This document shows positions 1 to 64,000 of a stretch of 64,000 nucleotides of DNA, one piece after another. The notes under the pieces were generated by a model. That model did no database searches. It was not told where the DNA came from and saw only the letters and a list, made by a program, of their open reading frames with translations. The position numbers were made by a program, and so were the translations under genes. Origin of the DNA: Hydrogenibacillus sp. (GTDB lineage: Bacteria > Bacillota > Bacilli > Thermicanales > DSM-22653); the NCBI GenBank assembly GCA_014896255.1, contig JADBKT010000017.1, positions 1 through 64,000 of the forward strand, in the 5' to 3' direction. Within the stretch, counting starts at the first letter, position 1; the number at the start of each line of letters is the position of its first letter.

Positions 1-149
1 CCCTTATAGTATCAGAACAGTGAATTTCAGTCAATAACAGGCTGGTTATTCGTAACTGCTACGAACCTCCTCTCTCGAACGACAGGCGGCATTTTATTCT
101 CATTATAACAATGATGGTCGGAAAATCAAAAAGTCGGATTGTTCCATAT

Positions 150-168
150 GTGTTCCACGCCGGAACAC
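150..168. promoter_or_regulatory. Inverted repeat, candidate enhancer-binding-protein site
   Basis: GTGTTCC-ACGCC-GGAACAC perfect 7-bp arms, about 70 bp upstream of the -24 element; extra half-site TTGTTCC at 139-145. Confidence 0.55.
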
Positions 169-228
169 GCTGAAACACCGCTCCCTTTTAAAACGCCCGC
201 TTTCCCGGCCGATCCACGACCTGGCCGT

Positions 229-247
229 TTGGCACGGTTTTTGCTTA
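229..247 (+). promoter_or_regulatory. sigma-54 (SigL) type -24/-12 promoter
   Basis: TTGGCACG-GTTT-TTGCTTA matches the consensus YTGGCACGNNNNTTGCW, about 85 bp upstream of the aldehyde dehydrogenase start. Confidence 0.85.
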
Positions 248-329
248 GTAAACGGGTGAAGGCCGAACATTTCCCCGCGTTCGGCCGAACGACCCCAATC
301 CATCGACGATCAAAGGAGGTCAATCCGCG

Positions 330-1862
330 ATGTCTCAGGTCATTGCCGCCTATCGCGCACCGAACACGCCGGGCAGCCTGCTCCACTTCCGGGAAAAGTA
401 CGACAACTTCATCGGCGGAGCATGGGTGCCGCCGCTCGGCGGAGCATATTTCGACAATCCTTCGCCGGTCGACGGAAAAGTGTTCACCAAAGCGGCCCGT
501 TCACAGCAAGAAGACATCGATCTGGCGCTGGACAAAGCCCATCAAGCGAAGGAGACATGGGGCAACTCGTCCGTCGCGGAGCGCAGCCGAATCTTGCTGA
601 AAATCGCCGACCGCATGGAAGCAAATCTGGAAAAGCTGGCCCTGGCGGAAACGTGGGACAACGGCAAGCCGATCCGGGAATCCCTCACCGCCGATCTCCC
701 TTTGGCCATCGACCATTTTCGCTATTTTGCCGGTGTGATCCGCGGCGAAGAAGGGACCGTCTCGGAACTCGACGCGCATACCGTCTCGATGCACATCAAA
801 GAGCCGATCGGCGTGGTGGGGCAGATCATCCCGTGGAACTTTCCCCTTTTGATGGCGGCCTGGAAAATCGCCCCCGCGCTGGCGGCCGGCAACTGCGTCG
901 TCTTAAAACCGGCGGAACAGACGCCGGCGTCGATTATGGTATGGGCCGAACTGGTCGGCGACCTCCTGCCGCCCGGCGTCCTCAACATCGTCAACGGCTT
1001 CGGGCCGGAAGCCGGTCAGGCGCTGGCCACTTCACCGAGGGTGAGCAAAATCGCCTTTACCGGGGAGACGACGACCGGCCGCCTGATCATGCAATTCGCC
1101 TCCGAACACATCACGCCCGTCACGTTGGAACTGGGCGGCAAGTCCCCCAACATTTTCACCGAAAGCGTGATGCGCGAAGACGATGCCTTTTTGGATAAAG
1201 CGCTGGAGGGCTTTGTACTGTTTGCCCTGAACCAGGGGGAAGTCTGCACCTGTCCTTCGCGTGCGCTCATTCAAGAATCGATTTATGAGGAGTTTATGGA
1301 TCGCGCCTTAAAGCGCGTCCGACAGATCCGAATGGGCGACCCGCTCCATCCGGAAACGATCATGGGCGCACAAGCGTCGAAAGACCAGTATGAAAAGATC
1401 TTGAGCTACATCGATATCGGCAAACAGGAAGGCGCCAAAGTGCTGACCGGCGGTCGGCCCTTCGCCAACCCCCACTACCCCGACGGATATTACATCGAAC
1501 CGACGGTTCTTGAAGGACACAACAAGATGCGCGTTTTCCAGGAAGAAATCTTCGGCCCGGTCGTCTCCGTCACGACGTTTAAAGACGAACGGGAGCTCAT
1601 CGAGATCGCCAACGATACGATGTACGGGCTGGGCGCGGGCCTGTGGACGCGGGACATGCACCAGGCTTACCAGATCGCCCGAAAAATCGAAGCCGGTCGG
1701 GTGTGGGTGAACTGCTATCACCTTTACCCGGCGCACGCCGCCTTCGGAGGATACAAGCAATCCGGGATCGGCCGCGAGACGCATAAGATGATGCTGGAAC
1801 ACTACCGGCAGACGAAAAACATGCTCATCTCCTACAGCAAGGAACCGCTCGGGCTCTTCTGA
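330..1862 (+). CDS. NAD-dependent aldehyde dehydrogenase
   Basis: 510 aa; ALDH motifs [47 protein letters not shown]. Confidence 0.93.
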
Positions 1863-1920
1863 CGTTTCCGCCTGATGCGAAACAAAAAAGCGCAGAGCCC
1901 ATCGACCGGGAGGTGCGTCC

Positions 1921-2313
1921 ATGGAGCCGATCAAAAGGGTGCTGGTCACGGAAGCCGCCAGGCGGGTGATCGATGCGCTGCGAAGCCGGCACGGGCACTT
2001 GATGTTCGTGCAAAGCGGCGGCTGTTGCGACGGATCGGCCCCGATGTGTTACAAGCAGGGGACGTTTCGCATCGGCAGCCGAGACGTGAAATTGGGAGAA
2101 ATTCACGGTTGCCCCTTCTACATTTCGGGCGCCCAGTTCGAAGCCTGGAAACACACCCAGCTGATCGTCGATGTGGTCGAAGGCAGAGGCGCCTCCTTTT
2201 CGCTCGAGATTCCGCTGGGCGTGCGTTTCATCATCCGTTCGCGCCCGTTTCGGACGGAGGAAATGATCCGCCTGGAACCGGTCGAAGTCGGGAAATCGCA
2301 AAGTCGGCCGTAA
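1921..2313 (+). CDS. DUF779 domain-containing protein
   Basis: 130 aa; QSGGCCDGSAPMC and FYISGAQFEAWKHTQ typical of DUF779 proteins found next to aldehyde dehydrogenases. Confidence 0.8.
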   Translation: MEPIKRVLVTEAARRVIDALRSRHGHLMFVQSGGCCDGSAPMCYKQGTFRIGSRDVKLGEIHGCPFYISGAQFEAWKHTQLIVDVVEGRGASFSLEIPLGVRFIIRSRPFRTEEMIRLEPVEVGKSQSRP

Positions 2314-2365
2314 AGTCGGAAAAAATGACGGCCAAAGCGGCCCCATGCCGGCGCCGGGGCCAGAC

Positions 2366-2398
2366 GCGCAGAGGGAAGCGCCTCTGCGCGTTTTGGTT
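2366..2398 (+). terminator. Rho-independent terminator of the ALDH operon
   Basis: ACGCGCAGAGG-gaagcg-CCTCTGCGCG followed by TTTTGGTTT. Confidence 0.7.
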
Positions 2399-2602
2399 TC
2401 TTTGATCCGGCACCGCCGCATCGCGTTCTGCTTGCGCGGCGCGCCGTCGCTCGATCTCCGCTTCGAGCGCGGCGCGTTTTTCCTCAAGGAGCTTAAGCCC
2501 CCGCGGCGTCACCCGGTTCGGCACGCCCGGCGGAAGGTCGGCGAGGGGCGGCACGATGAACGGATCGTTCGGCAGCTCGTCTTTGAGAAATGCTTTGCTC
2601 AT
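2399..2602 (-). pseudogene. N-terminal stub of a GreA/GreB-like transcript cleavage factor
   Basis: MSKAFLKDELPNDPFIVPPLADLPPGVPNRVTPRGLKLLEEKRAALEAEIERRRAAQAE resembles a Gre N-terminus; the reading frame then runs into the convergent terminator and no C-terminal domain follows. Confidence 0.55.
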
Positions 2603-4026
2603 CGCATAACCTCCCGATCGCCACCGTTTTGCCGCACCAACCGATGTAACCGATCATCCGCGCGGCCTTCATGCCTTTCGTCGTTCCGCCGATCCGCCTT
2701 ACGGCCGTACCGGGAAAGCAGCACCGCCCGCGGCATCACCACCCAGTGCGGCTCAAGATCACCTTCCGTCTTAAGCCGTCCCGCACCTTCCGGATGAAGC
2801 AACGCAAGCAGCGTGCGCATGTACGCGCTCGACAGGCTGAGATACGGCGTCGGCCGCATGGGCTTCACCGCAAAACCGAAGGGCTTTATGCCGCGGTGAA
2901 GGGCCGAATAGCCGAAAACGCCTCGCACCTCCGGCATCCGTTCATCCACGAACCGGGCGAGGAGCCGAAGCGCCACTTCCGCTTCGCGCTTTAAAGCGAT
3001 GATGCGCTTTAAGTCGCCGGCACCGCTGGTCAGCGCTCGGAATAACAGCCGGTTGTTAAAATGCAAATTCAGCCCGACTTCTCCATGTCGCACGAAGGTA
3101 CCGTCCACTTCAACATCCGGACCGGGGTAACGCTTTTTTTCATAAAACAAAAAGCCGTGCCGCCCCATAAGCGGCCGATATCGAAAGACGCGCCGATGGA
3201 CGTCTTCATACGCGAAATAGAGCCGCACCCGAAGCGGCATTTTCGATTTCGCTCGTGCGTTCGATGCGTCCTGAGTACGCTCGTTCGCCCGCGCTTTTGA
3301 TCCCGGGACGAGCCATTCGCCGACCGGTTCAAAGCGCACCGTAAGACCGATTTCTTGAAGCGTCTCAAACAAATCCTCGAGCATCACGAGCATCCGGCCC
3401 GGCGCCTTCGGATCGGCGCCGAACGTCTCGCCGCTGTCGTGGAGCAGGATGATCTCGCCGGGCGCCAGGCGGTGAAGAATGCGCCATTTCATCGTGCGCG
3501 GATCGCTTCGCCGTTCCCAATCGCGCGGCATGATCGACCAGAGGACGACGCGAAAACCGCGTACGAAAATGAGATCCAAAAGCCCGAGAATTCCCCACGG
3601 CGGTCGATACAAGGTCGGCCTTCGGCCGGCGAGTTGTTCGATGTCATCGGCAAGCCGCCTCAGTTCCCGACCTGTCCGCCACGGCGGATGGATCCAGTTC
3701 GGTACGTGGCGGACATTATGTAAACCGATTTCATGTCCGTGGGCGGCGATCTGGCGAATCAGATCCGGATGCGCCCGCGCAGCCTCGCCGACGACGAAAA
3801 ACGTCGCCCGGGCGCCGTAACGCTTCAGGAGAGCGAGCAGCTTCGGCGTATATTCCGGGTGCGGGCCGTCATCGAACGTGAGGTGCACGACCCAGCCGCT
3901 TTTCCGATCCGGCTGCGCACGTTTCATCACGCCGACACCGGCCAGGCGAACCGCGATCCAAGAAAGGGCGATATATGCGAGATAAACAACGATGAGGCTG
4001 AAGAAGAGGCCGATCCAGATTTTCAT
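2599..4026 (-). CDS. Polysaccharide deacetylase family protein with C-terminal YkoP-like domain
   Basis: 475 aa; NodB motifs TFDDGPHPEYT, GHEIGLHNVRH, RPPWG; separate C-terminal region VRLYFAYEDVHRRVFRYRPL... Confidence 0.8.
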   Translation of the reverse strand: MKIWIGLFFSLIVVYLAYIALSWIAVRLAGVGVMKRAQPDRKSGWVVHLTFDDGPHPEYTPKLLALLKRYGARATFFVVGEAARAHPDLIRQIAAHGHEIGLHNVRHVPNWIHPPWRTGRELRRLADDIEQLAGRRPTLYRPPWGILGLLDLIFVRGFRVVLWSIMPRDWERRSDPRTMKWRILHRLAPGEIILLHDSGETFGADPKAPGRMLVMLEDLFETLQEIGLTVRFEPVGEWLVPGSKARANERTQDASNARAKSKMPLRVRLYFAYEDVHRRVFRYRPLMGRHGFLFYEKKRYPGPDVEVDGTFVRHGEVGLNLHFNNRLLFRALTSGAGDLKRIIALKREAEVALRLLARFVDERMPEVRGVFGYSALHRGIKPFGFAVKPMRPTPYLSLSSAYMRTLLALLHPEGAGRLKTEGDLEPHWVVMPRAVLLSRYGRKADRRNDERHEGRADDRLHRLVRQNGGDREVMR

Positions 4027-4117
4027 CCGTTCCGATCCGCTCCATCTTTAGAGATAACAAAAGTATACTACACTCGGCGCTCTGTTGAACAGGAGAAAAC
4101 GGGACAAGAGAAAGCCG

Positions 4118-4152
4118 TTGACATCGGAGTGTATATGTTGTATATTAACACC
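4118..4152 (+). promoter_or_regulatory. SigA-type promoter with overlapping YtrA-like operator
   Basis: TTGACA-17N-TATATT; AGTGTA-13N-AACACC overlaps the -10. Confidence 0.65.
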
Positions 4153-4185
4153 AAGTTCAATCGCCGGGGGTGACGAAGATCGAAT

Positions 4186-4569
4186 GTGAACATCATCATA
4201 TCGATATCCGGTAAAGAGCCGATCTACGAACAAATCTTTCGTCAAATGAAGGAAAGCATTTTAAGGGGGGAGTTGCCCGAAGGCACGCCGCTCCCCTCCA
4301 TCCGCCAGCTGGCCAAGGATTTGGGCGTGAGCGTGATCACCACCAAGCGGGCGTACGACGAACTCGAACGATCCGGCTTGATCGTCAGCGTGGTCGGCAA
4401 AGGTTCGTTTGTCGCCCCACAAGACCGCGTACAGCTCAAGGCGCTCGAGGTGGAACGGATTGCCGCCAAGTTGGCCGACATCGTGGCCGAAAGCAAGGTG
4501 ATCGGCCTGACCCTGGCGGATCTCCAGGTGATCCTCGTTCGCCTGTACGGTGAGGTGGACGACGCATGA
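4186..4569 (+). CDS. GntR family (YtrA-type) transcriptional regulator
   Basis: 127 aa; EPIYEQIFRQMKESILRGELPEGTPLPSIRQLAKDLGVSVITTKRAYDELERSGLI. Confidence 0.88.
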   Translation: MNIIISISGKEPIYEQIFRQMKESILRGELPEGTPLPSIRQLAKDLGVSVITTKRAYDELERSGLIVSVVGKGSFVAPQDRVQLKALEVERIAAKLADIVAESKVIGLTLADLQVILVRLYGEVDDA

Positions 4570-4681
4570 CGTGATGACGCTTTGTAAAGCGAACAATCGT
4601 TCGTCAGGCTGATCCCCGAGCAGTCTCCCGCGGGTCTCGCGATCCTCATGATCTCACGCCGGAAAGGAGTTCAAGCGATCG

Positions 4682-5567
4682 ATGGAAGACCTCGTCGTCC
4701 TGGAAAACGTCCACAAAACATGGAAAGACTTTCGCTTGGGACCGCTCACCTTCACCATCCGGCGGGGATGGATCCACGGCCTGATCGGCCCCAACGGCTC
4801 CGGCAAGACGAGCACGATCAAGCTCATCCTCGACCTGATGCGCCCGGAGACCGGACACATCCGCGTCTTCGGCCTCGACCCCCGCCAAGACAGACGGTCG
4901 CGCGATCCGGCAACGGATCGGCTTTGTCTTTGCCGAACACCCCTTCTATTACGAAGAACTCACCGTCGACCAGACGGCGCGCCTGATCCGCAAGTTTTAC
5001 GCGCAGTGGGAAGAGCACACGTTTCAAGACTACCTCAGGCGCTTTGAACTCCCGCTCAAGAAAAAAATCAAACATCTGTCCAAGGGCATGAAGATGAAGC
5101 TCGCCATCGCGCTCGCCCTATCCCATCGCGCCGAACTGATCATCATGGATGAACCGACGTCCGGACTCGACCCCGTGGCTCGCCGCGAACTTCTGGACGT
5201 GATGCAGGAACTCATTCAAGACGGTACGCGCACCGTCTTCTTTTCCACCCACATCACCTCCGACTTGGAGCGCATCGCCGACTATGTGACGCTGATCTTC
5301 GGCGGACGCGTCGTATTCAGCCTGACGCAAGCAGATATCCAAGACCGCTACCGGCTGGTCAAAGGGCCCGCCGACGCACTGACCCCTGAAGGGCGGAGTC
5401 TTTTTCTCGGCTTGCACAAAACGCCTTACAACTTTTCCGGCTTGACGGACGATCCCCGCCAGGCCTACGCCGTCTTTCAAGACCGCGTCCTCTATGATCA
5501 GCCGACGCTGGAAGACATTTTGTTTTACATGGTCAAAGCGGCCCCCGCCGCCGATCCGAAAGCTTGA
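4682..5567 (+). pseudogene. ABC transporter ATP-binding protein (YtrB-like), split by a frameshift
   Basis: Walker A GPNGSGKTS in the frame of 4682; LSKGMKMKLAIALAL and IIMDEPTSGLDP in the frame of 5088; frame change near AGACAGAC at 4888-4895. Confidence 0.8.
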
Positions 5568-5585
5568 CGAAGGAGGAAGTCCGCA

Positions 5586-6236
5586 TTGCTCCCCCTGCTG
5601 TACAAAGAGTGGCTGGTTTTGCGCACCTCGTGGCTCGTCTCCGTGACCGGTCTGTTCGCGATTTTGTTTCTGTCTTCGCGGCAGTCTCTCCTGCCGGCCG
5701 CGGTCATTCTGGCCCTGACGCTCCTGATGTCCTCCACCTACGTCGACGACAAGAACACCGGGCATCTGTTCTTAAACAGTCTCCCCACGACGCGCAAGAC
5801 GATCGTGTACGGGAAGTACATCGCCTCCATTTTGCACGGCACCTCCTTGATCATCGCGGCCGATCTCATCCAGTGGGGGTTCTCTCGGTTCACAGGGCCT
5901 CTTTGGGACGTTAACGCCGCCGGCGCGATCTTCGCTTTCGTCTGGATCGCCGCCCTCTACTTCCCGCTGTACTACTGGCTGGGACAGCGCTTCGTCCAGT
6001 ACGGCCTGGTGATCGCCCTGATCGCCTTCATTACCCTCGGACCGTTCGTTTACCATTGGGGCGAACGGCATCGCTGGTGGGGCCTCGTCGATGCCCTCGC
6101 CCCGCTGATGAAGATGCTTGGAAGCGTGCTCGGCACGCCGCTCGGGTTTTCGGCGCTCATCGCCGTGCCGACCGCCTTTATCGTCCGGATTTCGGCTACG
6201 CTTTCGCTTCGGCTTTACGAGCGAAAAACGTTTTGA
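5586..6236 (+). CDS. ABC-2 type transporter permease
   Basis: 216 aa hydrophobic protein directly downstream of the ATPase; LLYKEWLVLR and DDKNTGHLFLNSLPTTRKTIVYGKY typical of ABC-2 permeases. Confidence 0.75.
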   Translation: MLPLLYKEWLVLRTSWLVSVTGLFAILFLSSRQSLLPAAVILALTLLMSSTYVDDKNTGHLFLNSLPTTRKTIVYGKYIASILHGTSLIIAADLIQWGFSRFTGPLWDVNAAGAIFAFVWIAALYFPLYYWLGQRFVQYGLVIALIAFITLGPFVYHWGERHRWWGLVDALAPLMKMLGSVLGTPLGFSALIAVPTAFIVRISATLSLRLYERKTF

Positions 6237-6238
6237 CG

Positions 6239-7033
6239 TCATACGGCGCCGACAAGCTGTTCCGTCAGCTTGGCTCTGAGTTGAACGAAGGCCGGATCGG
6301 CGCGAAGCCCCCTCCGACGCGGCCTTGCAAACGGCACATCGACCACGCCGGCGACTTCCGCCGGGCGCGGCGACAAGACGACGACGCGGTCGGCGAGGTA
6401 AAGCGCCTCTTCCACGTCGTGCGTGACCATCAGGATCGTCCGGCGCTCGCGCGACCAGACGCCCTCCAGCCACTCCTGGAGCGCGGATCGGGTGATCGCA
6501 TCGAGGCGGCCGAACGGCTCATCGAGCAAAAGGAGCGGGCTCCCTTGCAAGTAAGCCCGCGCAAGGGCCGCCCGCTGCCGCATCCCGCCGGAGAGCGCCG
6601 CCGGATAGCGGTCGGCAAAGCCCAAAAGCCCGAAATCGTGTAGAATCGCCTCCGCCCGGCGGAGCGCTTCTCCCCGCGGCACGCCGCGGACAAGGAGCGG
6701 CAGCGCCACATGTTCGCGCACCGCCTGCCACGGAAAGAGAAGATCGTCCTGCATCATGTAGGCGACGCGGCCCGGCCGACCGTCGATGCGCTCCCCTTGA
6801 AGACGGACTTCCCCATCGTCCGGGGGAAGAAGACCGGCGATGATGTTGAGCAGCGTGCTCTTCCCGGCGCCGCTCGGCCCGACGAGGGCGACGAACTGGC
6901 CTTCCTGGACGGAAAGCGAGATCCGCCGGAGCACCGGAACCGCCTCCGGACCACCGGCGATCCTCCGGCCTCGGCCGCCATGCTCGACAAACGTTTTCGC
7001 CACCGCGCGCACGTCGAGAAAAGCGCCCATCAC
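6239..7033 (-). CDS. thiZ: ABC transporter ATP-binding protein, thiamine precursor uptake (ThiZ-like)
   Basis: 264 aa; GPSGAGKSTLL, LSGGMRQRAALARAYL, LLLDEPFG; operon downstream of a TPP riboswitch. Confidence 0.8.
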   Translation of the reverse strand: MMGAFLDVRAVAKTFVEHGGRGRRIAGGPEAVPVLRRISLSVQEGQFVALVGPSGAGKSTLLNIIAGLLPPDDGEVRLQGERIDGRPGRVAYMMQDDLLFPWQAVREHVALPLLVRGVPRGEALRRAEAILHDFGLLGFADRYPAALSGGMRQRAALARAYLQGSPLLLLDEPFGRLDAITRSALQEWLEGVWSRERRTILMVTHDVEEALYLADRVVVLSPRPAEVAGVVDVPFARPRRRGLRADPAFVQLRAKLTEQLVGAV

Positions 7034-8082
7034 TTCGCCTCCGCCTGCGGCAAAAAATCGTTCGTAAACGCCCGGTCGACGTCGATCGGCCGGTCGATCA
7101 GTCCGGCCTCATGCATCCAGGCGGCAAAACGCGCCCACACCGCGCGGTCCTGATAACCCCAGTAGGGCCGCCCTTCCGCCCGGTCCTGTCGATCCACATC
7201 GGCCAGGTACGCCTGCGAGCGCTTGACCAGGTCGGCATTCAGTTCCGGCGCGTACGCAAGCAAAATCTCCGCCGAAGCTTCGGGTTCCGCCAGCGCCTCG
7301 ACATACCCTTTGACCAGGGCGCGCATGAATTTCTTGACCCGTTCCGGATGGTCGGCGATTGCCGCTTCGCTCGTCACCACGAGCGGCGTGTAATAGTCGA
7401 ATACCGGGTCAAGGTCCTTCAAGAAGATCAAGTTTAAGTCCATCCCGCGCCGCTTGGCCTCAATCCCGTCCCAACCGTAAAAAATCCATTCGAAGTCCAC
7501 CTCGCGGCCGATCGTCGCGAAAAAGTCCGCCTGTCCGAGGGTGACCATGTGAAGCTTCGAATAATCCGCCCCGTATCTCGCCATGAGCGCCTTTAACACC
7601 GCCTCTTCCGTCGGGCTCCCCCAGCCCCCGTAGCGCTTGCCTTCAAAATCCTTGACCGTCCGGATGCCGGCCTCTTTCAGCGAAGCGAACGCCGACGTGT
7701 TGTGCTGAAGCGGCGCGGCGAGGGAGACGATCGGCACGCCCTCGGCCCGCGCATACGTCACTTCCTCTTGATAGCTGTAGCCGAAGTCCGCCCGCCCGGC
7801 GGCGACCGCCTGCGCGACCCCGCTTTCGCCCGGTTGGACGACCTCGACATCGAGTCCCTCATCTTTGAAGTAACCGCGCTTGAGCGCGACATACAGGCCG
7901 GTGTGGTTCGTGTTCGGGTACCAATCGAGCATCACCGTCACCTTCTCCGGCGCCTGCTCGGTGTCTCTCGTCGCCTGCTGACAGCCGGCGACAAGCCCGA
8001 TCAAGGCGAACACGATCATAACGTATAAGCCCGATCGTGTGACCGCTCTTTTGCTGACCATCCCGCTTCCCCCCACGTTCAA
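7030..8082 (-). CDS. thiY: ABC transporter substrate-binding protein, NMT1/THI5 type (ThiY-like)
   Basis: 350 aa lipoprotein (LIGLVAGC); VMLDWYPNTNHTGLYVALKRGYFKDEGLDVEVVQP. Confidence 0.88.
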   Translation of the reverse strand: MNVGGSGMVSKRAVTRSGLYVMIVFALIGLVAGCQQATRDTEQAPEKVTVMLDWYPNTNHTGLYVALKRGYFKDEGLDVEVVQPGESGVAQAVAAGRADFGYSYQEEVTYARAEGVPIVSLAAPLQHNTSAFASLKEAGIRTVKDFEGKRYGGWGSPTEEAVLKALMARYGADYSKLHMVTLGQADFFATIGREVDFEWIFYGWDGIEAKRRGMDLNLIFLKDLDPVFDYYTPLVVTSEAAIADHPERVKKFMRALVKGYVEALAEPEASAEILLAYAPELNADLVKRSQAYLADVDRQDRAEGRPYWGYQDRAVWARFAAWMHEAGLIDRPIDVDRAFTNDFLPQAEAK

Positions 8083-8873
8083 TCATCAACCGATTTCCAG
8101 CGCAAAAACCACCGCGAAAGCAGTTCGACGACGGCAAAAAAGACGAGACTCACGATCACGATCACCGCGATCGCCGCAAACAGACGCCCCGTTTGAAACG
8201 ACTTCGAAGCGCGCACGAGGTAGACGCCGAGCCCTTTCGTCGCGCCCAGCCACTCACCGATCACCGCCCCCGTGACGCTGTACGTCGTGGCAATGCGCAA
8301 TCCCGCGAAAAACGACGGCAGCGTCTGCGGCCAGAGCACGTAGCGAAAGACATGCCCCGTGCGTGCACCCATCGTCCATAGCAGCTGGACCATACGCGGA
8401 TCGGCCTGGCGATACCCTTCCGCAAGGCTCACCGAAAGCGGGAAGAACGTCACGAGCAGCACCACGAGCACCTTGGGCAGCATTCCGTAGCCGAACCAGA
8501 CCATGATGAGCGGGGCCAGGGCGATGATCGGCACCGTCTGCGAGATGACGAAGAGCGGATACAACGCCTGCCGAAGCAAAGGAAAAAGGGCCATCGACGT
8601 CGCGATCGGGACGGCCAGCCCGACGGCCGTCAGGATCCCGATCACGGCCTCGGTGATCGTCGCCTGAGCGTGGTCCGCGATGACCGCGCGTTCCCCCCAC
8701 ATCTCCCGGACGATCGCCGACGGCGCCGGGAGCAGCCACTCCGGAACGCGACACGCGCGGACCAGCGCTTCCCACACCGAGACGGCGGCCAGCACCGCAG
8801 CGATCGACGGACCGCCCGGTAAGCGAGGACGGCGAAGGCGATCGATACGGCGGTCAAACCTTCCCGTCTTCAT
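8079..8873 (-). CDS. thiX: ABC transporter permease (ThiX-like)
   Basis: VWEALVRACRVPEWLLPAPSAI...; start inferred from MKTGRF with a 4-bp overlap with the upstream stop. Confidence 0.82.
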   Translation of the reverse strand: MKTGRFDRRIDRLRRPRLPGGPSIAAVLAAVSVWEALVRACRVPEWLLPAPSAIVREMWGERAVIADHAQATITEAVIGILTAVGLAVPIATSMALFPLLRQALYPLFVISQTVPIIALAPLIMVWFGYGMLPKVLVVLLVTFFPLSVSLAEGYRQADPRMVQLLWTMGARTGHVFRYVLWPQTLPSFFAGLRIATTYSVTGAVIGEWLGATKGLGVYLVRASKSFQTGRLFAAIAVIVIVSLVFFAVVELLSRWFLRWKSVDD

Positions 8874-10000
8874 GCCGGCCTCATCACGACATGCTGGAAA
8901 GCCGTCAACAGATCGCGGACGATGCGGTTCACCCGCTCCGAAGGACGGATCGCCCGCATGCCCAAGAGCGGTAAGGACGTGAGGACAAGTCCGCGCAAAG
9001 CATATGCCGCGTGGCGCATCATCCAACCGAGATTCTCGCCCGTCGCCTCATCCAACGTACCGTCCGCATGTGCCGCCTCTAGCCGCTCGACCGCTGCAAA
9101 AAAGATCATTCGATAACGTTCCGCCTCTTGCTGCGCGGCGTAGAGCGCTTCGGCCGCCGACGCGCCCGTCGTCTCGCGCGCCGGTGCCGTATCCGGCGCC
9201 GCTGCGAAAAAGGCCCGGGCCAGCCCTACGCAGACGGAAGCGATCGAGGCCACGGCAAAGAGCCCGAACGGCAAACGGTAGACGGAATACCCCGGATCCC
9301 AGATCATCTCTCCGACGACAAACGAACGTTCCTCGGGAACGAATACTTCCTCGGCGACGAACGTCCAGCTCGACGTTGCCTGCATGCCGAGCGCTTCCCA
9401 ATCGCGGATCAGGCGCACCTCGTGCGGAAGGAAAGCAAAAGCGCGAATGCGTTCGGCATCACCGAGGTCGACGGCCTCCCGCCGAGTGTCGTCCCCCTCG
9501 ATGTCGCGCCGCCGGGCCCCCGTCCGGGCGCCTTCCTCCAACACGGCATTCGCCGTAAACAGCGTCGCATATTGCGCCCCGCTCGCGTATTTCCAGCGGC
9601 CGGAAACGACGTAGCCGCCCGGAACACGTCGCGCCCGGCCGGCCGGATGCCCCGTCCCGGCGATCACCGCCCGCGGATCTTCGAAGAAACGCCGCGCCAC
9701 CTCCGGCTCAAAAGAAGGCACAAAAAATCCGCCGCCCGAGCCGATCTGCGAAAGCCATCCGAGGCTCCCGTCGATCGCCGCCAGCGCTTCGTATACACGA
9801 ACCGCTTCTTGTAAGGTCAACTCCGCCCCGCCGAGCGATTTGGGCACAAACAGCTTGAACAGCTTGTGCCGGATCATCCACACCAACACATCGTCTGGCA
9901 ACACGCCTTCCGCTTCGAACGCCGCGCCGCGGGAGACGAGCTCCTTCGACCGGGCTTCGATCGCCGTAAAGAGCGCCGCCGCATCACCGTCCATCGCCAT
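8870..10000 (-). CDS. Acyl-CoA dehydrogenase family protein / flavin-dependent monooxygenase-like
   Basis: about 376 aa; LAAIDGSLGWLSQIGSG, AGTGHPAGRARRVPGGYVVSGRWKYASGAQYA; first gene after the TPP riboswitch. Confidence 0.78.
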   Translation of the reverse strand: MAMDGDAAALFTAIEARSKELVSRGAAFEAEGVLPDDVLVWMIRHKLFKLFVPKSLGGAELTLQEAVRVYEALAAIDGSLGWLSQIGSGGGFFVPSFEPEVARRFFEDPRAVIAGTGHPAGRARRVPGGYVVSGRWKYASGAQYATLFTANAVLEEGARTGARRRDIEGDDTRREAVDLGDAERIRAFAFLPHEVRLIRDWEALGMQATSSWTFVAEEVFVPEERSFVVGEMIWDPGYSVYRLPFGLFAVASIASVCVGLARAFFAAAPDTAPARETTGASAAEALYAAQQEAERYRMIFFAAVERLEAAHADGTLDEATGENLGWMMRHAAYALRGLVLTSLPLLGMRAIRPSERVNRIVRDLLTAFQHVVMRPA

Positions 10001-10077
10001 TTCGCCCCCCTTTTTCTTTGTATCCCGCTCGAAGCGGAGAGCCGCATCATCCATGACCCGCGCCTGTTCCCGGGCGC

Positions 10078-10115
10078 CAAAAAAAACCCCGCCGGAGCAA
10101 GCGGCGGGGTTTTGG
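10078..10115 (-). terminator. Intrinsic terminator, riboswitch expression platform
   Basis: minus strand AACCCCGCCGCTTGCTCCGGCGGGGTTTTTTTT. Confidence 0.85.
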
Positions 10116-10143
10116 CCTTCGGACACGAATGCGCTTGAAGCGC

Positions 10144-10232
10144 CACCGCTCCCTCCGCTGGCATGACCCAGATCAGGTGCAGGCGGTCTGCAACGCCGTC
10201 GGTTGCACTCTCAGCCGACTGCCTCGGCTCCC
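10144..10232 (-). promoter_or_regulatory. TPP riboswitch (THI element)
   Basis: minus strand GGGAGCCGAGGCAGTCGGCTGAGAGTGC...CACCTGATCTGGGTCATGCCAGCGGAGGGAG. Confidence 0.95.
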
Positions 10233-10315
10233 GCGCGGTTTTCCGGATGGATTCGATTGTGTCTCCCATTATACCACAAAATGCCGGCGAAAGCATGACA
10301 TCTCCGGCGTGTCGC

Positions 10316-10717
10316 TCACGGCGTCAAGGCATATGCGCCGGGTCCGGTGAGAAAGCCGATCACCAGAGCGACGACGGCGATCACCAAAACATACTCGAAA
10401 CCGTTCTTGTCGATGAACAACCCGTTTTTCAGGTGCACCGTAAAGAGTGCGACGAACATGACCGCCGCGATCAACACCGAAGCGAGCGGCGTCCAAAGGC
10501 CGAGCGCGAACAAGAGGCCGCCGAAAAATTCCGCGCCTCCGGCGAGCGCCGCCCAAAGCGCCCCCGGCCGGAGTCCCATCGACTCCAGCCATCCGCCGAC
10601 GCCTTTGATGCCGTACCCGCCAAACCAGCCGAACAATTTTTGCGCACCGTGCGCCGCGACAATGAGCCCCAAAACCAAACGGACGATAAGCAGCCCGACG
10701 TCCAGATCGAACGCCAT
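10316..10717 (-). CDS. DoxX family membrane protein
   Basis: VGLLIVRLVLGLIVAAHGAQKLFGWFGGYG and GGAEFFGGLLFALG. Confidence 0.85.
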   Translation of the reverse strand: MAFDLDVGLLIVRLVLGLIVAAHGAQKLFGWFGGYGIKGVGGWLESMGLRPGALWAALAGGAEFFGGLLFALGLWTPLASVLIAAVMFVALFTVHLKNGLFIDKNGFEYVLVIAVVALVIGFLTGPGAYALTP

Positions 10718-10760
10718 CCGAAACCCCTCCTCTGACGCGTTTTTGTACAAGCAATGAGCA

Positions 10761-10785
10761 AGATACTATAATTAAATCAGTACCT
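10761..10785. promoter_or_regulatory. Imperfect palindrome, candidate HxlR-type operator
   Basis: AGATACT-N11-AGTACCT in the divergent doxX/hxlR intergenic region. Confidence 0.4.
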
Positions 10786-10898
10786 TAATCCTGTTATAAA
10801 CGACCGCCTAATCTTTGTCAAGCGCTTTATCGACGTCCGATCGATTTTAAAGCGCCTTCCTCGTGTGTTACAATAAATGCGACAAAGGAGTGGGTCGG

Positions 10899-11207
10899 AT
10901 GAACTACGCGCAGATGTGCCCCAAATACGAGGCTGCCAATGAAATCTTGGGCAAAAAGTGGACGGGCCTCATCATCCGCGTCTTGCTGGACGGGCCGAAA
11001 CGCTTTAAAGACATCAAAGAGCAAATCCCGCAGATGAGCGACAAAATGCTCTCCGATCGCATGAAAGAACTCGAAGCGAGCGGCATCGTCGAACGGCGCG
11101 TGTATCCGGAGACACCGGTACGCATTGAATACGTCTTGACGGAAAAAGGCCACGACACGGAGCCGATCATTCAGGCCATCCAGCAATGGGCCGATCGGTG
11201 GTATTAA
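10899..11207 (+). CDS. HxlR family transcriptional regulator
   Basis: MCPKYEAANEILGKKWTGLIIRVLLDGPKRFKDIKEQIPQMSDKMLSDRMKELEASGIVERRVYPETPVRIEYVLTEKG. Confidence 0.9.
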   Translation: MNYAQMCPKYEAANEILGKKWTGLIIRVLLDGPKRFKDIKEQIPQMSDKMLSDRMKELEASGIVERRVYPETPVRIEYVLTEKGHDTEPIIQAIQQWADRWY

Positions 11208-11613
11208 CCTTTTGCCCTGACCCATGGCGATAGACGACGACCGTCCCGGCGAGAGAATCGTGGATCGCCTGCTTGCGCCGGTCAAAAGCGGCGATCGCAA
11301 AACCGATGCCGAGCATGAGCGTAGAGACGAGCTTGCCGAGCGTCTCTCGGACGAGCGCACGGCCCAACCTGACCGGCCCTCCGTCCGGCGTGACGACGGC
11401 CAAGCCGAGCGCGAGCTTGCCGAGCGTGCCGCCAAACCACACCGTCAGCAATACAAAATACGCCAAGGGCAAGAGGAACGACAAGACAAGCCCTTCGAGC
11501 GGGAACGCCACGTGAAGCAAGCGTTCGACGATCGGCGGAATCAGCGACAAGACGGTGAGATCGGCGAGCAAGGCGAGGAGGCGTACCCAAAAACCGGCAT
11601 ACCGCAAAGCCAT
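11167..11613 (-). CDS. RDD family membrane protein
   Basis: 148 aa; YAGFWVRLLALLADLTVLSLIPP and GGTLGKLALGLAVVTPDG. Confidence 0.85.
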   Translation of the reverse strand: MALRYAGFWVRLLALLADLTVLSLIPPIVERLLHVAFPLEGLVLSFLLPLAYFVLLTVWFGGTLGKLALGLAVVTPDGGPVRLGRALVRETLGKLVSTLMLGIGFAIAAFDRRKQAIHDSLAGTVVVYRHGSGQKVNTTDRPIAGWPE

Positions 11614-11620
11614 CCCCCCG

Positions 11621-12437
11621 TCAGCGGAACAAATACATCAGTCGGGGCGTCGTCGAGATCGGCACGCGCTCATCCAACAACGCCTTCAGTTGAGTGAAGA
11701 ACGGCGTCGCGCCCGCTTCGCTGAGGAGCAAATCGAGCAGCGGGCTGCGCGTCTTTTTGCGTTCGTACTCGATGACCTGGGCCTCCTCCAAGTGCGCCAG
11801 CGCCTTCGCCGCATCGACCGCTTCATCCATCCCGCCGAAATCGTCGATGAGCCCGTGCGCTTTTGCCTGCGCGCCGGTGAACACCTGCCCCGTCGCCACC
11901 TCCAGCACTCTCTCGCGCGGGAGTTTCCGTTCTTTCGCCACCAGATCGACAAAGCGATTGAACGTATCGTCGACGAGCGACCGGAACGCCGCTCGCGCCT
12001 CGTCGGACATCGGTTTGAGGGGATTGCCCATGTCTTTGAGCGCCCCGCTGGCGATCACTTCCTCCGTATAGCCGATCGTATCCGCCAACTTGCTGTAATT
12101 CGGCAAGGAAAAAATGACGCCGATGCTTCCGGTGAGCGTGTTCGGATTGGCGATGATCTTTTCCGCCGCGAGCGAAATGTAGTACCCGCCGGACGCCGCC
12201 AACTCGCCCATCACCGCCACGACCGGCTTTCCGGATTCGACCGTAAGCTTCTTGAGCGCCCGATAGATTTCATCCGAGGCGACAACGCTCCCGCCGGGGC
12301 TGTCGACGGACAAAATGACCGCCTTCACCCCGTCGTCTTCCTGCGCCTGCTTGATCTGCTGCATGACCCAATCGAACGAAAAGCCGTTCGCGGCCCACGG
12401 GCTCGTGTCTTCTTGCTTTTGAATGACGCCCTCGACG
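11621..12437 (-). pseudogene. sppA: Signal peptide peptidase SppA, N-terminally truncated
   Basis: LSVDSPGGSVVASDEIYRAL, MGELAASGGYYISLAAEKI, TLTGSIGVI; in-frame readthrough upstream gives FLKRFIRVEGVIQKQEDTSPWAANGFSFDWV but no start codon or TM segment before the divergent esterase. Confidence 0.65.
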
Positions 12438-12500
12438 CGGATGAAACGTTTTAAGAACTCAAGAGCGCCAAGATGAAACCAATGTAAGGAGGACGCAAAC

Positions 12501-13256
12501 GTGGATGCAGCCTATCGGCGCAAAGTCGTCGTACACACCGTCGACGCCCGCTGTCTCGGTCGAACCGTCGATATCCGGGTTTTCATCCCCACCATCGACC
12601 CGACCGTCGACGATCAACCGATCGCAAACGACGTTCCCCTCCCCATCGTCTATGTCCAAGACGGCCAGCACTGGTTCATGTACGGCCGGGCAGCGACCAT
12701 CGCCCAACGGCTGATCTCGGAACGCGCCGTGCGCCCCTTTCGCCTGGTCGGCATCGACGTCCATCTGCCGACGCGCCTCGCCGAATACCACCCGGAAGGC
12801 GAGCGTAACGCCGCCTATCGTCGTTTTTTCTTTGAAGAACTCCTTCCCGCCGTCGAAGCTCGCTACGCCTTGCCGACCCGCGGACTTAAGCGCGTCTACG
12901 GCGGCGACTCCCTCGGCGGAACGGTGTCCTTCGACCTGGCCTTGGATCGGCCCGATTTGTGCCAAGGGCTGATCAGTCTCTCCACGGCCTTCGTCCCGCC
13001 GCTCATGACCCGGCTCAAAGCGCTCCAACCGGCCGCGGTGCAGCATCTGAGCGTCTTTCAATCCGTCGGCCAAGACGAGACCCACGTCGATACCCGTCTC
13101 GGCACGCTCGACTTCGTGGCCATGAACCGCGCCGCCCGAGACCTCCTGCGGCAAAAAGGCATCGCCGTCCATTACGTGGAACGACCCGGGAGCCACACGT
13201 GGGGCGCCTGGCAGACCATCCTGCCAGACAGTCTGCGCCATTTCTTCGCGCTCTAA
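12501..13256 (+). CDS. Alpha/beta hydrolase, putative esterase (YbbA/EstD-like)
   Basis: 251 aa; PLPIVYVQDGQHWF, RVYGGDSLGGTVSFDLA nucleophile motif, ERPGSHTWGAWQ. Confidence 0.8.
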   Translation: MDAAYRRKVVVHTVDARCLGRTVDIRVFIPTIDPTVDDQPIANDVPLPIVYVQDGQHWFMYGRAATIAQRLISERAVRPFRLVGIDVHLPTRLAEYHPEGERNAAYRRFFFEELLPAVEARYALPTRGLKRVYGGDSLGGTVSFDLALDRPDLCQGLISLSTAFVPPLMTRLKALQPAAVQHLSVFQSVGQDETHVDTRLGTLDFVAMNRAARDLLRQKGIAVHYVERPGSHTWGAWQTILPDSLRHFFAL

Positions 13257-13315
13257 TCCCTTTCCCAAGTCCCTTCGTCGGATCGAAGCCCATTGAATGC
13301 CGCCACGCAAACAAA

Positions 13316-13350
13316 AAACCGGGCGCATCGACGCGCACCCGGCTTTGTTG
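13316..13350 (-). terminator. Intrinsic terminator between the convergent esterase and the proB locus
   Basis: minus strand CCGGGTGCGCGTCGATGCGCCCGGTTTTTT. Confidence 0.75.
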
Positions 13351-13514
13351 CCGCACGGCCCAACGTTAGTGTTTTGGTTTTCTTTTTTTACTACCGCTTG
13401 GGCATACGTCCCCCTTCGGGATTCCGATGCGGCTTCGACTGAGGCCTCGGCGTCCGGAGATAGCGCAACCCCAACCACACCTGCACGACGGCAAAAATGA
13501 TGTTTCCTGTAAAA

Positions 13515-13680
13515 TGTTTTCGCGCGACGCCCGGAGCGCTTCCCCGATCGCTTCCAGGGCGGCATTTTTTTGCGCCGTATCGGCGGCGCCGACGGCTTCG
13601 GCGGCGCCTTTGGAGGCCTCGAGCTGTTCATAGACGTCTTTTTTCCGCGCTTCGGCGTTTTGTTCCGCAGGCAGGGTCAT
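13515..13680 (-). pseudogene. proA: ProA (glutamate-5-semialdehyde dehydrogenase) N-terminal remnant
   Basis: MTLPAEQNAEARKKDVYEQLEASKGAAEAVGAADTAQKNAALEAIGEALRASRENILQ resembles a ProA N-terminus, follows proB, and stops after about 60 codons. Confidence 0.65.
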
Positions 13681-13731
13681 GAGCGGTCTTCCTCCTTTTT
13701 TAAGCGTCCTGTTCGGCAATGGGCATCGGCC

Positions 13732-14820
13732 TTAGACCGGAGCGGTGACGACGAAATCGTCCCGATGGATGACTTCGCCGATCCCGCGCAGCGTTTCTCC
13801 CTGTGCGCGGCGCATGAGGAGCAAGCGGAGATCCGAAGCGCTGAATCGAACGATCCCTCGCCCGATCTCTTCTCCTTTCGGGCCGAGCACGGCGACGGTC
13901 TGATGCTCGAGAAAGGCGCCTTCGACGCGGATGATGCCCGGCAAAAGCAAACTGCCGCCCCCCTTGACCAGCGCCGCCTTGGCGCCCTCGTCGACGTATA
14001 AGCTCCCGTTGGCTCGGGCCGCCGAGGCCAGCCATCGCTTTTTTCCCCGATAGTGCCGCTTGGGGTCGAAAACGGTACCGCGCATCTCGCCGCGTGACAG
14101 CGCCTGAAGCACGTCCGGTTCGGCGCGGGCGATGACGACTTCGATCCCGGAGTGCGCGGCGAGCTTCGCCGCTTGAAGTTTCGTCCGCATGCCGCCGGAG
14201 CCGACGGCGCTCCCTGCTCCGCCGGCCAAGGCGAAAAGGGCATCGTCCCAGACGGGCACGCGGTCGATTTTTTGGGCGGTCGGCACCTTGCGGGGATCGG
14301 CGTCGTACAGACCGTCGATGTCCGTGAGTAAGACGAGCTTTTGCGCTTCCAACGCGATCGCCACGAGGGCGGCCAGCGTGTCGTTGTCGCCGAAGCGGAT
14401 TTCATCCACGGCCACGGTGTCGTTTTCGTTCACGACCGGAAGCACGCCGTGTTCGAGGAGCATTTCCGCCGTCGAACGCGTGTGGAGATAACGCTCGCGG
14501 ACATCGAGGTCATCCCGCGACAAGAGCAGTTGCGCGACGAGGAGGCCGTGCCGCTCCGCCGCTTGTCGGTAGTGCTCCATCAGTCGGACCTGCCCGACCG
14601 CCGCCGCCGCCTGTTTCTCCGGGATGGTCAGGGTTCGGTCCAGCCAGCCGAGCGTCTCGCGCCCGAGCGCGATGGCCGCCGAGGAGACGAGCACGACGTC
14701 GATCCCGCCGGCGCGCAGGGCGGCGATGTCGCGGACGAGCGCCTCCACTTTCCGGCGGGCAAAACGTCCGCTCCCGTCGGTCAAACTGTTCGATCCGATC
14801 TTGACGATCCAGCGCTGCAC
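13732..14820 (-). CDS. proB: Glutamate 5-kinase with PUA domain
   Basis: VQRWIVKIGSNSLTDGSG, VNENDTVAVDEIRFGDNDTLAALVA, GGMRTKLQAAKLA; C-terminal PUA-type region. Confidence 0.93.
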   Translation of the reverse strand: MQRWIVKIGSNSLTDGSGRFARRKVEALVRDIAALRAGGIDVVLVSSAAIALGRETLGWLDRTLTIPEKQAAAAVGQVRLMEHYRQAAERHGLLVAQLLLSRDDLDVRERYLHTRSTAEMLLEHGVLPVVNENDTVAVDEIRFGDNDTLAALVAIALEAQKLVLLTDIDGLYDADPRKVPTAQKIDRVPVWDDALFALAGGAGSAVGSGGMRTKLQAAKLAAHSGIEVVIARAEPDVLQALSRGEMRGTVFDPKRHYRGKKRWLASAARANGSLYVDEGAKAALVKGGGSLLLPGIIRVEGAFLEHQTVAVLGPKGEEIGRGIVRFSASDLRLLLMRRAQGETLRGIGEVIHRDDFVVTAPV

Positions 14821-14844
14821 GCTGCTCCCCCCAACTCCAACAAA

Positions 14845-14878
14845 AAAAGCTTTCACCCGTTGAAGGGCGAAAGCATCG
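14845..14878 (-). terminator. Intrinsic terminator of the T-box leader
   Basis: minus strand GCTTTCGCCCTTCAACGGGTGAAAGCTTTTTTT. Confidence 0.8.
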
Positions 14879-14879
14879 C

Positions 14880-15050
14880 TTCAAAACATCACTTCCGCGG
14901 TACCACCTTCATTGGTCGGACGGATCCGACCCGCTCCTCAGCCGATAACGGGGCGCCCGCCTTGCCTTTTCAGCACGGTGCTTCCGGAGGTGGGATGCCT
15001 TGCTTCAAGGGGGCGCCTTTCAGCCGCGGGCGCACCTCTCTGGATCCTTG
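14880..15050 (-). promoter_or_regulatory. T-box leader upstream of proB
   Basis: minus strand contains GAAGGTGGTACCGCGGAAG (T-box) and CGTTATCGGCTGAGGAG, followed by a terminator; specifier codon not resolved by eye. Confidence 0.85.
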
Positions 15051-15119
15051 AAAAACCAAGGCATATGGCCTCCATCATCGCATTTCAGGCATTTATTTCA
15101 GGCATTTGATGTAGTTCCC

Positions 15120-15668
15120 TTAATCGAGCAGCTTCAAAAACTCGCGCATAAAACCGGGCAAATCCGGCCACGCATGTCCGGAGACGAGATTGCCGTCGAC
15201 ATGCAGACCTTCTTCCACGTAGGTGGCGCCCAAATGCTCGACGTCCGGACGGCAGGCCGAATAGGCGGTCATCTTCCGCCCTGAAAGCGGCGGCTTTACG
15301 GCCGATAGGACGAGCACGGCGTGGCAGATCGCGCCGACGGGTTTGTTCGCCTCGAAGAAATGCCGGACGATGTTCGGGACGTGAGGGTCGAGGCGAATGT
15401 ACTCCGGTGCGCGTCCGCCGGGGATGATGAGTCCGTCGTATGCTTCGGGCCGGACTTCCGAAAATGGAAGATGTGCCTCCAGCCGATAACCGATTTTTTC
15501 CGTATACGTATCCCAGCCTTCAAAGTCATGGACGACGGTGTGGAGCACCTTTCGACTCGGAGCGGCAATGACGGCCTGGTGACCCGCTTCGATCAGCCGG
15601 AAATAGGGGTAGTACACTTCCAGCGCCTCGACGGCGTCGCCGGCGAGGATGAGCACGTTTTTGCCCAT
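15120..15668 (-). CDS. DJ-1/PfpI family protein
   Basis: MGKNVLILAGDAVEALEVYYPYFRL..., YDGLIIPGGRAPEYIR, VGAICHAVLVLSA. Confidence 0.88.
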   Translation of the reverse strand: MGKNVLILAGDAVEALEVYYPYFRLIEAGHQAVIAAPSRKVLHTVVHDFEGWDTYTEKIGYRLEAHLPFSEVRPEAYDGLIIPGGRAPEYIRLDPHVPNIVRHFFEANKPVGAICHAVLVLSAVKPPLSGRKMTAYSACRPDVEHLGATYVEEGLHVDGNLVSGHAWPDLPGFMREFLKLLD

Positions 15669-15759
15669 CTCGAACCCTCCTCCATCCCGCTTTAACCCAT
15701 TTATACCCGATCCCGGGAAATACGTCAAGCGGGACGTCATCGGATTTGCTGCGTTGCGT

Positions 15760-16818
15760 CTACTTTGCACCGCCGGCGGCTCGCGCCGCTTTGATCGCCC
15801 GTTCGGCGTAGCCTTTGTACCACGGGGCGGTATTCGGGTCAAAGCCTTTGTTGAGTTCGGCTTCGGTGATGTATGCGGCGTCGTCCGGAGCGTCGCCGTT
15901 CGGCCAGTCTTTCACTTTCGGCTCAAAATCCGGCCGATCGTGGGAAAGGATGTACGCCGCAAGGTTGACCGCCTGTTCCTCGGTGAGTCCGCCTTGCTTG
16001 ATGCCGCCCATCTCTCCCAGCGGCATGTTGCGCTTGATATATCCGGCCATGGTGCCGATGCGCGCGATCCCCGCGCCGACGTTGAACGAATCGGGTCCCC
16101 ACAAGGCCGGACCGGTGGTCGGACCGGTGCCTTCGCCGTTTTGACCGTGACACGCCGCACACGCCTGTTGATATAACTGTTCTCCTTCGGCGAGGTTCGG
16201 TTCGGCCATGTTGCGATAGGCGTCGATGCGGTTTTTCTGAATCCACGGCCGTTCTTTGATCCCGACGGGGACCCCTTCGGAGATAAAGGTCAGGTACGCG
16301 ACCATGGCCCGCATCTCGTCGGAGTTGTACGGGAGGGGTTTACCGTTCATGCTGCGCATGAAGCAGCCGTTGATGCGGTCTTCCAACGTAATGACTTTGC
16401 CGGAACGCGCGATATATTGCGGAAACACCGCCGCCACGCCGAGATACGGAGACGTGTCGTCCATGCCGCCGTTGGCGTGACAGCTGGAGCACGACAGCCG
16501 GTTGCCGACGTAATCGGGAAGGAGCGTGTTGGTCTTGTTCATCAACTCGTAGCCGTACTTGATCGCTTCGCCCTCCGGACCGTCCGGCACATTGCTGAGG
16601 TCCGGTTTCGGCTTTTGGATCTCCGGCGCCTGAGCCGTTCCAGGCGTTGCTGCCGATCCTTCGGCCGTCGTCCGATCCGCTGACGTCGGGCCGCCCGTCG
16701 CATTTTTCGACAATTGTGCGGCGGCAAGACCGTTTCGAATCTCTCCGCCGACGACGAGCACGAGCAAAATGGCCAAAATCAAAATGATGGCGGTCCACAT
16801 CCGTTTTTCCGAGCTCAT
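15760..16818 (-). CDS. tsdA: Diheme c-type cytochrome, TsdA-like (thiosulfate dehydrogenase family)
   Basis: 352 aa; two CXXCH motifs (CSSCH, CAACH), VFPQYIARSGKVITLEDRINGCFMRSMNGKPLP, N-terminal TM anchor. Confidence 0.8.
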   Translation of the reverse strand: MSSEKRMWTAIILILAILLVLVVGGEIRNGLAAAQLSKNATGGPTSADRTTAEGSAATPGTAQAPEIQKPKPDLSNVPDGPEGEAIKYGYELMNKTNTLLPDYVGNRLSCSSCHANGGMDDTSPYLGVAAVFPQYIARSGKVITLEDRINGCFMRSMNGKPLPYNSDEMRAMVAYLTFISEGVPVGIKERPWIQKNRIDAYRNMAEPNLAEGEQLYQQACAACHGQNGEGTGPTTGPALWGPDSFNVGAGIARIGTMAGYIKRNMPLGEMGGIKQGGLTEEQAVNLAAYILSHDRPDFEPKVKDWPNGDAPDDAAYITEAELNKGFDPNTAPWYKGYAERAIKAARAAGGAK

Positions 16819-16986
16819 GGTCGACGCTCCTTTCTGGATCGATCTCCTACGATCATGATAAACCGAACGAAAGCTACTGGCTCATTTTGCGCGACACTTT
16901 ACGAAAGTTGTTAAAAACGACGCCTTTTGAAGGAGTTTTCCCCTATTTCCGCGTGTGAAAAGAACAATGCCGCAAGGATGTATCGT

Positions 16987-18339
16987 TCAAAGCTGTTTTT
17001 TGGCCACCGTGGCCGCTTGTTGGATCGGATCCCAGACGCTGTTGAACGGCGGCGCATACGACAGATCGAGCTTTTCCAAGTCGTCGATGGTCATCTCGTG
17101 ATAGAGCGCCGTGGCCAGCACGTCGATACGCTTGTCCACGCCGTCTTCGCCGACGATCTGCGCGCCCAACAGGCGGCGGTCGTCCGTGCGGTACAACATC
17201 TTGATCGAAAGCGCCTTGGCCTCCGGATAGTAGCGGGCGCGTGACCGCGAGCGAATGGAGACAGTCTCGTACGGAATGCCAAGCGCCTCGGCTTCGCGGG
17301 AGCTAAGCCCCGTCCGGGCCATGGCGATGTCCAGCACCTTCATGATCGCGCTGCCGACGACACCGGCAAAATGCGCTTCTCCCCCGCCCATGTTCGTCCC
17401 GGCGATGCGCCCCTGTTTGTTCGCGTGTGTGCCGAGAGGGATAAAGTCATCTTGGCCTTTGATCCGATGGTATTGCGTGGCGCAATCGCCGGCGGCGTAG
17501 ACGTCGGCGATGCTCGTCTCCATCTTGTCGTTGACGCGAATGGCCCCTTTCGGACCGAGCTCGGCGCCGACCGTTATGGCGAGTTCGTTGTTCGGGACGA
17601 CACCGACAGCGACAAGGACGAGTTCCGCGGCAAACGTCCCTTTGTTTGTCTCCACGGCGCGTACGCGTCCGCCCTCACCGACAAGGCGCCGGACTTCGGT
17701 TTCGAGGACGACGTCGATGCCGTGGCGCTTCAATGCTTCTTCCGCCAAGGCGGCCATGTCCGGATCGAACGTGAGCGCCAGCTGGGGAGCAAGATCGATG
17801 ACCGTGATCGTTTTCCCAAGGCGCTCGAACGCTTCGGCCATCTCCAGACCGATGTAACCGCCGCCGATGACGACGACGTTTCGGATGTCCTCCTCCGCCA
17901 AATACTGCTTGATCCGATGCGCGTCATCCATATTCTTCAACGGAAACACGCCGCGGAGTTCTCGCCCGTCCCACGGCGGCATGACGGCGCGGGCGCCGGT
18001 GGCGATGAGGACCTTGTCGTAGCCGACCGTCTCCTCACGATCTTCGTTCAAGTTGCGCACCGTGACGGTCTTTTGCTTGGCATCGATGGCCACGACTTCG
18101 TGGCGGATCTTGACGTCGATGTCGTAATGCGTTTTAAACTGTTCAACTGTTCGGGCCACGAGCATCTCCGCTTCAGAGACGATGCCGCCAATCCAGTACG
18201 GCAATCCACATTGGGCGTACGAAACCGTCCGCCCACGTTCATAGGCGGTGATCTCGGCCCCCGGCTTCAGGCGGCGGATTTGCGTTGCCGCGCTCATACC
18301 GGCGGCATCCGCTCCAATAATGATGAACCGCTCTGCCAT
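16987..18339 (-). CDS. CoA-disulfide reductase-like FAD/NAD(P) oxidoreductase
   Basis: 450 aa; IIIGADAAGMSAA, SYAQCGLPYWIGG (redox Cys), VVIGGGYIGLEMAEAF. Confidence 0.83.
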   Translation of the reverse strand: MAERFIIIGADAAGMSAATQIRRLKPGAEITAYERGRTVSYAQCGLPYWIGGIVSEAEMLVARTVEQFKTHYDIDVKIRHEVVAIDAKQKTVTVRNLNEDREETVGYDKVLIATGARAVMPPWDGRELRGVFPLKNMDDAHRIKQYLAEEDIRNVVVIGGGYIGLEMAEAFERLGKTITVIDLAPQLALTFDPDMAALAEEALKRHGIDVVLETEVRRLVGEGGRVRAVETNKGTFAAELVLVAVGVVPNNELAITVGAELGPKGAIRVNDKMETSIADVYAAGDCATQYHRIKGQDDFIPLGTHANKQGRIAGTNMGGGEAHFAGVVGSAIMKVLDIAMARTGLSSREAEALGIPYETVSIRSRSRARYYPEAKALSIKMLYRTDDRRLLGAQIVGEDGVDKRIDVLATALYHEMTIDDLEKLDLSYAPPFNSVWDPIQQAATVAKKQL

Positions 18340-18516
18340 GCCGCTCCGCTCCTTTCGATGCGTTCCTCAATCTTTCCTTTTCCACCATACCGCTTCCACC
18401 ATACCGCGACTCAAGCGCATCCCCGATTCTGAGCGGCTCATGAAAGCGCGTTTTCTTACATAGCATGGTCCATAACGGACCGTCGTATCGGGCGCAAGGA
18501 AAGACGGTGAACATGC

Positions 18517-19161
18517 GTGGAGACGTTTTGGGTCGCGCTCCTCTTCAACACGGTCACCGAGCTGGACAATGCGCTGGTGTTGATCGCCGTGGTCAGACGC
18601 CGGCTTAGGCTGCCGAAAGCGTTGATCGTCTTACTGCTGGCCCTTCTTGCCTTGGTGCGGATGTCGACGATGACGCTGATCGGCATCATCCTTGATCGGC
18701 CGTCCGTGCGCTGTATCATCGGCGCTTACGCCGTGGGATTGGCGTCCGTCCTCTTCGGACAATCACTGGGTCCGCACCAAGCGATCGCTCGGCCGACGCG
18801 CCGTCCAGCCTTCGCCTTGTGGCAGACGTTGCAAGGCATCCTCGCCGTCATCGTCCTCGACATGGCGCTCAGTATGGATCAGCTGTTGATCGGCGCCGAA
18901 TGGCTCCCGGACGGCATATGGGGCTATGTGAACATCGCCCTCGGCTTGGTCATCGCCTTCGGGACCGTCTGGTGGCTGCCGGAACGCCTCTGGCGCTCGC
19001 CGTGGGTGACGCGCGTCGCCGCCGTCCTCGTCGGGCTTGCCGGCTGGGACTTGCTTCCGGACATCTGTCGAATGCCGTTCGCGGCATTCGGGGGAATCGT
19101 TTTGCTTTTCATCCTTGCTCGGCGATTTTGGCATGCCGCATGCCGTAACCGAAGTAAATGA
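18517..19161 (+). CDS. TerC family-like integral membrane protein
   Basis: 214 aa; TELDNALVLIAVV and LDMALSMDQLLIGA repeats typical of TerC-like proteins. Confidence 0.65.
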   Translation: METFWVALLFNTVTELDNALVLIAVVRRRLRLPKALIVLLLALLALVRMSTMTLIGIILDRPSVRCIIGAYAVGLASVLFGQSLGPHQAIARPTRRPAFALWQTLQGILAVIVLDMALSMDQLLIGAEWLPDGIWGYVNIALGLVIAFGTVWWLPERLWRSPWVTRVAAVLVGLAGWDLLPDICRMPFAAFGGIVLLFILARRFWHAACRNRSK

Positions 19162-20533
19162 CAAGACCGATCAATAGCCAAATGCCGAAGCGGACGAACG
19201 TCACAAGCGGAAGGCTTAAGATCAGCGTCAGGGATCCGACGAGACCGATCGATCCGAACAGCCACAGCGCCGGAACGCGAAACACGCGCGGTTCATCGGG
19301 TTTTGTACGGCGCATGATGATCACCGACAGCGTCGTTAAGGCAAAGGCCGAAAGTCCTCCGATGTTGGCCAGTTCGGCGAGTTCTCCGATGGACAAAAAT
19401 CCGGCCAGAAGGACGCTCGTCCCGAAGACAAGATACGTGGCCATCGTCGGAACACGACGCGTCGGATGCACTTTGGCCAACGCTTCCGGCAACAAACCGT
19501 CCCGCCCGAGGGCAAAGAGAATGCGTGTCGCGCTTAATCCGTTGCCGAGCATCGTGGCGATGAGGCCGAAGACGACGGCGGCCGAAAGCAGCGCACTGCC
19601 CCAACGAACGCCGACTTGAGCCAGCGCATAGGCGGCCGGGTCGGGCACGTCAAGCTCCGTATACGGCACCATGCCGAGCATGACGACGGCGACGACGACG
19701 TACAGCAGCGTGAGCAGTCCGAGGCCGCCGAGCAGGGCAAACGGAATGGTCCGCTGGGGGTTTTTCACTTCTTCCAGCACGGTCGTCACGCCGTCAAACC
19801 CCGTGTAGGCGAAGAAGACGAGCGCCGCACCGGTGAAAATGCCGGAGAGGCCGAACGGGGCAAACGGCTGCCAGTTCGCGGGATCGACATACCCGAGGCC
19901 GACGGCGATGAAGAACACGATCGCCGCCAATTTGATCCACGTCAATACGGCGTTGGCCCGCCCGACCGAGCGGATGCCGCTCAGGAGGATGGCGGCGACG
20001 ATGACAAGACCCAAGACCGCCGGCAGGTTGACGATGCCCCCGTGCGCGGTATCGTGCGTCAACGTCTCGGGAAGCGCGATGCCGAGGGATTTTAAGATTT
20101 CGACGACATACCCCGACCACCCGACGGCGACCGTCGAGGTGATCACCGTAAATTCGAAAATCAAATCCCAGCCGATGATCCAAGCAAGGATTTCCCCAAG
20201 CGCGACATAAGCGTATGTATACGCGCTTCCGGCGACCGGAACCATGGAGGCGAACTCAACATAGGCGAGACCGACGGCGATGGTGACCAATCCGCTGATC
20301 GCAAAAGAGGCGATCACCCCCGGTCCGGCGTGTTGATTGGCGACGACGCCGGGCAAGACGAAAATGCCGGCCCCGATTGTCGAGCCGAGGACGAGCAGCA
20401 TCAGCTGAAATGGACCGAGTTCCCGTTTGAGTTTGTACGTTTTTTCTTCCGCCAGTTCTTTCGCTTGTTCGACCGTTTTCTTTCGCCAAACGGCGCGCAA
20501 AGAAACCGCCTCCTTCGCGATGATTCGGTTCAA
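19109..20533 (-). CDS. APC family amino acid permease
   Basis: 474 aa; LGSTIGAGIFVLPGVVANQHAGPGV, FFAYTGFDGVTTVLEEVKNPQRTIP. Confidence 0.92.
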   Translation of the reverse strand: MNRIIAKEAVSLRAVWRKKTVEQAKELAEEKTYKLKRELGPFQLMLLVLGSTIGAGIFVLPGVVANQHAGPGVIASFAISGLVTIAVGLAYVEFASMVPVAGSAYTYAYVALGEILAWIIGWDLIFEFTVITSTVAVGWSGYVVEILKSLGIALPETLTHDTAHGGIVNLPAVLGLVIVAAILLSGIRSVGRANAVLTWIKLAAIVFFIAVGLGYVDPANWQPFAPFGLSGIFTGAALVFFAYTGFDGVTTVLEEVKNPQRTIPFALLGGLGLLTLLYVVVAVVMLGMVPYTELDVPDPAAYALAQVGVRWGSALLSAAVVFGLIATMLGNGLSATRILFALGRDGLLPEALAKVHPTRRVPTMATYLVFGTSVLLAGFLSIGELAELANIGGLSAFALTTLSVIIMRRTKPDEPRVFRVPALWLFGSIGLVGSLTLILSLPLVTFVRFGIWLLIGLVIYFGYGMRHAKIAEQG

Positions 20534-20552
20534 TGTTCAATGTAGTGATAGA

Positions 20553-20586
20553 AAAAATGCGCTTCGTTTGCTCCGAAGCGCATTGG
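20553..20586 (-). terminator. Intrinsic terminator downstream of the aldo/keto reductase
   Basis: minus strand AATGCGCTTCGGAGCAAACGAAGCGCATTTTTTC. Confidence 0.75.
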
Positions 20587-20599
20587 AGGAGCATGCTCG

Positions 20600-21565
20600 T
20601 CAGATCGAGACGCCGTCAAGAATGCCCTCCAGCTTGGCGAGGATTTCTTCGCTCAAAACGATGCCGGAAGCCTTGGCGTTTTCTTCGATCTGCTCCGGTC
20701 GGGAAGCGCCGACAAGGGCGCTGGCGACGTTTTTCTGGCGCAAAATCCACGCCAGGGCGAGCTGCGCCACGGTGATCCCGAGCTCCCGGGCAATGCCTTG
20801 AATGGCTTCGACTTTTTTAAGCAACGGCTCCGTCATGTAGCGCTGCACGAACTGGCCGACGTTCGGATCGGCCGCGCGCGATCCGGCAGGAAGCGGTTCG
20901 CCGACTTTGTACTTGCCCGTCAGAACGCCTTGGGCAAGCGGCGAGAAGACGACTTGCCCGATGCCCTCTTGTTCGCCGAGGGGGATGATCTCTTTTTCGA
21001 TATACCGGTTGAACATGTTGTACACCGGCTGGTTGACGACGATCCGGTCGAGAAGGTAGCGGTCGGCGATATGTAGTGCTTCACGAATTTGCGCCGCGCT
21101 CCATTCGCTGACGCCGACGTAAAGGACTTTACCTTGACGAACGAGATCGTCGAAAGCGCGCAGCGTCTCTTCGACCGGCGTCTCCGGATCATACCGGTGC
21201 GCATAGTAGATATCGACGTAATCGACGCCGAGGCGTTTCAGACTCGCATGCGCCTGCTCCATGATGTGCTTGCGCGACAGGCCGCGGTCGTTCGGGCCGT
21301 CTCCCATCGGCCAGAACACCTTCGTGGCCAGCACATACGATTCTCGAGGAAAGGCGCGCAGCGCCTCGCCGACCACTTTTTCCGCCTCGCCGCGGGCATA
21401 GACGTTGGCCGTGTCGAAAAAGTTGATGCCGAGTTCATAAGCGCGGTGGATGGTGCGGATGGCCGTCTCCCGATCGACCGTTGCACCGTACGTGAGCCAG
21501 CTTCCTAAGCTGATTTCGCTCACGCGAAGGCCGGTTTTGCCTAGCCGGCGATATTGCATGAACAT
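20600..21565 (-). CDS. Aldo/keto reductase (voltage-gated K channel beta subunit-like)
   Basis: YRRLGKTGLRVSEISLGSWLTYG, GINFFDTANVYARGEAE, VDIYYAHRYDPETPVEETLRAFDDLV. Confidence 0.9.
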   Translation of the reverse strand: MFMQYRRLGKTGLRVSEISLGSWLTYGATVDRETAIRTIHRAYELGINFFDTANVYARGEAEKVVGEALRAFPRESYVLATKVFWPMGDGPNDRGLSRKHIMEQAHASLKRLGVDYVDIYYAHRYDPETPVEETLRAFDDLVRQGKVLYVGVSEWSAAQIREALHIADRYLLDRIVVNQPVYNMFNRYIEKEIIPLGEQEGIGQVVFSPLAQGVLTGKYKVGEPLPAGSRAADPNVGQFVQRYMTEPLLKKVEAIQGIARELGITVAQLALAWILRQKNVASALVGASRPEQIEENAKASGIVLSEEILAKLEGILDGVSI

Positions 21566-21595
21566 CCCTCCTCCTCCATTATATCACCCCATCTT

Positions 21596-22654
21596 TCAGG
21601 ATGCGGTCGCTTTTTTTTGCGCTTTGGCTTCCCGCCTCATGGCTTTCAAACGCGGGGCAACGTCGCGAAAACCGATCAGTTTTCTTGTCGCTTCATCATA
21701 TAGGTGCAAGTCGGCACAGGCGACGGCCAGCGCATCTTTCAGCGTCACCGTCGGTGCCGCCCGGACGAGCGGCACTTCTTGTTGCACGCTTTCCAAGCGA
21801 TAGTTCGGGATCGCGGGCGCCAAGTGATGAATGTGATGAAAGCCGATATTCCCCGTGAGCCATTGCAGCATTCGGGGCAGCTTCAGATACGTGCTCCCTT
21901 CCATCGCCGCCTTCAGATATTCCCATCGCGGATCATGTTCCCAGTAGGCGTCCTCAAACTGATGCTGGACGTAAAAAAGAAAAATGCCGATCATCGCCGC
22001 GAGATAGATGCCGGGCAGATACACCCACAGCAAGGCTTTAAGGCCCCAGAGGCTGGCCGCTCCCCCCAAGGCGAGGGCAATGCAGAGGTTGGTGAGGGCG
22101 ACGGTTCGACGGATGATCGGCCTCTCCCCGCCGAAGCCGAGCGGAAAACGATAGGCGATCATGAAGACGGCGATCGGGCCGATGAAAAACATCACGAACG
22201 GATTGCGGTAAAGACGGTATTTCCAACGCGCCCAGGGCTTGGCCTGAAGATATTCATCCACCGTCCACGTCCGGATGTCCCCGACGCCGCGTTTGTCCAG
22301 GTTGCCGCTGGTGGCGTGATGGCGGGCGTGTTGCCACTTCCAATAGTGATAGGGCACGAGCGTCACCACGCCGCTTACAAAACCGAACGCCTCGTTCATC
22401 CAGCGCTTCGGAAAAAGCGATCCGTGCCCGGCGTCATGCTGTAAAACGAACAAGCGGACCCAAAACAACGCCGCGACAGCGTCGACGATGAGGGCAATCG
22501 GCCGGAAAACGTCAAGCAGGCGATAGGCCGCGAACCACAGCATGAAAAGCGGCAGTGCGGTGTGAACGACTTGCCACAGGCCGTAGCGAACGCTGGACTT
22601 GGCGTAAGGTTTTAAGAGCGGTACCCAGTCTTTCGGCTGAACGGGCTTCAACAC
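21596..22654 (-). CDS. Fatty acid desaturase
   Basis: 352 aa; His boxes HDAGH, HARHH, HHIHH; GTG start. Confidence 0.9.
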   Translation of the reverse strand: MLKPVQPKDWVPLLKPYAKSSVRYGLWQVVHTALPLFMLWFAAYRLLDVFRPIALIVDAVAALFWVRLFVLQHDAGHGSLFPKRWMNEAFGFVSGVVTLVPYHYWKWQHARHHATSGNLDKRGVGDIRTWTVDEYLQAKPWARWKYRLYRNPFVMFFIGPIAVFMIAYRFPLGFGGERPIIRRTVALTNLCIALALGGAASLWGLKALLWVYLPGIYLAAMIGIFLFYVQHQFEDAYWEHDPRWEYLKAAMEGSTYLKLPRMLQWLTGNIGFHHIHHLAPAIPNYRLESVQQEVPLVRAAPTVTLKDALAVACADLHLYDEATRKLIGFRDVAPRLKAMRREAKAQKKATAS

Positions 22655-22739
22655 GCCACTCCTTTACGACGTTCGAAGATCGCCGCTCGGGCTTCCGCCG
22701 ATCGCCGTCTGAAAGATTTCCGCGTTGCGGATCTCCTTC

Positions 22740-22768
22740 AGCATACCGTACCGCCCTTCGAAGGTCAA
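22740..22768 (-). promoter_or_regulatory. Putative SigA promoter of the desaturase gene
   Basis: minus strand TTGACC-17N-TATGCT with a leader of about 80 nt. Confidence 0.55.
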
Positions 22769-22836
22769 TCCGCACCTGACGAGATTCGTGCGCATGGACG
22801 TTCGATGGGCGGCAGGACGTAAGAACCAATGAAAAT

Positions 22837-22865
22837 GCCCGGTGAAACGCTCGGGTTTCACCGGG
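22837..22865 (-). terminator. Terminator hairpin after metQ
   Basis: minus strand GCCCGGTGAAACCCGAGCGTTTCACCGGGCATTTT. Confidence 0.65.
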
Positions 22866-22886
22866 CAATTGTCGAATCCGGCGCCC

Positions 22887-23732
22887 TCAGTACCGGACTT
22901 GCGCCGGGACGACGGCGCCTTTGTATTTTTCTTCGATGTAGTTCTTCACGTCTTCAGACAGGAGCACGTCGACGAGCCTTTGGATCTTCGGGTCGTCCTT
23001 ATTGTCCGGTCGCGTCGCCAACACGTTCACGTACGGCGACGTCTCGTCTTCCATAAAGATCGCGTCTTTGACCGGATTAAGTCCGGCCTGCAGGGCGAAG
23101 TTGGTGTTGATGAGCGCAAGATCGACTTTCGGGTCGTCCAGTGCCCGCGGAAGAAGCGGCGCGTCCATCGGCAGGAACTCGAGGTGCTTCGGGTTGTCGA
23201 CGATGTCGGCGACGCCGGCGTCGCTGCCCGCGCCTTCTTTGAGCTTGATCAACCCTTCCCGCTCCAAGAGGAGAAGCATCCGCCCGACGTTGGTCGGATC
23301 GTTGGTGATGGCGATCTGCGCCCCGTCCGGAAGATCGGCGGCGGAGGTGTAGGTCTTGCCTTTCGCCACATAGGCGCCAAGCGGTTCGATGTGCACGCCG
23401 GCGACGGCGACAAGGTTGTAGCCTTTCTCCTGATTCGTCCGCTCAAGGAACGGGATGTGCTGGAAGTAGTTGGCGTCGAGCTCTTTTTCATACAGCTTCG
23501 TGTTCGGCTGGACGTAGTCTTGGAAGACGACGACCTGAAGGTCGATGCCTTCTTCTTTCAGCTTCGGCTTGACGACGTCGTTCAGGATCTGGGCGTGCGG
23601 TTCTTGCGACGCACCGACTTTGAGTACGCCGGCGGAAGAACCGTCGCTGCCTTGGCCTTTTTGGGACCCGCAGGCGACGAGGCCGACGGCCAACAGGAGC
23701 ACGACGGCAAACGCCAACAGTTTTTTGTGCAT
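22887..23732 (-). CDS. metQ: MetQ/NlpA family lipoprotein, methionine ABC transporter substrate-binding protein
   Basis: lipobox VGLVACG; VGASQEPHAQILNDVVKPKLKEEGIDLQVVVFQDYVQPN; SAM-riboswitch operon. Confidence 0.93.
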   Translation of the reverse strand: MHKKLLAFAVVLLLAVGLVACGSQKGQGSDGSSAGVLKVGASQEPHAQILNDVVKPKLKEEGIDLQVVVFQDYVQPNTKLYEKELDANYFQHIPFLERTNQEKGYNLVAVAGVHIEPLGAYVAKGKTYTSAADLPDGAQIAITNDPTNVGRMLLLLEREGLIKLKEGAGSDAGVADIVDNPKHLEFLPMDAPLLPRALDDPKVDLALINTNFALQAGLNPVKDAIFMEDETSPYVNVLATRPDNKDDPKIQRLVDVLLSEDVKNYIEEKYKGAVVPAQVRY

Positions 23733-23854
23733 CCGGTTTCTCCCCCTTTTTTGAAGTTCTCAAAGTGATATATCAATGCGCAAGATATGCGCGCATTGCC
23801 GAAGGAATGATATGAACACACGGAAAGCGTCAAAAGGACCGGCCCCCAAGCGCC

Positions 23855-24520
23855 TTACCGCTTGTCGACGCGCCGCACGAGGCGGTCGCCGATCCATTGG
23901 ATGACTTGCACGATGATGATGAGCAGCACCGTCGCGACGAACAGGATGTCGTTTTTAAAGGAATTGTAGCCGTCGTTCCAGGCCATTGCCCCCAAGCCTC
24001 CGCCGGCGACGAGGCCGGCCATGGCCGAATAGCTGACGAGGGCGACGGCGGTCACGGTGATGCCGGAGATGATCCCCGGAAAGCTTTCCGGGAGCAGGAC
24101 CTTCCAGATGATGTCGATCGTCCGCGCCCCCATCGCCTGCGCCGCTTCGATCACGCCGCGGCCGACTTCGCGCATCGCGCTTTCCGCAAGCCGGGCGAAA
24201 AACGGCGACGAGCCGGCGACGAGGGAGATGATCGCGGCGTTCGTGCCGTAGGAGGTGCCGATGAGCGCCCGGGAGACGGGGATCGTCCAGAGGATGAGGA
24301 CGATGTACGGCACGGACCGGAAGATGTTCACGACCATCCCGAGCGCCTCATGGAGCCATCGCTTCGGCCACAAGTGCCCGGGACCGGTGATGATGAGCAA
24401 CACCCCGAGCGGAACGCCGATCAAGACGGCAAAAAAAAGGGAGAAAAAGACCATATAAATCGACTCGATCGTCGCCTGCACGATGCGATCGAAGTTGTGC
24501 ACGACGTTGTCGAACGTCAT
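23855..24520 (-). CDS. metI: Methionine ABC transporter permease
   Basis: 221 aa; NIFRSVPYIVLILWTIPVSRALIGTSYGTNAAIISL. Confidence 0.92.
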   Translation of the reverse strand: MTFDNVVHNFDRIVQATIESIYMVFFSLFFAVLIGVPLGVLLIITGPGHLWPKRWLHEALGMVVNIFRSVPYIVLILWTIPVSRALIGTSYGTNAAIISLVAGSSPFFARLAESAMREVGRGVIEAAQAMGARTIDIIWKVLLPESFPGIISGITVTAVALVSYSAMAGLVAGGGLGAMAWNDGYNSFKNDILFVATVLLIIIVQVIQWIGDRLVRRVDKR

Positions 24521-24565
24521 TGTGCCTCCCGCCTTTCCGACGCTCTTAGGCCATCGTCCGCGCCT

Positions 24566-25726
24566 TCAGCGCGTTTGATCGGCTCGCGCGTCGCCGCGGG
24601 CGAGCTCTTCAACGATCACCCCGGCGCCCAGAAGAAAATCGCGCGCCGAATCAAGCGCCTCCTCCCGTCCGCGCAGGCGCACGGTGAGGGTGCCGAAAGG
24701 CGTCCGTTTGAGCCGTTTGATCTCGCCGCGGATGATGTTCACTTCGACGTCGTGGGAGCGGATCAAGCGCTGGATGATCGGCTGTTCCGCCACCTCACCG
24801 ATAAAGACGAGGCGCAGCGTCTTGGCGGCGATCGCCTCCGATGCGCCGCCGGCATGGGCATCGTCGACACCGTCGGGCGGCGCCGCTTCCCCCGTCGCGG
24901 CCTCGGACAGCGCTTCGGCGACGAACTTCCGGGCGATGGCCGAACGCGGCCGGCCGAACACCTCGGCAACCGTCCCCATCTCGCGGATCACGCCGCCATC
25001 GAGGACAGCGACGCGGTCGCATATTTTTTCCACGACGCGCATTTCGTGCGTGATGAGGACGATGGTGATGCCGAAGCGGCGGTTGATCGACTCCAGAAGT
25101 GCCAAAATGTCGTCCGTCGTCTTCGGGTCGAGGGCGCTCGTCGCCTCATCGGAGAGGAGGATGTCGGGCTCGTTGGCGAGCGCGCGGGCGATGCCGACGC
25201 GCTGTTTTTCCCCGCCGGAAAGCTGGGCCGGATAGGCGTCGATGCGGTGCGTAAGCCCGACGATCGCAAGGAGCTCGCGCACGCGCCGGGCGGCCTTGTC
25301 TTTCGGCCAGCCGGCGAGCTCAAGCGGAAAACGGACGTTTTCAAATACGGTGCGTGACCAGAGCAGGTTGAAATGTTGGAAGATCATGCCGATCTTCATC
25401 CGCTTCTTGCGGAGCGCCTCGGGCGAAAGCGTCGCGAGGTCGACGCCGTCGACAAGGACGCGTCCGCGCGTCGGCCGCTCGAGCAGGTTGATCATGCGGA
25501 TCAGCGTGCTCTTCCCCGCACCGCTATAGCCGATGACGCCGAAGATCTCCCCGCGCCGGATGGAGAGCTGAATGTCTTTGAGCGCTTCCACCGGTTTTTG
25601 GCCGCGGCGCTCGTACGTCTTTCCGACGTTTTCAAAGCGGATGATCGCCTCCTCCGGCGTCGGGTCCGGTGTCGGAATGATCGCCAAAGTTCCCCCCTCC
25701 CTCCAGCTTTTTTCGGTGCCCGTCAC
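24566..25726 (-). CDS. metN: Methionine ABC transporter ATP-binding protein
   Basis: GYSGAGKSTLIRMINLLERPT, LSGGEKQRVGIARALA, C-terminal NIL-like domain. Confidence 0.92.
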   Translation of the reverse strand: MTGTEKSWREGGTLAIIPTPDPTPEEAIIRFENVGKTYERRGQKPVEALKDIQLSIRRGEIFGVIGYSGAGKSTLIRMINLLERPTRGRVLVDGVDLATLSPEALRKKRMKIGMIFQHFNLLWSRTVFENVRFPLELAGWPKDKAARRVRELLAIVGLTHRIDAYPAQLSGGEKQRVGIARALANEPDILLSDEATSALDPKTTDDILALLESINRRFGITIVLITHEMRVVEKICDRVAVLDGGVIREMGTVAEVFGRPRSAIARKFVAEALSEAATGEAAPPDGVDDAHAGGASEAIAAKTLRLVFIGEVAEQPIIQRLIRSHDVEVNIIRGEIKRLKRTPFGTLTVRLRGREEALDSARDFLLGAGVIVEELARGDARADQTR

Positions 25727-25732
25727 ACAAAA

Positions 25733-25768
25733 AAACTCCTTCCTGCATCTGGTTGCAGAAAGGAGTTG
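25733..25768 (-). terminator. Intrinsic terminator, SAM riboswitch expression platform
   Basis: minus strand AACTCCTTTCTGCAACCAGATGCAGGAAGGAGTTTTTTT. Confidence 0.85.
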
Positions 25769-25774
25769 AACGCT

Positions 25775-25880
25775 CTCTTATCTGCCAGAATGAACCATTC
25801 TGCAGGAATTGGCACCTTGACACGCCGCGTGCCGGTTGCCGGGTTTCATCGGGCCCGTCCCTCCACCGCTCTGGATAAGA
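25775..25880 (-). promoter_or_regulatory. SAM-I (S-box) riboswitch
   Basis: minus strand CTTATCCAGAGCGGTGGAGGGACGGGCCCGATGAAACCCGGCAACC...AAGGTGCCAATTCCTGC...CAGATAAGAG. Confidence 0.95.
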
Positions 25881-25962
25881 AGCTCCACGTATGCGATTGT
25901 CAGGCGATGATCATCACGATGGCTCGATTGTAACGGCGTCCAACCGGGATGTCAAGTGTAAT

Positions 25963-26802
25963 TTATTCATATTTCTCGATTTGTCCGGCCGACGGCAGAT
26001 ACCGGCGTTCCCGCCAGTCGTCGAGGCTCCGAAATGTGTACCCGGCGGCGCGGGCATCGTCGATGATGCGCGCAAGCGCATCGGCGTTGTCTTTGGAGAC
26101 GCTGTGGAGAAGAATCACCGCCCCCGGATGCAGCTGATTCATGACGTTTCGGTACGCATAGTCGGCGCCGCGGACGACATCGCGCTCCCAGTCCTTGTAC
26201 GCCACCGACCAGAAGATCGTCTCCATGCCGAGATCTTTGACCGTCCGCAGGACGCGTTCGGAGAAAACCCCCCTCGGCGGCCGAAAATAGCGCGTCGTCC
26301 GTTGCGGTGTAAGACGCGCGACGGCCTCGTTGACCCGTACGATTTCCCGGCGGATCGTCTCGACGCTTTGCGCGGACATGTCGGGATGGCTCCACGAGTG
26401 GTTGCCGATGAGGTGCCCTTCTTGGACCATACGCCTAAGCAGCTCCGGTTGATCCTTGACATAATGCCCGGTGACGAAAAACGTCGCCCGGACGTGCTTT
26501 TCCTTCAGCACATCCAAAATGCGCGCCGTCTGACCGTTCTCATACCCGTTGTCGAAGGTCAGATACAACGCGCGTCCCCCGTCCGCATCGTAAAACAGCG
26601 CGCCGTATCGGTCGACGAGATCGGCGTACCCTTCTTCGGCGATCGACGGCGGTTTGCCGCCCTTGCTCTTTTTAAAGCCCCAGTGGTAGGCCGTCGTCTC
26701 CGAGCGGGCCGCAAGCGCCCCCGTGCAGAGCAACAAGACGATCAGCGCGGCGATGAACGCACTAAACGCCGGGCGTTCAAACCGTCGGCCCATCTCCAGC
26801 AT
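25963..26802 (-). CDS. pdaA: Polysaccharide deacetylase, PdaA-like (spore cortex muramic delta-lactam)
   Basis: WGFKKSKGGKPPSIAEEGYADLVDRYGALFYDADGGRALYLTFDNGYENGQT. Confidence 0.85.
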   Translation of the reverse strand: MLEMGRRFERPAFSAFIAALIVLLLCTGALAARSETTAYHWGFKKSKGGKPPSIAEEGYADLVDRYGALFYDADGGRALYLTFDNGYENGQTARILDVLKEKHVRATFFVTGHYVKDQPELLRRMVQEGHLIGNHSWSHPDMSAQSVETIRREIVRVNEAVARLTPQRTTRYFRPPRGVFSERVLRTVKDLGMETIFWSVAYKDWERDVVRGADYAYRNVMNQLHPGAVILLHSVSKDNADALARIIDDARAAGYTFRSLDDWRERRYLPSAGQIEKYE

Positions 26803-26862
26803 GTGCCATCCCCTTTCCGGGTTTGCAGGTTTCCGCCGCGTTTAGTATGGCCGCTTGGTGAT

Positions 26863-26876
26863 CAAACATCTGTTTC
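26863..26876. promoter_or_regulatory. Candidate LexA (DinR) operator
   Basis: CAAAC-ATCT-GTTTC, near-match to CGAAC-N4-GTTCG, overlapping the probable -35 of lexA (-10 TACAAT). Confidence 0.4.
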
Positions 26877-26947
26877 AATTTCTGCCATTGTTTGTTACAA
26901 TGGCGGTACATGATACCGCCCAAAAGCGTCCAGAAAGGAGCATCCGC

Positions 26948-27598
26948 ATGCACCCTCCCCAAACGTTGTCTTCCCGGCAGAAGGCGATCCTGCGGTACAT
27001 CGCCGAGGCGGTCCGGCATAAAGGGTACCCGCCGTCGGTTCGGGAGATCGGGCAGGCGGTCGGTTTGTCGTCGACGTCTTCGGTCCACTTTGAACTCACG
27101 CGGCTCGTCCGGGAAGGGTATCTGTTGCGCGATCCGGACAAACCGAGGGCGCTTCGTTTGAGCGCCGAAGGGCGAAAAGTCGTCGCCCCGATCACGCCGC
27201 CGGAAGAGGAAGAAGCGGCGGTCTTCGTGCCGCTCGTGGGTAAGGTGACGGCGGGTGTACCGATCACCGCCGTGGAAAACATTGAAACGTACCTCCCGCT
27301 CCCGAGATCGCGCGTCAAGGGCGAAGTCTTTCTGCTCCGCGTCGAGGGCGACAGCATGATCCGCGCCGGCATCTTGGACGGCGACCTCGTCGTCGTGAAT
27401 AAAACGCCGGAAGCCGAGCAGGGCGACATCGTCGTGGCGCTGACGCCGGACGACGAGGCCACGGTTAAGCGCCTGTACCGCGATCCGGCGCGGGACGTCA
27501 TCCGCCTCGTGGCGGAAAATCCGAATTACCCGCCGCTTGAGTTGAAAGACGTTCAAGTGCTCGGTAAAGTGATCGGCGTCATCCGCTGGTATCCGTAA
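26948..27598 (+). CDS. lexA: LexA repressor
   Basis: TLSSRQKAILRYIAEAVRHKGYPPSVREIGQAVGLSSTSSVHFEL; TAG cleavage site; GDSMI catalytic region. Confidence 0.95.
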   Translation: MHPPQTLSSRQKAILRYIAEAVRHKGYPPSVREIGQAVGLSSTSSVHFELTRLVREGYLLRDPDKPRALRLSAEGRKVVAPITPPEEEEAAVFVPLVGKVTAGVPITAVENIETYLPLPRSRVKGEVFLLRVEGDSMIRAGILDGDLVVVNKTPEAEQGDIVVALTPDDEATVKRLYRDPARDVIRLVAENPNYPPLELKDVQVLGKVIGVIRWYP

Positions 27599-28874
27599 TC
27601 GACAACAAACCTTGACGAACGAGTTCGGAAAAGGCGCGGACGAGGGCGTATTTGACGTGCGCCCGCATGAGTCCGCCCTGAACATAGCCGCGATACGGCG
27701 GGCGCAGCGGAGCGTCGGCGGAAAACTCAATGGAGGAACCTTGGATGAACGTTCCCGCGGCCATGACGATCGGGTCTTGGTACCCCGGCATCTCGCCCGG
27801 CGTCGGGACGGCAAACGCATCGACCGGTGAAGCGGCCTGCACGGCGCGCATAAAGGTGAGCAACACGTCGGGACGGCCGAATTCGACCGCTTGGATGAGA
27901 TCCGTCCGCGGCCCGTGCGGCGGCGGATCTACGCGAAAACCGAACGAGGCAAAGAGCGCCGCCGTGAGATGAGCGCCTTTGAGCGCTTCGGCGACGATAT
28001 GCGGTGCCAGGAAGAAGCCGAGATAATAATCGAGCCACCCGCCCGGTACCGCCCCGCCCTCGAGTCCGATGCCCGGCGCGCCGAGACGATAGGCGATCTT
28101 GGCGACGGCGTCCCGTGAGCCGACGATGTAGCCGCCCGATTTGGCGATGCCGCCGCCGGGGTTTTTGATCAAGGAGCCGGCGATGACGTCGACGCCGACG
28201 TGCGGCGGTTCGATCGTCTCGACGAATTCGCCGTAACAATTGTCGACGAAGGTACAGACGTCGGCTTTTTTGGTTTTCACGGCGCGAACGGCCTCACCGA
28301 TCTCCGCCACGAACAGCGAACGGCGGTCCTGGTACCCGCGCGAGCGCTGAAACGCGACGAGGGCCGTCCGATCATCCATGGCCCGGAGGACTGCCGGAAT
28401 GTCGATCGACCCGTCACCGGCGAGGGGCACGATGCGGACGTCGACGCCGTAATCCGGAAGGTTTCCCTGCCCCCGCCCCGACGGGCCGATGACCGGATGC
28501 AGCGTGTCGTACGGGACGCCGGTGGCGAAGACGATGTTGTCCCCGGGGCGGGATAAGGCGAACAAAACCGAGGCGATGGCGTGCGTCCCGGAGAGAATGT
28601 GCGGACGGACGATCGCCGCCTCTCCGCCGAAGACGTCGGCGAAGATCGCTTCCAACGTTTCGCGGCCGGCATCTCCGTAACCGTAACCGGTCGAGCCGAT
28701 GAAATGCGCTGGGCTCAGCCGGCGGCGGCGGAAGGCTTCCAAAATACGGACGAGGTTGCGTTCCAAAACGCGGTCGACGGCGGCGTACGTCGCTCCAAGC
28801 TGCGCTTCGACCGCCTCCACCCGCGCTTCGACGCGGTCATCGACGAACAACGGTTGGTCCGGCGATTCGTTCAT
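27579..28874 (-). CDS. ynbB: YnbB family protein (methionine gamma-lyase-like, aluminium resistance protein)
   Basis: 431 aa; FIGSTGYGYGDAGRETLEAIFADVFGGEAAIVRPHILSGTHAIASVLFALSRPGD. Confidence 0.88.
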   Translation of the reverse strand: MNESPDQPLFVDDRVEARVEAVEAQLGATYAAVDRVLERNLVRILEAFRRRRLSPAHFIGSTGYGYGDAGRETLEAIFADVFGGEAAIVRPHILSGTHAIASVLFALSRPGDNIVFATGVPYDTLHPVIGPSGRGQGNLPDYGVDVRIVPLAGDGSIDIPAVLRAMDDRTALVAFQRSRGYQDRRSLFVAEIGEAVRAVKTKKADVCTFVDNCYGEFVETIEPPHVGVDVIAGSLIKNPGGGIAKSGGYIVGSRDAVAKIAYRLGAPGIGLEGGAVPGGWLDYYLGFFLAPHIVAEALKGAHLTAALFASFGFRVDPPPHGPRTDLIQAVEFGRPDVLLTFMRAVQAASPVDAFAVPTPGEMPGYQDPIVMAAGTFIQGSSIEFSADAPLRPPYRGYVQGGLMRAHVKYALVRAFSELVRQGLLSITDTSG

Positions 28875-28904
28875 GTGAGCACTCCTAGAGAATGGGGATT
28901 CCCG

Positions 28905-29849
28905 TCAAAGTCCTTCCGCGTCCCGGTCGGGAGCGAAATCGTCGGACACCAGGACCATGAGCGCGTCCCGCGTAAAATTCACCGTCCGGACGGTGCGCAC
29001 CGCATGACGCCGGATGGCCCGCTCGACGGCGTTGCGCACGAAACGCGCGTTGCTGAACGGCACGTCACGGCGGAGCATGGCCCGCTCGATCTGCTCCTCC
29101 AGGCGCCGACGGGCACCGAGATCCATTCGGTATTCGCGGGCCTCACACATCGAATCGGCGATGAGGAGCAGTTCGTCGATCCGGTAATCCGGAAAAGGGA
29201 GTTGAATCGGAAACCGCGACGGCAATCCCGGATTGGACTGTAGAAAGACGGTCATCTCCCGGTCGTAGCCGGCCAGAATGACGATAAGATCGTCGCGATA
29301 ATCCTCCATCCCCTTGACGAGCGTGTCGATCGCCTCTCGGCCGAAATCTTTTTCCCCACCGCGCATGAGCGCGTAAGCCTCGTCGATGAACAGCACACCG
29401 CCCAGCGCCCGGCGGATCACTTCACGCGTTTTCTGCGCCGTATGCCCGATGTACTCGCCGACGAGATCGGCGCGTTCGACTTCCACCAGGTGCCCTTTGG
29501 TCAGCACCCCGAATTCGCGCAGGATGCGGCCGATGAGCCGGGCCACGGTCGTCTTCCCGGTCCCCGGATTGCCGCGAAAGATCATGTGATACGACTGGCG
29601 TTCGGTTTTAAGCCCGATCGCACGACGCTTCTGATTGACGAGGAGATAGGCGAAAAGCTCAAAGACGAGCTGTTTGACGTGACTCAGGCCGATCAGGCGC
29701 TCCAGCGCCGAGAGCGCCTCGATGAGCGCCGTCCGGTTCGCCGAAGGAAGATCCGCCTCTTCCAACCAGCGGCGCATGTCATCGAGGAGCAAAGACGTTT
29801 CTCGCCTGCGGGGATGATCGAGGACGACCGACATCTGGTAGCGCGACAT
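28905..29849 (-). CDS. spoVK: Stage V sporulation protein K, AAA ATPase
   Basis: [53 protein letters not shown]. Confidence 0.88.
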
Positions 29850-29942
29850 GCTCTCCCCTCCTTTGTGGGCATACATACCGTATGCGCCGCGCCCAGATGT
29901 GGTCACTCGCCCATGGTGCCGGTTACTGTTCTCGAAGCGCCG

Positions 29943-31112
29943 TCAAAGGGCGTTTCGGACGATGGTCCGAACGTCGTCCGCCGTAAGCGTTTTGAACTGA
30001 CCAAACGGCCCACGGCGGGCCATGGCCTTCTCGACGATCGCTTCCACGTGCGCCTCCCCGATGCCGAAGTCCGAAAGGCGAGACGGCGCGCCGAGTCCGC
30101 GCCAGAAATCGGCGAGCCAGTCGATCGCTTCAAGCGCCAATTCCTCGTCATCTTTTCCCGACGGATCGAGGCCGAAGACGCGCGTCGCGAGGTTGACCCA
30201 CCGCTTTGGCCGAACATGATGGACATGACGCATCCAGTGCGGGAACAATATGGCAAGCCCTGCGGCATGGGGGATGTCGAACAGCGCCGAGACGGCGTGT
30301 TCGATGTTGTGCGTCGCCCAATCGCCGATCACGCCCATCGACAGCGTGCCGTTTAGGGCTACCGTCCCGGCGAAGAGGATCGTCTCCCGCAATTTAAGAT
30401 CCTCCAAGTTGGCGACGAGCTTCGGCGCCGTCTCGATGATCGCCGCCAGCACGCCTTCCGCTTGCCGGTCGGTGACCGGCGTGTTGTCCACCGTGTGGAA
30501 ATATTGCTCAAAGATATGCGACATCATGTCCACAATACCGTACACGGTATGATCTTTCGGTACCGTCCGCGTATAGTACGGATCGAGAAACGATGCTCTC
30601 GGATAGGCCCATTCCGACGACCAGCCGTACTTTTCCGCCGTCGCTTCGTTGGTGAGAACGGAGTTTTTGTTCATCTCCGAACCGGTCGCGGCGAGCGTGA
30701 GCACCGTGTACAGCGGCAGGGCGGATGCGGGTTCGGCGCGGCCCATGACGATGTCCCAAATGTCGGCTTCCGACTTCGCGCCGACGGCGATTCCTTTCGC
30801 CGCGTCGATCGCGCTTCCGCCGCCGACGGCGAGGACGGCGTCGACTTCCCGGGCGCGCGCTTCCTGAATCGCCCGGCGCACGGTGCCCACCCGCGGATTG
30901 GGCTCGATTCCCGGAAATTCGACCATCTCGATCTCGGCTTGTCGCAGCGCCTGGACGACGTCGTCGTAAGCACCGCTTCGCTTGATGCTCCCGCCTCCAT
31001 AGACCATGAGCACGCGGCGGGTGCCGTTCATGGCTTCCGGCAGGTGTTCGACGACGCCGCGGCCGAAATACAGTCGCGTCGGATTGTAATAACGAAAATT
31101 TTGCATGATCAT
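29943..31112 (-). CDS. Iron-containing alcohol dehydrogenase
   Basis: 389 aa; NFRYYNPTRLYFGRGVVEHLPE, AVGGGSAIDAAKGIA, HNIEHAVSALFDIPHAAGLAILFPHWM. Confidence 0.92.
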   Translation of the reverse strand: MIMQNFRYYNPTRLYFGRGVVEHLPEAMNGTRRVLMVYGGGSIKRSGAYDDVVQALRQAEIEMVEFPGIEPNPRVGTVRRAIQEARAREVDAVLAVGGGSAIDAAKGIAVGAKSEADIWDIVMGRAEPASALPLYTVLTLAATGSEMNKNSVLTNEATAEKYGWSSEWAYPRASFLDPYYTRTVPKDHTVYGIVDMMSHIFEQYFHTVDNTPVTDRQAEGVLAAIIETAPKLVANLEDLKLRETILFAGTVALNGTLSMGVIGDWATHNIEHAVSALFDIPHAAGLAILFPHWMRHVHHVRPKRWVNLATRVFGLDPSGKDDEELALEAIDWLADFWRGLGAPSRLSDFGIGEAHVEAIVEKAMARRGPFGQFKTLTADDVRTIVRNAL

Positions 31113-31130
31113 TCCTCCTCCATCATGTTT

Positions 31131-32222
31131 CTAACGATCATCCGGCCAGCGGATCCAACGCGCAAAATATCCTTGTTCGATGAGCGCCTTGATCAAAATG
31201 ACCACCACCGGCGCGACGAAAATGCCGATCGCGCCGAACAGCGACATCGACACGATGACCGCCGAGAGCATGATGAACGGCGAGACCTCCAGCGCGGTGC
31301 CCGTGAGCCGCGGTTCGATGATCTGCCGGACGATCACCACGATCAGGTAGAGCACGGTAACCCAAAGTGCCAGGCGCAAATCCCCGACGATGACGAGGTA
31401 TGTGATCCAGGGCAAAAACAGCGATGAAATGCCGAGAATCGGAACGAAGTCGGCGATGCCCGACAAGAGGGCCACGGTAAACGCGTTCGGAAGGCGCAGG
31501 ATGAGCATGCCGGTGAAGATGATGAGCGCCGTGATGGAGATGATCTTCAGCTGCGCCTTGATGTAGCGCCCGAGCCCGGAAAGCACGTTCCGGTGCAAGA
31601 ACGCCACGCCGCGGCGGATCGTCCCCGGCGCATGTTTCTCGAAGGCGCGACGAATGGATTCATATTCCAGACTGAAGAAAAAGGCGATGATGATCGCCAG
31701 GCCCCAGTTGACGAGCCAGTTCGTGACGGTGATCGGCACGCCCTTGACCGCGTTGAACAGCTGCAGAAGCCCGTCCTTGAGCCACGCGGTGACCATGCTG
31801 ATCGCCTGCGTCATGTACTTTTGCACTTCTTGTATGTATTCCGGAGGTATCTTGTCGATGTGCGTCTGCCATCCGTCGGCGTGTCGTTCGAATTGATACT
31901 GTAAATATCGCATATAGTTCGGGATGTTTTGCGCGATCGCGTTTAACTCGTTGAACAAGATGACCGCGCCAAGGACGAAAAGCCCGACGAGCACCAATAA
32001 AAACGTGAGCATGACGATCGTCGTCGCCAGCGTCCGGTGAACGCGCCGGCGCGTCAGAGATTGGACCATCGGATGAATGAGGGCGTAGATGAACAGGCCG
32101 TAAAAAATCGGCTTGGCAATGCGAAACAGGGCGCTGATGAGAAACATCGCCAGATAGACGGTGAGCACGATCACCGCAATATCCAAAATCGTCCGCGCGT
32201 ACTTGCGGTAATACTCGAGCAT
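31131..32222 (-). CDS. AI-2E family transporter (YtvI/YrrI-like membrane protein)
   Basis: 363 aa polytopic; ALLSGIADFVPILG and IEPRLTGTALEVSPFIMLSAVI. Confidence 0.85.
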   Translation of the reverse strand: MLEYYRKYARTILDIAVIVLTVYLAMFLISALFRIAKPIFYGLFIYALIHPMVQSLTRRRVHRTLATTIVMLTFLLVLVGLFVLGAVILFNELNAIAQNIPNYMRYLQYQFERHADGWQTHIDKIPPEYIQEVQKYMTQAISMVTAWLKDGLLQLFNAVKGVPITVTNWLVNWGLAIIIAFFFSLEYESIRRAFEKHAPGTIRRGVAFLHRNVLSGLGRYIKAQLKIISITALIIFTGMLILRLPNAFTVALLSGIADFVPILGISSLFLPWITYLVIVGDLRLALWVTVLYLIVVIVRQIIEPRLTGTALEVSPFIMLSAVIVSMSLFGAIGIFVAPVVVILIKALIEQGYFARWIRWPDDR

Positions 32223-32288
32223 GCCGCTTCACCTGCCACCCATAAGCATACCACGGAGAAGCCCGACTGGAAAGCGTCGGCGCGTAAA

Positions 32289-32320
32289 AAAAGCCCAGCG
32301 GGCATCCGCCCGCTCGGCTC
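32289..32320 (-). terminator. Intrinsic terminator downstream of the YtxH-like gene
   Basis: minus strand GCCGAGCGGGCGGATGCCCGCTGGGCTTTTTTT. Confidence 0.75.
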
Positions 32321-32355
32321 GGTCCGCCGTTCCTTGAAAACGCCGCACTGATTTT

Positions 32356-32628
32356 CTACAGCTTGGGCACGTCCTGCCCCTCTTTTTCCGCCGTCCGTTC
32401 GCGTTTTGAAGATGTTTTGGACGTGGCGTTCGGTGTCGCGCGGTATACAAATTCTTCCGCCATCTCCGCCAAATCGCCCGCACCGCTTTCGAGCGCCCGT
32501 CCGGCTTGTTGCAGCATGCGCTGTCCCTGGCGGAACATCTGGCCGTTCCCGAGTTGTTGGTAAAACGCGCCGGCGATGAGTCCCAGACCGGCGCCGAGGA
32601 GGAACGACCCCCATCCATTTTGCGCCAT
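32356..32628 (-). CDS. YtxH-like small membrane-associated protein
   Basis: 90 aa; MAQNGWGSFLLGAGLGLIAGAFYQQL. Confidence 0.5.
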   Translation of the reverse strand: MAQNGWGSFLLGAGLGLIAGAFYQQLGNGQMFRQGQRMLQQAGRALESGAGDLAEMAEEFVYRATPNATSKTSSKRERTAEKEGQDVPKL

Positions 32629-32745
32629 GTTCTCTCCCCCCTTCCCCGGCGTAGACGTAGTGTGCGCCGACCGTTCCGACCGTATGTAGATGCGCGCGGT
32701 GACAAATTGTATAATCAACGTAAAGTCCTTGAGGAGGTTCAGATC

Positions 32746-33618
32746 ATGTCGCGCGCTCCTTTCCTGCGCCTGATGGCCCCGTTGATGTCGATCGTCATCG
32801 TCTCGTCGGCCTGTACGCTTTGGCCATCGGGCCAAGGGATGGCGGAACCGACGCGTGATCGCACGCCGCAGGCGAGCGATGCCGCGTCGTCCCTGAACCC
32901 CTCGCCGGAAGGGACGCCGGCGGGCGATACGCGCGAGGAACGCGTCGTTTCGACCCGGCCGCATGAGGCGACGGACGTCGAGGCGGCATACGTCGTCGAC
33001 CCCCAGAACTATACGCTCAAGCCGAAGGACCCCGACGGCGACACCCACGTCGTTCTGATCACCGTCGACGATGCGCCAAGGGGCGACAGTACGGAAAAAC
33101 TGCTCGATCTCTTCGACCGTTACCACGTTCGGGCAATCTGGTTTTTAAACGGCATTTACGCCGTAAAGCACCCGGAATTGGTCAAGAAGATCGTCGAACA
33201 CGGACACCTCCTCGGCAATCACACCTGGTCGCACCCCAAATTGCGCACGCTCGACGACGCGACGACCGTCAAAGAAATCGTCGGTCTGAACGACTGGATC
33301 GAGCGGACGGTCGGCGTCCGTCCGGCTTTTTTCCGGCCGCCGTACGGCATGATGAGCGATACGGCGAAAGCCGTCGTCGCACAGGAACAGATGCAGATGA
33401 TGAACTGGTCGGTCGGCTCCCGCGATTGGGAACTGAAGGACGTCAGCGCCATCTCCCGCGAAGTGCTCGATCACGCCGGTCCCGGCGCCAACATCTTGTT
33501 TCATGATAAACCGGTCACCGCAGAAGCCATGGAGACGATCCTAAAGACGCTTTCGGAGCGCGGTTATCGCTTTCCGGCGCCGGAGGCGCCGAACGCGAAG
33601 GTTGCGGCCGGCCCCTGA
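32746..33618 (+). CDS. Polysaccharide deacetylase family lipoprotein
   Basis: lipobox IVSSAC; LITVDDAPRGDSTEKLLDLFDRY, GHLLGNHTWSHPKL, FFRPPYGMMSD. Confidence 0.87.
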   Translation: MSRAPFLRLMAPLMSIVIVSSACTLWPSGQGMAEPTRDRTPQASDAASSLNPSPEGTPAGDTREERVVSTRPHEATDVEAAYVVDPQNYTLKPKDPDGDTHVVLITVDDAPRGDSTEKLLDLFDRYHVRAIWFLNGIYAVKHPELVKKIVEHGHLLGNHTWSHPKLRTLDDATTVKEIVGLNDWIERTVGVRPAFFRPPYGMMSDTAKAVVAQEQMQMMNWSVGSRDWELKDVSAISREVLDHAGPGANILFHDKPVTAEAMETILKTLSERGYRFPAPEAPNAKVAAGP

Positions 33619-34062
33619 CCAAAAGCGGCGTCGAAAGGCGAATGCCGCACCGACGGCGGCCAAGGTCCACAATCCCGGCGCGAGGTAAGGGTGAAACATC
33701 CGCCAACAGGCGAACGCCGTATACAGCGCGCCCACGAAGACAAGCAGTCCACGGCCCGTCGGGCCGGCATCCCGGCCGATGAGCGCCGGAACGCTCCAAC
33801 GCAACCCGTCACCCACAGCAAAACCGAGAAAAGCAAGACCGAAGAGGACGAGCGGCGGAGCCCACGGCCGATACAGCGTCCAGCTGACCCAATCGCCGAG
33901 CTCCCCGTTCAATGCAAAATATGGGAAACGGCTCAGTTCCCCCTGCATCCAAGGCAGAACGACGACGAATCCGACGCCCAAACGGAAAAGCGGCCCAAGC
34001 GGTGCGGTGCGCTTGTCGGCGTTTGGCATTGGCGATACGCCCCCTTCGGGATACGTATGCAA
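33541..34062 (-). CDS. Hypothetical membrane protein
   Basis: 173 aa with several hydrophobic segments; C-terminus overlaps the convergent deacetylase gene. Confidence 0.5.
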   Translation of the reverse strand: MHTYPEGGVSPMPNADKRTAPLGPLFRLGVGFVVVLPWMQGELSRFPYFALNGELGDWVSWTLYRPWAPPLVLFGLAFLGFAVGDGLRWSVPALIGRDAGPTGRGLLVFVGALYTAFACWRMFHPYLAPGLWTLAAVGAAFAFRRRFWSGAGRNLRVRRLRRRKAITALRKRL

Positions 34063-34110
34063 CGACGCCGACCGTTATCCGTGGCGGGCGCGCCGCATCG
34101 AGGCGGCATT

Positions 34111-34833
34111 TTATGGGCGGGGCGGCAAAATGAGCGTCTGGCCGACGTAGATGGTATTGTCCTGGAGTCCGTTGGCCTGACGGATGAGCTCGATGGCCGC
34201 CTTTTGTCCGTATGTCCGCATGGCGATGCGATAGAGCGTATCTCCGGGCTTTACGGTATAACGCCGGGACTCGGGATGACCCGCCTCGCCTTCCGCCGGT
34301 GTGACGGACGCATCTTTTGCCGATTCACCGGTGGCGGGGTCTCGGTTCGAGCTCGGGTCGGCGGGCGCGCGCGCAAAGGCGGCCTGCGGAACGTCCCGAC
34401 GGACGTCCGCGGCGCCGGCCGCATTCCGTGCTTCATGCTTGTCTCCGATGGCAGCGGCATCCCAGATCGATGAACCTGCCAATTCCCAAAAGAGAATCCC
34501 GATGACCAAAACCAAAAAGGCGATGCTCACGACCAGGGCAAATGTCGGCCGGTCCAGCCACAGCAGCCGTTTCGTCCGTTCGGATCGGTCCGTCGGCAGG
34601 CGTTTTTCGGCTTGTCTCGGCCGAAGCCGCAGTTGTATCAGCCGTTTGAGCCGCTCCGACCGTTTCGGGCGCTCGGGGCGCCGCCGGAGCGGCAGCGGCC
34701 GCGTTTCACTCACCGCGTCGATGAAAGCGTCGGTTCCCGGTTCGCCGGACGGTCTAAGCTCGCCGGTCTTCGGGCCGCCGGTTTTGGACTGCGATTCGGC
34801 GGAACGCCAAGCGCGCCAATCCGTCATCGACAC
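34111..34833 (-). CDS. LysM domain protein with single TM segment
   Basis: C-terminal YTVKPGDTLYRIAMRTYGQKAAIELIRQANGLQDNTIYVGQTLILPPRP; TM LVVSIAFLVLVIGILFWEL. Confidence 0.85.
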   Translation of the reverse strand: MSMTDWRAWRSAESQSKTGGPKTGELRPSGEPGTDAFIDAVSETRPLPLRRRPERPKRSERLKRLIQLRLRPRQAEKRLPTDRSERTKRLLWLDRPTFALVVSIAFLVLVIGILFWELAGSSIWDAAAIGDKHEARNAAGAADVRRDVPQAAFARAPADPSSNRDPATGESAKDASVTPAEGEAGHPESRRYTVKPGDTLYRIAMRTYGQKAAIELIRQANGLQDNTIYVGQTLILPPRP

Positions 34834-34895
34834 TCCCCCAGCCTCTTCATTTTTTTTGCATTTGCCATCTGTCGTTCATCATACCACATCCTGCC

Positions 34896-35717
34896 TCAAA
34901 AACGCCAAAAATACGCCGCTCCGGCGGCGATCAAGGCCGAAAAGAGACCGGACATGGCGTTGACGGCGTCGTTCGTCATCCAACGCCGCCCTCCGGCGTA
35001 AACCGTCGGAAGGCCGCAATGTTCAAGCGCCTCAACGATCTTCCCGCAACGCCGGCATCGGCGCCGGTGTTGCCAAAAGGCGCCAAAGACGCTGTCTAAC
35101 ATCATGCCCAAAAAGCCTGCACTCCCCACCAGCCCCGCGGCCCACAGCGCGCTTGCCCGCATCCCCTGGGAACAGATGATTTGGACGGCGGCCAATGTGC
35201 CGATCAAAAGAGCGCCCAGCGCGCCGGCGACCGTTCCGGACGGCGTCATGCCGCCGGAAGTTCCTGGCTCGACCGGACCGAAAAGCCCCAACAGACGCGG
35301 CCGTTCACGACGGAAGACCCCGACTTCCGTCGCCCACGTGTCCGCCGTCGCCGCGGCGAGACGCGCCATATAGCCGATGTACAGCGCTTCACTCGCCCCC
35401 GGCCAAGCGCGTGCGGCCCACAGCCAAAGCGGCGCCTCGCCTCCATTGGCCAGTACCTGCAGCGCATCGCGCCTGCCGCCTTTGGCAAAGTCGCGCTCGA
35501 CGGACTTCGGCTTCGGCAGCTTGGACAGAGCGGATGACGAGACGAAAAAGAACAACAGCGGCGCATACCAAAAAACCGTTCCGAAAGCAAAAAGCGCCGA
35601 GCCGGACACAAATGCCGCCCACGCACCGCTTGTCGACAAGCTTTGCCGCCGGTGGGCGACTTTGGCCACCGTCCCGGCCAGCACCACCGCCAGCGCTAAA
35701 CGCCCGAAATCGACCAT
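34896..35717 (-). CDS. DUF92 domain membrane protein
   Basis: ATADTWATEVG, GTSGGMTPSGTVAGALGALLIG, GFLGMMLDSVFGAFWQ. Confidence 0.85.
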   Translation of the reverse strand: MVDFGRLALAVVLAGTVAKVAHRRQSLSTSGAWAAFVSGSALFAFGTVFWYAPLLFFFVSSSALSKLPKPKSVERDFAKGGRRDALQVLANGGEAPLWLWAARAWPGASEALYIGYMARLAAATADTWATEVGVFRRERPRLLGLFGPVEPGTSGGMTPSGTVAGALGALLIGTLAAVQIICSQGMRASALWAAGLVGSAGFLGMMLDSVFGAFWQHRRRCRRCGKIVEALEHCGLPTVYAGGRRWMTNDAVNAMSGLFSALIAAGAAYFWRF

Positions 35718-35786
35718 CTTTTTACGCCCCGTCATTGTTTGATATAATAAACGCGTCATTCAGAAGACAAGGAGGCCCGCTGAGCG

Positions 35787-36290
35787 ATGAAAGATGCGCG
35801 CATCGTCGACGCGTTGATCGAGATCCCTGCCGGAAGTGCCAACAAATATGAATTCGACAAAGCAAAAGGCCGTTTCGTCCTCGACCGCGTCCTGTACTCG
35901 CCGATGTTCTACCCGGCGGATTACGGCTATATCGAAGGGACGCTGGCTTTGGACGGCGATCCGCTGGATATTCTCGTCCTCACCACTTACCCGACGTTTC
36001 CGGGCTGCATCATCCCCTCCCGCGTGATCGGAGCGCTGATCATGAGCGACGACAAAGGCGAGGATGAAAAGCTGCTCGGCGTCCCCGACGGCGACCCGCG
36101 CTTCGGGAACGTCCGCTCCATCGACGACCTTCCGCCGCACCGGCTCCGAGAGATCGCCCACTTTTTCCAAGTCTATAAAGATCTCGAAAACAAGAAAACG
36201 GACATCAAGGGATGGGTGGGACCCGAACGCGCCGCCGAGCTGCTTGACGAGTGCACGGCGCGCTACCGAACACAAACGGCCAATGCATGA
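35787..36290 (+). CDS. ppa: Inorganic diphosphatase
   Basis: IEIPAGSANKYEFDKAKGRFVLDRVLYSPMFYPADYGYIEGTLALDGDPLDILVL. Confidence 0.96.
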   Translation: MKDARIVDALIEIPAGSANKYEFDKAKGRFVLDRVLYSPMFYPADYGYIEGTLALDGDPLDILVLTTYPTFPGCIIPSRVIGALIMSDDKGEDEKLLGVPDGDPRFGNVRSIDDLPPHRLREIAHFFQVYKDLENKKTDIKGWVGPERAAELLDECTARYRTQTANA

Positions 36291-36301
36291 AAACGCCTGA
36301 A

Positions 36302-36334
36302 AAAAGCGGTGCCGACCTCGGCACCGCTTTTCGC
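36302..36334. terminator. Terminator between the convergent ppa and yqzM-like genes
   Basis: AAAAAAGCGGTGCCGACCTCGGCACCGCTTTT. Confidence 0.75.
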
Positions 36335-36354
36335 CGTTCTTTGCGAGCGACACT

Positions 36355-36495
36355 TCAGCGAAGGATGATTTCGAGAATCATCGCCACCACGCCCAGACCG
36401 AAGAAAAAGCCGAACGCCACCAAAAAACCGACGATCGCGTCATACAGGTCGTTTTCTTCGCGGACCTTGAGCGCTTTTTGCGCATCGCGCGCCAT
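36355..36495 (-). CDS. YqzM family small protein
   Basis: MARDAQKALKVREENDLYDAIVGFLVAFGFFFGLGVVAMILEIILR (46 aa), below the ORF-track length cutoff; YqzM-like DAxxGFxxxFGFF pattern. Confidence 0.65.
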   Translation of the reverse strand: MARDAQKALKVREENDLYDAIVGFLVAFGFFFGLGVVAMILEIILR

Positions 36496-36589
36496 TCGTC
36501 TTTCACCTCATCCGTGACATGATCGACGCCTGGGCTTATTATACCAAATCGGTGCCCGTCAATCCAATTGTGCGGTACCTTTTAAGCCG

Positions 36590-38344
36590 TCATGAAGGTT
36601 TGGGGGTCTTAGGCGGGATCGAGGCGTTCGGCAGGTCGATGGTGAACGCCGTCCCCTGCCCGAGGGTGCTCTCGACGGAGATCGTCCCGCCGTGCGCTTC
36701 GACGAGGCGCTTGACGATGGCCAGCCCCAACCCCGTACCGCCGGCACCTCGGCGCCGGGATTTGTCCGTCTTATAAAATCGTTCAAACACAAACGGCAGG
36801 TCGTCTTTGGCAATGCCCTCCCCCGTATCGCGGACCACGAGGCGCAAACCGGCGCCGACGCGTTCGGCCGTAAGACGGATTTCTCCGCCGGCAGGCGTGT
36901 AACGGAGGGCGTTGTCGATCAGGTTGATCAAAATCTGCTCCAAGCGGTCGCGATCGAGCCAAAACCGCCCCGGGGCCCGGTCGTCGATGATGAAGGCCAC
37001 GTCGCGCTCGGCGAACATCGCGCTGTAGCGCCGGCGCAGGTGATCAAACAGCGGCGCAAGCGGAATCTCCTCGATGTCGAGGGTAAAATGCCCCGTCTCG
37101 ATGCGCGTATAATCCAACAGATCGTTCACCAACCGGCCCATGCGCAGGCTCTCTTCATACAGGATGTTGATCAGCTCGCGTTGCTCTTCCGGCGAACGAT
37201 ACATCCCGTCGAGCAGCGCTTCGGAGTACCCTTGGAGCATGGCGAGCGGCGTTTTCAGCTCGTGCGAGACGTTGGCGATAAAATCCTGTCGCAGTCGATC
37301 GAGCTGCCGCTGACGGGTGATGTCTCTCAGCACGCCGACCGCTCCGAGCGTGCGCTCTTCCTCGATCAGCGGCGAGGTGACGACGACGACCGCATATCCT
37401 TGCTCTTCGATGAGCACTTCCCGCTCCTTGCGTTCGGTGATCGTCGCCCGAAAATGGCGCATCAAGACCTCCGGCAAACGGTCTTTCACCCCAAAGACGC
37501 GTTCCAACAAGGCGCGGGCGTGCGGATTGGCAAAGCGGATGGCCAGGGTGTCGTCGACCGAAAGCACGCCTTCACCGAGGCTGCGAAAGATCCGTTCGCG
37601 CTCGTCGGTTTGCCGCTTGAGCGTCATGAGCGTCTCTTCCAACTGGCGCGTCATATGGTTGAACGAACGCGCCAGAGAGCCGATCTCGTCCTGAAAATCG
37701 ATGTCCAGGCGCAGGTTGTAGTTGCCCTCGGCGATGTGGTTCGCGGCACGGATCATCTGCCGGAGCGGGTGCGTGATGCGGCGGGTCAAAAAGAGGGCGT
37801 AGATCGTCGTGGCCAACAACGAAAAAACAATGGCCCAAAAGATCAACTGGTCGATGCGGGCGATCGATTCTTTGACCGGCGCCGTCGATTCATAAATGAC
37901 GACGAGCTCTTTGCCGAGCGGGGACTCAAAACCGCGGGCGACGACGATCAGCGTGTCGTAGAACGAGCCGCCGTCGCGCCGCACCGGATACTGCCCTTGA
38001 TAGACGACGCGCTCCCCTTGCCAGGCAGGGTCAACGCGCGGATCGTGGATGATGTCACGCATCGGCACGGGGAGCGCGGCGATGTTCCGGGGGCTTACGA
38101 CGAACAGCTTGCGGTTTTCGTTTTCCACGAGTTGGGTGGCGACCAAAAGCGCCTCGTCGCGGTCCGCGGCCGAAGCCATCACCCGCGCCACGGCCTCCGC
38201 GGTTCCGCTCAAATCATGCGTCTCGCGGTTGTAAAAATACGACTGGAACAGCTGGGCGAGGAGCATGCCCAAGGTGACGAGGGCCAGCGAGCCGACGCCG
38301 ACGATCGTCAACCATAATTTGCCGACGATGCTCCTTAAGATCAC
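36590..38344 (-). CDS. resE: Sensor histidine kinase ResE
   Basis: HAMP, PAS and kinase (DFIANVSHELKTPLAMLQGYSEALLDG); GTG start overlaps the resD stop. Confidence 0.88.
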   Translation of the reverse strand: MILRSIVGKLWLTIVGVGSLALVTLGMLLAQLFQSYFYNRETHDLSGTAEAVARVMASAADRDEALLVATQLVENENRKLFVVSPRNIAALPVPMRDIIHDPRVDPAWQGERVVYQGQYPVRRDGGSFYDTLIVVARGFESPLGKELVVIYESTAPVKESIARIDQLIFWAIVFSLLATTIYALFLTRRITHPLRQMIRAANHIAEGNYNLRLDIDFQDEIGSLARSFNHMTRQLEETLMTLKRQTDERERIFRSLGEGVLSVDDTLAIRFANPHARALLERVFGVKDRLPEVLMRHFRATITERKEREVLIEEQGYAVVVVTSPLIEEERTLGAVGVLRDITRQRQLDRLRQDFIANVSHELKTPLAMLQGYSEALLDGMYRSPEEQRELINILYEESLRMGRLVNDLLDYTRIETGHFTLDIEEIPLAPLFDHLRRRYSAMFAERDVAFIIDDRAPGRFWLDRDRLEQILINLIDNALRYTPAGGEIRLTAERVGAGLRLVVRDTGEGIAKDDLPFVFERFYKTDKSRRRGAGGTGLGLAIVKRLVEAHGGTISVESTLGQGTAFTIDLPNASIPPKTPKPS

Positions 38345-39057
38345 GTCGGCGGCACCTCGAGCTTGTAGCCGACCCCCCACACGGTGACGATCATCTTCGC
38401 CGCTTCCGGAGACGCTTCTTTCAGTTTTTCCCGGAGCCGTTTGATGTGCGTGTCGACCGTGCGCAGATCGCCGAAGTAATCGTACTGCCAGACGTCTTTC
38501 AGCAGTTGCTCGCGCGTAAATACGCGGTCCGGCGACTGTGCCATGTAGTAGAGCAGGTCGTACTCCTTTGGCCGAAGGTTCACTTCCGTCCCGTCGACCA
38601 GTACGCGGTGCGCGGCATTGTCGATGACGAGGTGCGGCAGCGTGATGCGCTCCTTTTGTTGCGCCGTCTCCAGGTACGCCGTCGCCGAGGCGCGTTTTAG
38701 GATCGCCCGGACGCGCATGACCACCTCACGGGGGCTGAACGGTTTGGTGACATAGTCGTCGGCCCCCGCTTCAAAGCCTTTAATGCGGCTCGACTCGTCG
38801 CCTTTGGCGGTGATCATGATGATCGGCGTCGCTTTTTTGTCCCGGAGCCGTTCGGCCACTTCGATGCCGTCCATTCCGGGCAGCATCAGATCCAGCAGGA
38901 TGACGTCGTAATCGTTCTCCTGCGCCATCTTGAGGGCGTCTACGCCGTTGTCCGCCTCGTCGATATCGTACGGCTCCTGCATCAGATACATTTTGAGCAG
39001 CCGGCGAATGCGCTCCTCGTCGTCGACGACGAGAAGCCGATAGCGCGTCTCGTTCAC
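38341..39057 (-). CDS. resD: Response regulator ResD
   Basis: 238 aa; LLLDLMLPGMDGIEVAERLR (DLMLPG receiver motif) and OmpR-type winged helix; resBCDE synteny. Confidence 0.9.
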   Translation of the reverse strand: MNETRYRLLVVDDEERIRRLLKMYLMQEPYDIDEADNGVDALKMAQENDYDVILLDLMLPGMDGIEVAERLRDKKATPIIMITAKGDESSRIKGFEAGADDYVTKPFSPREVVMRVRAILKRASATAYLETAQQKERITLPHLVIDNAAHRVLVDGTEVNLRPKEYDLLYYMAQSPDRVFTREQLLKDVWQYDYFGDLRTVDTHIKRLREKLKEASPEAAKMIVTVWGVGYKLEVPPT

Positions 39058-39123
39058 GGTTCATCCCCTTTCGATTCGGCGCAAGGTTCGAGGCCCCGTC
39101 CGCCGCTCGGCGTCCATCCGTCG

Positions 39124-40347
39124 TCAGGCGTATGAGTGTAGGCCGACGAGGACGAGGTTGATGACGATCAAATTCGTCATGACGATCACGAATCCGAGCA
39201 TCGCCAGCCAGGCGGATTTTTTGCCGTGCCATCCGATCGACAGGCGCAAGTGCAAGTAGACGGCATAAAAGAGCCAGGTGATGAGCGCCCACGTCTCCTT
39301 CGGGTCCCACCCCCACGGGCGGCCCCACGCTTCCGCCGCCCAGATCATGGCAAAGATGAGCGCCCCGAGGGTGAAAATCGGAAAACCGATGGCGATGGCT
39401 CGGTAACTGATCTCGTCGACGAGATCCAGGTCGATGTCGGCGTCTTTGAGCCAGAACTGGAGTTTGGCGCCGAGGCGGGCCCGGGCGACGACGCGGAGCG
39501 CGGCGTAGAGGACCGTTCCGGCGAGGAGCGAGAGCACGAAGGTATTCAGTTTTCGCCCGGCATTTACCCCCTTCATCCATTCAGGGGCTTCAAAGAGCGG
39601 GGGGATGCCGCCCTCCGTCACTTTCGTCGCCCCATGCGGCTGAATCAGGGCCGGCAAGGTATATATCGTCGTCTCCTTGGCGCCGGTGTCGGCGTTGATC
39701 ACCCGCTCGAAGACGACTTCATGGCCGACGGCGCGGAAGGCGAAACTCATGACGATGAAACCGACGAGCGACAAAAGCGCCCACAGCGCCACTTCGATGA
39801 ACGCCGTCTCGATGCTCCGCCGATCCTGACGCACGGCCAAGATGAGGTACATCAATCCGGCGGCGAAACCGACGGCAAAGGCGCCTTCACCGAGGGCGGC
39901 GACGGTGACGTGGATATACAGCCAATAGCTCTGAAGCGCCGGAATGAGCGGCGCGGCCTTTGTCGAGAAGACCGACGCATAGGCGATGAGGATGACAGCC
40001 ACCGGCAGCGTGAAGACGCCGAGCAGCGCCACCGGATACAGCCGGTAGACGATCAAAAAGGCGAGCACCACGGCGAAGGCCAAAAAGCTCATAAACTCGA
40101 ACATGTTGCTCGTCGGCGCGTGCCCGCTCCCGATCCAGCGCAGAACGACGAAGGCGAGCTGGAACAGCCAACCGACGAGCGCGAGAAGAAAGCCGCGTCG
40201 CCCGTAGGCTTCGGTGTGCGCCTTGGGGCTTGCGGCACCACGCCACCGGCGGCCGGTGATGGCGATGAAAAAGACGATCGTGGACGCCGCGTAGAGGGCA
40301 AAGGCCGCAAAAAGCGCCCCGCTCGCCCACGCCAAAAGGTCGGTCAT
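39124..40347 (-). CDS. resC: Cytochrome c biogenesis protein CcsB/ResC
   Basis: 407 aa; WGWDPKETWALITWLFYAVYLHLR. Confidence 0.92.
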   Translation of the reverse strand: MTDLLAWASGALFAAFALYAASTIVFFIAITGRRWRGAASPKAHTEAYGRRGFLLALVGWLFQLAFVVLRWIGSGHAPTSNMFEFMSFLAFAVVLAFLIVYRLYPVALLGVFTLPVAVILIAYASVFSTKAAPLIPALQSYWLYIHVTVAALGEGAFAVGFAAGLMYLILAVRQDRRSIETAFIEVALWALLSLVGFIVMSFAFRAVGHEVVFERVINADTGAKETTIYTLPALIQPHGATKVTEGGIPPLFEAPEWMKGVNAGRKLNTFVLSLLAGTVLYAALRVVARARLGAKLQFWLKDADIDLDLVDEISYRAIAIGFPIFTLGALIFAMIWAAEAWGRPWGWDPKETWALITWLFYAVYLHLRLSIGWHGKKSAWLAMLGFVIVMTNLIVINLVLVGLHSYA

Positions 40348-41939
40348 CGGTTTTTCCTCCTTTGTTCGATGGACTCCATATCGAGCGTGATTCCGGCCGA
40401 ATGCGCGATCGCCGCCAGTTCGCGTTTTAAGCCGTACCAGTTTTTGTTCGTGTACGCGGCGAGAAGGAGCTGGCCGTCGCGAAGCCTGAGCCAGATGCGC
40501 CGGTGCTGCCAGTAGAAGCCGAGCACGAGCCCGATCATGACGATCGCCGAAGCGCCGTACACGTACGGAAGCCCCCGGTCGATGCGCACGGAAAGGCCTG
40601 AGCGGTTCCTGAAGTCCAAATCGGCCAGTTTGTACTTAAAGCGTTTGTCAGGCAGGATCTGATCGCTGTCCATACCGGCGATGACCCAGTTTTTCTCGCC
40701 CGTTTCGACGCCGGGGCCGACGATTTCCAGAATGAAGGCCGGGCGATTCGGCGTCGTCGATTTGGTATACGGCTCGCCTTTTTCGTTGACGTCAAGATCA
40801 GGGTAATACTCGAGCACGTTGACGCGATAACCGCCGCCGACGTCGACCGTCTCCGGCGGATCGTACAGGCTTAAGCGGATGCGGCCGACGCTTTCGTTTT
40901 TTTGCTTGTCCCAGACGTCCAGCACAAGGCCGTAGAGCTGATCGGTCTGTTCGCCGGATTGATACAAGTACAAGCCTTGATATTCGAAGGGACGGTTCAC
41001 CTTCGTCGGCCCCCGGGCCACTTCCACCAGCCGTTGGCCTTCTTTTTTGTACAGCACGAGATCGGTCTGATAATCTTTGACGATCCCCGGGCGGAACACC
41101 GAAGGGTCCGGGAATTCGTCCTCGGTGTAGTACGTGACGGTAAACGTTTCGTTTTTCACGTAGTAGTCCGTCCCGGGCACGGCACGCGTCTCGCCGTCCC
41201 ACACCCAGACGTAATCGTCCAGATAAAAGCCGGGAATGAGCCGGAGCATAAAGGCCAAAATGAGGAGGATCAACCCGATGTGGTTGACATACGGTCCGAA
41301 GCGGCTGATGCGCCCTTTTTCGGCGAGCAGCGTCCCCTCCCCTTCGGTCAGGGCAAAGCGCCGCTTCTTGAGCGCCTCGCGTAGCTTGGCATACGCCGAC
41401 TCATCACCGGGAAGCTCGGCAAACAACCGTTGACGGCGGAAGAAACCTTCGTCTTTCGGTAAGCGCTTTTTTTTGAGCGCCTTGTACAGCGGCACCGCGC
41501 GGTCGATGCTGCAGACGACGAGCGAGATGCCGATCATCAGGAGAAGCGTCAGGAACCACCAGGAATAAAACAGGTTGTGAAAGCCCAGGCGGTAATAAAT
41601 TTCTCCGAAAAGACCGTACGTTTGCGGATAAAAGATTTCCGCCGGAAGGGAGGATTGCTTGAACTGCTCTTGCGGAAGCAATGTGCCGATGATGGCGGCG
41701 ATGAGGGTAATGGCGATCATCCAGACCGCTGCTTTCACCGAAGCAAAAAAGCGCCAGACGTAGTCGACGATCGAGCGCGGACGACGCTGGGAACGGCGCG
41801 CCGCACCTTCATAGCGCATGTTGAGCAGGCCTTCGCCCTCATCGAGCGGCCGGCCGCAGGACTCGCAGATCGTGGTGCCCGGCGGGTTGACGTGTCCACA
41901 GGTGCATTTGACGGCATCGAGCCCACGCAGTTCTTTCAT
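40344..41939 (-). CDS. resB: Cytochrome c biogenesis protein ResB
   Basis: 531 aa; CTCGHVNPPGTTICESCG N-terminus and ResB core. Confidence 0.92.
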   Translation of the reverse strand: MKELRGLDAVKCTCGHVNPPGTTICESCGRPLDEGEGLLNMRYEGAARRSQRRPRSIVDYVWRFFASVKAAVWMIAITLIAAIIGTLLPQEQFKQSSLPAEIFYPQTYGLFGEIYYRLGFHNLFYSWWFLTLLLMIGISLVVCSIDRAVPLYKALKKKRLPKDEGFFRRQRLFAELPGDESAYAKLREALKKRRFALTEGEGTLLAEKGRISRFGPYVNHIGLILLILAFMLRLIPGFYLDDYVWVWDGETRAVPGTDYYVKNETFTVTYYTEDEFPDPSVFRPGIVKDYQTDLVLYKKEGQRLVEVARGPTKVNRPFEYQGLYLYQSGEQTDQLYGLVLDVWDKQKNESVGRIRLSLYDPPETVDVGGGYRVNVLEYYPDLDVNEKGEPYTKSTTPNRPAFILEIVGPGVETGEKNWVIAGMDSDQILPDKRFKYKLADLDFRNRSGLSVRIDRGLPYVYGASAIVMIGLVLGFYWQHRRIWLRLRDGQLLLAAYTNKNWYGLKRELAAIAHSAGITLDMESIEQRRKNR

Positions 41940-42091
41940 GGAGTTTCCTCATTTCTGCCGACATCTGTTCGCAAAAATATCGTCGTCCGTTCATATTTTA
42001 ACACAAGCGTACCCGGGCGTCATGAAGTTTCGCCGCCGATGTGTGACGAAAGGATGAACGGCCCGGGCGAAGGTCGTCGTCTTCGGCGAAC

Positions 42092-42802
42092 TTACGTAGA
42101 CAGGCCGACCAACCGTCTCAAAGCGCGAACTTCGTCGGGCGTAAGCGCCCGCCACTTCCCCGCCGCAAGACCGTCCAAGGTCAGATGGGCAAATCGCGTG
42201 CGCACGAGGCGGACGACCGGATTCCCGAGCGCGGCGAGCATCCGGCGGACGACGTGTTTGCGCCCTTCGGTGAGGACGAGTTTAACGGTCGTCTCCGAGA
42301 GGCGCCGGGCCCGCACGGCCCGCGCCGTTCCGTCATCCAGGAGAACGCCTGCCGTGAGCCGTTTGGCGATGTCCGGCGGGAGCGGCCCTTTGACCGTGGC
42401 GTGGTATTCCTTTTCCACACCGTAACGCGGATGGAGCAGACGCACGGTCAGATCGCCGTCGTTGGTGAACAGAAGCGCGCCTTCGGTCATAAAATCGAGT
42501 CGGCCGACCGGAAAGACGCGCTCCGGTATGCCTTGCAGGAGTTCACGAACGGTCGGCCGGCCTTGTGGATCGCGCATCGTCGTCACCGTTTTGATGGGTT
42601 TGTATAAAAGTATGTAACGTTTGCGCGGAATGACGATGGGACGCCCGTCGACTTCGATCACGTCGCGATCGGGATCGGCCCGCATGCCGAGCACGGCCAC
42701 CTCCCCGTTCAATCGGACGCGCCCCGCGGTGATCAAATCTTCGGCTTTGCGGCGCGAGGAGACGCCCGCTTCGGCCAAGATCTTCTGCAATCGTGCCTCC
42801 AT
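42092..42802 (-). CDS. rluB: 23S rRNA pseudouridine synthase RluB
   Basis: RLQKILAEAGVSSRRKAEDLITAGRVRLNG; GRLDFMTEGALLFTNDGDL. Confidence 0.95.
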   Translation of the reverse strand: MEARLQKILAEAGVSSRRKAEDLITAGRVRLNGEVAVLGMRADPDRDVIEVDGRPIVIPRKRYILLYKPIKTVTTMRDPQGRPTVRELLQGIPERVFPVGRLDFMTEGALLFTNDGDLTVRLLHPRYGVEKEYHATVKGPLPPDIAKRLTAGVLLDDGTARAVRARRLSETTVKLVLTEGRKHVVRRMLAALGNPVVRLVRTRFAHLTLDGLAAGKWRALTPDEVRALRRLVGLST

Positions 42803-42957
42803 GATGCTCCGCCTCCCACCGTTTCATCATACGCGATCGGTCCTTGAAACACAAAAAATCCCGTTCCAAGCGCCGCCGACGCGCCTGAACCGGTATTCGA
42901 CCATCCGATGTTCGTGTCATCAACGTTTGCGGACGAACGTCGCGCCGGTGAACGGGT

Positions 42958-43500
42958 CTAAGCCGGGGGTCCAAAAAAAAGCCGATGGACGATGAACGCC
43001 GCCGTCAGTCCGGCGGCATCGGCGAAGAGGCCGACCCAGAGGGCGTAGCGGTAACGGCGGATGCCGACCGCACCGAAGTAGACGGCGAGGATGTACAGGG
43101 TGGTGTCGGTCGAGCCCTGCATGATCGAGGCGAGCCGCCCCAACCAGGAATCCGGGCCGTGCGCGGCAAAGATGGAGAGCATCACGGCCGAGGAAGCGGC
43201 GCCGGACAGCGGCCGAAGAAGCGCGAGCGGGACGACGTCCGCAGGCACCGCGAGCATTTGAAAAAACGGCGCCGAGATGTCGATCAGCCAAGCCATGAGG
43301 CCGGATGCTTGCACCATCTGCACGGCGATCAGCATGCCGATCAGATGCGGCAAGATGTCCAGCGTCGTCGTAAAACCTTCCTTGGCCCCGTCGATGAACG
43401 CCTCATAGATCGGGATCCGCCGAAGAAGGCCGAGTGTGACGACGCCGGCGATCACGCCCGGAAAGACCCAGTCCGAAAGTTCCGTCACAAACGCCGGCAT
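42958..43500 (-). CDS. spmB: Spore maturation protein B
   Basis: RIPIYEAFIDGAKEGFTTTLDILPHLIGMLIAVQM. Confidence 0.93.
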   Translation of the reverse strand: MPAFVTELSDWVFPGVIAGVVTLGLLRRIPIYEAFIDGAKEGFTTTLDILPHLIGMLIAVQMVQASGLMAWLIDISAPFFQMLAVPADVVPLALLRPLSGAASSAVMLSIFAAHGPDSWLGRLASIMQGSTDTTLYILAVYFGAVGIRRYRYALWVGLFADAAGLTAAFIVHRLFFGPPA

Positions 43501-43504
43501 CGCT

Positions 43505-44104
43505 TCACCCTCCTCGGTCCGCATCGTCCCGAGAACGACGCTGGAACAGACGGTCGATGAAAAGCGCGACGATCGTTCCGGCGAACGAAGCGATGATCGC
43601 CGGGACGATGATCTCCGCCGGGTCGGCGCTCCCGTAGGCCGCCCGGTAGCCGATGACGGTGGAGGGGACGAGGGTGATCGAGGCGGTGTTCAGCGCAAGC
43701 AGCGTGATCATTGGGCGACTGGCCCGCTCCGGGCGGTCGTTCAGTTTTTGAAGTTCTTTCATGGCCTTGATGCCGAGCGGCGTCGCCGCGTTGCCGAGCC
43801 CGAAAAAGTTGGCGCTCATGTTTGAAAGAATGTAGCCCTCCGCCGGATGGCCCTTCGGGATATCCGGAAAGAGGAGCCGGACGAGCGGTGAGAGGGCACG
43901 GGCGAGCGCGCGGAGCAGCCCGGCCGCTTCGGCGATGCGCAGGATGCCGAGCCAGAAGGCGATAAAGGCGAGCAGCATGAGCGCCACTTGCACCGCCTGC
44001 TCGGCGCCGTCGAACACGGCGCTGCTCAAGGCCTCCATACGCCCGGTGAACGCAGCGAAGATGAAGCTCAACGCGATCATGCCGCCCCATATCCGATGGA
44101 TCAT
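43505..44104 (-). CDS. spmA: Spore maturation protein A
   Basis: NMSANFFGLGNAATPLGIKAMKELQKLN. Confidence 0.93.
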   Translation of the reverse strand: MIHRIWGGMIALSFIFAAFTGRMEALSSAVFDGAEQAVQVALMLLAFIAFWLGILRIAEAAGLLRALARALSPLVRLLFPDIPKGHPAEGYILSNMSANFFGLGNAATPLGIKAMKELQKLNDRPERASRPMITLLALNTASITLVPSTVIGYRAAYGSADPAEIIVPAIIASFAGTIVALFIDRLFQRRSRDDADRGG

Positions 44105-45426
44105 TCCGTCGCCGCCCCTTTCTCCGTCGGCGCCAATAAGAGCGACCAGAACAGACGGAACACGTTTTGGGCATGTGCATACCGCGCGTCGTCGGGTTGC
44201 GCGACGGATTGGCCCGCGGCATGATCCCCGTCGGCAGAAGACGGCATGCACCGTCCCGATGGGCGGTCCATGGCGGCGCTCGACGGGCGCATTTCCTCGG
44301 GCGGACGCTCATACAGCGGAAGGCGGGCAATCGGCCGGCCGTCAAGCATGAAGACGACGAACGCCGGCGCGCCGCCGGATTTCTGATCTTGCCATACGAC
44401 CGCGGACTCGATCCGATCGATCTCTTCCGATCGCAACGGGTAGATGAAACGGCGGCAAGGATAAAGTCGAACCGGTCGATCATCCCGCCAAGCGATGATC
44501 GGCTGGTCGGGCGATGCGAACTCCACCGGTTGAAACACGTCAAAGCCGTAATCAAGCAGGCGTATCGAATCGTTCCAATCATCCCCGTCGTTTAAGACGA
44601 CGGCGGCGAGCCGGCGGCCGTCACGCGTCGCGGAGGCGGCGAGGGCGCGGCCGGTTTGTTTGGTATAACCGGTCTTGATGCCGTCGGCATACGGGTAGAG
44701 ACTCAGCAGTCTGTTTTTGTTCAACCACAGACGATCCCAGGCGGCGCCGGGAAGCGGCGCCGTCCATTTCTGCGTGGAGACGATCCGGCGGAATGTCGGG
44801 TTGTGGAGCGCATAAGCCGAAAGCCGCACAAGGTCGTAGGCGGAGCTGTAATGGTCGGGGTCGTCCAGTCCGTGCGGATTGGTCCAGTGCGTTTCCATCA
44901 GGCCGAGCCACGCGGCTTTTTCGTTCATCATCGCCACGAAACTTTCGACGGAGCCGCCGACGTGCTCGGCGACGGCCAAAGCGGCATCATTCCCGGAGCG
45001 CAGCATGAGGCCGTAGAGAAGATCGCGGAGCGTCATCCGCTCCCCTTGGCGGAGGTAGATGGACGATCCTTCGATGCCCACGGCCCGCGGTGAGACGGTG
45101 ACGACCTCGTCCAGATCCGCCGCTTCGATGGCCACGATGGCGGTCATGATCTTCGTCAAGCTGGCGATCGGCAGTTTTTCGTGGGCGTTTTTTTCGTATA
45201 GGATCCGGCCGCTGTCGACATCGATGAGCGCCGCCGCCTTGGCCGAGACGTCCGGGGGCGGCGCGGGACGCGCCGGAGCGGTGTTCGGTTCGACGTGCGC
45301 CGGCGGATGCTTTGTTACGGCGTCGTCCTGCTCGGCGAAGGTGCGCCCTGCGGTGGAAACGCCGATGAGCCCGAGCACGAGCACGCCGATGATGAACGGC
45401 CGAAAGCCAAGGCGCATGTCCGGCAT
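44101..45426 (-). CDS. dacB: D-alanyl-D-alanine carboxypeptidase (DacB-like)
   Basis: KLPIASLTKIMTAIVAIEAADL SxxK; DGIKTGYTKQTGRALAASA; genomic position next to spmAB. Confidence 0.9.
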   Translation of the reverse strand: MPDMRLGFRPFIIGVLVLGLIGVSTAGRTFAEQDDAVTKHPPAHVEPNTAPARPAPPPDVSAKAAALIDVDSGRILYEKNAHEKLPIASLTKIMTAIVAIEAADLDEVVTVSPRAVGIEGSSIYLRQGERMTLRDLLYGLMLRSGNDAALAVAEHVGGSVESFVAMMNEKAAWLGLMETHWTNPHGLDDPDHYSSAYDLVRLSAYALHNPTFRRIVSTQKWTAPLPGAAWDRLWLNKNRLLSLYPYADGIKTGYTKQTGRALAASATRDGRRLAAVVLNDGDDWNDSIRLLDYGFDVFQPVEFASPDQPIIAWRDDRPVRLYPCRRFIYPLRSEEIDRIESAVVWQDQKSGGAPAFVVFMLDGRPIARLPLYERPPEEMRPSSAAMDRPSGRCMPSSADGDHAAGQSVAQPDDARYAHAQNVFRLFWSLLLAPTEKGAATE

Positions 45427-45492
45427 GGTCGTCTGCGTCCTCCCCGTCTAAGGCTAGTACCCACTGTATGCCCAGGACGGGAAGTTATGCCA

Positions 45493-46035
45493 TCAACCTT
45501 CCGGAAGCGGCGGCAAATCTTCGAGCGAACGCAAACCGAACTGGCGCAGGAAGCGGTCCGTCGTGCCGTAGAGAATCGGGCGGCCGACGGCCTGAAGTCG
45601 TCCGCATTCTTCGATCAAGCCTTTTTCGAGAAGCGATTGAATCGCCCGCTCACTTCCGACGCCGCGGATTTCCTCGATTTCCGCCCGGGTGATCGGCTGG
45701 CGATAGGCGATGATGGCCAGCGTCTCCAGCGCGGAAGACGAAAGGGTGCCGCTCTTCGGCGTGAGCGAAAGACGCGTGATGTAGGGCGCGACCTCCGCTC
45801 GGGTGACGAGCTGGTAAACGTCACCGGACTGAAGGATTTGAAGGCCTCGTCTCTCGGTTTCATATGCGCTTTTGAGCGCTTGGATGAGCTCGAGTACGCG
45901 CGCCCGCGGCAATTCCAACGCGGCGGCCAGCTGCCCGAGCGTCAAGCCCTCGTCCCCGGCGACGAATAGGAGTGCCTCCAGAGCGGCCGGCGTCCAGTCC
46001 GCTTCTCGAGGTTGCGTATTTTCGTCGCGCATCAT
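45493..46035 (-). CDS. scpB: Segregation and condensation protein ScpB
   Basis: AALEALLFVAGDEGLTLGQLAAALEL; TLAIIAYRQPITRAEIEEIRGV. Confidence 0.95.
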   Translation of the reverse strand: MMRDENTQPREADWTPAALEALLFVAGDEGLTLGQLAAALELPRARVLELIQALKSAYETERRGLQILQSGDVYQLVTRAEVAPYITRLSLTPKSGTLSSSALETLAIIAYRQPITRAEIEEIRGVGSERAIQSLLEKGLIEECGRLQAVGRPILYGTTDRFLRQFGLRSLEDLPPLPEG

Positions 46036-46823
46036 CCGCGCTTCCCTGCCATGAGGATCAGATCGTCGAACGGCCGCGCCTGAACGACGTCGATCTGCCG
46101 TTCGCGGACCAGTTCTAAAACGGCCAGAAACAAGATGACCAATCGTTCGCGCCAGAGCCCGTCGGCACCTTGGCGAGCGCCGGGATCGGTGCCGATTCCG
46201 TTTCTCACGGCGACGAGGGCAAAAAAACGCAGCGGACGGCCGGTCGATTCTAACCGCATCAACAGTTCTCGTTTGGCCTCTTCGACCGTGACCGCATCGC
46301 GCACGATGACGGCGACGTGGGCGGCGGTCTCCGCTTTTTGAAGCACGGTCTGATAACTGATGTATAAGGCCAGAATGGAGACGTCCAGCGGCAGATCGAC
46401 CGTCTTCCGATAGTGCGTAAGATCCGTCGGCGGTCGGCCGTAAAGCGCTTGTCCCCCTTGTTCTCGTTCTCTTAGCATGTGCGCCGCCGCTTTAAACCGC
46501 CGGTATTCGACGAGCCGGCGGATGAGTTCCGAGCGCGGATCGAGTTCTTCTTCCCACAGTTTGAGCGCGGCTTCGACGGGGTCTTCTCGGCGGGGCAAAA
46601 GCGACCGGCTTTTGATCGAAAGGAGTGTCGCCGCCATCACCAAAAATTCGCTTGCCAGCTCGAGCTTTTCTTCTTGCATCTGAGCGAGATAAGCGAGATA
46701 ATCGTCGGTGATTTTGGCGATTTCGATGTCATGGATGTCCATCTCCGCCCGCTGAATGAGATGGAGCAGCAAATCGAGCGGGCCTTCGAACGATTTGACG
46801 CGCACTGTATACGCCATCGGCAT
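46032..46823 (-). CDS. scpA: Segregation and condensation protein ScpA
   Basis: SFEGPLDLLLHLIQRAEMDIHDIEIAKITDDYLAYL. Confidence 0.95.
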   Translation of the reverse strand: MPMAYTVRVKSFEGPLDLLLHLIQRAEMDIHDIEIAKITDDYLAYLAQMQEEKLELASEFLVMAATLLSIKSRSLLPRREDPVEAALKLWEEELDPRSELIRRLVEYRRFKAAAHMLREREQGGQALYGRPPTDLTHYRKTVDLPLDVSILALYISYQTVLQKAETAAHVAVIVRDAVTVEEAKRELLMRLESTGRPLRFFALVAVRNGIGTDPGARQGADGLWRERLVILFLAVLELVRERQIDVVQARPFDDLILMAGKRG

Positions 46824-46980
46824 CCCTCATCCTCTGGATAAGACGATCTTACCACATTTGGCGCCGTCGTGCGTTTTTCACGCGCGTTCTTTTGTTCGAT
46901 CGCCGGTCTTTCGATTTGCGCACCGATCGTTTAAAGTAAGCATAAAGAGCGGACATTAGACTTGCCGAGAGGTGATCGCC

Positions 46981-47964
46981 ATGACATTCGAATCGACGAA
47001 GCGCGTGCCGCCTCATGCCAAGCGCGCGACGTTCGCCGGCGGCTGTTTTTGGTGCATGGTGCATCCGTTCGATCAAATTCCCGGCGTGCTCGGCGTCGTC
47101 TCCGGTTATACCGGCGGACACGTGGAGAATCCGACGTATGAGCAGGTGTCGACGGGCACGACCGGCCATTATGAAGCCGTACAGATCGCCTACGATCCGG
47201 AGCGGGTCGACTACCGCACGTTGCTCGAACGATTCTTCCGGCAGATCGACCCGACCGACCCGGACGGACAGTTCGCTGATCGCGGGCCGCAGTACCGGAC
47301 GGCCGTCTTTTACCATGACGACGAACAAAAAGCGGAAGCCGAAGCGTACATCCGTGAATTGGAAGCGAGCGGGCGCTTCAACCGTCCGCTCGCCACGCGC
47401 GTGCTTCCGGCGGGGCCCTTCTACCCTGCCGAGACAGAACATCAAGATTATTACAAGAAGCGCCCTTTTCACTATGCGCTTTACCGCGCCGGCTCGGGCC
47501 GCGACGACTTTATCCGCCGGTCGTGGAAAGATGAGCGAACCTTGGAGGAGCTCAGGGCGCGGCTTTCGCCGCTTCAATTTGCGGTGACCCAGGAAAACGC
47601 CACCGAACCGCCGTTTCAAAACGCGTATTGGAACAACACGCGTGAGGGCATCTACGTCGATGTCGTCTCCGGCGAGCCGCTTTTTTCGACGCGCGACCAG
47701 TACGACGCCGGCTGCGGTTGGCCGAGCTTTACGAAGCCGCTCCGCCCGGAAAACATCATCGAGCTCGTCGACACGAGCCACGGCATGATCCGCACCGAAG
47801 TGCGGAGCTTAAGAGGCGATTCGCACCTCGGGCATGTCTTCGACGACGGGCCGCCGGAGGCCGGCGGGCGACGTTATTGCATCAATTCCGCCGCGCTTCG
47901 CTTCATCCCGAAGGAGGATCTGGAAAAAGAAGGATATGGCGCGTATCGAAAGCTGTTTGACTGA
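46981..47964 (+). CDS. msrAB: Bifunctional peptide methionine sulfoxide reductase MsrA/MsrB
   Basis: [40 protein letters not shown]...[11 protein letters not shown]. Confidence 0.95.
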
Positions 47965-47978
47965 CGCGGTCCTCGGGC

Positions 47979-48959
47979 TCACGGGCCGCCGAGATCGCGA
48001 TGGGCCGGGAAGCCTCCGGCGCCTTTCGCCCCTTTGACGGCCCGGACGACCGCGGCGGCGACGACGTCGGCGGCGATCGTCCCCACCCAATCGACGCTCG
48101 CCTCCACCTCCCCGGTGGCGAGGGCGAAGAGCGTATCGCCGTCGAACATCGTATGCACCGGATAGATCGTCCGCACGAGGCCGCCGTGGGCCATGTCGGC
48201 CACCTTCGTCGCCTGGACCTTGGTCAGTTTCGCGTTCGTCGCCACGACGCCGATCGTCGTCGCCGTGCCCGGAAAAGGATGGAAGTCATGCATCCGAGGA
48301 TCGTCGGCGACCGACTGCAAGGGGAGGATCGCACCGGAAGCGTCGCGGACACCGGCCAACACGGCACCGCTTCGAGGATCGCGCACCTCTCCGACGGCGT
48401 TCACCGCGACGATCGCCCCGACGACGAGGCCGTTTTGAAAGGCGCGTGCCGCGGTTCCCAGCCCGCTTTTCATCGCCCGCGCCATGCCGTAGATTTTGCC
48501 GACCGTAGCGCCCAGGCCGGCGCCGACGTTTCCCTGTGCCTCCGGGGACATTTTTCCGGCCCGGGCAGAAGCGGCATACCCCATCTCCCGCGTCGGGCGC
48601 ACGTCCGCCCGACCGACGGCCAGATCATAGAGCGCCGCCGCCGGGACGATCGGCACGCGGGCCGCGCCCGTCTCCAGACCGATCCCCTGCTCCTCCAAAT
48701 ATTGCACGACGCCGCCCGCGGCATCGAGCCCGAAGGCGCTCCCGCCGGCGAGGACGACCGCGTGCACGACGTCGACGAGGCCAAGCGGGTCAAGGGCATC
48801 GGTCTCGCGCGTCGCCGGCGCCGAACCGCGCACCGAGACGCCGCCGACGGCCCCTTGATCGACGCGGACGACGGTCACGCCGGTCAGCGCCTCCGTATCG
48901 CCGGCGTGTCCGACCTTCACCCCGGGGACGGCGGTGATGGTGAGCGGGGAGTCCGTCAT
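47979..48959 (-). CDS. P1 family peptidase (DmpA-like)
   Basis: VKVGHAGDTEALTGVTVV, VVLAGGSAFGLDAAGGVVQYLEE, VGAIVAVNAVGEVRDP. Confidence 0.9.
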   Translation of the reverse strand: MTDSPLTITAVPGVKVGHAGDTEALTGVTVVRVDQGAVGGVSVRGSAPATRETDALDPLGLVDVVHAVVLAGGSAFGLDAAGGVVQYLEEQGIGLETGAARVPIVPAAALYDLAVGRADVRPTREMGYAASARAGKMSPEAQGNVGAGLGATVGKIYGMARAMKSGLGTAARAFQNGLVVGAIVAVNAVGEVRDPRSGAVLAGVRDASGAILPLQSVADDPRMHDFHPFPGTATTIGVVATNAKLTKVQATKVADMAHGGLVRTIYPVHTMFDGDTLFALATGEVEASVDWVGTIAADVVAAAVVRAVKGAKGAGGFPAHRDLGGP

Positions 48960-49043
48960 CGAACGCCTCCTCTCGAAACCGGCCATGAACGGAACCGGCC
49001 GGATGGATGGTCCGGACGGCTGACGAACGGGGTCGTGTTTGCG

Positions 49044-49199
49044 TTATGCCTGATCCCATCCGTACCGCGCTTTGACGATCGAAAGAAGGCCGGCGCGCTC
49101 AAGAAGCGGCTCCGGCGCCAAGAACGTCACCGTCACGACGCCGGGATGGCGCCCGATTTCGATCGCCCCGGTGATCGCCGCAATGATATCATAGTTCAT
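49044..49199 (-). CDS. Unannotated small ORF (51 aa)
   Basis: MNYDIIAAITGAIEIGRHPGVVTVTFLAPEPLLERAGLLSIVKARYGWDQA; strongly GC-rich third codon positions; below the ORF-track cutoff. Confidence 0.5.
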   Translation of the reverse strand: MNYDIIAAITGAIEIGRHPGVVTVTFLAPEPLLERAGLLSIVKARYGWDQA

Positions 49200-49282
49200 T
49201 GCATGGATCTATGTCTATCATTTGCATTTATCATTTTTTGAGCTCGATGATCGCCTTTGGGCGAACGATCATCGCGCAAGGC

Positions 49283-51301
49283 TCAAGGGCGCCGCTCCAC
49301 GGCGCCCCCGGCGTCGATCGTCCAGGCGACGAGCGCGCGATAGCCCGGCGCGCTGAGCTGGGTGTACAGCGTGCCGTCCTCGTCAAAATACAGGAGGTCA
49401 GCGTTCAACCGTTCTCCGAGGTCGACTGACCACCCGCCGTCCGCCGCGTAAACGCGGACGGTCGGCGCGCCGCCGGCGGGCGGGACAAGTTCCGCGGCGA
49501 GCAGGCGCTCATCCGGAGAAGCGAGCAATCGTGCGGCGAACGCGCCCTTCCGCCGGTCGAGCAGGCGAAAGGCGCCTTGCTCAAGATCGTACGCGCCGAT
49601 CCACGAATCCCCTCCGTCGGCCAGGGCGATGATGATTTCTCCGTGCTTCGGCAGATAGGCGATCGCCGTCGGCCTCGCCGCATCCGTCGTCCCGAACGCC
49701 TCCCTCGCCTCGCTTACGGGGAAAAGCGTCTGTTTCCCCGCCTCATCGACCATGACCAAGGCCGGGGAATCAAAGCGTTCATCGAGCGCGACCGACTGTT
49801 CACCGAGGCGTTCGTTCCGGAGGATGCGCCATTCGCCGCCCTCCTGCCCGAGCGTGTACCGCACCCGAACCATGCTCGCATACGGCATCGACGTGTACGA
49901 CCACATTTCCGCGACGTCGATCGTCGCCCGCTCGCCGTTTGGCGCGTCTTCCGCACGGAGGACGGCAAAGCCGACCTTGCGCGGGTTGGACATCGGCGGG
50001 AGCTGATCACCGGGAAATAACCGGAGGGCAAAAAAGTCGTCGCCGCGCAGCGTCGCCGTTTCATACGCGCGGACGACGGCGGCCGGACCGGGCGGGCGGT
50101 CGTCGAGCGCGATGCGGATGAGGCGCATCTCCCCGCCCGGATCGACGTTGGTGCTTTGAAGGACGTATAGGGATCGGACGTCTTCCGCCCAGCGGGGTTT
50201 GAAGTAGCTGTAATACGGCAGGACGGTCCACCGGCCGTCCTGCCGGATCGCGTTCGGCGCCGGAACGTTGAACGAAAGCCGCCGTGCCGTGCGGCCGTCG
50301 AGATCGACCAACCAGACGCCTTCCAGCGCATCCTGCGGCGGATCGGGCGTGTCGAAGGAGCCCGTCTGCGGAACGTGGACATATGCGACGTACCGTCCGT
50401 CGGGGGACACTGCAGGGTCTTTGCCGTGGGCGATGACCTTTTCTTGACCGCCTTCGTCTCGATAGACGATCTCAAACGTCGGCCGGAGGCTCGGCGCCTC
50501 GTCCGCTTCCTCCGGATCAGGCACCTCACGTGCCACGGAGACGTAGACGAAACCGCCCTTGTCGGGCACCGGGGCCGGATTTTCCCCTTCACCCAGCACG
50601 GTGACGGCATGCGTTCGGATGTCGAAGGCGACGATCTCGGATGCGCGCACCACAAACCCGTGCGTCTCGCGCGGCGCGATCGTCCTGCGCGTGAGCAGGA
50701 TCGTATGCGCATCTTGAAAGACCGGCCGTTCATAGTACACCGCTTCGTTCGGCGGGCCGTCCGCCGCATGTCCTGCTTCCGGCGCCGCCGCCCCTCCTTT
50801 GAGCCAGACGGTTTTCTCCCCGGTCAACAGATCGTACGCACCCAACTGTTCGCCCGTCGACCAGACGATCGTCCGCCCGTCGGGGCTTAAGTCAATGTCG
50901 CCGAAGGCGCCGTCGGCGATCTTCTCCAGGCGGGCGCCGTCCAGGCGGTAAAGTCCGCCGACGGAGGCGCTGAGATAAAGGCCGGCAGACGATGCGGCAT
51001 ATCCCTGAGGCGCCAATGTGGTGCGGTCGAGCCGGGCGACCGTCTTCATCTCGCCGACGCTCCAATCGGCGGCCAACACGTGCGACGTCTCGCCCCAGCG
51101 TGCCGGAAGCAGCGAGGACGACCAGAGGAGGGCGACGAGGAGCGCGGCCGCCCCGGCCGTCGCCCCCGCCGCGGCGAAAGCGCGCCGCCGGAGACGGCGG
51201 AGGAAGGCGCGACGGAGCGAGCGCTTGAGCGTTTCATTCACGGTGAGCCGTTCTTTCAGGCGCATGAGCGCCTGCTCGAGATCGATCGGCGGCCTTTCCA
51301 T
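49283..51301 (-). CDS. Membrane-anchored putative WD40/TolB-like protein, candidate anti-sigma factor
   Basis: 672 aa; short cytoplasmic N-terminus, TM AAGATAGAAALLVALLWSSSLL, repeated PDGRTIVW / SPDGRYVAYV elements; overlaps an ECF sigma gene. Confidence 0.7.
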   Translation of the reverse strand: MERPPIDLEQALMRLKERLTVNETLKRSLRRAFLRRLRRRAFAAAGATAGAAALLVALLWSSSLLPARWGETSHVLAADWSVGEMKTVARLDRTTLAPQGYAASSAGLYLSASVGGLYRLDGARLEKIADGAFGDIDLSPDGRTIVWSTGEQLGAYDLLTGEKTVWLKGGAAAPEAGHAADGPPNEAVYYERPVFQDAHTILLTRRTIAPRETHGFVVRASEIVAFDIRTHAVTVLGEGENPAPVPDKGGFVYVSVAREVPDPEEADEAPSLRPTFEIVYRDEGGQEKVIAHGKDPAVSPDGRYVAYVHVPQTGSFDTPDPPQDALEGVWLVDLDGRTARRLSFNVPAPNAIRQDGRWTVLPYYSYFKPRWAEDVRSLYVLQSTNVDPGGEMRLIRIALDDRPPGPAAVVRAYETATLRGDDFFALRLFPGDQLPPMSNPRKVGFAVLRAEDAPNGERATIDVAEMWSYTSMPYASMVRVRYTLGQEGGEWRILRNERLGEQSVALDERFDSPALVMVDEAGKQTLFPVSEAREAFGTTDAARPTAIAYLPKHGEIIIALADGGDSWIGAYDLEQGAFRLLDRRKGAFAARLLASPDERLLAAELVPPAGGAPTVRVYAADGGWSVDLGERLNADLLYFDEDGTLYTQLSAPGYRALVAWTIDAGGAVERRP

Positions 51302-51827
51302 CGCGGTTCACCTCATCCAGACAGGCGCGGATCCAGGCGCCAAGTTTTTGCATGATCCGAGAAACGCGCGTTTTGAGCGCCGAGACGCTTCGTTCAACGA
51401 TCTGAGCGATCTCGTCGTAGCGCAGGTCGGCGAAATACTTCAGTTCGATCAGTTCGCGGTCGAACGGTTTCAGCAAGAGAAGCGCTTCACGCAAGCAGTG
51501 AAGCGCGTCGTCTTCTTCGCCGGGGAGAGGCGCCTGAAACGCTCCGTAGCGCCCCTCTGCCGGTGATCCCGGCTCAAACGGTTCCTCCGCGGCGCGAACG
51601 GCGCTTCGCCGATAATGGTCGATCACGGCATGGCGCGCCATCGCAAACAGATACGCTTTCGGCGAAAACGCCCGCTCGAGCGCCCGCCGGTGGAGGAACG
51701 CCTTTTCAAAGACGGCGCTCACGATGTCATCCGTATCGTGGCGATCGCCGACTCGGGCGTAGACATAACGATAGACATCGTCAAAGTAAGCATCGTACAA
51801 CTCCAAGAACCGCCGGCTCACCGCCAC
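51234..51827 (-). CDS. ECF-type RNA polymerase sigma factor
   Basis: YDAYFDDVYRYVYARVGDRHDTDDIVSAVFEKAF; LKYFADLRYDEIAQIVERSVSALKTRVSRIMQKL. Confidence 0.9.
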   Translation of the reverse strand: MAVSRRFLELYDAYFDDVYRYVYARVGDRHDTDDIVSAVFEKAFLHRRALERAFSPKAYLFAMARHAVIDHYRRSAVRAAEEPFEPGSPAEGRYGAFQAPLPGEEDDALHCLREALLLLKPFDRELIELKYFADLRYDEIAQIVERSVSALKTRVSRIMQKLGAWIRACLDEVNRDGKAADRSRAGAHAPERTAHRE

Positions 51828-51896
51828 CCCCCTTTCCGGCTATGTCCCTCCCCATAACGAATAAACGTTGAGGGCGGGCAAAAGGTTACAACAACA

Positions 51897-51923
51897 AAAA
51901 AAGCGGCCGTCAAAAGCCGCCCT
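51897..51923 (-). terminator. Intrinsic terminator downstream of the aspartokinase
   Basis: minus strand GGGCGGCTTTTGACGGCCGCTTTTTTT. Confidence 0.65.
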
Positions 51924-51950
51924 TCGATCGATGGGTCTTATCAATGGGTC

Positions 51951-52760
51951 TTATTTTCGCGCCCCGGCGGCCGTCCGCACCTCCGCGGCGCCTTGTGCCG
52001 CAGGCGTTTTCCATCGAAAGTCCGCACTCGCGATCAACGTCCCTTCGGCCAGCGGATCGGAGGCATCGTTCCTGGCGATGATGAGCGGAATGCCGGAACG
52101 CATCGCCCAACGCACGGCGTCGGGATGGATCACCTTCGCCCCGTTTTCGGCGAGCCGAAGCGCCTCTTCATAGGTCAGACACGAAAAACGGCAGGCGTCC
52201 GCATCGCGCCGCGGATCGGCGCTGTAGACGCCGTCGACGTCGGTATAGATCTCACACCGGTCGGCGGCGATGGCCGCGGCCAGCGCCACGGCCGACGTAT
52301 CCGAACCGCCGCGGCCGAGCGTCGTCACGTCGCCCGTCGGCGAAACGCCTTGAAAACCGGCGACGACCGGCACCCAACCCCGGGCGAGCGCCGCCTCGAC
52401 ATGCGCCGTATCGAAAGCGATCAGCTGGGCGCGGCCGAAGGCGCCGTCGGTGTAAAGCCCCGCCTGCGCGCCGGTCATCGCCACCGCCGGAATCCCCCGC
52501 CTGCCGAGCGCCATCGCCATGAGACTCGCCGAGACGATCTCTCCCGTCGACAACAGTAGATCCAGCTCGCGCGGCGGCGGTGCATCGCTCACTTCGCCCG
52601 CGAGCGCGAGCAACCCGTCGGTCGTTCGGCCCATCGCCGAAACGACGACGGCGACTTCCGCGCCGTTTTGGACCGTCTGCGCGATTTTATCCGCCATGCG
52701 CCCGATCGCTTCGACCGTGGCCAGCGACGATCCGCCGTATTTTTGCACGATGCGCGCCAT
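51951..52760 (-). CDS. Aspartate kinase, catalytic domain only (no ACT domains)
   Basis: MARIVQKYGGSSLATVEAIGRMA, LLSTGEIVSASLMAMAL, TLGRGGSDTSAVALAAA, DVDGVYSADPR; about 269 aa. Confidence 0.88.
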   Translation of the reverse strand: MARIVQKYGGSSLATVEAIGRMADKIAQTVQNGAEVAVVVSAMGRTTDGLLALAGEVSDAPPPRELDLLLSTGEIVSASLMAMALGRRGIPAVAMTGAQAGLYTDGAFGRAQLIAFDTAHVEAALARGWVPVVAGFQGVSPTGDVTTLGRGGSDTSAVALAAAIAADRCEIYTDVDGVYSADPRRDADACRFSCLTYEEALRLAENGAKVIHPDAVRWAMRSGIPLIIARNDASDPLAEGTLIASADFRWKTPAAQGAAEVRTAAGARK

Positions 52761-52792
52761 GGAAGCCGTTCTCTCCTCTCCGTGTCTCCAAT

Positions 52793-52851
52793 TGGTGTAC
52801 ACCATGTTTCTGTTTTTTAGACAGTATAGCAGCGATCCGCCGGATTTGCAA
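52793..52851 (-). promoter_or_regulatory. Putative SigA promoter plus palindromic operator of the aspartokinase gene
   Basis: minus strand TTGCAA-17N-TATACT; perfect palindrome TGGTGTACACCA at 52793-52804. Confidence 0.6.
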
Positions 52852-52975
52852 GATGCTTTATCATTTTTCTGGAACAAAATATGCACCGCTTTCGATCAAG
52901 TTTCGATCAAGCGGTGCGATCGACAGAACACCATCGTCTGCCTCGCGAGGCGGTCATCCCGTTCACGTCACGCGA

Positions 52976-53758
52976 TCACTTCGGGCCGGACGATCGATAC
53001 GCACGGGCGCTTTCGACAAATGCCCGGAACAACTTCTGCGACGGCACGTCCCCGGCGGCGGCGAGCGCTTCGGCGTGCCACTGGACGCCGATGCCGAAGC
53101 CGCCTTCCACCCGCTCGATCGCTTCGACGACGCCGTCTTCACTGTGGGCGCTCGCCACCCATCCCGGCGCCACGCGACGCACGGCCTGATGGTGAAAACT
53201 GTTCACACGCAGCGCCGACCGCCCGACGATGGCCTGCAGGCGAGAGCCTGCGACCAGGCGGACCGCATGCGCCGGATGGTCCCGCGGTGCACGCTGCTGG
53301 TGCTGAATCAGCAGCCGGCCGTATTGCGCCGTAAGGTCCTGATACAGATCGCCGCCCAGCGCCACGTTGATCACCTGCGCGCCGCGGCAAATGCCCAAAA
53401 GCGGCATGCCGCGGGCGACGGCCAAGTGCACCGCGGCCACTTCGAAAGCGTCGCGTTCCGGCGTGACTTCTCCGAGCGCCGGATGCGGCGCTTCACCGAA
53501 ATACCACGGATCGATGTCGTCGCCGCCGGTGAGCATAAGCCCGTCGATGCGCGCAAGCATCGTTTCCGCCTCGGCTTTCGCCGCTTCGACGACCGGCGGC
53601 GATGCGCCGGACGGCGGGCCGTAACCCCAGATCACCGGCACCCCGCCGGCATCCTCGACGGCGGTCAAATAGTCCCGCTGCACCGTATAGCGCCCATCGC
53701 GACCATAAGCGGGAACGAGGCCGATCAACGGTTTTTGGCCTGGCGCCGTCATCCCCAT
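52976..53758 (-). CDS. Gamma-glutamyl-gamma-aminobutyrate hydrolase family protein (class I GATase)
   Basis: IGLVPAYGRDGRYTVQRDYLTAVEDAGGVPVIWG; LTGGDDIDPWYFGE; LGICRGAQVINVALGGDLYQDL. Confidence 0.92.
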   Translation of the reverse strand: MGMTAPGQKPLIGLVPAYGRDGRYTVQRDYLTAVEDAGGVPVIWGYGPPSGASPPVVEAAKAEAETMLARIDGLMLTGGDDIDPWYFGEAPHPALGEVTPERDAFEVAAVHLAVARGMPLLGICRGAQVINVALGGDLYQDLTAQYGRLLIQHQQRAPRDHPAHAVRLVAGSRLQAIVGRSALRVNSFHHQAVRRVAPGWVASAHSEDGVVEAIERVEGGFGIGVQWHAEALAAAGDVPSQKLFRAFVESARAYRSSGPK

Positions 53759-55131
53759 TCTCCTTTCAGGAACGCGCCGACATCATCGCTCGCTTCGTCT
53801 TCCGAACCCTCGTCGTCCGCCGACAGAGAACGATCGAAACGCACCACATCGGCATACGTCTCCCGGCGCACGACAAGGCGCGCCTTTCCGTTCCGGACGA
53901 AGACGACCGCCGGACGGGGCAAGCGGTTATAATTGCTGGACATGGCAAACGCATAAGCGCCGGTCGCCGGGACGGCGATGAGATCCCCCGGGCGAACCGG
54001 CGGAAGATCGGCCGCCTCGATCAACACGTCGCCGCTTTCGCACAACTTCCCGGCAACGGTCACCGTCTCCGTCGCCGCTTCCCGGGCGCGATTGGCCAGA
54101 AGCGCCGTATAGCGCGCGCCGTAGAGCGCCGGGCGAATGTTGTCGGACATCCCGCCGTCCACGGCGACATAACGGCGCACGCCGGGCAGGTCCTTGATCG
54201 ATCCGACGCGATACAGCGTCCACCCCGCCTCACCGACGATCGAACGGCCCGGCTCGAACCACAGCGCCGGCAGGGCATAACCGGCGTCGGCAAAGCGTGC
54301 CTTGACCCCGCGGACGATGTCGAGGAGAAGCGTTTCAATGGGAGGCGCATCTTCCGCTTCGGTATGCGCGATGCCGAATCCCCCGCCCAAGTTCAGCACG
54401 TCAAACGAAAACTGCGGAAGCGACGGCAACGCACCGAGCAACCGCTCGACCGCCGCCAGGTACCCGGCGGCGCTGAAAATCTGCGATCCGATGTGCATGT
54501 GCAAACCCGTAAGGCGTAGCTCCGGAATCTCTTGCACGCGCCGGATCGCTTCTGCGACCTGCCCGCTTCCCAAGTCGAAGCCGAACTTCGAATCTTCCTG
54601 TCCGGTGGAGATATAGGCGTGCGTATCGGCATGCACGCCGGGCGTCATCCGCAACAGCACGTTGACCGGCTGACCTTGACGACTGCAGGTCCCTTCCCTG
54701 ATCAGCGCCGCCAGGCGTTCCAATTCGACGAAATTGTCGACGATGATCGTGCCGACGCCGGCTTGAAGCGCCAGTTCGAGCTCTTCGACACTTTTGTTGT
54801 TGCCGTGAAAATGAATGCGCTCCGGCGGAAAACCGCTGATGAACGCCGTATACAGCTCGCCGCCGGAGACGACGTCTAAGCTCAACCCCTCCTCCTGCGC
54901 CAGCTCGACCATCGCCCGTATACAAAACGCTTTGCAGGCATACGCCACGTCGTAATCGACGCCTTCTGCCTGAAGCACGCGGTGAAAGGTGCGCACGCGC
55001 TCGCGGATCAGCGCCTCATCATACACGAAAAGCGGCGTCCCGAAGCGTTCCGCCAATCGGTCGGCGGCGACGCCGCCGATCGTAAGCACTCCCCGATCGT
55101 TGATGTGACTTGTCCCTTTCAACAACGGCAT
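53749..55131 (-). CDS. lysA: Diaminopimelate decarboxylase
   Basis: ERFGTPLFVYDEALIRER; YDVAYACKAFCIRAMV; GGGFGIAHTEAEDAP; DGGMSDNIRPALYGARY. Confidence 0.95.
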   Translation of the reverse strand: MPLLKGTSHINDRGVLTIGGVAADRLAERFGTPLFVYDEALIRERVRTFHRVLQAEGVDYDVAYACKAFCIRAMVELAQEEGLSLDVVSGGELYTAFISGFPPERIHFHGNNKSVEELELALQAGVGTIIVDNFVELERLAALIREGTCSRQGQPVNVLLRMTPGVHADTHAYISTGQEDSKFGFDLGSGQVAEAIRRVQEIPELRLTGLHMHIGSQIFSAAGYLAAVERLLGALPSLPQFSFDVLNLGGGFGIAHTEAEDAPPIETLLLDIVRGVKARFADAGYALPALWFEPGRSIVGEAGWTLYRVGSIKDLPGVRRYVAVDGGMSDNIRPALYGARYTALLANRAREAATETVTVAGKLCESGDVLIEAADLPPVRPGDLIAVPATGAYAFAMSSNYNRLPRPAVVFVRNGKARLVVRRETYADVVRFDRSLSADDEGSEDEASDDVGAFLKGEWG

Positions 55132-55288
55132 GGTCTCTCCTCCACTCCTGCCCGCGAATACGGTGCCGGCAACCGGAACACGATGCTGGCAATATGATAG
55201 CACGAACGAACACGCGCGGCCACAGTCCGGACGTCTGACAACCGTGAGCGCTTCGATCGACGGTGATCCACGCATATTCCGTCGCCCG

Positions 55289-56767
55289 TTAATTTTTTAC
55301 GGAGTTTTGCGGGTGGACGATGCTCGGGCGACGCACCGTGTACGGCACCGACATGCGCAAAAGGACGTGCAGGAGCGCCGGGCCGTTGTACGGGATGAGC
55401 GGCCAGAAGTACGGTGTATTGAGCGATCGCGTAAAGACGAGGGCGATGGTGATCAACGTCGTCGCCAGCACAAAACCCGGAATCTGGAAGAAAAACACGG
55501 CGAAAATGAGCACGAGCCGCGCCAGGCGGTTGGCCAGCGAGAGCTCATAGCTCGGCGTGGAAAACAGCCCGATCGCCGCAAAGGCCAGATAGAGCAGCAC
55601 TTCCGGAGTAATGAGCCCCACCTTGACCGCCACGTCGCCGACGAGCACCGCAGCGATGACACCCATCGCCGTCGCCAAGGGGGTCGGCGTATGCACCGCG
55701 GCCATGCGCATCAAATCGACGCCGACCTCCGCGGTCATCACTTGAAGAATGAGCGGCACCTTGCCCGGTTTTTTCGGTCCGAGAAAGGCCAGCCACTTCG
55801 GCAAAAGATCCGGATGGGAGGCGTACAAAAACCAGAGCGGCAGCAAAAAAATGGAAGCGAAAATGCCGATAAAACGTACCCAGCGCAAGTAAGCGCCGGT
55901 CACCGGCGTCTGGCGGTATTCTTCGGCATGCTGAACATGGTGAAAAAACGTCGTCGGGGTGATCATGACGCTCGGCGACGTGTCCACAAAAAGCAGTACA
56001 TGGCCTTCCAACAGGTGCTGGACGGCGACATCCGGGCGCTCCGTATAGCGCACGAGCGGGTACGGGTTCCAGGTCTGGCCGATCAAAAACTCCTGCAGCG
56101 ATTTTTCCGTCATCGGCAGCCCGTCCACCTCGATCTTCTCCAGCCGCTCGCGGATCAGCCGTACCAGGCCCGGATCGGCCACATCCTGCAGATAGACGAG
56201 GGCCACGTCCGTTTTCGACCGCTCGCCGACGTGCGTAAGCTCGATGCGCAGTCGCTCATCGCGCAGGCGGCGGCGGGTGAGCGCCGTGTTGACGATGATG
56301 CTTTCCGTATACCCGTCGCGGGCGCCGCGCACGACGCGCTCCGTATCCGGCTCTTGCGGCTGGCGGTTCGGATACTGACGACCATCCAGAATGATCGCTT
56401 CAGCGTGCCCGTCCACGAAAATGACGAACAAGCCGCTCAAAAGAAGGTCGATCGCCTCATCCAGCGTCCTGCGCGTTTCCACCTGAACATGGGCCGCATA
56501 GCGGTTCATGAGCGCTTCAAACGCGTCGGGGACGACGTCTTCTTCCGAAAGTTCGGCGAACGTCCGAAGGATATGGACGAACATCGCGTTGTCCGTCAAC
56601 CCGTTGACATAGAACACGGCCGCTTTTGTCTTGCCGATCAAGATCTCCCTTACGCCGAGGTCAAACGACGTGCCCACGCCGAGGCGCTCTTTGACGACGG
56701 CCACGTTTTCATCGAGCGCGCGGCGGACTTCGACGTGCATCGAATCGTTCAGTTTCATGGCGCTCAC
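55289..56767 (-). CDS. spoVAF: Stage V sporulation protein AF (GerA family)
   Basis: 492 aa GerA-type protein; GQTWNPYPLVRYTERPDVAVQHLLEGHVLLFVDTSPSVMITPTTFFHHVQHAEEYRQ; position between sigF and lysA. Confidence 0.9.
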   Translation of the reverse strand: MSAMKLNDSMHVEVRRALDENVAVVKERLGVGTSFDLGVREILIGKTKAAVFYVNGLTDNAMFVHILRTFAELSEEDVVPDAFEALMNRYAAHVQVETRRTLDEAIDLLLSGLFVIFVDGHAEAIILDGRQYPNRQPQEPDTERVVRGARDGYTESIIVNTALTRRRLRDERLRIELTHVGERSKTDVALVYLQDVADPGLVRLIRERLEKIEVDGLPMTEKSLQEFLIGQTWNPYPLVRYTERPDVAVQHLLEGHVLLFVDTSPSVMITPTTFFHHVQHAEEYRQTPVTGAYLRWVRFIGIFASIFLLPLWFLYASHPDLLPKWLAFLGPKKPGKVPLILQVMTAEVGVDLMRMAAVHTPTPLATAMGVIAAVLVGDVAVKVGLITPEVLLYLAFAAIGLFSTPSYELSLANRLARLVLIFAVFFFQIPGFVLATTLITIALVFTRSLNTPYFWPLIPYNGPALLHVLLRMSVPYTVRRPSIVHPQNSVKN

Positions 56768-56859
56768 GATCTGTCCTCCCTTGTTGCCGTCAACGTCCGG
56801 TTGTGTTTATCTTTCCTCATCCGCCCCGGCCCTTACGCACGCATCGGTCCTCTCAACAA

Positions 56860-56887
56860 AAAGTCAGCCCCTTTACGGGCTGATCTC
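56860..56887 (-). terminator. Intrinsic terminator overlapping the sigF stop codon
   Basis: minus strand TCAGCCCGTAAAGGGGCTGACTTTTT. Confidence 0.75.
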
Positions 56888-57625
56888 CTTTTTGATCGTA
56901 TTTAAAATTTTTTTCTCCAGGCGCGATACTTGAACCTGGGAGATGCCCAGCCGTTCGGCGACCTCCGCCTGCGTTTGATCCTTATAAAAACGGAGATAGA
57001 CGATCAGCCGCTCGCGTTCCGGCAATCGGGCGATGACGTCGCGCAAGCCGACGTGCTCGATCCACTTTTCGTTCGCGTCGTCGGCGATCTGGTCGATGAG
57101 CGTGATCGGGTCGCCGTCGTTTTCGTACACGGTCTCGTGGATCGAAGCCAGAGGCCGCGTCGCTTCCTGAGCGAGGATGACGTCGTCCGGCGTTAACCCG
57201 AGGGCTTCCGCCACTTCCGCCACCGTCGGTTCGCGGCCGAGCGTTTTGGCCAGTTCGTCCCGCATGCGCCGCACGCGATGCCCGTTTTCCTTAAGCGCCC
57301 GACTCACCTTCATCGTCCCGTCGTCACGCAAAAAGCGTTGAATCTCGCCGATGATCATCGGGACGGCGTAAGTCGAAAACTTGACGTCATAGCTTAAGTC
57401 GAACTTGTCAATCGCTTTGATCAGCCCGATCGAACCGATCTGAAACAAATCGTCCGCATCAATGCCGCGGTTTAAAAAACGCTGAACGATTGACCAGACG
57501 AGGCGCAAATTCGCTTCGACGAGCGTGTTTCGCGCCGCCTCATCGCCGGATTGGGCGCGGGCGATGAGCTCGCGCAGCGCATCATCGGTGATGGTCGCTG
57601 GGGCGCGCTTGTCATCGAACGCCAT
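56873..57625 (-). CDS. sigF: RNA polymerase sporulation sigma factor SigF
   Basis: GNLVEANLRLVWSIVQRFLNRGIDADDLFQIGSIGLIKAIDKFDLSYDVKFSTYAVPMIIGEIQRFLRDDG (first residues approximate) and HTH RLGISQVQVSRLEKKIL. Confidence 0.95.
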   Translation of the reverse strand: MAFDDKRAPATITDDALRELIARAQSGDEAARNTLVEANLRLVWSIVQRFLNRGIDADDLFQIGSIGLIKAIDKFDLSYDVKFSTYAVPMIIGEIQRFLRDDGTMKVSRALKENGHRVRRMRDELAKTLGREPTVAEVAEALGLTPDDVILAQEATRPLASIHETVYENDGDPITLIDQIADDANEKWIEHVGLRDVIARLPERERLIVYLRFYKDQTQAEVAERLGISQVQVSRLEKKILNTIKKEISP

Positions 57626-57635
57626 CGTCCCACCT

Positions 57636-58100
57636 CTAATTGACCGGGGTCTCACGCGCGCCGGCCGGGCTATCGATGCGCCGAATCATCGTGATTTTGG
57701 TTCCCCGCCCCGGAGCGCTCTCGATGCGCACCTCGTCCATAAAGTTTTCCATAATCGTAAAGCCCATGCCCGAGCGCTCGAGGTCGGGTCGCGTCGTAAA
57801 GAGCGGTTCCCGGGCGGTCGCAATGTCGCCGATACCGACGCCGTGATCCTCGACTTCAACCGTCAGCGTTTCGCCGTCGATCGCCGCCCGCACGACGATC
57901 TCTCCGGATGCCGTTTCATTTGGGTAACCGTGGATGATCGCATTGGTCACCGCTTCGGAAACGGCCGTCTTGATCTCGTCGAGCACTTCCACCGTCGGAT
58001 CGAGCTGCGCGGCGAAGGCGGCCACGGCGACGCGGGCGAGCGCCTCATTGCCGCTTTTTGCCCGGAAGGTAAGCGTCATGGCGTTCGGACTCCGTTTCAT
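57636..58100 (-). CDS. spoIIAB: Anti-sigma F factor SpoIIAB
   Basis: LDEIKTAVSEAVTNAIIHGYP; VEDHGVGIGDIATAREPLFTTRPDLERSGMGFTIMENFMDEV. Confidence 0.95.
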   Translation of the reverse strand: MKRSPNAMTLTFRAKSGNEALARVAVAAFAAQLDPTVEVLDEIKTAVSEAVTNAIIHGYPNETASGEIVVRAAIDGETLTVEVEDHGVGIGDIATAREPLFTTRPDLERSGMGFTIMENFMDEVRIESAPGRGTKITMIRRIDSPAGARETPVN

Positions 58101-58101
58101 C

Positions 58102-58449
58102 TCACGCCACCCCCAGCGCCCCGAGCGCCGCTTCTTCCGACGGCGCGACCGTCAATATCTTGAGCAGTCCGGACAGTTCGAAAATGCGCTGGACGGTGGG
58201 ACCGAGCCCGCAGACGACCATGCGGCCGCCTTTGGCGGAGAGCTGTTTATAGCGGCCCAGGATGACCCCGATACCGGAGCTGTCCATAAATGAAAGCGAG
58301 CTCAGATTGAGCACGACATGGACGACGTCCGCTTCTTCGATGGCACGCTCCAATGTCTCTCGAAGCGAAGGCGCCGTATGGTGATCGAGTTCCCCGGCAA
58401 CTCGGGCGATGAGCACCCGCCCCCGAATCTCCGTCTCGAACGAGAACAT
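58102..58449 (-). CDS. spoIIAA: Anti-sigma F factor antagonist SpoIIAA
   Basis: STAS domain; LNLSSLSFMDSSGIGVILGRYKQL. Confidence 0.95.
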   Translation of the reverse strand: MFSFETEIRGRVLIARVAGELDHHTAPSLRETLERAIEEADVVHVVLNLSSLSFMDSSGIGVILGRYKQLSAKGGRMVVCGLGPTVQRIFELSGLLKILTVAPSEEAALGALGVA

Positions 58450-58572
58450 GCTTCCCCTCACCCCTTCGGTTCCTCTGATTTCTCGTCTCTATCGTTTCGC
58501 GACAAACCCTCCGCACTCCTGCCGCGTCGACAAAACGGGCGATGAGGCGACATAAGTTCCGAAAATCTGATG

Positions 58573-59838
58573 TCATTCCATTGAATGCGGATTCGGCGCT
58601 TCGGCGTCGGGCGCTTTGACGTTCACGACCCGCCGGAACATGCGGCCTAAGAGTGTGTCGAACGCGGCGCGGGCGCTTCCCGTATCCGCGAGAAGGGGAA
58701 CGCGTATCGTCCGTTCACCGGCGACGACCAAAAGTTCTCCCAACGTATCACCGGCCTTGACCGGCGCCGGGACCGCCTCCGGCAGCGAGAGGCGCGTTTC
58801 AATGCGGTCCGCTTGCTCGCCTTTCTTGAGCAAGACGCTGACGGTATGCGGCGTAACGGCGCGGACGGACGCTTTTTCGCCTTTGTCGACGCGCACGCGG
58901 CCGACCTCTGCCCCTTTCGGATAGAGCACGACGTTCGTATAATGCGCAAAGCCGTAATCAAGCATCGCCGTGATCTCCCGGTTGCGCGTCTTCGAGTCGG
59001 GTTCGCCGAGGACGACGGCGATCAGCCGGAGATCGCCGCGCTTGGCCGTCGCCGAAAGGCCGAAACGCGACGCCGACGTATAGCCCGTCTTCAGGCCGTC
59101 CATCCCTTCGTAAAAACGCACGAGGCGATTCGTGTTCACCAGCCAGAACGGCTTGTCGGTGTTTTGCCGCAAGTAGTCCTGATAGGTCCGCGTATATTCA
59201 AGGACCTTCTCATGGGCGATGAGCGAACGGCTCATGATGGCGATGTCGCGCGCCGACGTGTAATGGCCCTCGGCCGGAAGGCCGGTCGCATTGACGAAAC
59301 GCGTGTGCTTCATGCCGAGCGCCTTCGCCTTTTCGTTCATTTTGGCGACAAACGCTTCTTCCGAGCCGGCGAGAAACTCCGCCATGGCCACCGTCGCATC
59401 GTTCGCCGAAGCGATGGCGATCGCTTTGAGCAGTTCGTCGACGGTCATCTGTTCCCCGACTTTCAGGAAGATCTGCGAACCGCCCATCGACGCCGCCCGT
59501 TCGCTCGTCGTCACGACATCGTCCGGTTTGATGTCGCCGCGATCCAAGGCTTCCATAATGAGAAGAAGCGACATAATCTTCGTAATGCTCGCCGGCGGCA
59601 GCTTTTCATCGGCATTTTTGCTGAACAGCTCCGTCCCCGTATCCATGTCGATCAAGATCGCCGCCCGGGCGTTCGGTGCCAGATCGACCGGCGGCGCCTC
59701 GGACGGCGACGCTTTCGGCGTCATTGAATTCGTTTTCATTTCCGTCTGTGCGTCCGTCTGTGCGGCGTAAGTCCAGGACGGGTTCAGCACGAGCGCGAGG
59801 GCGAACGGCATTACAATCGGCCACAGCTTCGGCCGCAT
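58573..59838 (-). CDS. dacF: D-alanyl-D-alanine carboxypeptidase DacF
   Basis: KLPPASITKIMSLLLIMEALDRGDI; MDGLKTGYTSASRFGLSATA; upstream of spoIIA. Confidence 0.93.
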   Translation of the reverse strand: MRPKLWPIVMPFALALVLNPSWTYAAQTDAQTEMKTNSMTPKASPSEAPPVDLAPNARAAILIDMDTGTELFSKNADEKLPPASITKIMSLLLIMEALDRGDIKPDDVVTTSERAASMGGSQIFLKVGEQMTVDELLKAIAIASANDATVAMAEFLAGSEEAFVAKMNEKAKALGMKHTRFVNATGLPAEGHYTSARDIAIMSRSLIAHEKVLEYTRTYQDYLRQNTDKPFWLVNTNRLVRFYEGMDGLKTGYTSASRFGLSATAKRGDLRLIAVVLGEPDSKTRNREITAMLDYGFAHYTNVVLYPKGAEVGRVRVDKGEKASVRAVTPHTVSVLLKKGEQADRIETRLSLPEAVPAPVKAGDTLGELLVVAGERTIRVPLLADTGSARAAFDTLLGRMFRRVVNVKAPDAEAPNPHSME

Positions 59839-60033
59839 CGATCATCAGGCCTCCTTTACGGTCCGTCTCGCTACCGGATGGTATACCCAAAAAAAAGCAT
59901 GAACATACCGCCAGACGCCGATCGGACGATGGGCGGAGGCGTCCTCGGGGCAACATTTGCATTCAACGGAAGTTGCTTTTACGAGTTTTTTTATATATAG
60001 TCTAGATACAAACATAAGAGAGGAGCTGATCGG

Positions 60034-60930
60034 ATGTACCTCCGCATCCATCGCCTGCAGATCGAGCTGCCGCGCGTCAAGAATCCCGATCCGGACGCGG
60101 CGGCGGCGGTGCAAGAATTGTTTGGCGGCCGTTTTGGCGAGATGTCGACGCTCATGAACTACACGATGCAGTCTTTCAACTTCCGGCAGAAGTCGAAGCT
60201 CATGCCTTTCTACGAACTCATCGCCAACATCGCCACGGAAGAACTGGGCCATATCGAGCTGGTCGCCAATACGGTCAATTTGCTCCTGGAAGGCGCAAGC
60301 GAGGCCAAGGCGCCGAAAGACGCCCCGCTTGAAAGCGGAACATCGAAGCGCAACAGCCATTTCTACATCCTGACCGGTCAGACGGCGCTCGCGACGAACT
60401 CGATGGGCGCGCCGTGGCAAGGGGACTACGTCTTTAACAGCGGAGATCTCGTCCTCGATCTGTTACACAATTTCTTCCTGGAAAACGGCGCCCGCATGCA
60501 CAAGCTCCGCGTCTACGAGATGACCCGGCACCCGGTGGCCCGTGAAATGATCGGCTACCTCTTGGTCCGCGGCAGCGTCCACGCCCTCTCGTACGCGCTG
60601 GCGCTCGAAGAGCTGACCGGCGTCGACGTGAAGAAGCTCCTTCCCATCCCCAAGATTTCCGATGAAAACATCCCCGAAGCGAAAAAATTCCGCGAACACG
60701 GCATGCATCGCAAGCTGTACCGCTTCAGCCCGGACGACTACAAATCCATCGCCGCCATCTGGCAAGGCGAGCATCCGGACGGCGGCGCGCTGGAAGTCGT
60801 CGGCGGTCCCCCGGAAGGCGGAGAAATTCCCGATCTGGAGCCGGTCAAAGACAGTTTTGCGCCGGGTTACGACCCGGACGAGCTGGCCGAGATCGCCCAG
60901 GCGATCCTGAAGCGAAGCGGCTTGGCTTGA
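60034..60930 (+). CDS. Manganese catalase family protein
   Basis: 298 aa; LQIELPRVKNPDPDAAAAVQELFGGRFGEMSTLMNYTMQSFNFR; ATEELGHIELVANTVN. Confidence 0.95.
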   Translation: MYLRIHRLQIELPRVKNPDPDAAAAVQELFGGRFGEMSTLMNYTMQSFNFRQKSKLMPFYELIANIATEELGHIELVANTVNLLLEGASEAKAPKDAPLESGTSKRNSHFYILTGQTALATNSMGAPWQGDYVFNSGDLVLDLLHNFFLENGARMHKLRVYEMTRHPVAREMIGYLLVRGSVHALSYALALEELTGVDVKKLLPIPKISDENIPEAKKFREHGMHRKLYRFSPDDYKSIAAIWQGEHPDGGALEVVGGPPEGGEIPDLEPVKDSFAPGYDPDELAEIAQAILKRSGLA

Positions 60931-60937
60931 GCGTTTC

Positions 60938-60980
60938 AACGGCAAACGGCGGGCTTGCGCACAGCCCGCCGTTTGCCGTT
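60938..60980. terminator. Bidirectional hairpin between the Mn-catalase and gtrA-like genes
   Basis: CGGCAAACGGCGGGCTTGCGCACAGCCCGCCGTTTGCCG. Confidence 0.65.
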
Positions 60981-61408
60981 CATCCGTTAAACGTCCAGGC
61001 GCGATGTGCCAAAAACGTGAGCCCCGTATACAATCCGGTGCCGAAAACGGCGGCGACGGCCTCCACGCCCTCAGGCGACAGGACGGACGGTCCGAGGATC
61101 CACCGGACCACAGGCGGGACCACCTCGTGAGCCAACGCGAACGTGACGACGTAGCCGACCGCCGTCACCGTCACAAAGCGTGCGAACGTCCGCCGGACCT
61201 CTCCGCGGTGGCGAAACGTAAACGCGCGGTTCAGCGTGAAGCTCACGAGGACGCCCAGGGCGAATCCGATCGCCGTCGCCGGCCAATAGGAAATGCCGGC
61301 GGCGAGGATGAGGATGAGCATCGTCCCCGTGCCGACGGCGGTGTTGACGACGCCGACGAGCAGGTAACGCACCGCCTGGCGGAGCAAGGCGGCGGAGGTC
61401 GCCTTCAT
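60980..61408 (-). CDS. GtrA family membrane protein
   Basis: LLRQAVRYLLVGVVNTAVGTGTMLILI; FTLNRAFTFRHRGE. Confidence 0.9.
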   Translation of the reverse strand: MKATSAALLRQAVRYLLVGVVNTAVGTGTMLILILAAGISYWPATAIGFALGVLVSFTLNRAFTFRHRGEVRRTFARFVTVTAVGYVVTFALAHEVVPPVVRWILGPSVLSPEGVEAVAAVFGTGLYTGLTFLAHRAWTFNG

Positions 61409-62592
61409 GAATCCCGCTCCTCCGCCGTCGCCCACGCTCCACCGGCTTCGCGTCCATCGCCGGTCTCTCGCCGGGCTTGCTCACGATCCGCCTTTTCGAC
61501 GTGATCGTGATGCTCGGCCGCTTCACCCGGGTCTTCTTTCGGACGCGGCAAGAGCGCCGTCTCCACGATATAGCGCGGACGGTCTTTCACCTCGAGGTAG
61601 ATCTTCCCGATGTATTCGCCGATCAAGCCGATGCCGATGAGCTGCATCCCGCCGATGAACCAGATCGAAAGCATCAGCGATGTCCAGCCGGTTTCCGCGT
61701 GGCCCAAAAATTTGCTGTAAAGCGTATACAGGAGCGCGATGAGGCTGACGCCGAAGACGGCAAACCCGGCGAACGTCACCAGCCGGATCGGCCGGATGCT
61801 GAACGACGTGATGCCTTCAACGGCAAAGGCGATCATCTTTTGCAGCGGATATTTCGATTCGCCGGCGAGACGCGCTCGTCGATCGTAATACACGCGCGTC
61901 GTCCGAAAGCCGACGAGCGGGACGATCCCCCGCAAGAAAAGGTTCACCTCGCGAAAGCGCGCGAGCGCCTCGAGCGCCCGGCGGCTTAAGAGCCGGTAGT
62001 CGGCGTGGTCATAGACGAGATCGACGCCCATCCAGCGCATCAGGCGGTAAAACCCGCGCGCCGTCGTGCGTTTGAACCATGAATCCGCCGCCCGCGCCCG
62101 GCGCACGCCGTAGACGACGTCATAGCCCTCGAGGAACTTCTGCACCATCTCCCGCATCGCCGCCACGTCGTCCTGCAGGTCGGCGTCGATGGAAATCGCC
62201 GCGTCGGCCCGATCCCGAACGGCCAGGTAACCCGCGAAGAGCGCCGCCTGATGCCCGGCGTTTTTGGCCAGCTTCAGGCCGTAGAAGCGGACTTTCGCCG
62301 GCCGCGCAAAAGAGTGCACCGCGTCGGCCGCCGGCTCCGGAGACGGAGCCGCCGTCGATGACGCCGACGCCAAATCCGAAATGATCGACCACGTCCGATC
62401 TCGGCTCCCGTCGTCGACGAAGAGGACATAACTTTCCGCGGCGATCAGACCTTCCCGGATCATCTCCTGGAGCGTCTCCTTAAGCGTTCCGGCCGTTTCC
62501 GGCAGCACTTCCTCCTCGTTGTAGCAGGGAACGACGACGGCCACGACCGGCCGGCGCGCGGCGGATTGTTGCGATGGAGAAACGTCGTTCAT
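61405..62592 (-). CDS. Glycosyltransferase family 2 (dolichyl-phosphate mannosyltransferase-like)
   Basis: VAVVVPCYNEEEVLPET, KNAGHQAALFAGY, SIDADLQDD, two C-terminal TM segments. Confidence 0.92.
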   Translation of the reverse strand: MNDVSPSQQSAARRPVVAVVVPCYNEEEVLPETAGTLKETLQEMIREGLIAAESYVLFVDDGSRDRTWSIISDLASASSTAAPSPEPAADAVHSFARPAKVRFYGLKLAKNAGHQAALFAGYLAVRDRADAAISIDADLQDDVAAMREMVQKFLEGYDVVYGVRRARAADSWFKRTTARGFYRLMRWMGVDLVYDHADYRLLSRRALEALARFREVNLFLRGIVPLVGFRTTRVYYDRRARLAGESKYPLQKMIAFAVEGITSFSIRPIRLVTFAGFAVFGVSLIALLYTLYSKFLGHAETGWTSLMLSIWFIGGMQLIGIGLIGEYIGKIYLEVKDRPRYIVETALLPRPKEDPGEAAEHHDHVEKADREQARRETGDGREAGGAWATAEERDS

Positions 62593-63986
62593 CGGCTTTT
62601 CTCCTTACCTTCGGCTTTTCTCTTCAGTATCTTGCCGTTCGTGAAGCGGCGCCGGAGCCGGACCCATCCTTCCGCAAGCCCGGCGCCGGCCAAAAGTGTG
62701 AGCGACGGCAAAACAAAATACCGATAACGCACCTGAATTTCAATGAACAGATGCGCCGCCGCGTATCCAAGCATGATCCACAGAAGGAGCCAAAGTCCGT
62801 CCGGCAAAGCATCATGTCTCGCTTTGCGCCCGAGCCCCGAAACAATCCCCACGAAGGCGAAAGCGGTGACCAAGAGAAACGCGGCGCGTTCGATGGCTTT
62901 AAATCCGATTTCCAATGCCGGCCTGTCCACGCCGTGGTTCCACCAAAAGGCCGCATCCGGTGAACCCCATAAAATGCGGAATTTCCGCCAGAAGAGCGGA
63001 AGAAGCGCATCGGTGTTACGGATCCGCTCCCATACCAGCGCTTTTTCCGCATCCAGCTGCGCCTGAAGCGTCGGCAGCTTTTGGATTCGGCGCAAGTCGT
63101 CCTCGGAATACATGCCCCCTGTGTCGGGATTGAGGCCGGCGACAAACTTCCAATACGGGTCGTGGCTTTTTAAACTGTAGTGTGTCACGCCGGACGTCCG
63201 CAAGACAAGTCCCGCCGCGGAAACAACTGACCAAAAGACGATGAGCACCACCGCCGTCACTTGAAGCGGACGCCGAAAGCGGCGCCGTAGCGCACCGTCC
63301 GGATGGCGCATGTCCGATGCGGAGATCCCCGGCTCAGGAGACACCGCAAAACACCGGATCGAGGCGGCGCGAAACAAGGCATAGAAAGCGACCAGCGGGA
63401 TGACGACCGGCCCGTACGGACGAAAGAGCTCACCGAAGGCCAACGCCAGGCCGGCCGAAACCGCAGGTCCCCACCCCGACGATCGGACGCTGTGCCCGCG
63501 GTCGCCGAGCGAGCGATCCAGCGTCACCAGCAGATAAATGGCGGCGTAGAAGAAAAAGTCGGCCGGATGCTGGTTCGAAAGCACGCTCACGGTGCTGATC
63601 GAAGACGGATAGAGCGCATACAGAAGGCCGCCGAAGCGCCCGGCCCGATCCCGAAAAAGCGTCCGCCCCAGCGCATACACGATCGCGGCAAGCGCGCTCT
63701 GCCAGATCGCGTTCATGATTTTGAGGGGCAGGGTGCTTTCCCCGAACAGCTTGACGAAGAGCGCTTCATACAGCGTAAACGGAAGCTGATACGTCCACCG
63801 GACGTAATACGGCGCTTCGGTAAAGCTGAAATCGCCGTGCGCCGCTTTGACCGCCATATTGAACATGAACTCGAAGTCTGAAATCGGCGCCGTAGGAACC
63901 CAAACCACCCAACCCAGGCGAAGGATGAGGGCCATGAAGAAAAGGCCAAGGACAAAACGGCCCGACGAGCGGACCTGTAAGAGCAA
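62589..63986 (-). CDS. Glycosyltransferase family 39-like polytopic membrane protein
   Basis: 465 aa; PISDFEFMFNMAVKAAHGDFSF, polytopic, downstream GT2/GtrA with ATGA overlaps; start close to the window edge, could extend beyond. Confidence 0.75.
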   Translation of the reverse strand: MLLQVRSSGRFVLGLFFMALILRLGWVVWVPTAPISDFEFMFNMAVKAAHGDFSFTEAPYYVRWTYQLPFTLYEALFVKLFGESTLPLKIMNAIWQSALAAIVYALGRTLFRDRAGRFGGLLYALYPSSISTVSVLSNQHPADFFFYAAIYLLVTLDRSLGDRGHSVRSSGWGPAVSAGLALAFGELFRPYGPVVIPLVAFYALFRAASIRCFAVSPEPGISASDMRHPDGALRRRFRRPLQVTAVVLIVFWSVVSAAGLVLRTSGVTHYSLKSHDPYWKFVAGLNPDTGGMYSEDDLRRIQKLPTLQAQLDAEKALVWERIRNTDALLPLFWRKFRILWGSPDAAFWWNHGVDRPALEIGFKAIERAAFLLVTAFAFVGIVSGLGRKARHDALPDGLWLLLWIMLGYAAAHLFIEIQVRYRYFVLPSLTLLAGAGLAEGWVRLRRRFTNGKILKRKAEGKEKSR

Positions 63987-64000
63987 AAGACCGATTCCCA

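Follow-up and report, generated by a model that had tools for sequence, protein, structure and literature searches.

A predicted group D flavin monooxygenase accompanies thiamin importers under TPP riboswitches in Bacilli and Bacteroidota

The window analysed here is the whole stretch of 64,000 nucleotides at the start of contig JADBKT010000017.1 from Hydrogenibacillus sp. Its minus strand carries, in this order, a TPP riboswitch, a terminator, the gene of a 376-aa flavoprotein and thiX-thiY-thiZ (Table 1), an arrangement that had been proposed from a sequence-only reading and that was confirmed with cmscan, ORF analysis and Pfam. The riboswitch matched RF00059 at 72.7 bits (E 2e-12), above the gathering score of 54.3. 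Behind it, a G+C-rich terminator-like hairpin followed by a T-run gave three overlapping matches, against 0.5 expected in shuffled sequences, and this terminator, placed between the aptamer and the first gene, is probably the expression platform. Aptamer and platform thus lie directly upstream of the operon, as in a TPP-riboswitch regulon. Folding of the whole leader showed no unusual stability (z -0.57), a value that is uninformative for a GC-rich leader.

Table 1. Features of the thiamin-linked operon in the window.
Feature	Position	Strand	Basis
TPP riboswitch aptamer (THI element), operon head	10133..10244	-	cmscan RF00059, full-length match
Intrinsic terminator, CCCCGCCG...CGGCGGGG then T-run	about 10079..10110	-	sequence reading and terminator-like matches
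Operon gene 1: predicted flavin monooxygenase of group D, HsaA/Rv3094c-like, 376 aa	8870..10000	-	ORF and translation, PF02771/PF08028, PDB sequence matches, AlphaFold model
thiX, ABC transporter permease	8079..8873	-	Pfam BPD_transp_1, E 2e-26
thiY, substrate-binding protein	7030..8082 (TTG start 8082, or alternative ATG start 8061)	-	NMT1, E 8e-74
thiZ, ABC transporter ATPase	6239..7033	-	Pfam ABC_tran, E 8e-35

The genes had also been described as joined by 4-bp overlaps throughout. At the first junction this was read directly in the sequence, where the stop of the flavoprotein gene overlaps the ATG of thiX (start 8873) in an ATGA motif; at the thiX/thiY and thiY/thiZ junctions it holds only if translation starts at a TTG in thiY (8082) and a GTG in thiZ (7033). 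The three thi genes provide the ThiY-type binding protein, permease and ATPase of a ThiXYZ importer. No flavin reductase gene and no further catabolic genes were found in the window operon. Immediately upstream of it (positions 10316-11208), a DoxX-like gene on the minus strand and an HxlR-like gene on the plus strand were recognized from their translations, and a SAM riboswitch (98.1 bits) was detected elsewhere in the window, at 25775-25881 on the minus strand.

Pfam searches with the 376-aa protein yielded weak matches to Acyl-CoA_dh_N and Acyl-CoA_dh_2, and its best NCBIfam match was HsaA, with 80.8 of 450 bits and far under the cut-off. A profile built from 57 homologues was then compared with the PDB, considering matches with E < 1e-10. 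These comprised Rv3094c, HsaA and its Rhodococcus homologue, XiaF, HPAH-C2, DszC, TdsC and MsuC, together with a few putative or unassigned proteins of the type-2 ACAD fold, and no acyl-CoA-oxidising dehydrogenase was among them. The AlphaFold model of the protein (pLDDT 92.8, pTM 0.92) pointed in the same direction when used with Foldseek, as Rv3094c, XiaF and HsaA came first, the 24 nearest fold neighbours were all monooxygenases or unassigned proteins, and acyl-CoA dehydrogenases appeared lower. The protein therefore combines an ACAD-type fold with nearest kinship to HsaA, HPAH-C2, XiaF and Rv3094c.

In addition, the alignment placed H370 of the window protein, 98% conserved in 115 homologues and located within a conserved RD..T..QH segment, at the position of H351 of Rv3094c, the C-terminal histidine that is described there as proton donor to the hydroperoxyflavin (PMC9904262). 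Other positions set the family apart: Thr149 and Asn151, about 97% conserved, are not shared with Rv3094c; no variation was seen at Trp82 and Trp136; and W308 is family-typical, but is replaced by Glu in the window protein. An identity as acyl-CoA dehydrogenase was rejected on the profile matches, the fold neighbours and H370, and the active-site comparison that the sequence-only reading had called for came out on the monooxygenase side. By kinship in sequence and modelled structure, the flavoprotein is classed as a predicted group D two-component flavin monooxygenase, and it very probably has monooxygenase chemistry.

ThiXYZ is classically a pyrimidine importer, and the transporter had been expected to bring in a pyrimidine precursor. 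However, the window ThiY showed 54% identity to the binding protein 4NMY (E 1e-103) and only 30% to the formylaminopyrimidine-binding ThiY 3IX1 (E 3e-36). The former is a thiamin-bound protein (PMC10586155), and by sequence the window ThiY is nearer to this thiamin-bound type than to the formylaminopyrimidine type. The same pattern was found for ThiY of G233, a genome of another Bacilli family in which ThiC, ThiG, ThiE and TenA went undetected (see below), so that the proposed pyrimidine cargo was not borne out.

Homologues of the enzyme were searched for in other genomes, as had been suggested from the window alone. Within the class Bacilli, they were present in 22 out of 400 genomes, and in one Bacilli family in 77 out of 250, where the weaker matches probably include paralogues. 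Linkage to a TPP riboswitch and thiXYZ was observed in 7 of the 42 Bacilli neighbourhoods read, window included. Two relatives (G001 and G003) showed the order of the window, riboswitch-enzyme-thiX, followed by thiY-thiZ in the window and G001, while the G003 contig ends at that point. The order riboswitch-thiY-thiX-thiZ-enzyme was found in G233, G367, G408 and G497, four genomes that belong to a different Bacilli family. TPP riboswitches over the gathering score were found at loci L020, L021, L059, L063, L095 and L096. The G003 homologue (L021:6469-7932) has about 100 inserted residues near the C-terminal domain, rich in short Gly/Ser/Glu repeats.

In the other 35 Bacilli neighbourhoods, the homologue was an orphan located beside housekeeping or unrelated genes, with neither a TPP riboswitch nor thiamin neighbours. 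In view of these orphans, the monooxygenase reaction may extend beyond thiamin. No conserved neighbour that could serve as a general clue to the reaction was found among them. In several Bacilli genera (L058, L061, L103, L108, L111, L114), the orphan is consistently flanked by ychF-like and rpsF/ssb-like genes.

The thiamin link was more pronounced in Bacteroidota. In Sphingobacteriaceae, homologues were present in 204 of 301 genomes. Here, 33 of 43 neighbourhoods presented a TPP core, often a TonB receptor, a PnuT-like carrier and then the enzyme; five showed PnuT and enzyme with no detected core, and five neither. A phylum-wide draw of Bacteroidota detected the homologue in 24 of 396 genomes and added 16 neighbourhoods, six with the full arrangement and one with PnuT only. 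In total, the homologue was found directly behind a PnuT-like carrier (a PF04973 match in L008) under a TPP riboswitch in 39 of 59 Bacteroidota neighbourhoods, the TPP core being scored in these counts by an in-house motif scan, with a cmscan check on several loci. In this check, the riboswitch of L220 was confirmed over the gathering score; matches below it (E 2e-7 to 7e-3) were obtained for L008, L009, L010, L151, L153, L157, L161, L167 and L229, each just upstream of a TonB or pnuT gene; and the score was not reached in L148, L171, L174, L221, L223, L224 or L230. In two of the genomes (G615 and G616), the only TPP riboswitch detected was the enzyme-linked one.

Several additional genes were noticed around these loci. 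The PnuT-monooxygenase pair is immediately preceded by a malate:quinone oxidoreductase-like gene in L161, L167-L170, L183, L223 and L224, and a conserved 188-aa protein (MSSHHIVREKQEPALLI...), with no Pfam or PDB match, is encoded near the TonB-PnuT-monooxygenase operons at L009:11806-12372, L008:12627-13193, L010:9457-10023 and L145:2537-3103. This protein, which lies near Mucilaginibacter operons (L009:11806-12372), was considered as a thiamin pyrophosphokinase (TPK), but its profile did not match those of seven TPKs. Finally, Kapabacteria homologues lie behind an ABC set, made up of a PhnC-like ATPase and a permease, and an amidohydrolase gene (L005:4876-9047, L007:4905-9131); no TPP riboswitch was found near them, and this neighbourhood, although uninformative about the thiamin link, is possibly a third transporter context.

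The presence of the flavoenzyme in a thiamin-regulated uptake operon was thus upheld and proved far broader than the window: the association recurs in Bacilli and Bacteroidota, the opposite of the absence from other genomes that the sequence-only reading had named as counting against it. The arrangement is seen in genera other than that of the window, in two gene orders and, with a different transporter, in a second phylum. This exceeds chance, and we regard a connection between the enzyme and thiamin uptake as almost certain. The main argument for it is the reuse of the enzyme with two unrelated importers and in two Bacilli gene orders. A 72-row tree, built with a quick method, placed the TPP-linked sequences in separate places with orphans between them, corresponding to six changes of state by gain or loss.

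The thiamin genes of the hosts were then analysed. The window genome (1.9 Mb, 92.5% complete) contains three TPP riboswitches besides that of the operon, followed by what read as tenA, thiM-thiD and thiC genes, of which tenA and thiC were also detected by Pfam. Immediately in front of the riboswitch and tenA, a short-chain dehydrogenase gene was noticed (L024:6672-8430, C9). A different content was found in G233 (100% complete), which keeps riboswitch, importer and enzyme and has a TPK (77.8 bits); Pfam searches detected neither ThiC nor TenA in it, only weak off-target matches for ThiG and a sub-threshold match for ThiE. In four Sphingobacteriaceae genomes (G616, G618, G642, G685), ThiC, ThiG, ThiE and TenA all went undetected in the same type of search. 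ThiC was missing in 14 of 20 examined enzyme-holding Sphingobacteriaceae genomes, and TenA in most of the enzyme-holding genomes examined. A PF04263 match for TPK was obtained in none of 20 enzyme-holding Sphingobacteriaceae genomes (G615-G618, G629, G631 and others); this profile matched in a Bacteroides control and in all seven Bacilli. To the extent that Pfam sensitivity and assembly completeness make these absences real, hosts lacking ThiE would have no known enzyme to join pyrimidine and thiazole parts, and the useful product of the monooxygenase would therefore need to have both rings in place, unless the enzyme serves another purpose.

These data can be accommodated in the following scheme. 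A TPP riboswitch with a terminator keeps its operon on at low TPP and off when TPP is plentiful, so that a shortage of TPP would turn the operon on and importer and enzyme would be made together. The importer would take up thiamin and related vitamers that retain the whole pyrimidine-thiazolium skeleton. An unlinked reductase would supply FMNH2 or FADH2 to the enzyme, which, as suggested by its group D kinship, would form a C4a-hydroperoxyflavin and oxygenate its substrate. This substrate could be an inactive form of thiamin, whether oxidised, reduced or substituted (which of them is a guess), and the product would re-enter as thiamin and then be pyrophosphorylated. We give about even chances to the reading of the enzyme as the oxygenase component of a reduced-flavin-dependent group D monooxygenase that salvages or repairs thiamin beside its importer, and likewise consider it a balanced question whether the purpose is the salvage of a vitamer with intact skeleton. 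More tentatively, the locus could reveal an undescribed O2-dependent step of B1 acquisition in Bacillota and Bacteroidota, in which damaged thiamin with both rings is turned into usable thiamin, feeding some auxotrophs.

The main rival to this salvage of an intact-skeleton vitamer is that the monooxygenase serves to inactivate toxic analogues of thiamin, or other aromatic cations, that enter through the induced importer as well. The kinship with Rv3094c, which sulfoxidises ethionamide (PMC9904262), the expected co-expression with two different importers and the orphan homologues outside any thiamin context all fit such a detoxifier; we nevertheless hold it to be rather unlikely, as it leaves unexplained why one enzyme family, and not varied detoxifiers, stands behind thiamin importers in two phyla. 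Less likely still is that an imported pyrimidine or thiazole degradation product is converted into HMP or hydroxyethylthiazole and rejoined via ThiD, ThiM and ThiE. Such a route would suit the TPP-controlled tenA, thiM-thiD and thiC of the window genome and the classical role of ThiXYZ, but it is at odds with the closeness of the window ThiY to a thiamin-bound protein, with PnuT being a known thiamin carrier, and with the unit being kept in G233 and the four Sphingobacteriaceae genomes with no detectable ThiE, ThiC, ThiG or TenA. Since flavin monooxygenases commonly open catabolic pathways and the gene adjoins a thiamin importer, the enzyme might instead consume thiamin, oxidising it for catabolism or towards another metabolite; this is improbable under a TPP riboswitch and terminator expected to be off at plentiful TPP, the opposite of a catabolic switch, and in an operon with no further catabolic genes. 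Finally, the reading to which the Pfam domain names point, a conventional acyl-CoA dehydrogenase that entered the operon by chance, deserves hardly any weight, being already contradicted by the monooxygenase-type sequence and fold neighbours, by H370 and by the repeated pairing of the enzyme with different importers in two phyla.

Thiamin uptake and salvage count as well-charted pathways, made up of transporters, TenA, ThiD, ThiM, ThiE and TPK. An enzyme class tied to importers under TPP riboswitches in two phyla, and kept where no thiamin-building genes were detected, implies that a vitamer or a chemistry is missing from the maps of B1 metabolism; auxotrophy predictions and cross-feeding models would change, and many "acyl-CoA dehydrogenase" annotations would gain a testable role. 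Searches of the open-access literature found no paper that connects this enzyme family to TPP riboswitches, PnuT or ThiXYZ; a prior mention in RegPrecise-type databases or in subscription papers is possible.

Among known systems, the closest to the window enzyme in both sequence and fold is Rv3094c of Mycobacterium tuberculosis (PDB 7F70/7F72/7F74; profile E 9e-60, TM about 0.83), with 27% identity and with H351 and F136 aligned to H370 and Y138, respectively. However, the Rv3094c gene shares a transcript with that of a predicted flavin reductase and has a link to a regulator, and no thiamin context is given for it in the available part of its published account (PMC9904262), whereas the window enzyme is encoded in a thiamin operon that contains no reductase. 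HsaA (3-HSA hydroxylase), HPAH-C2, XiaF and DszC have the fold, the domain order and the conserved RD...H C-terminal segment in common with it, but only 16-22% identity, and T149-x-N151, W82 and W308 are typical of the window enzyme's own family. Regarding the transporters, ThiXYZ systems with a 3IX1-type ThiY and that of 4NMY combine, as in the window, a ThiY/NMT1-type binding protein, a permease and an ATPase under a TPP riboswitch, to which the window operon adds the enzyme gene. Similarly, the Omr1-PnuT thiamin uptake operon of Bacteroidetes comprises a TPP riboswitch, a TonB receptor and a PnuT-like carrier, as found in L008-L010 and many of L145-L184, and the loci of Sphingobacteriaceae and some other Bacteroidota add a group D monooxygenase directly after PnuT. 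In pyrimidine salvage, TenA (thiaminase II) and YlmB are likewise salvage enzymes that are under TPP control and work alongside thiamin-related uptake, but they are hydrolytic and unrelated to the window monooxygenase.
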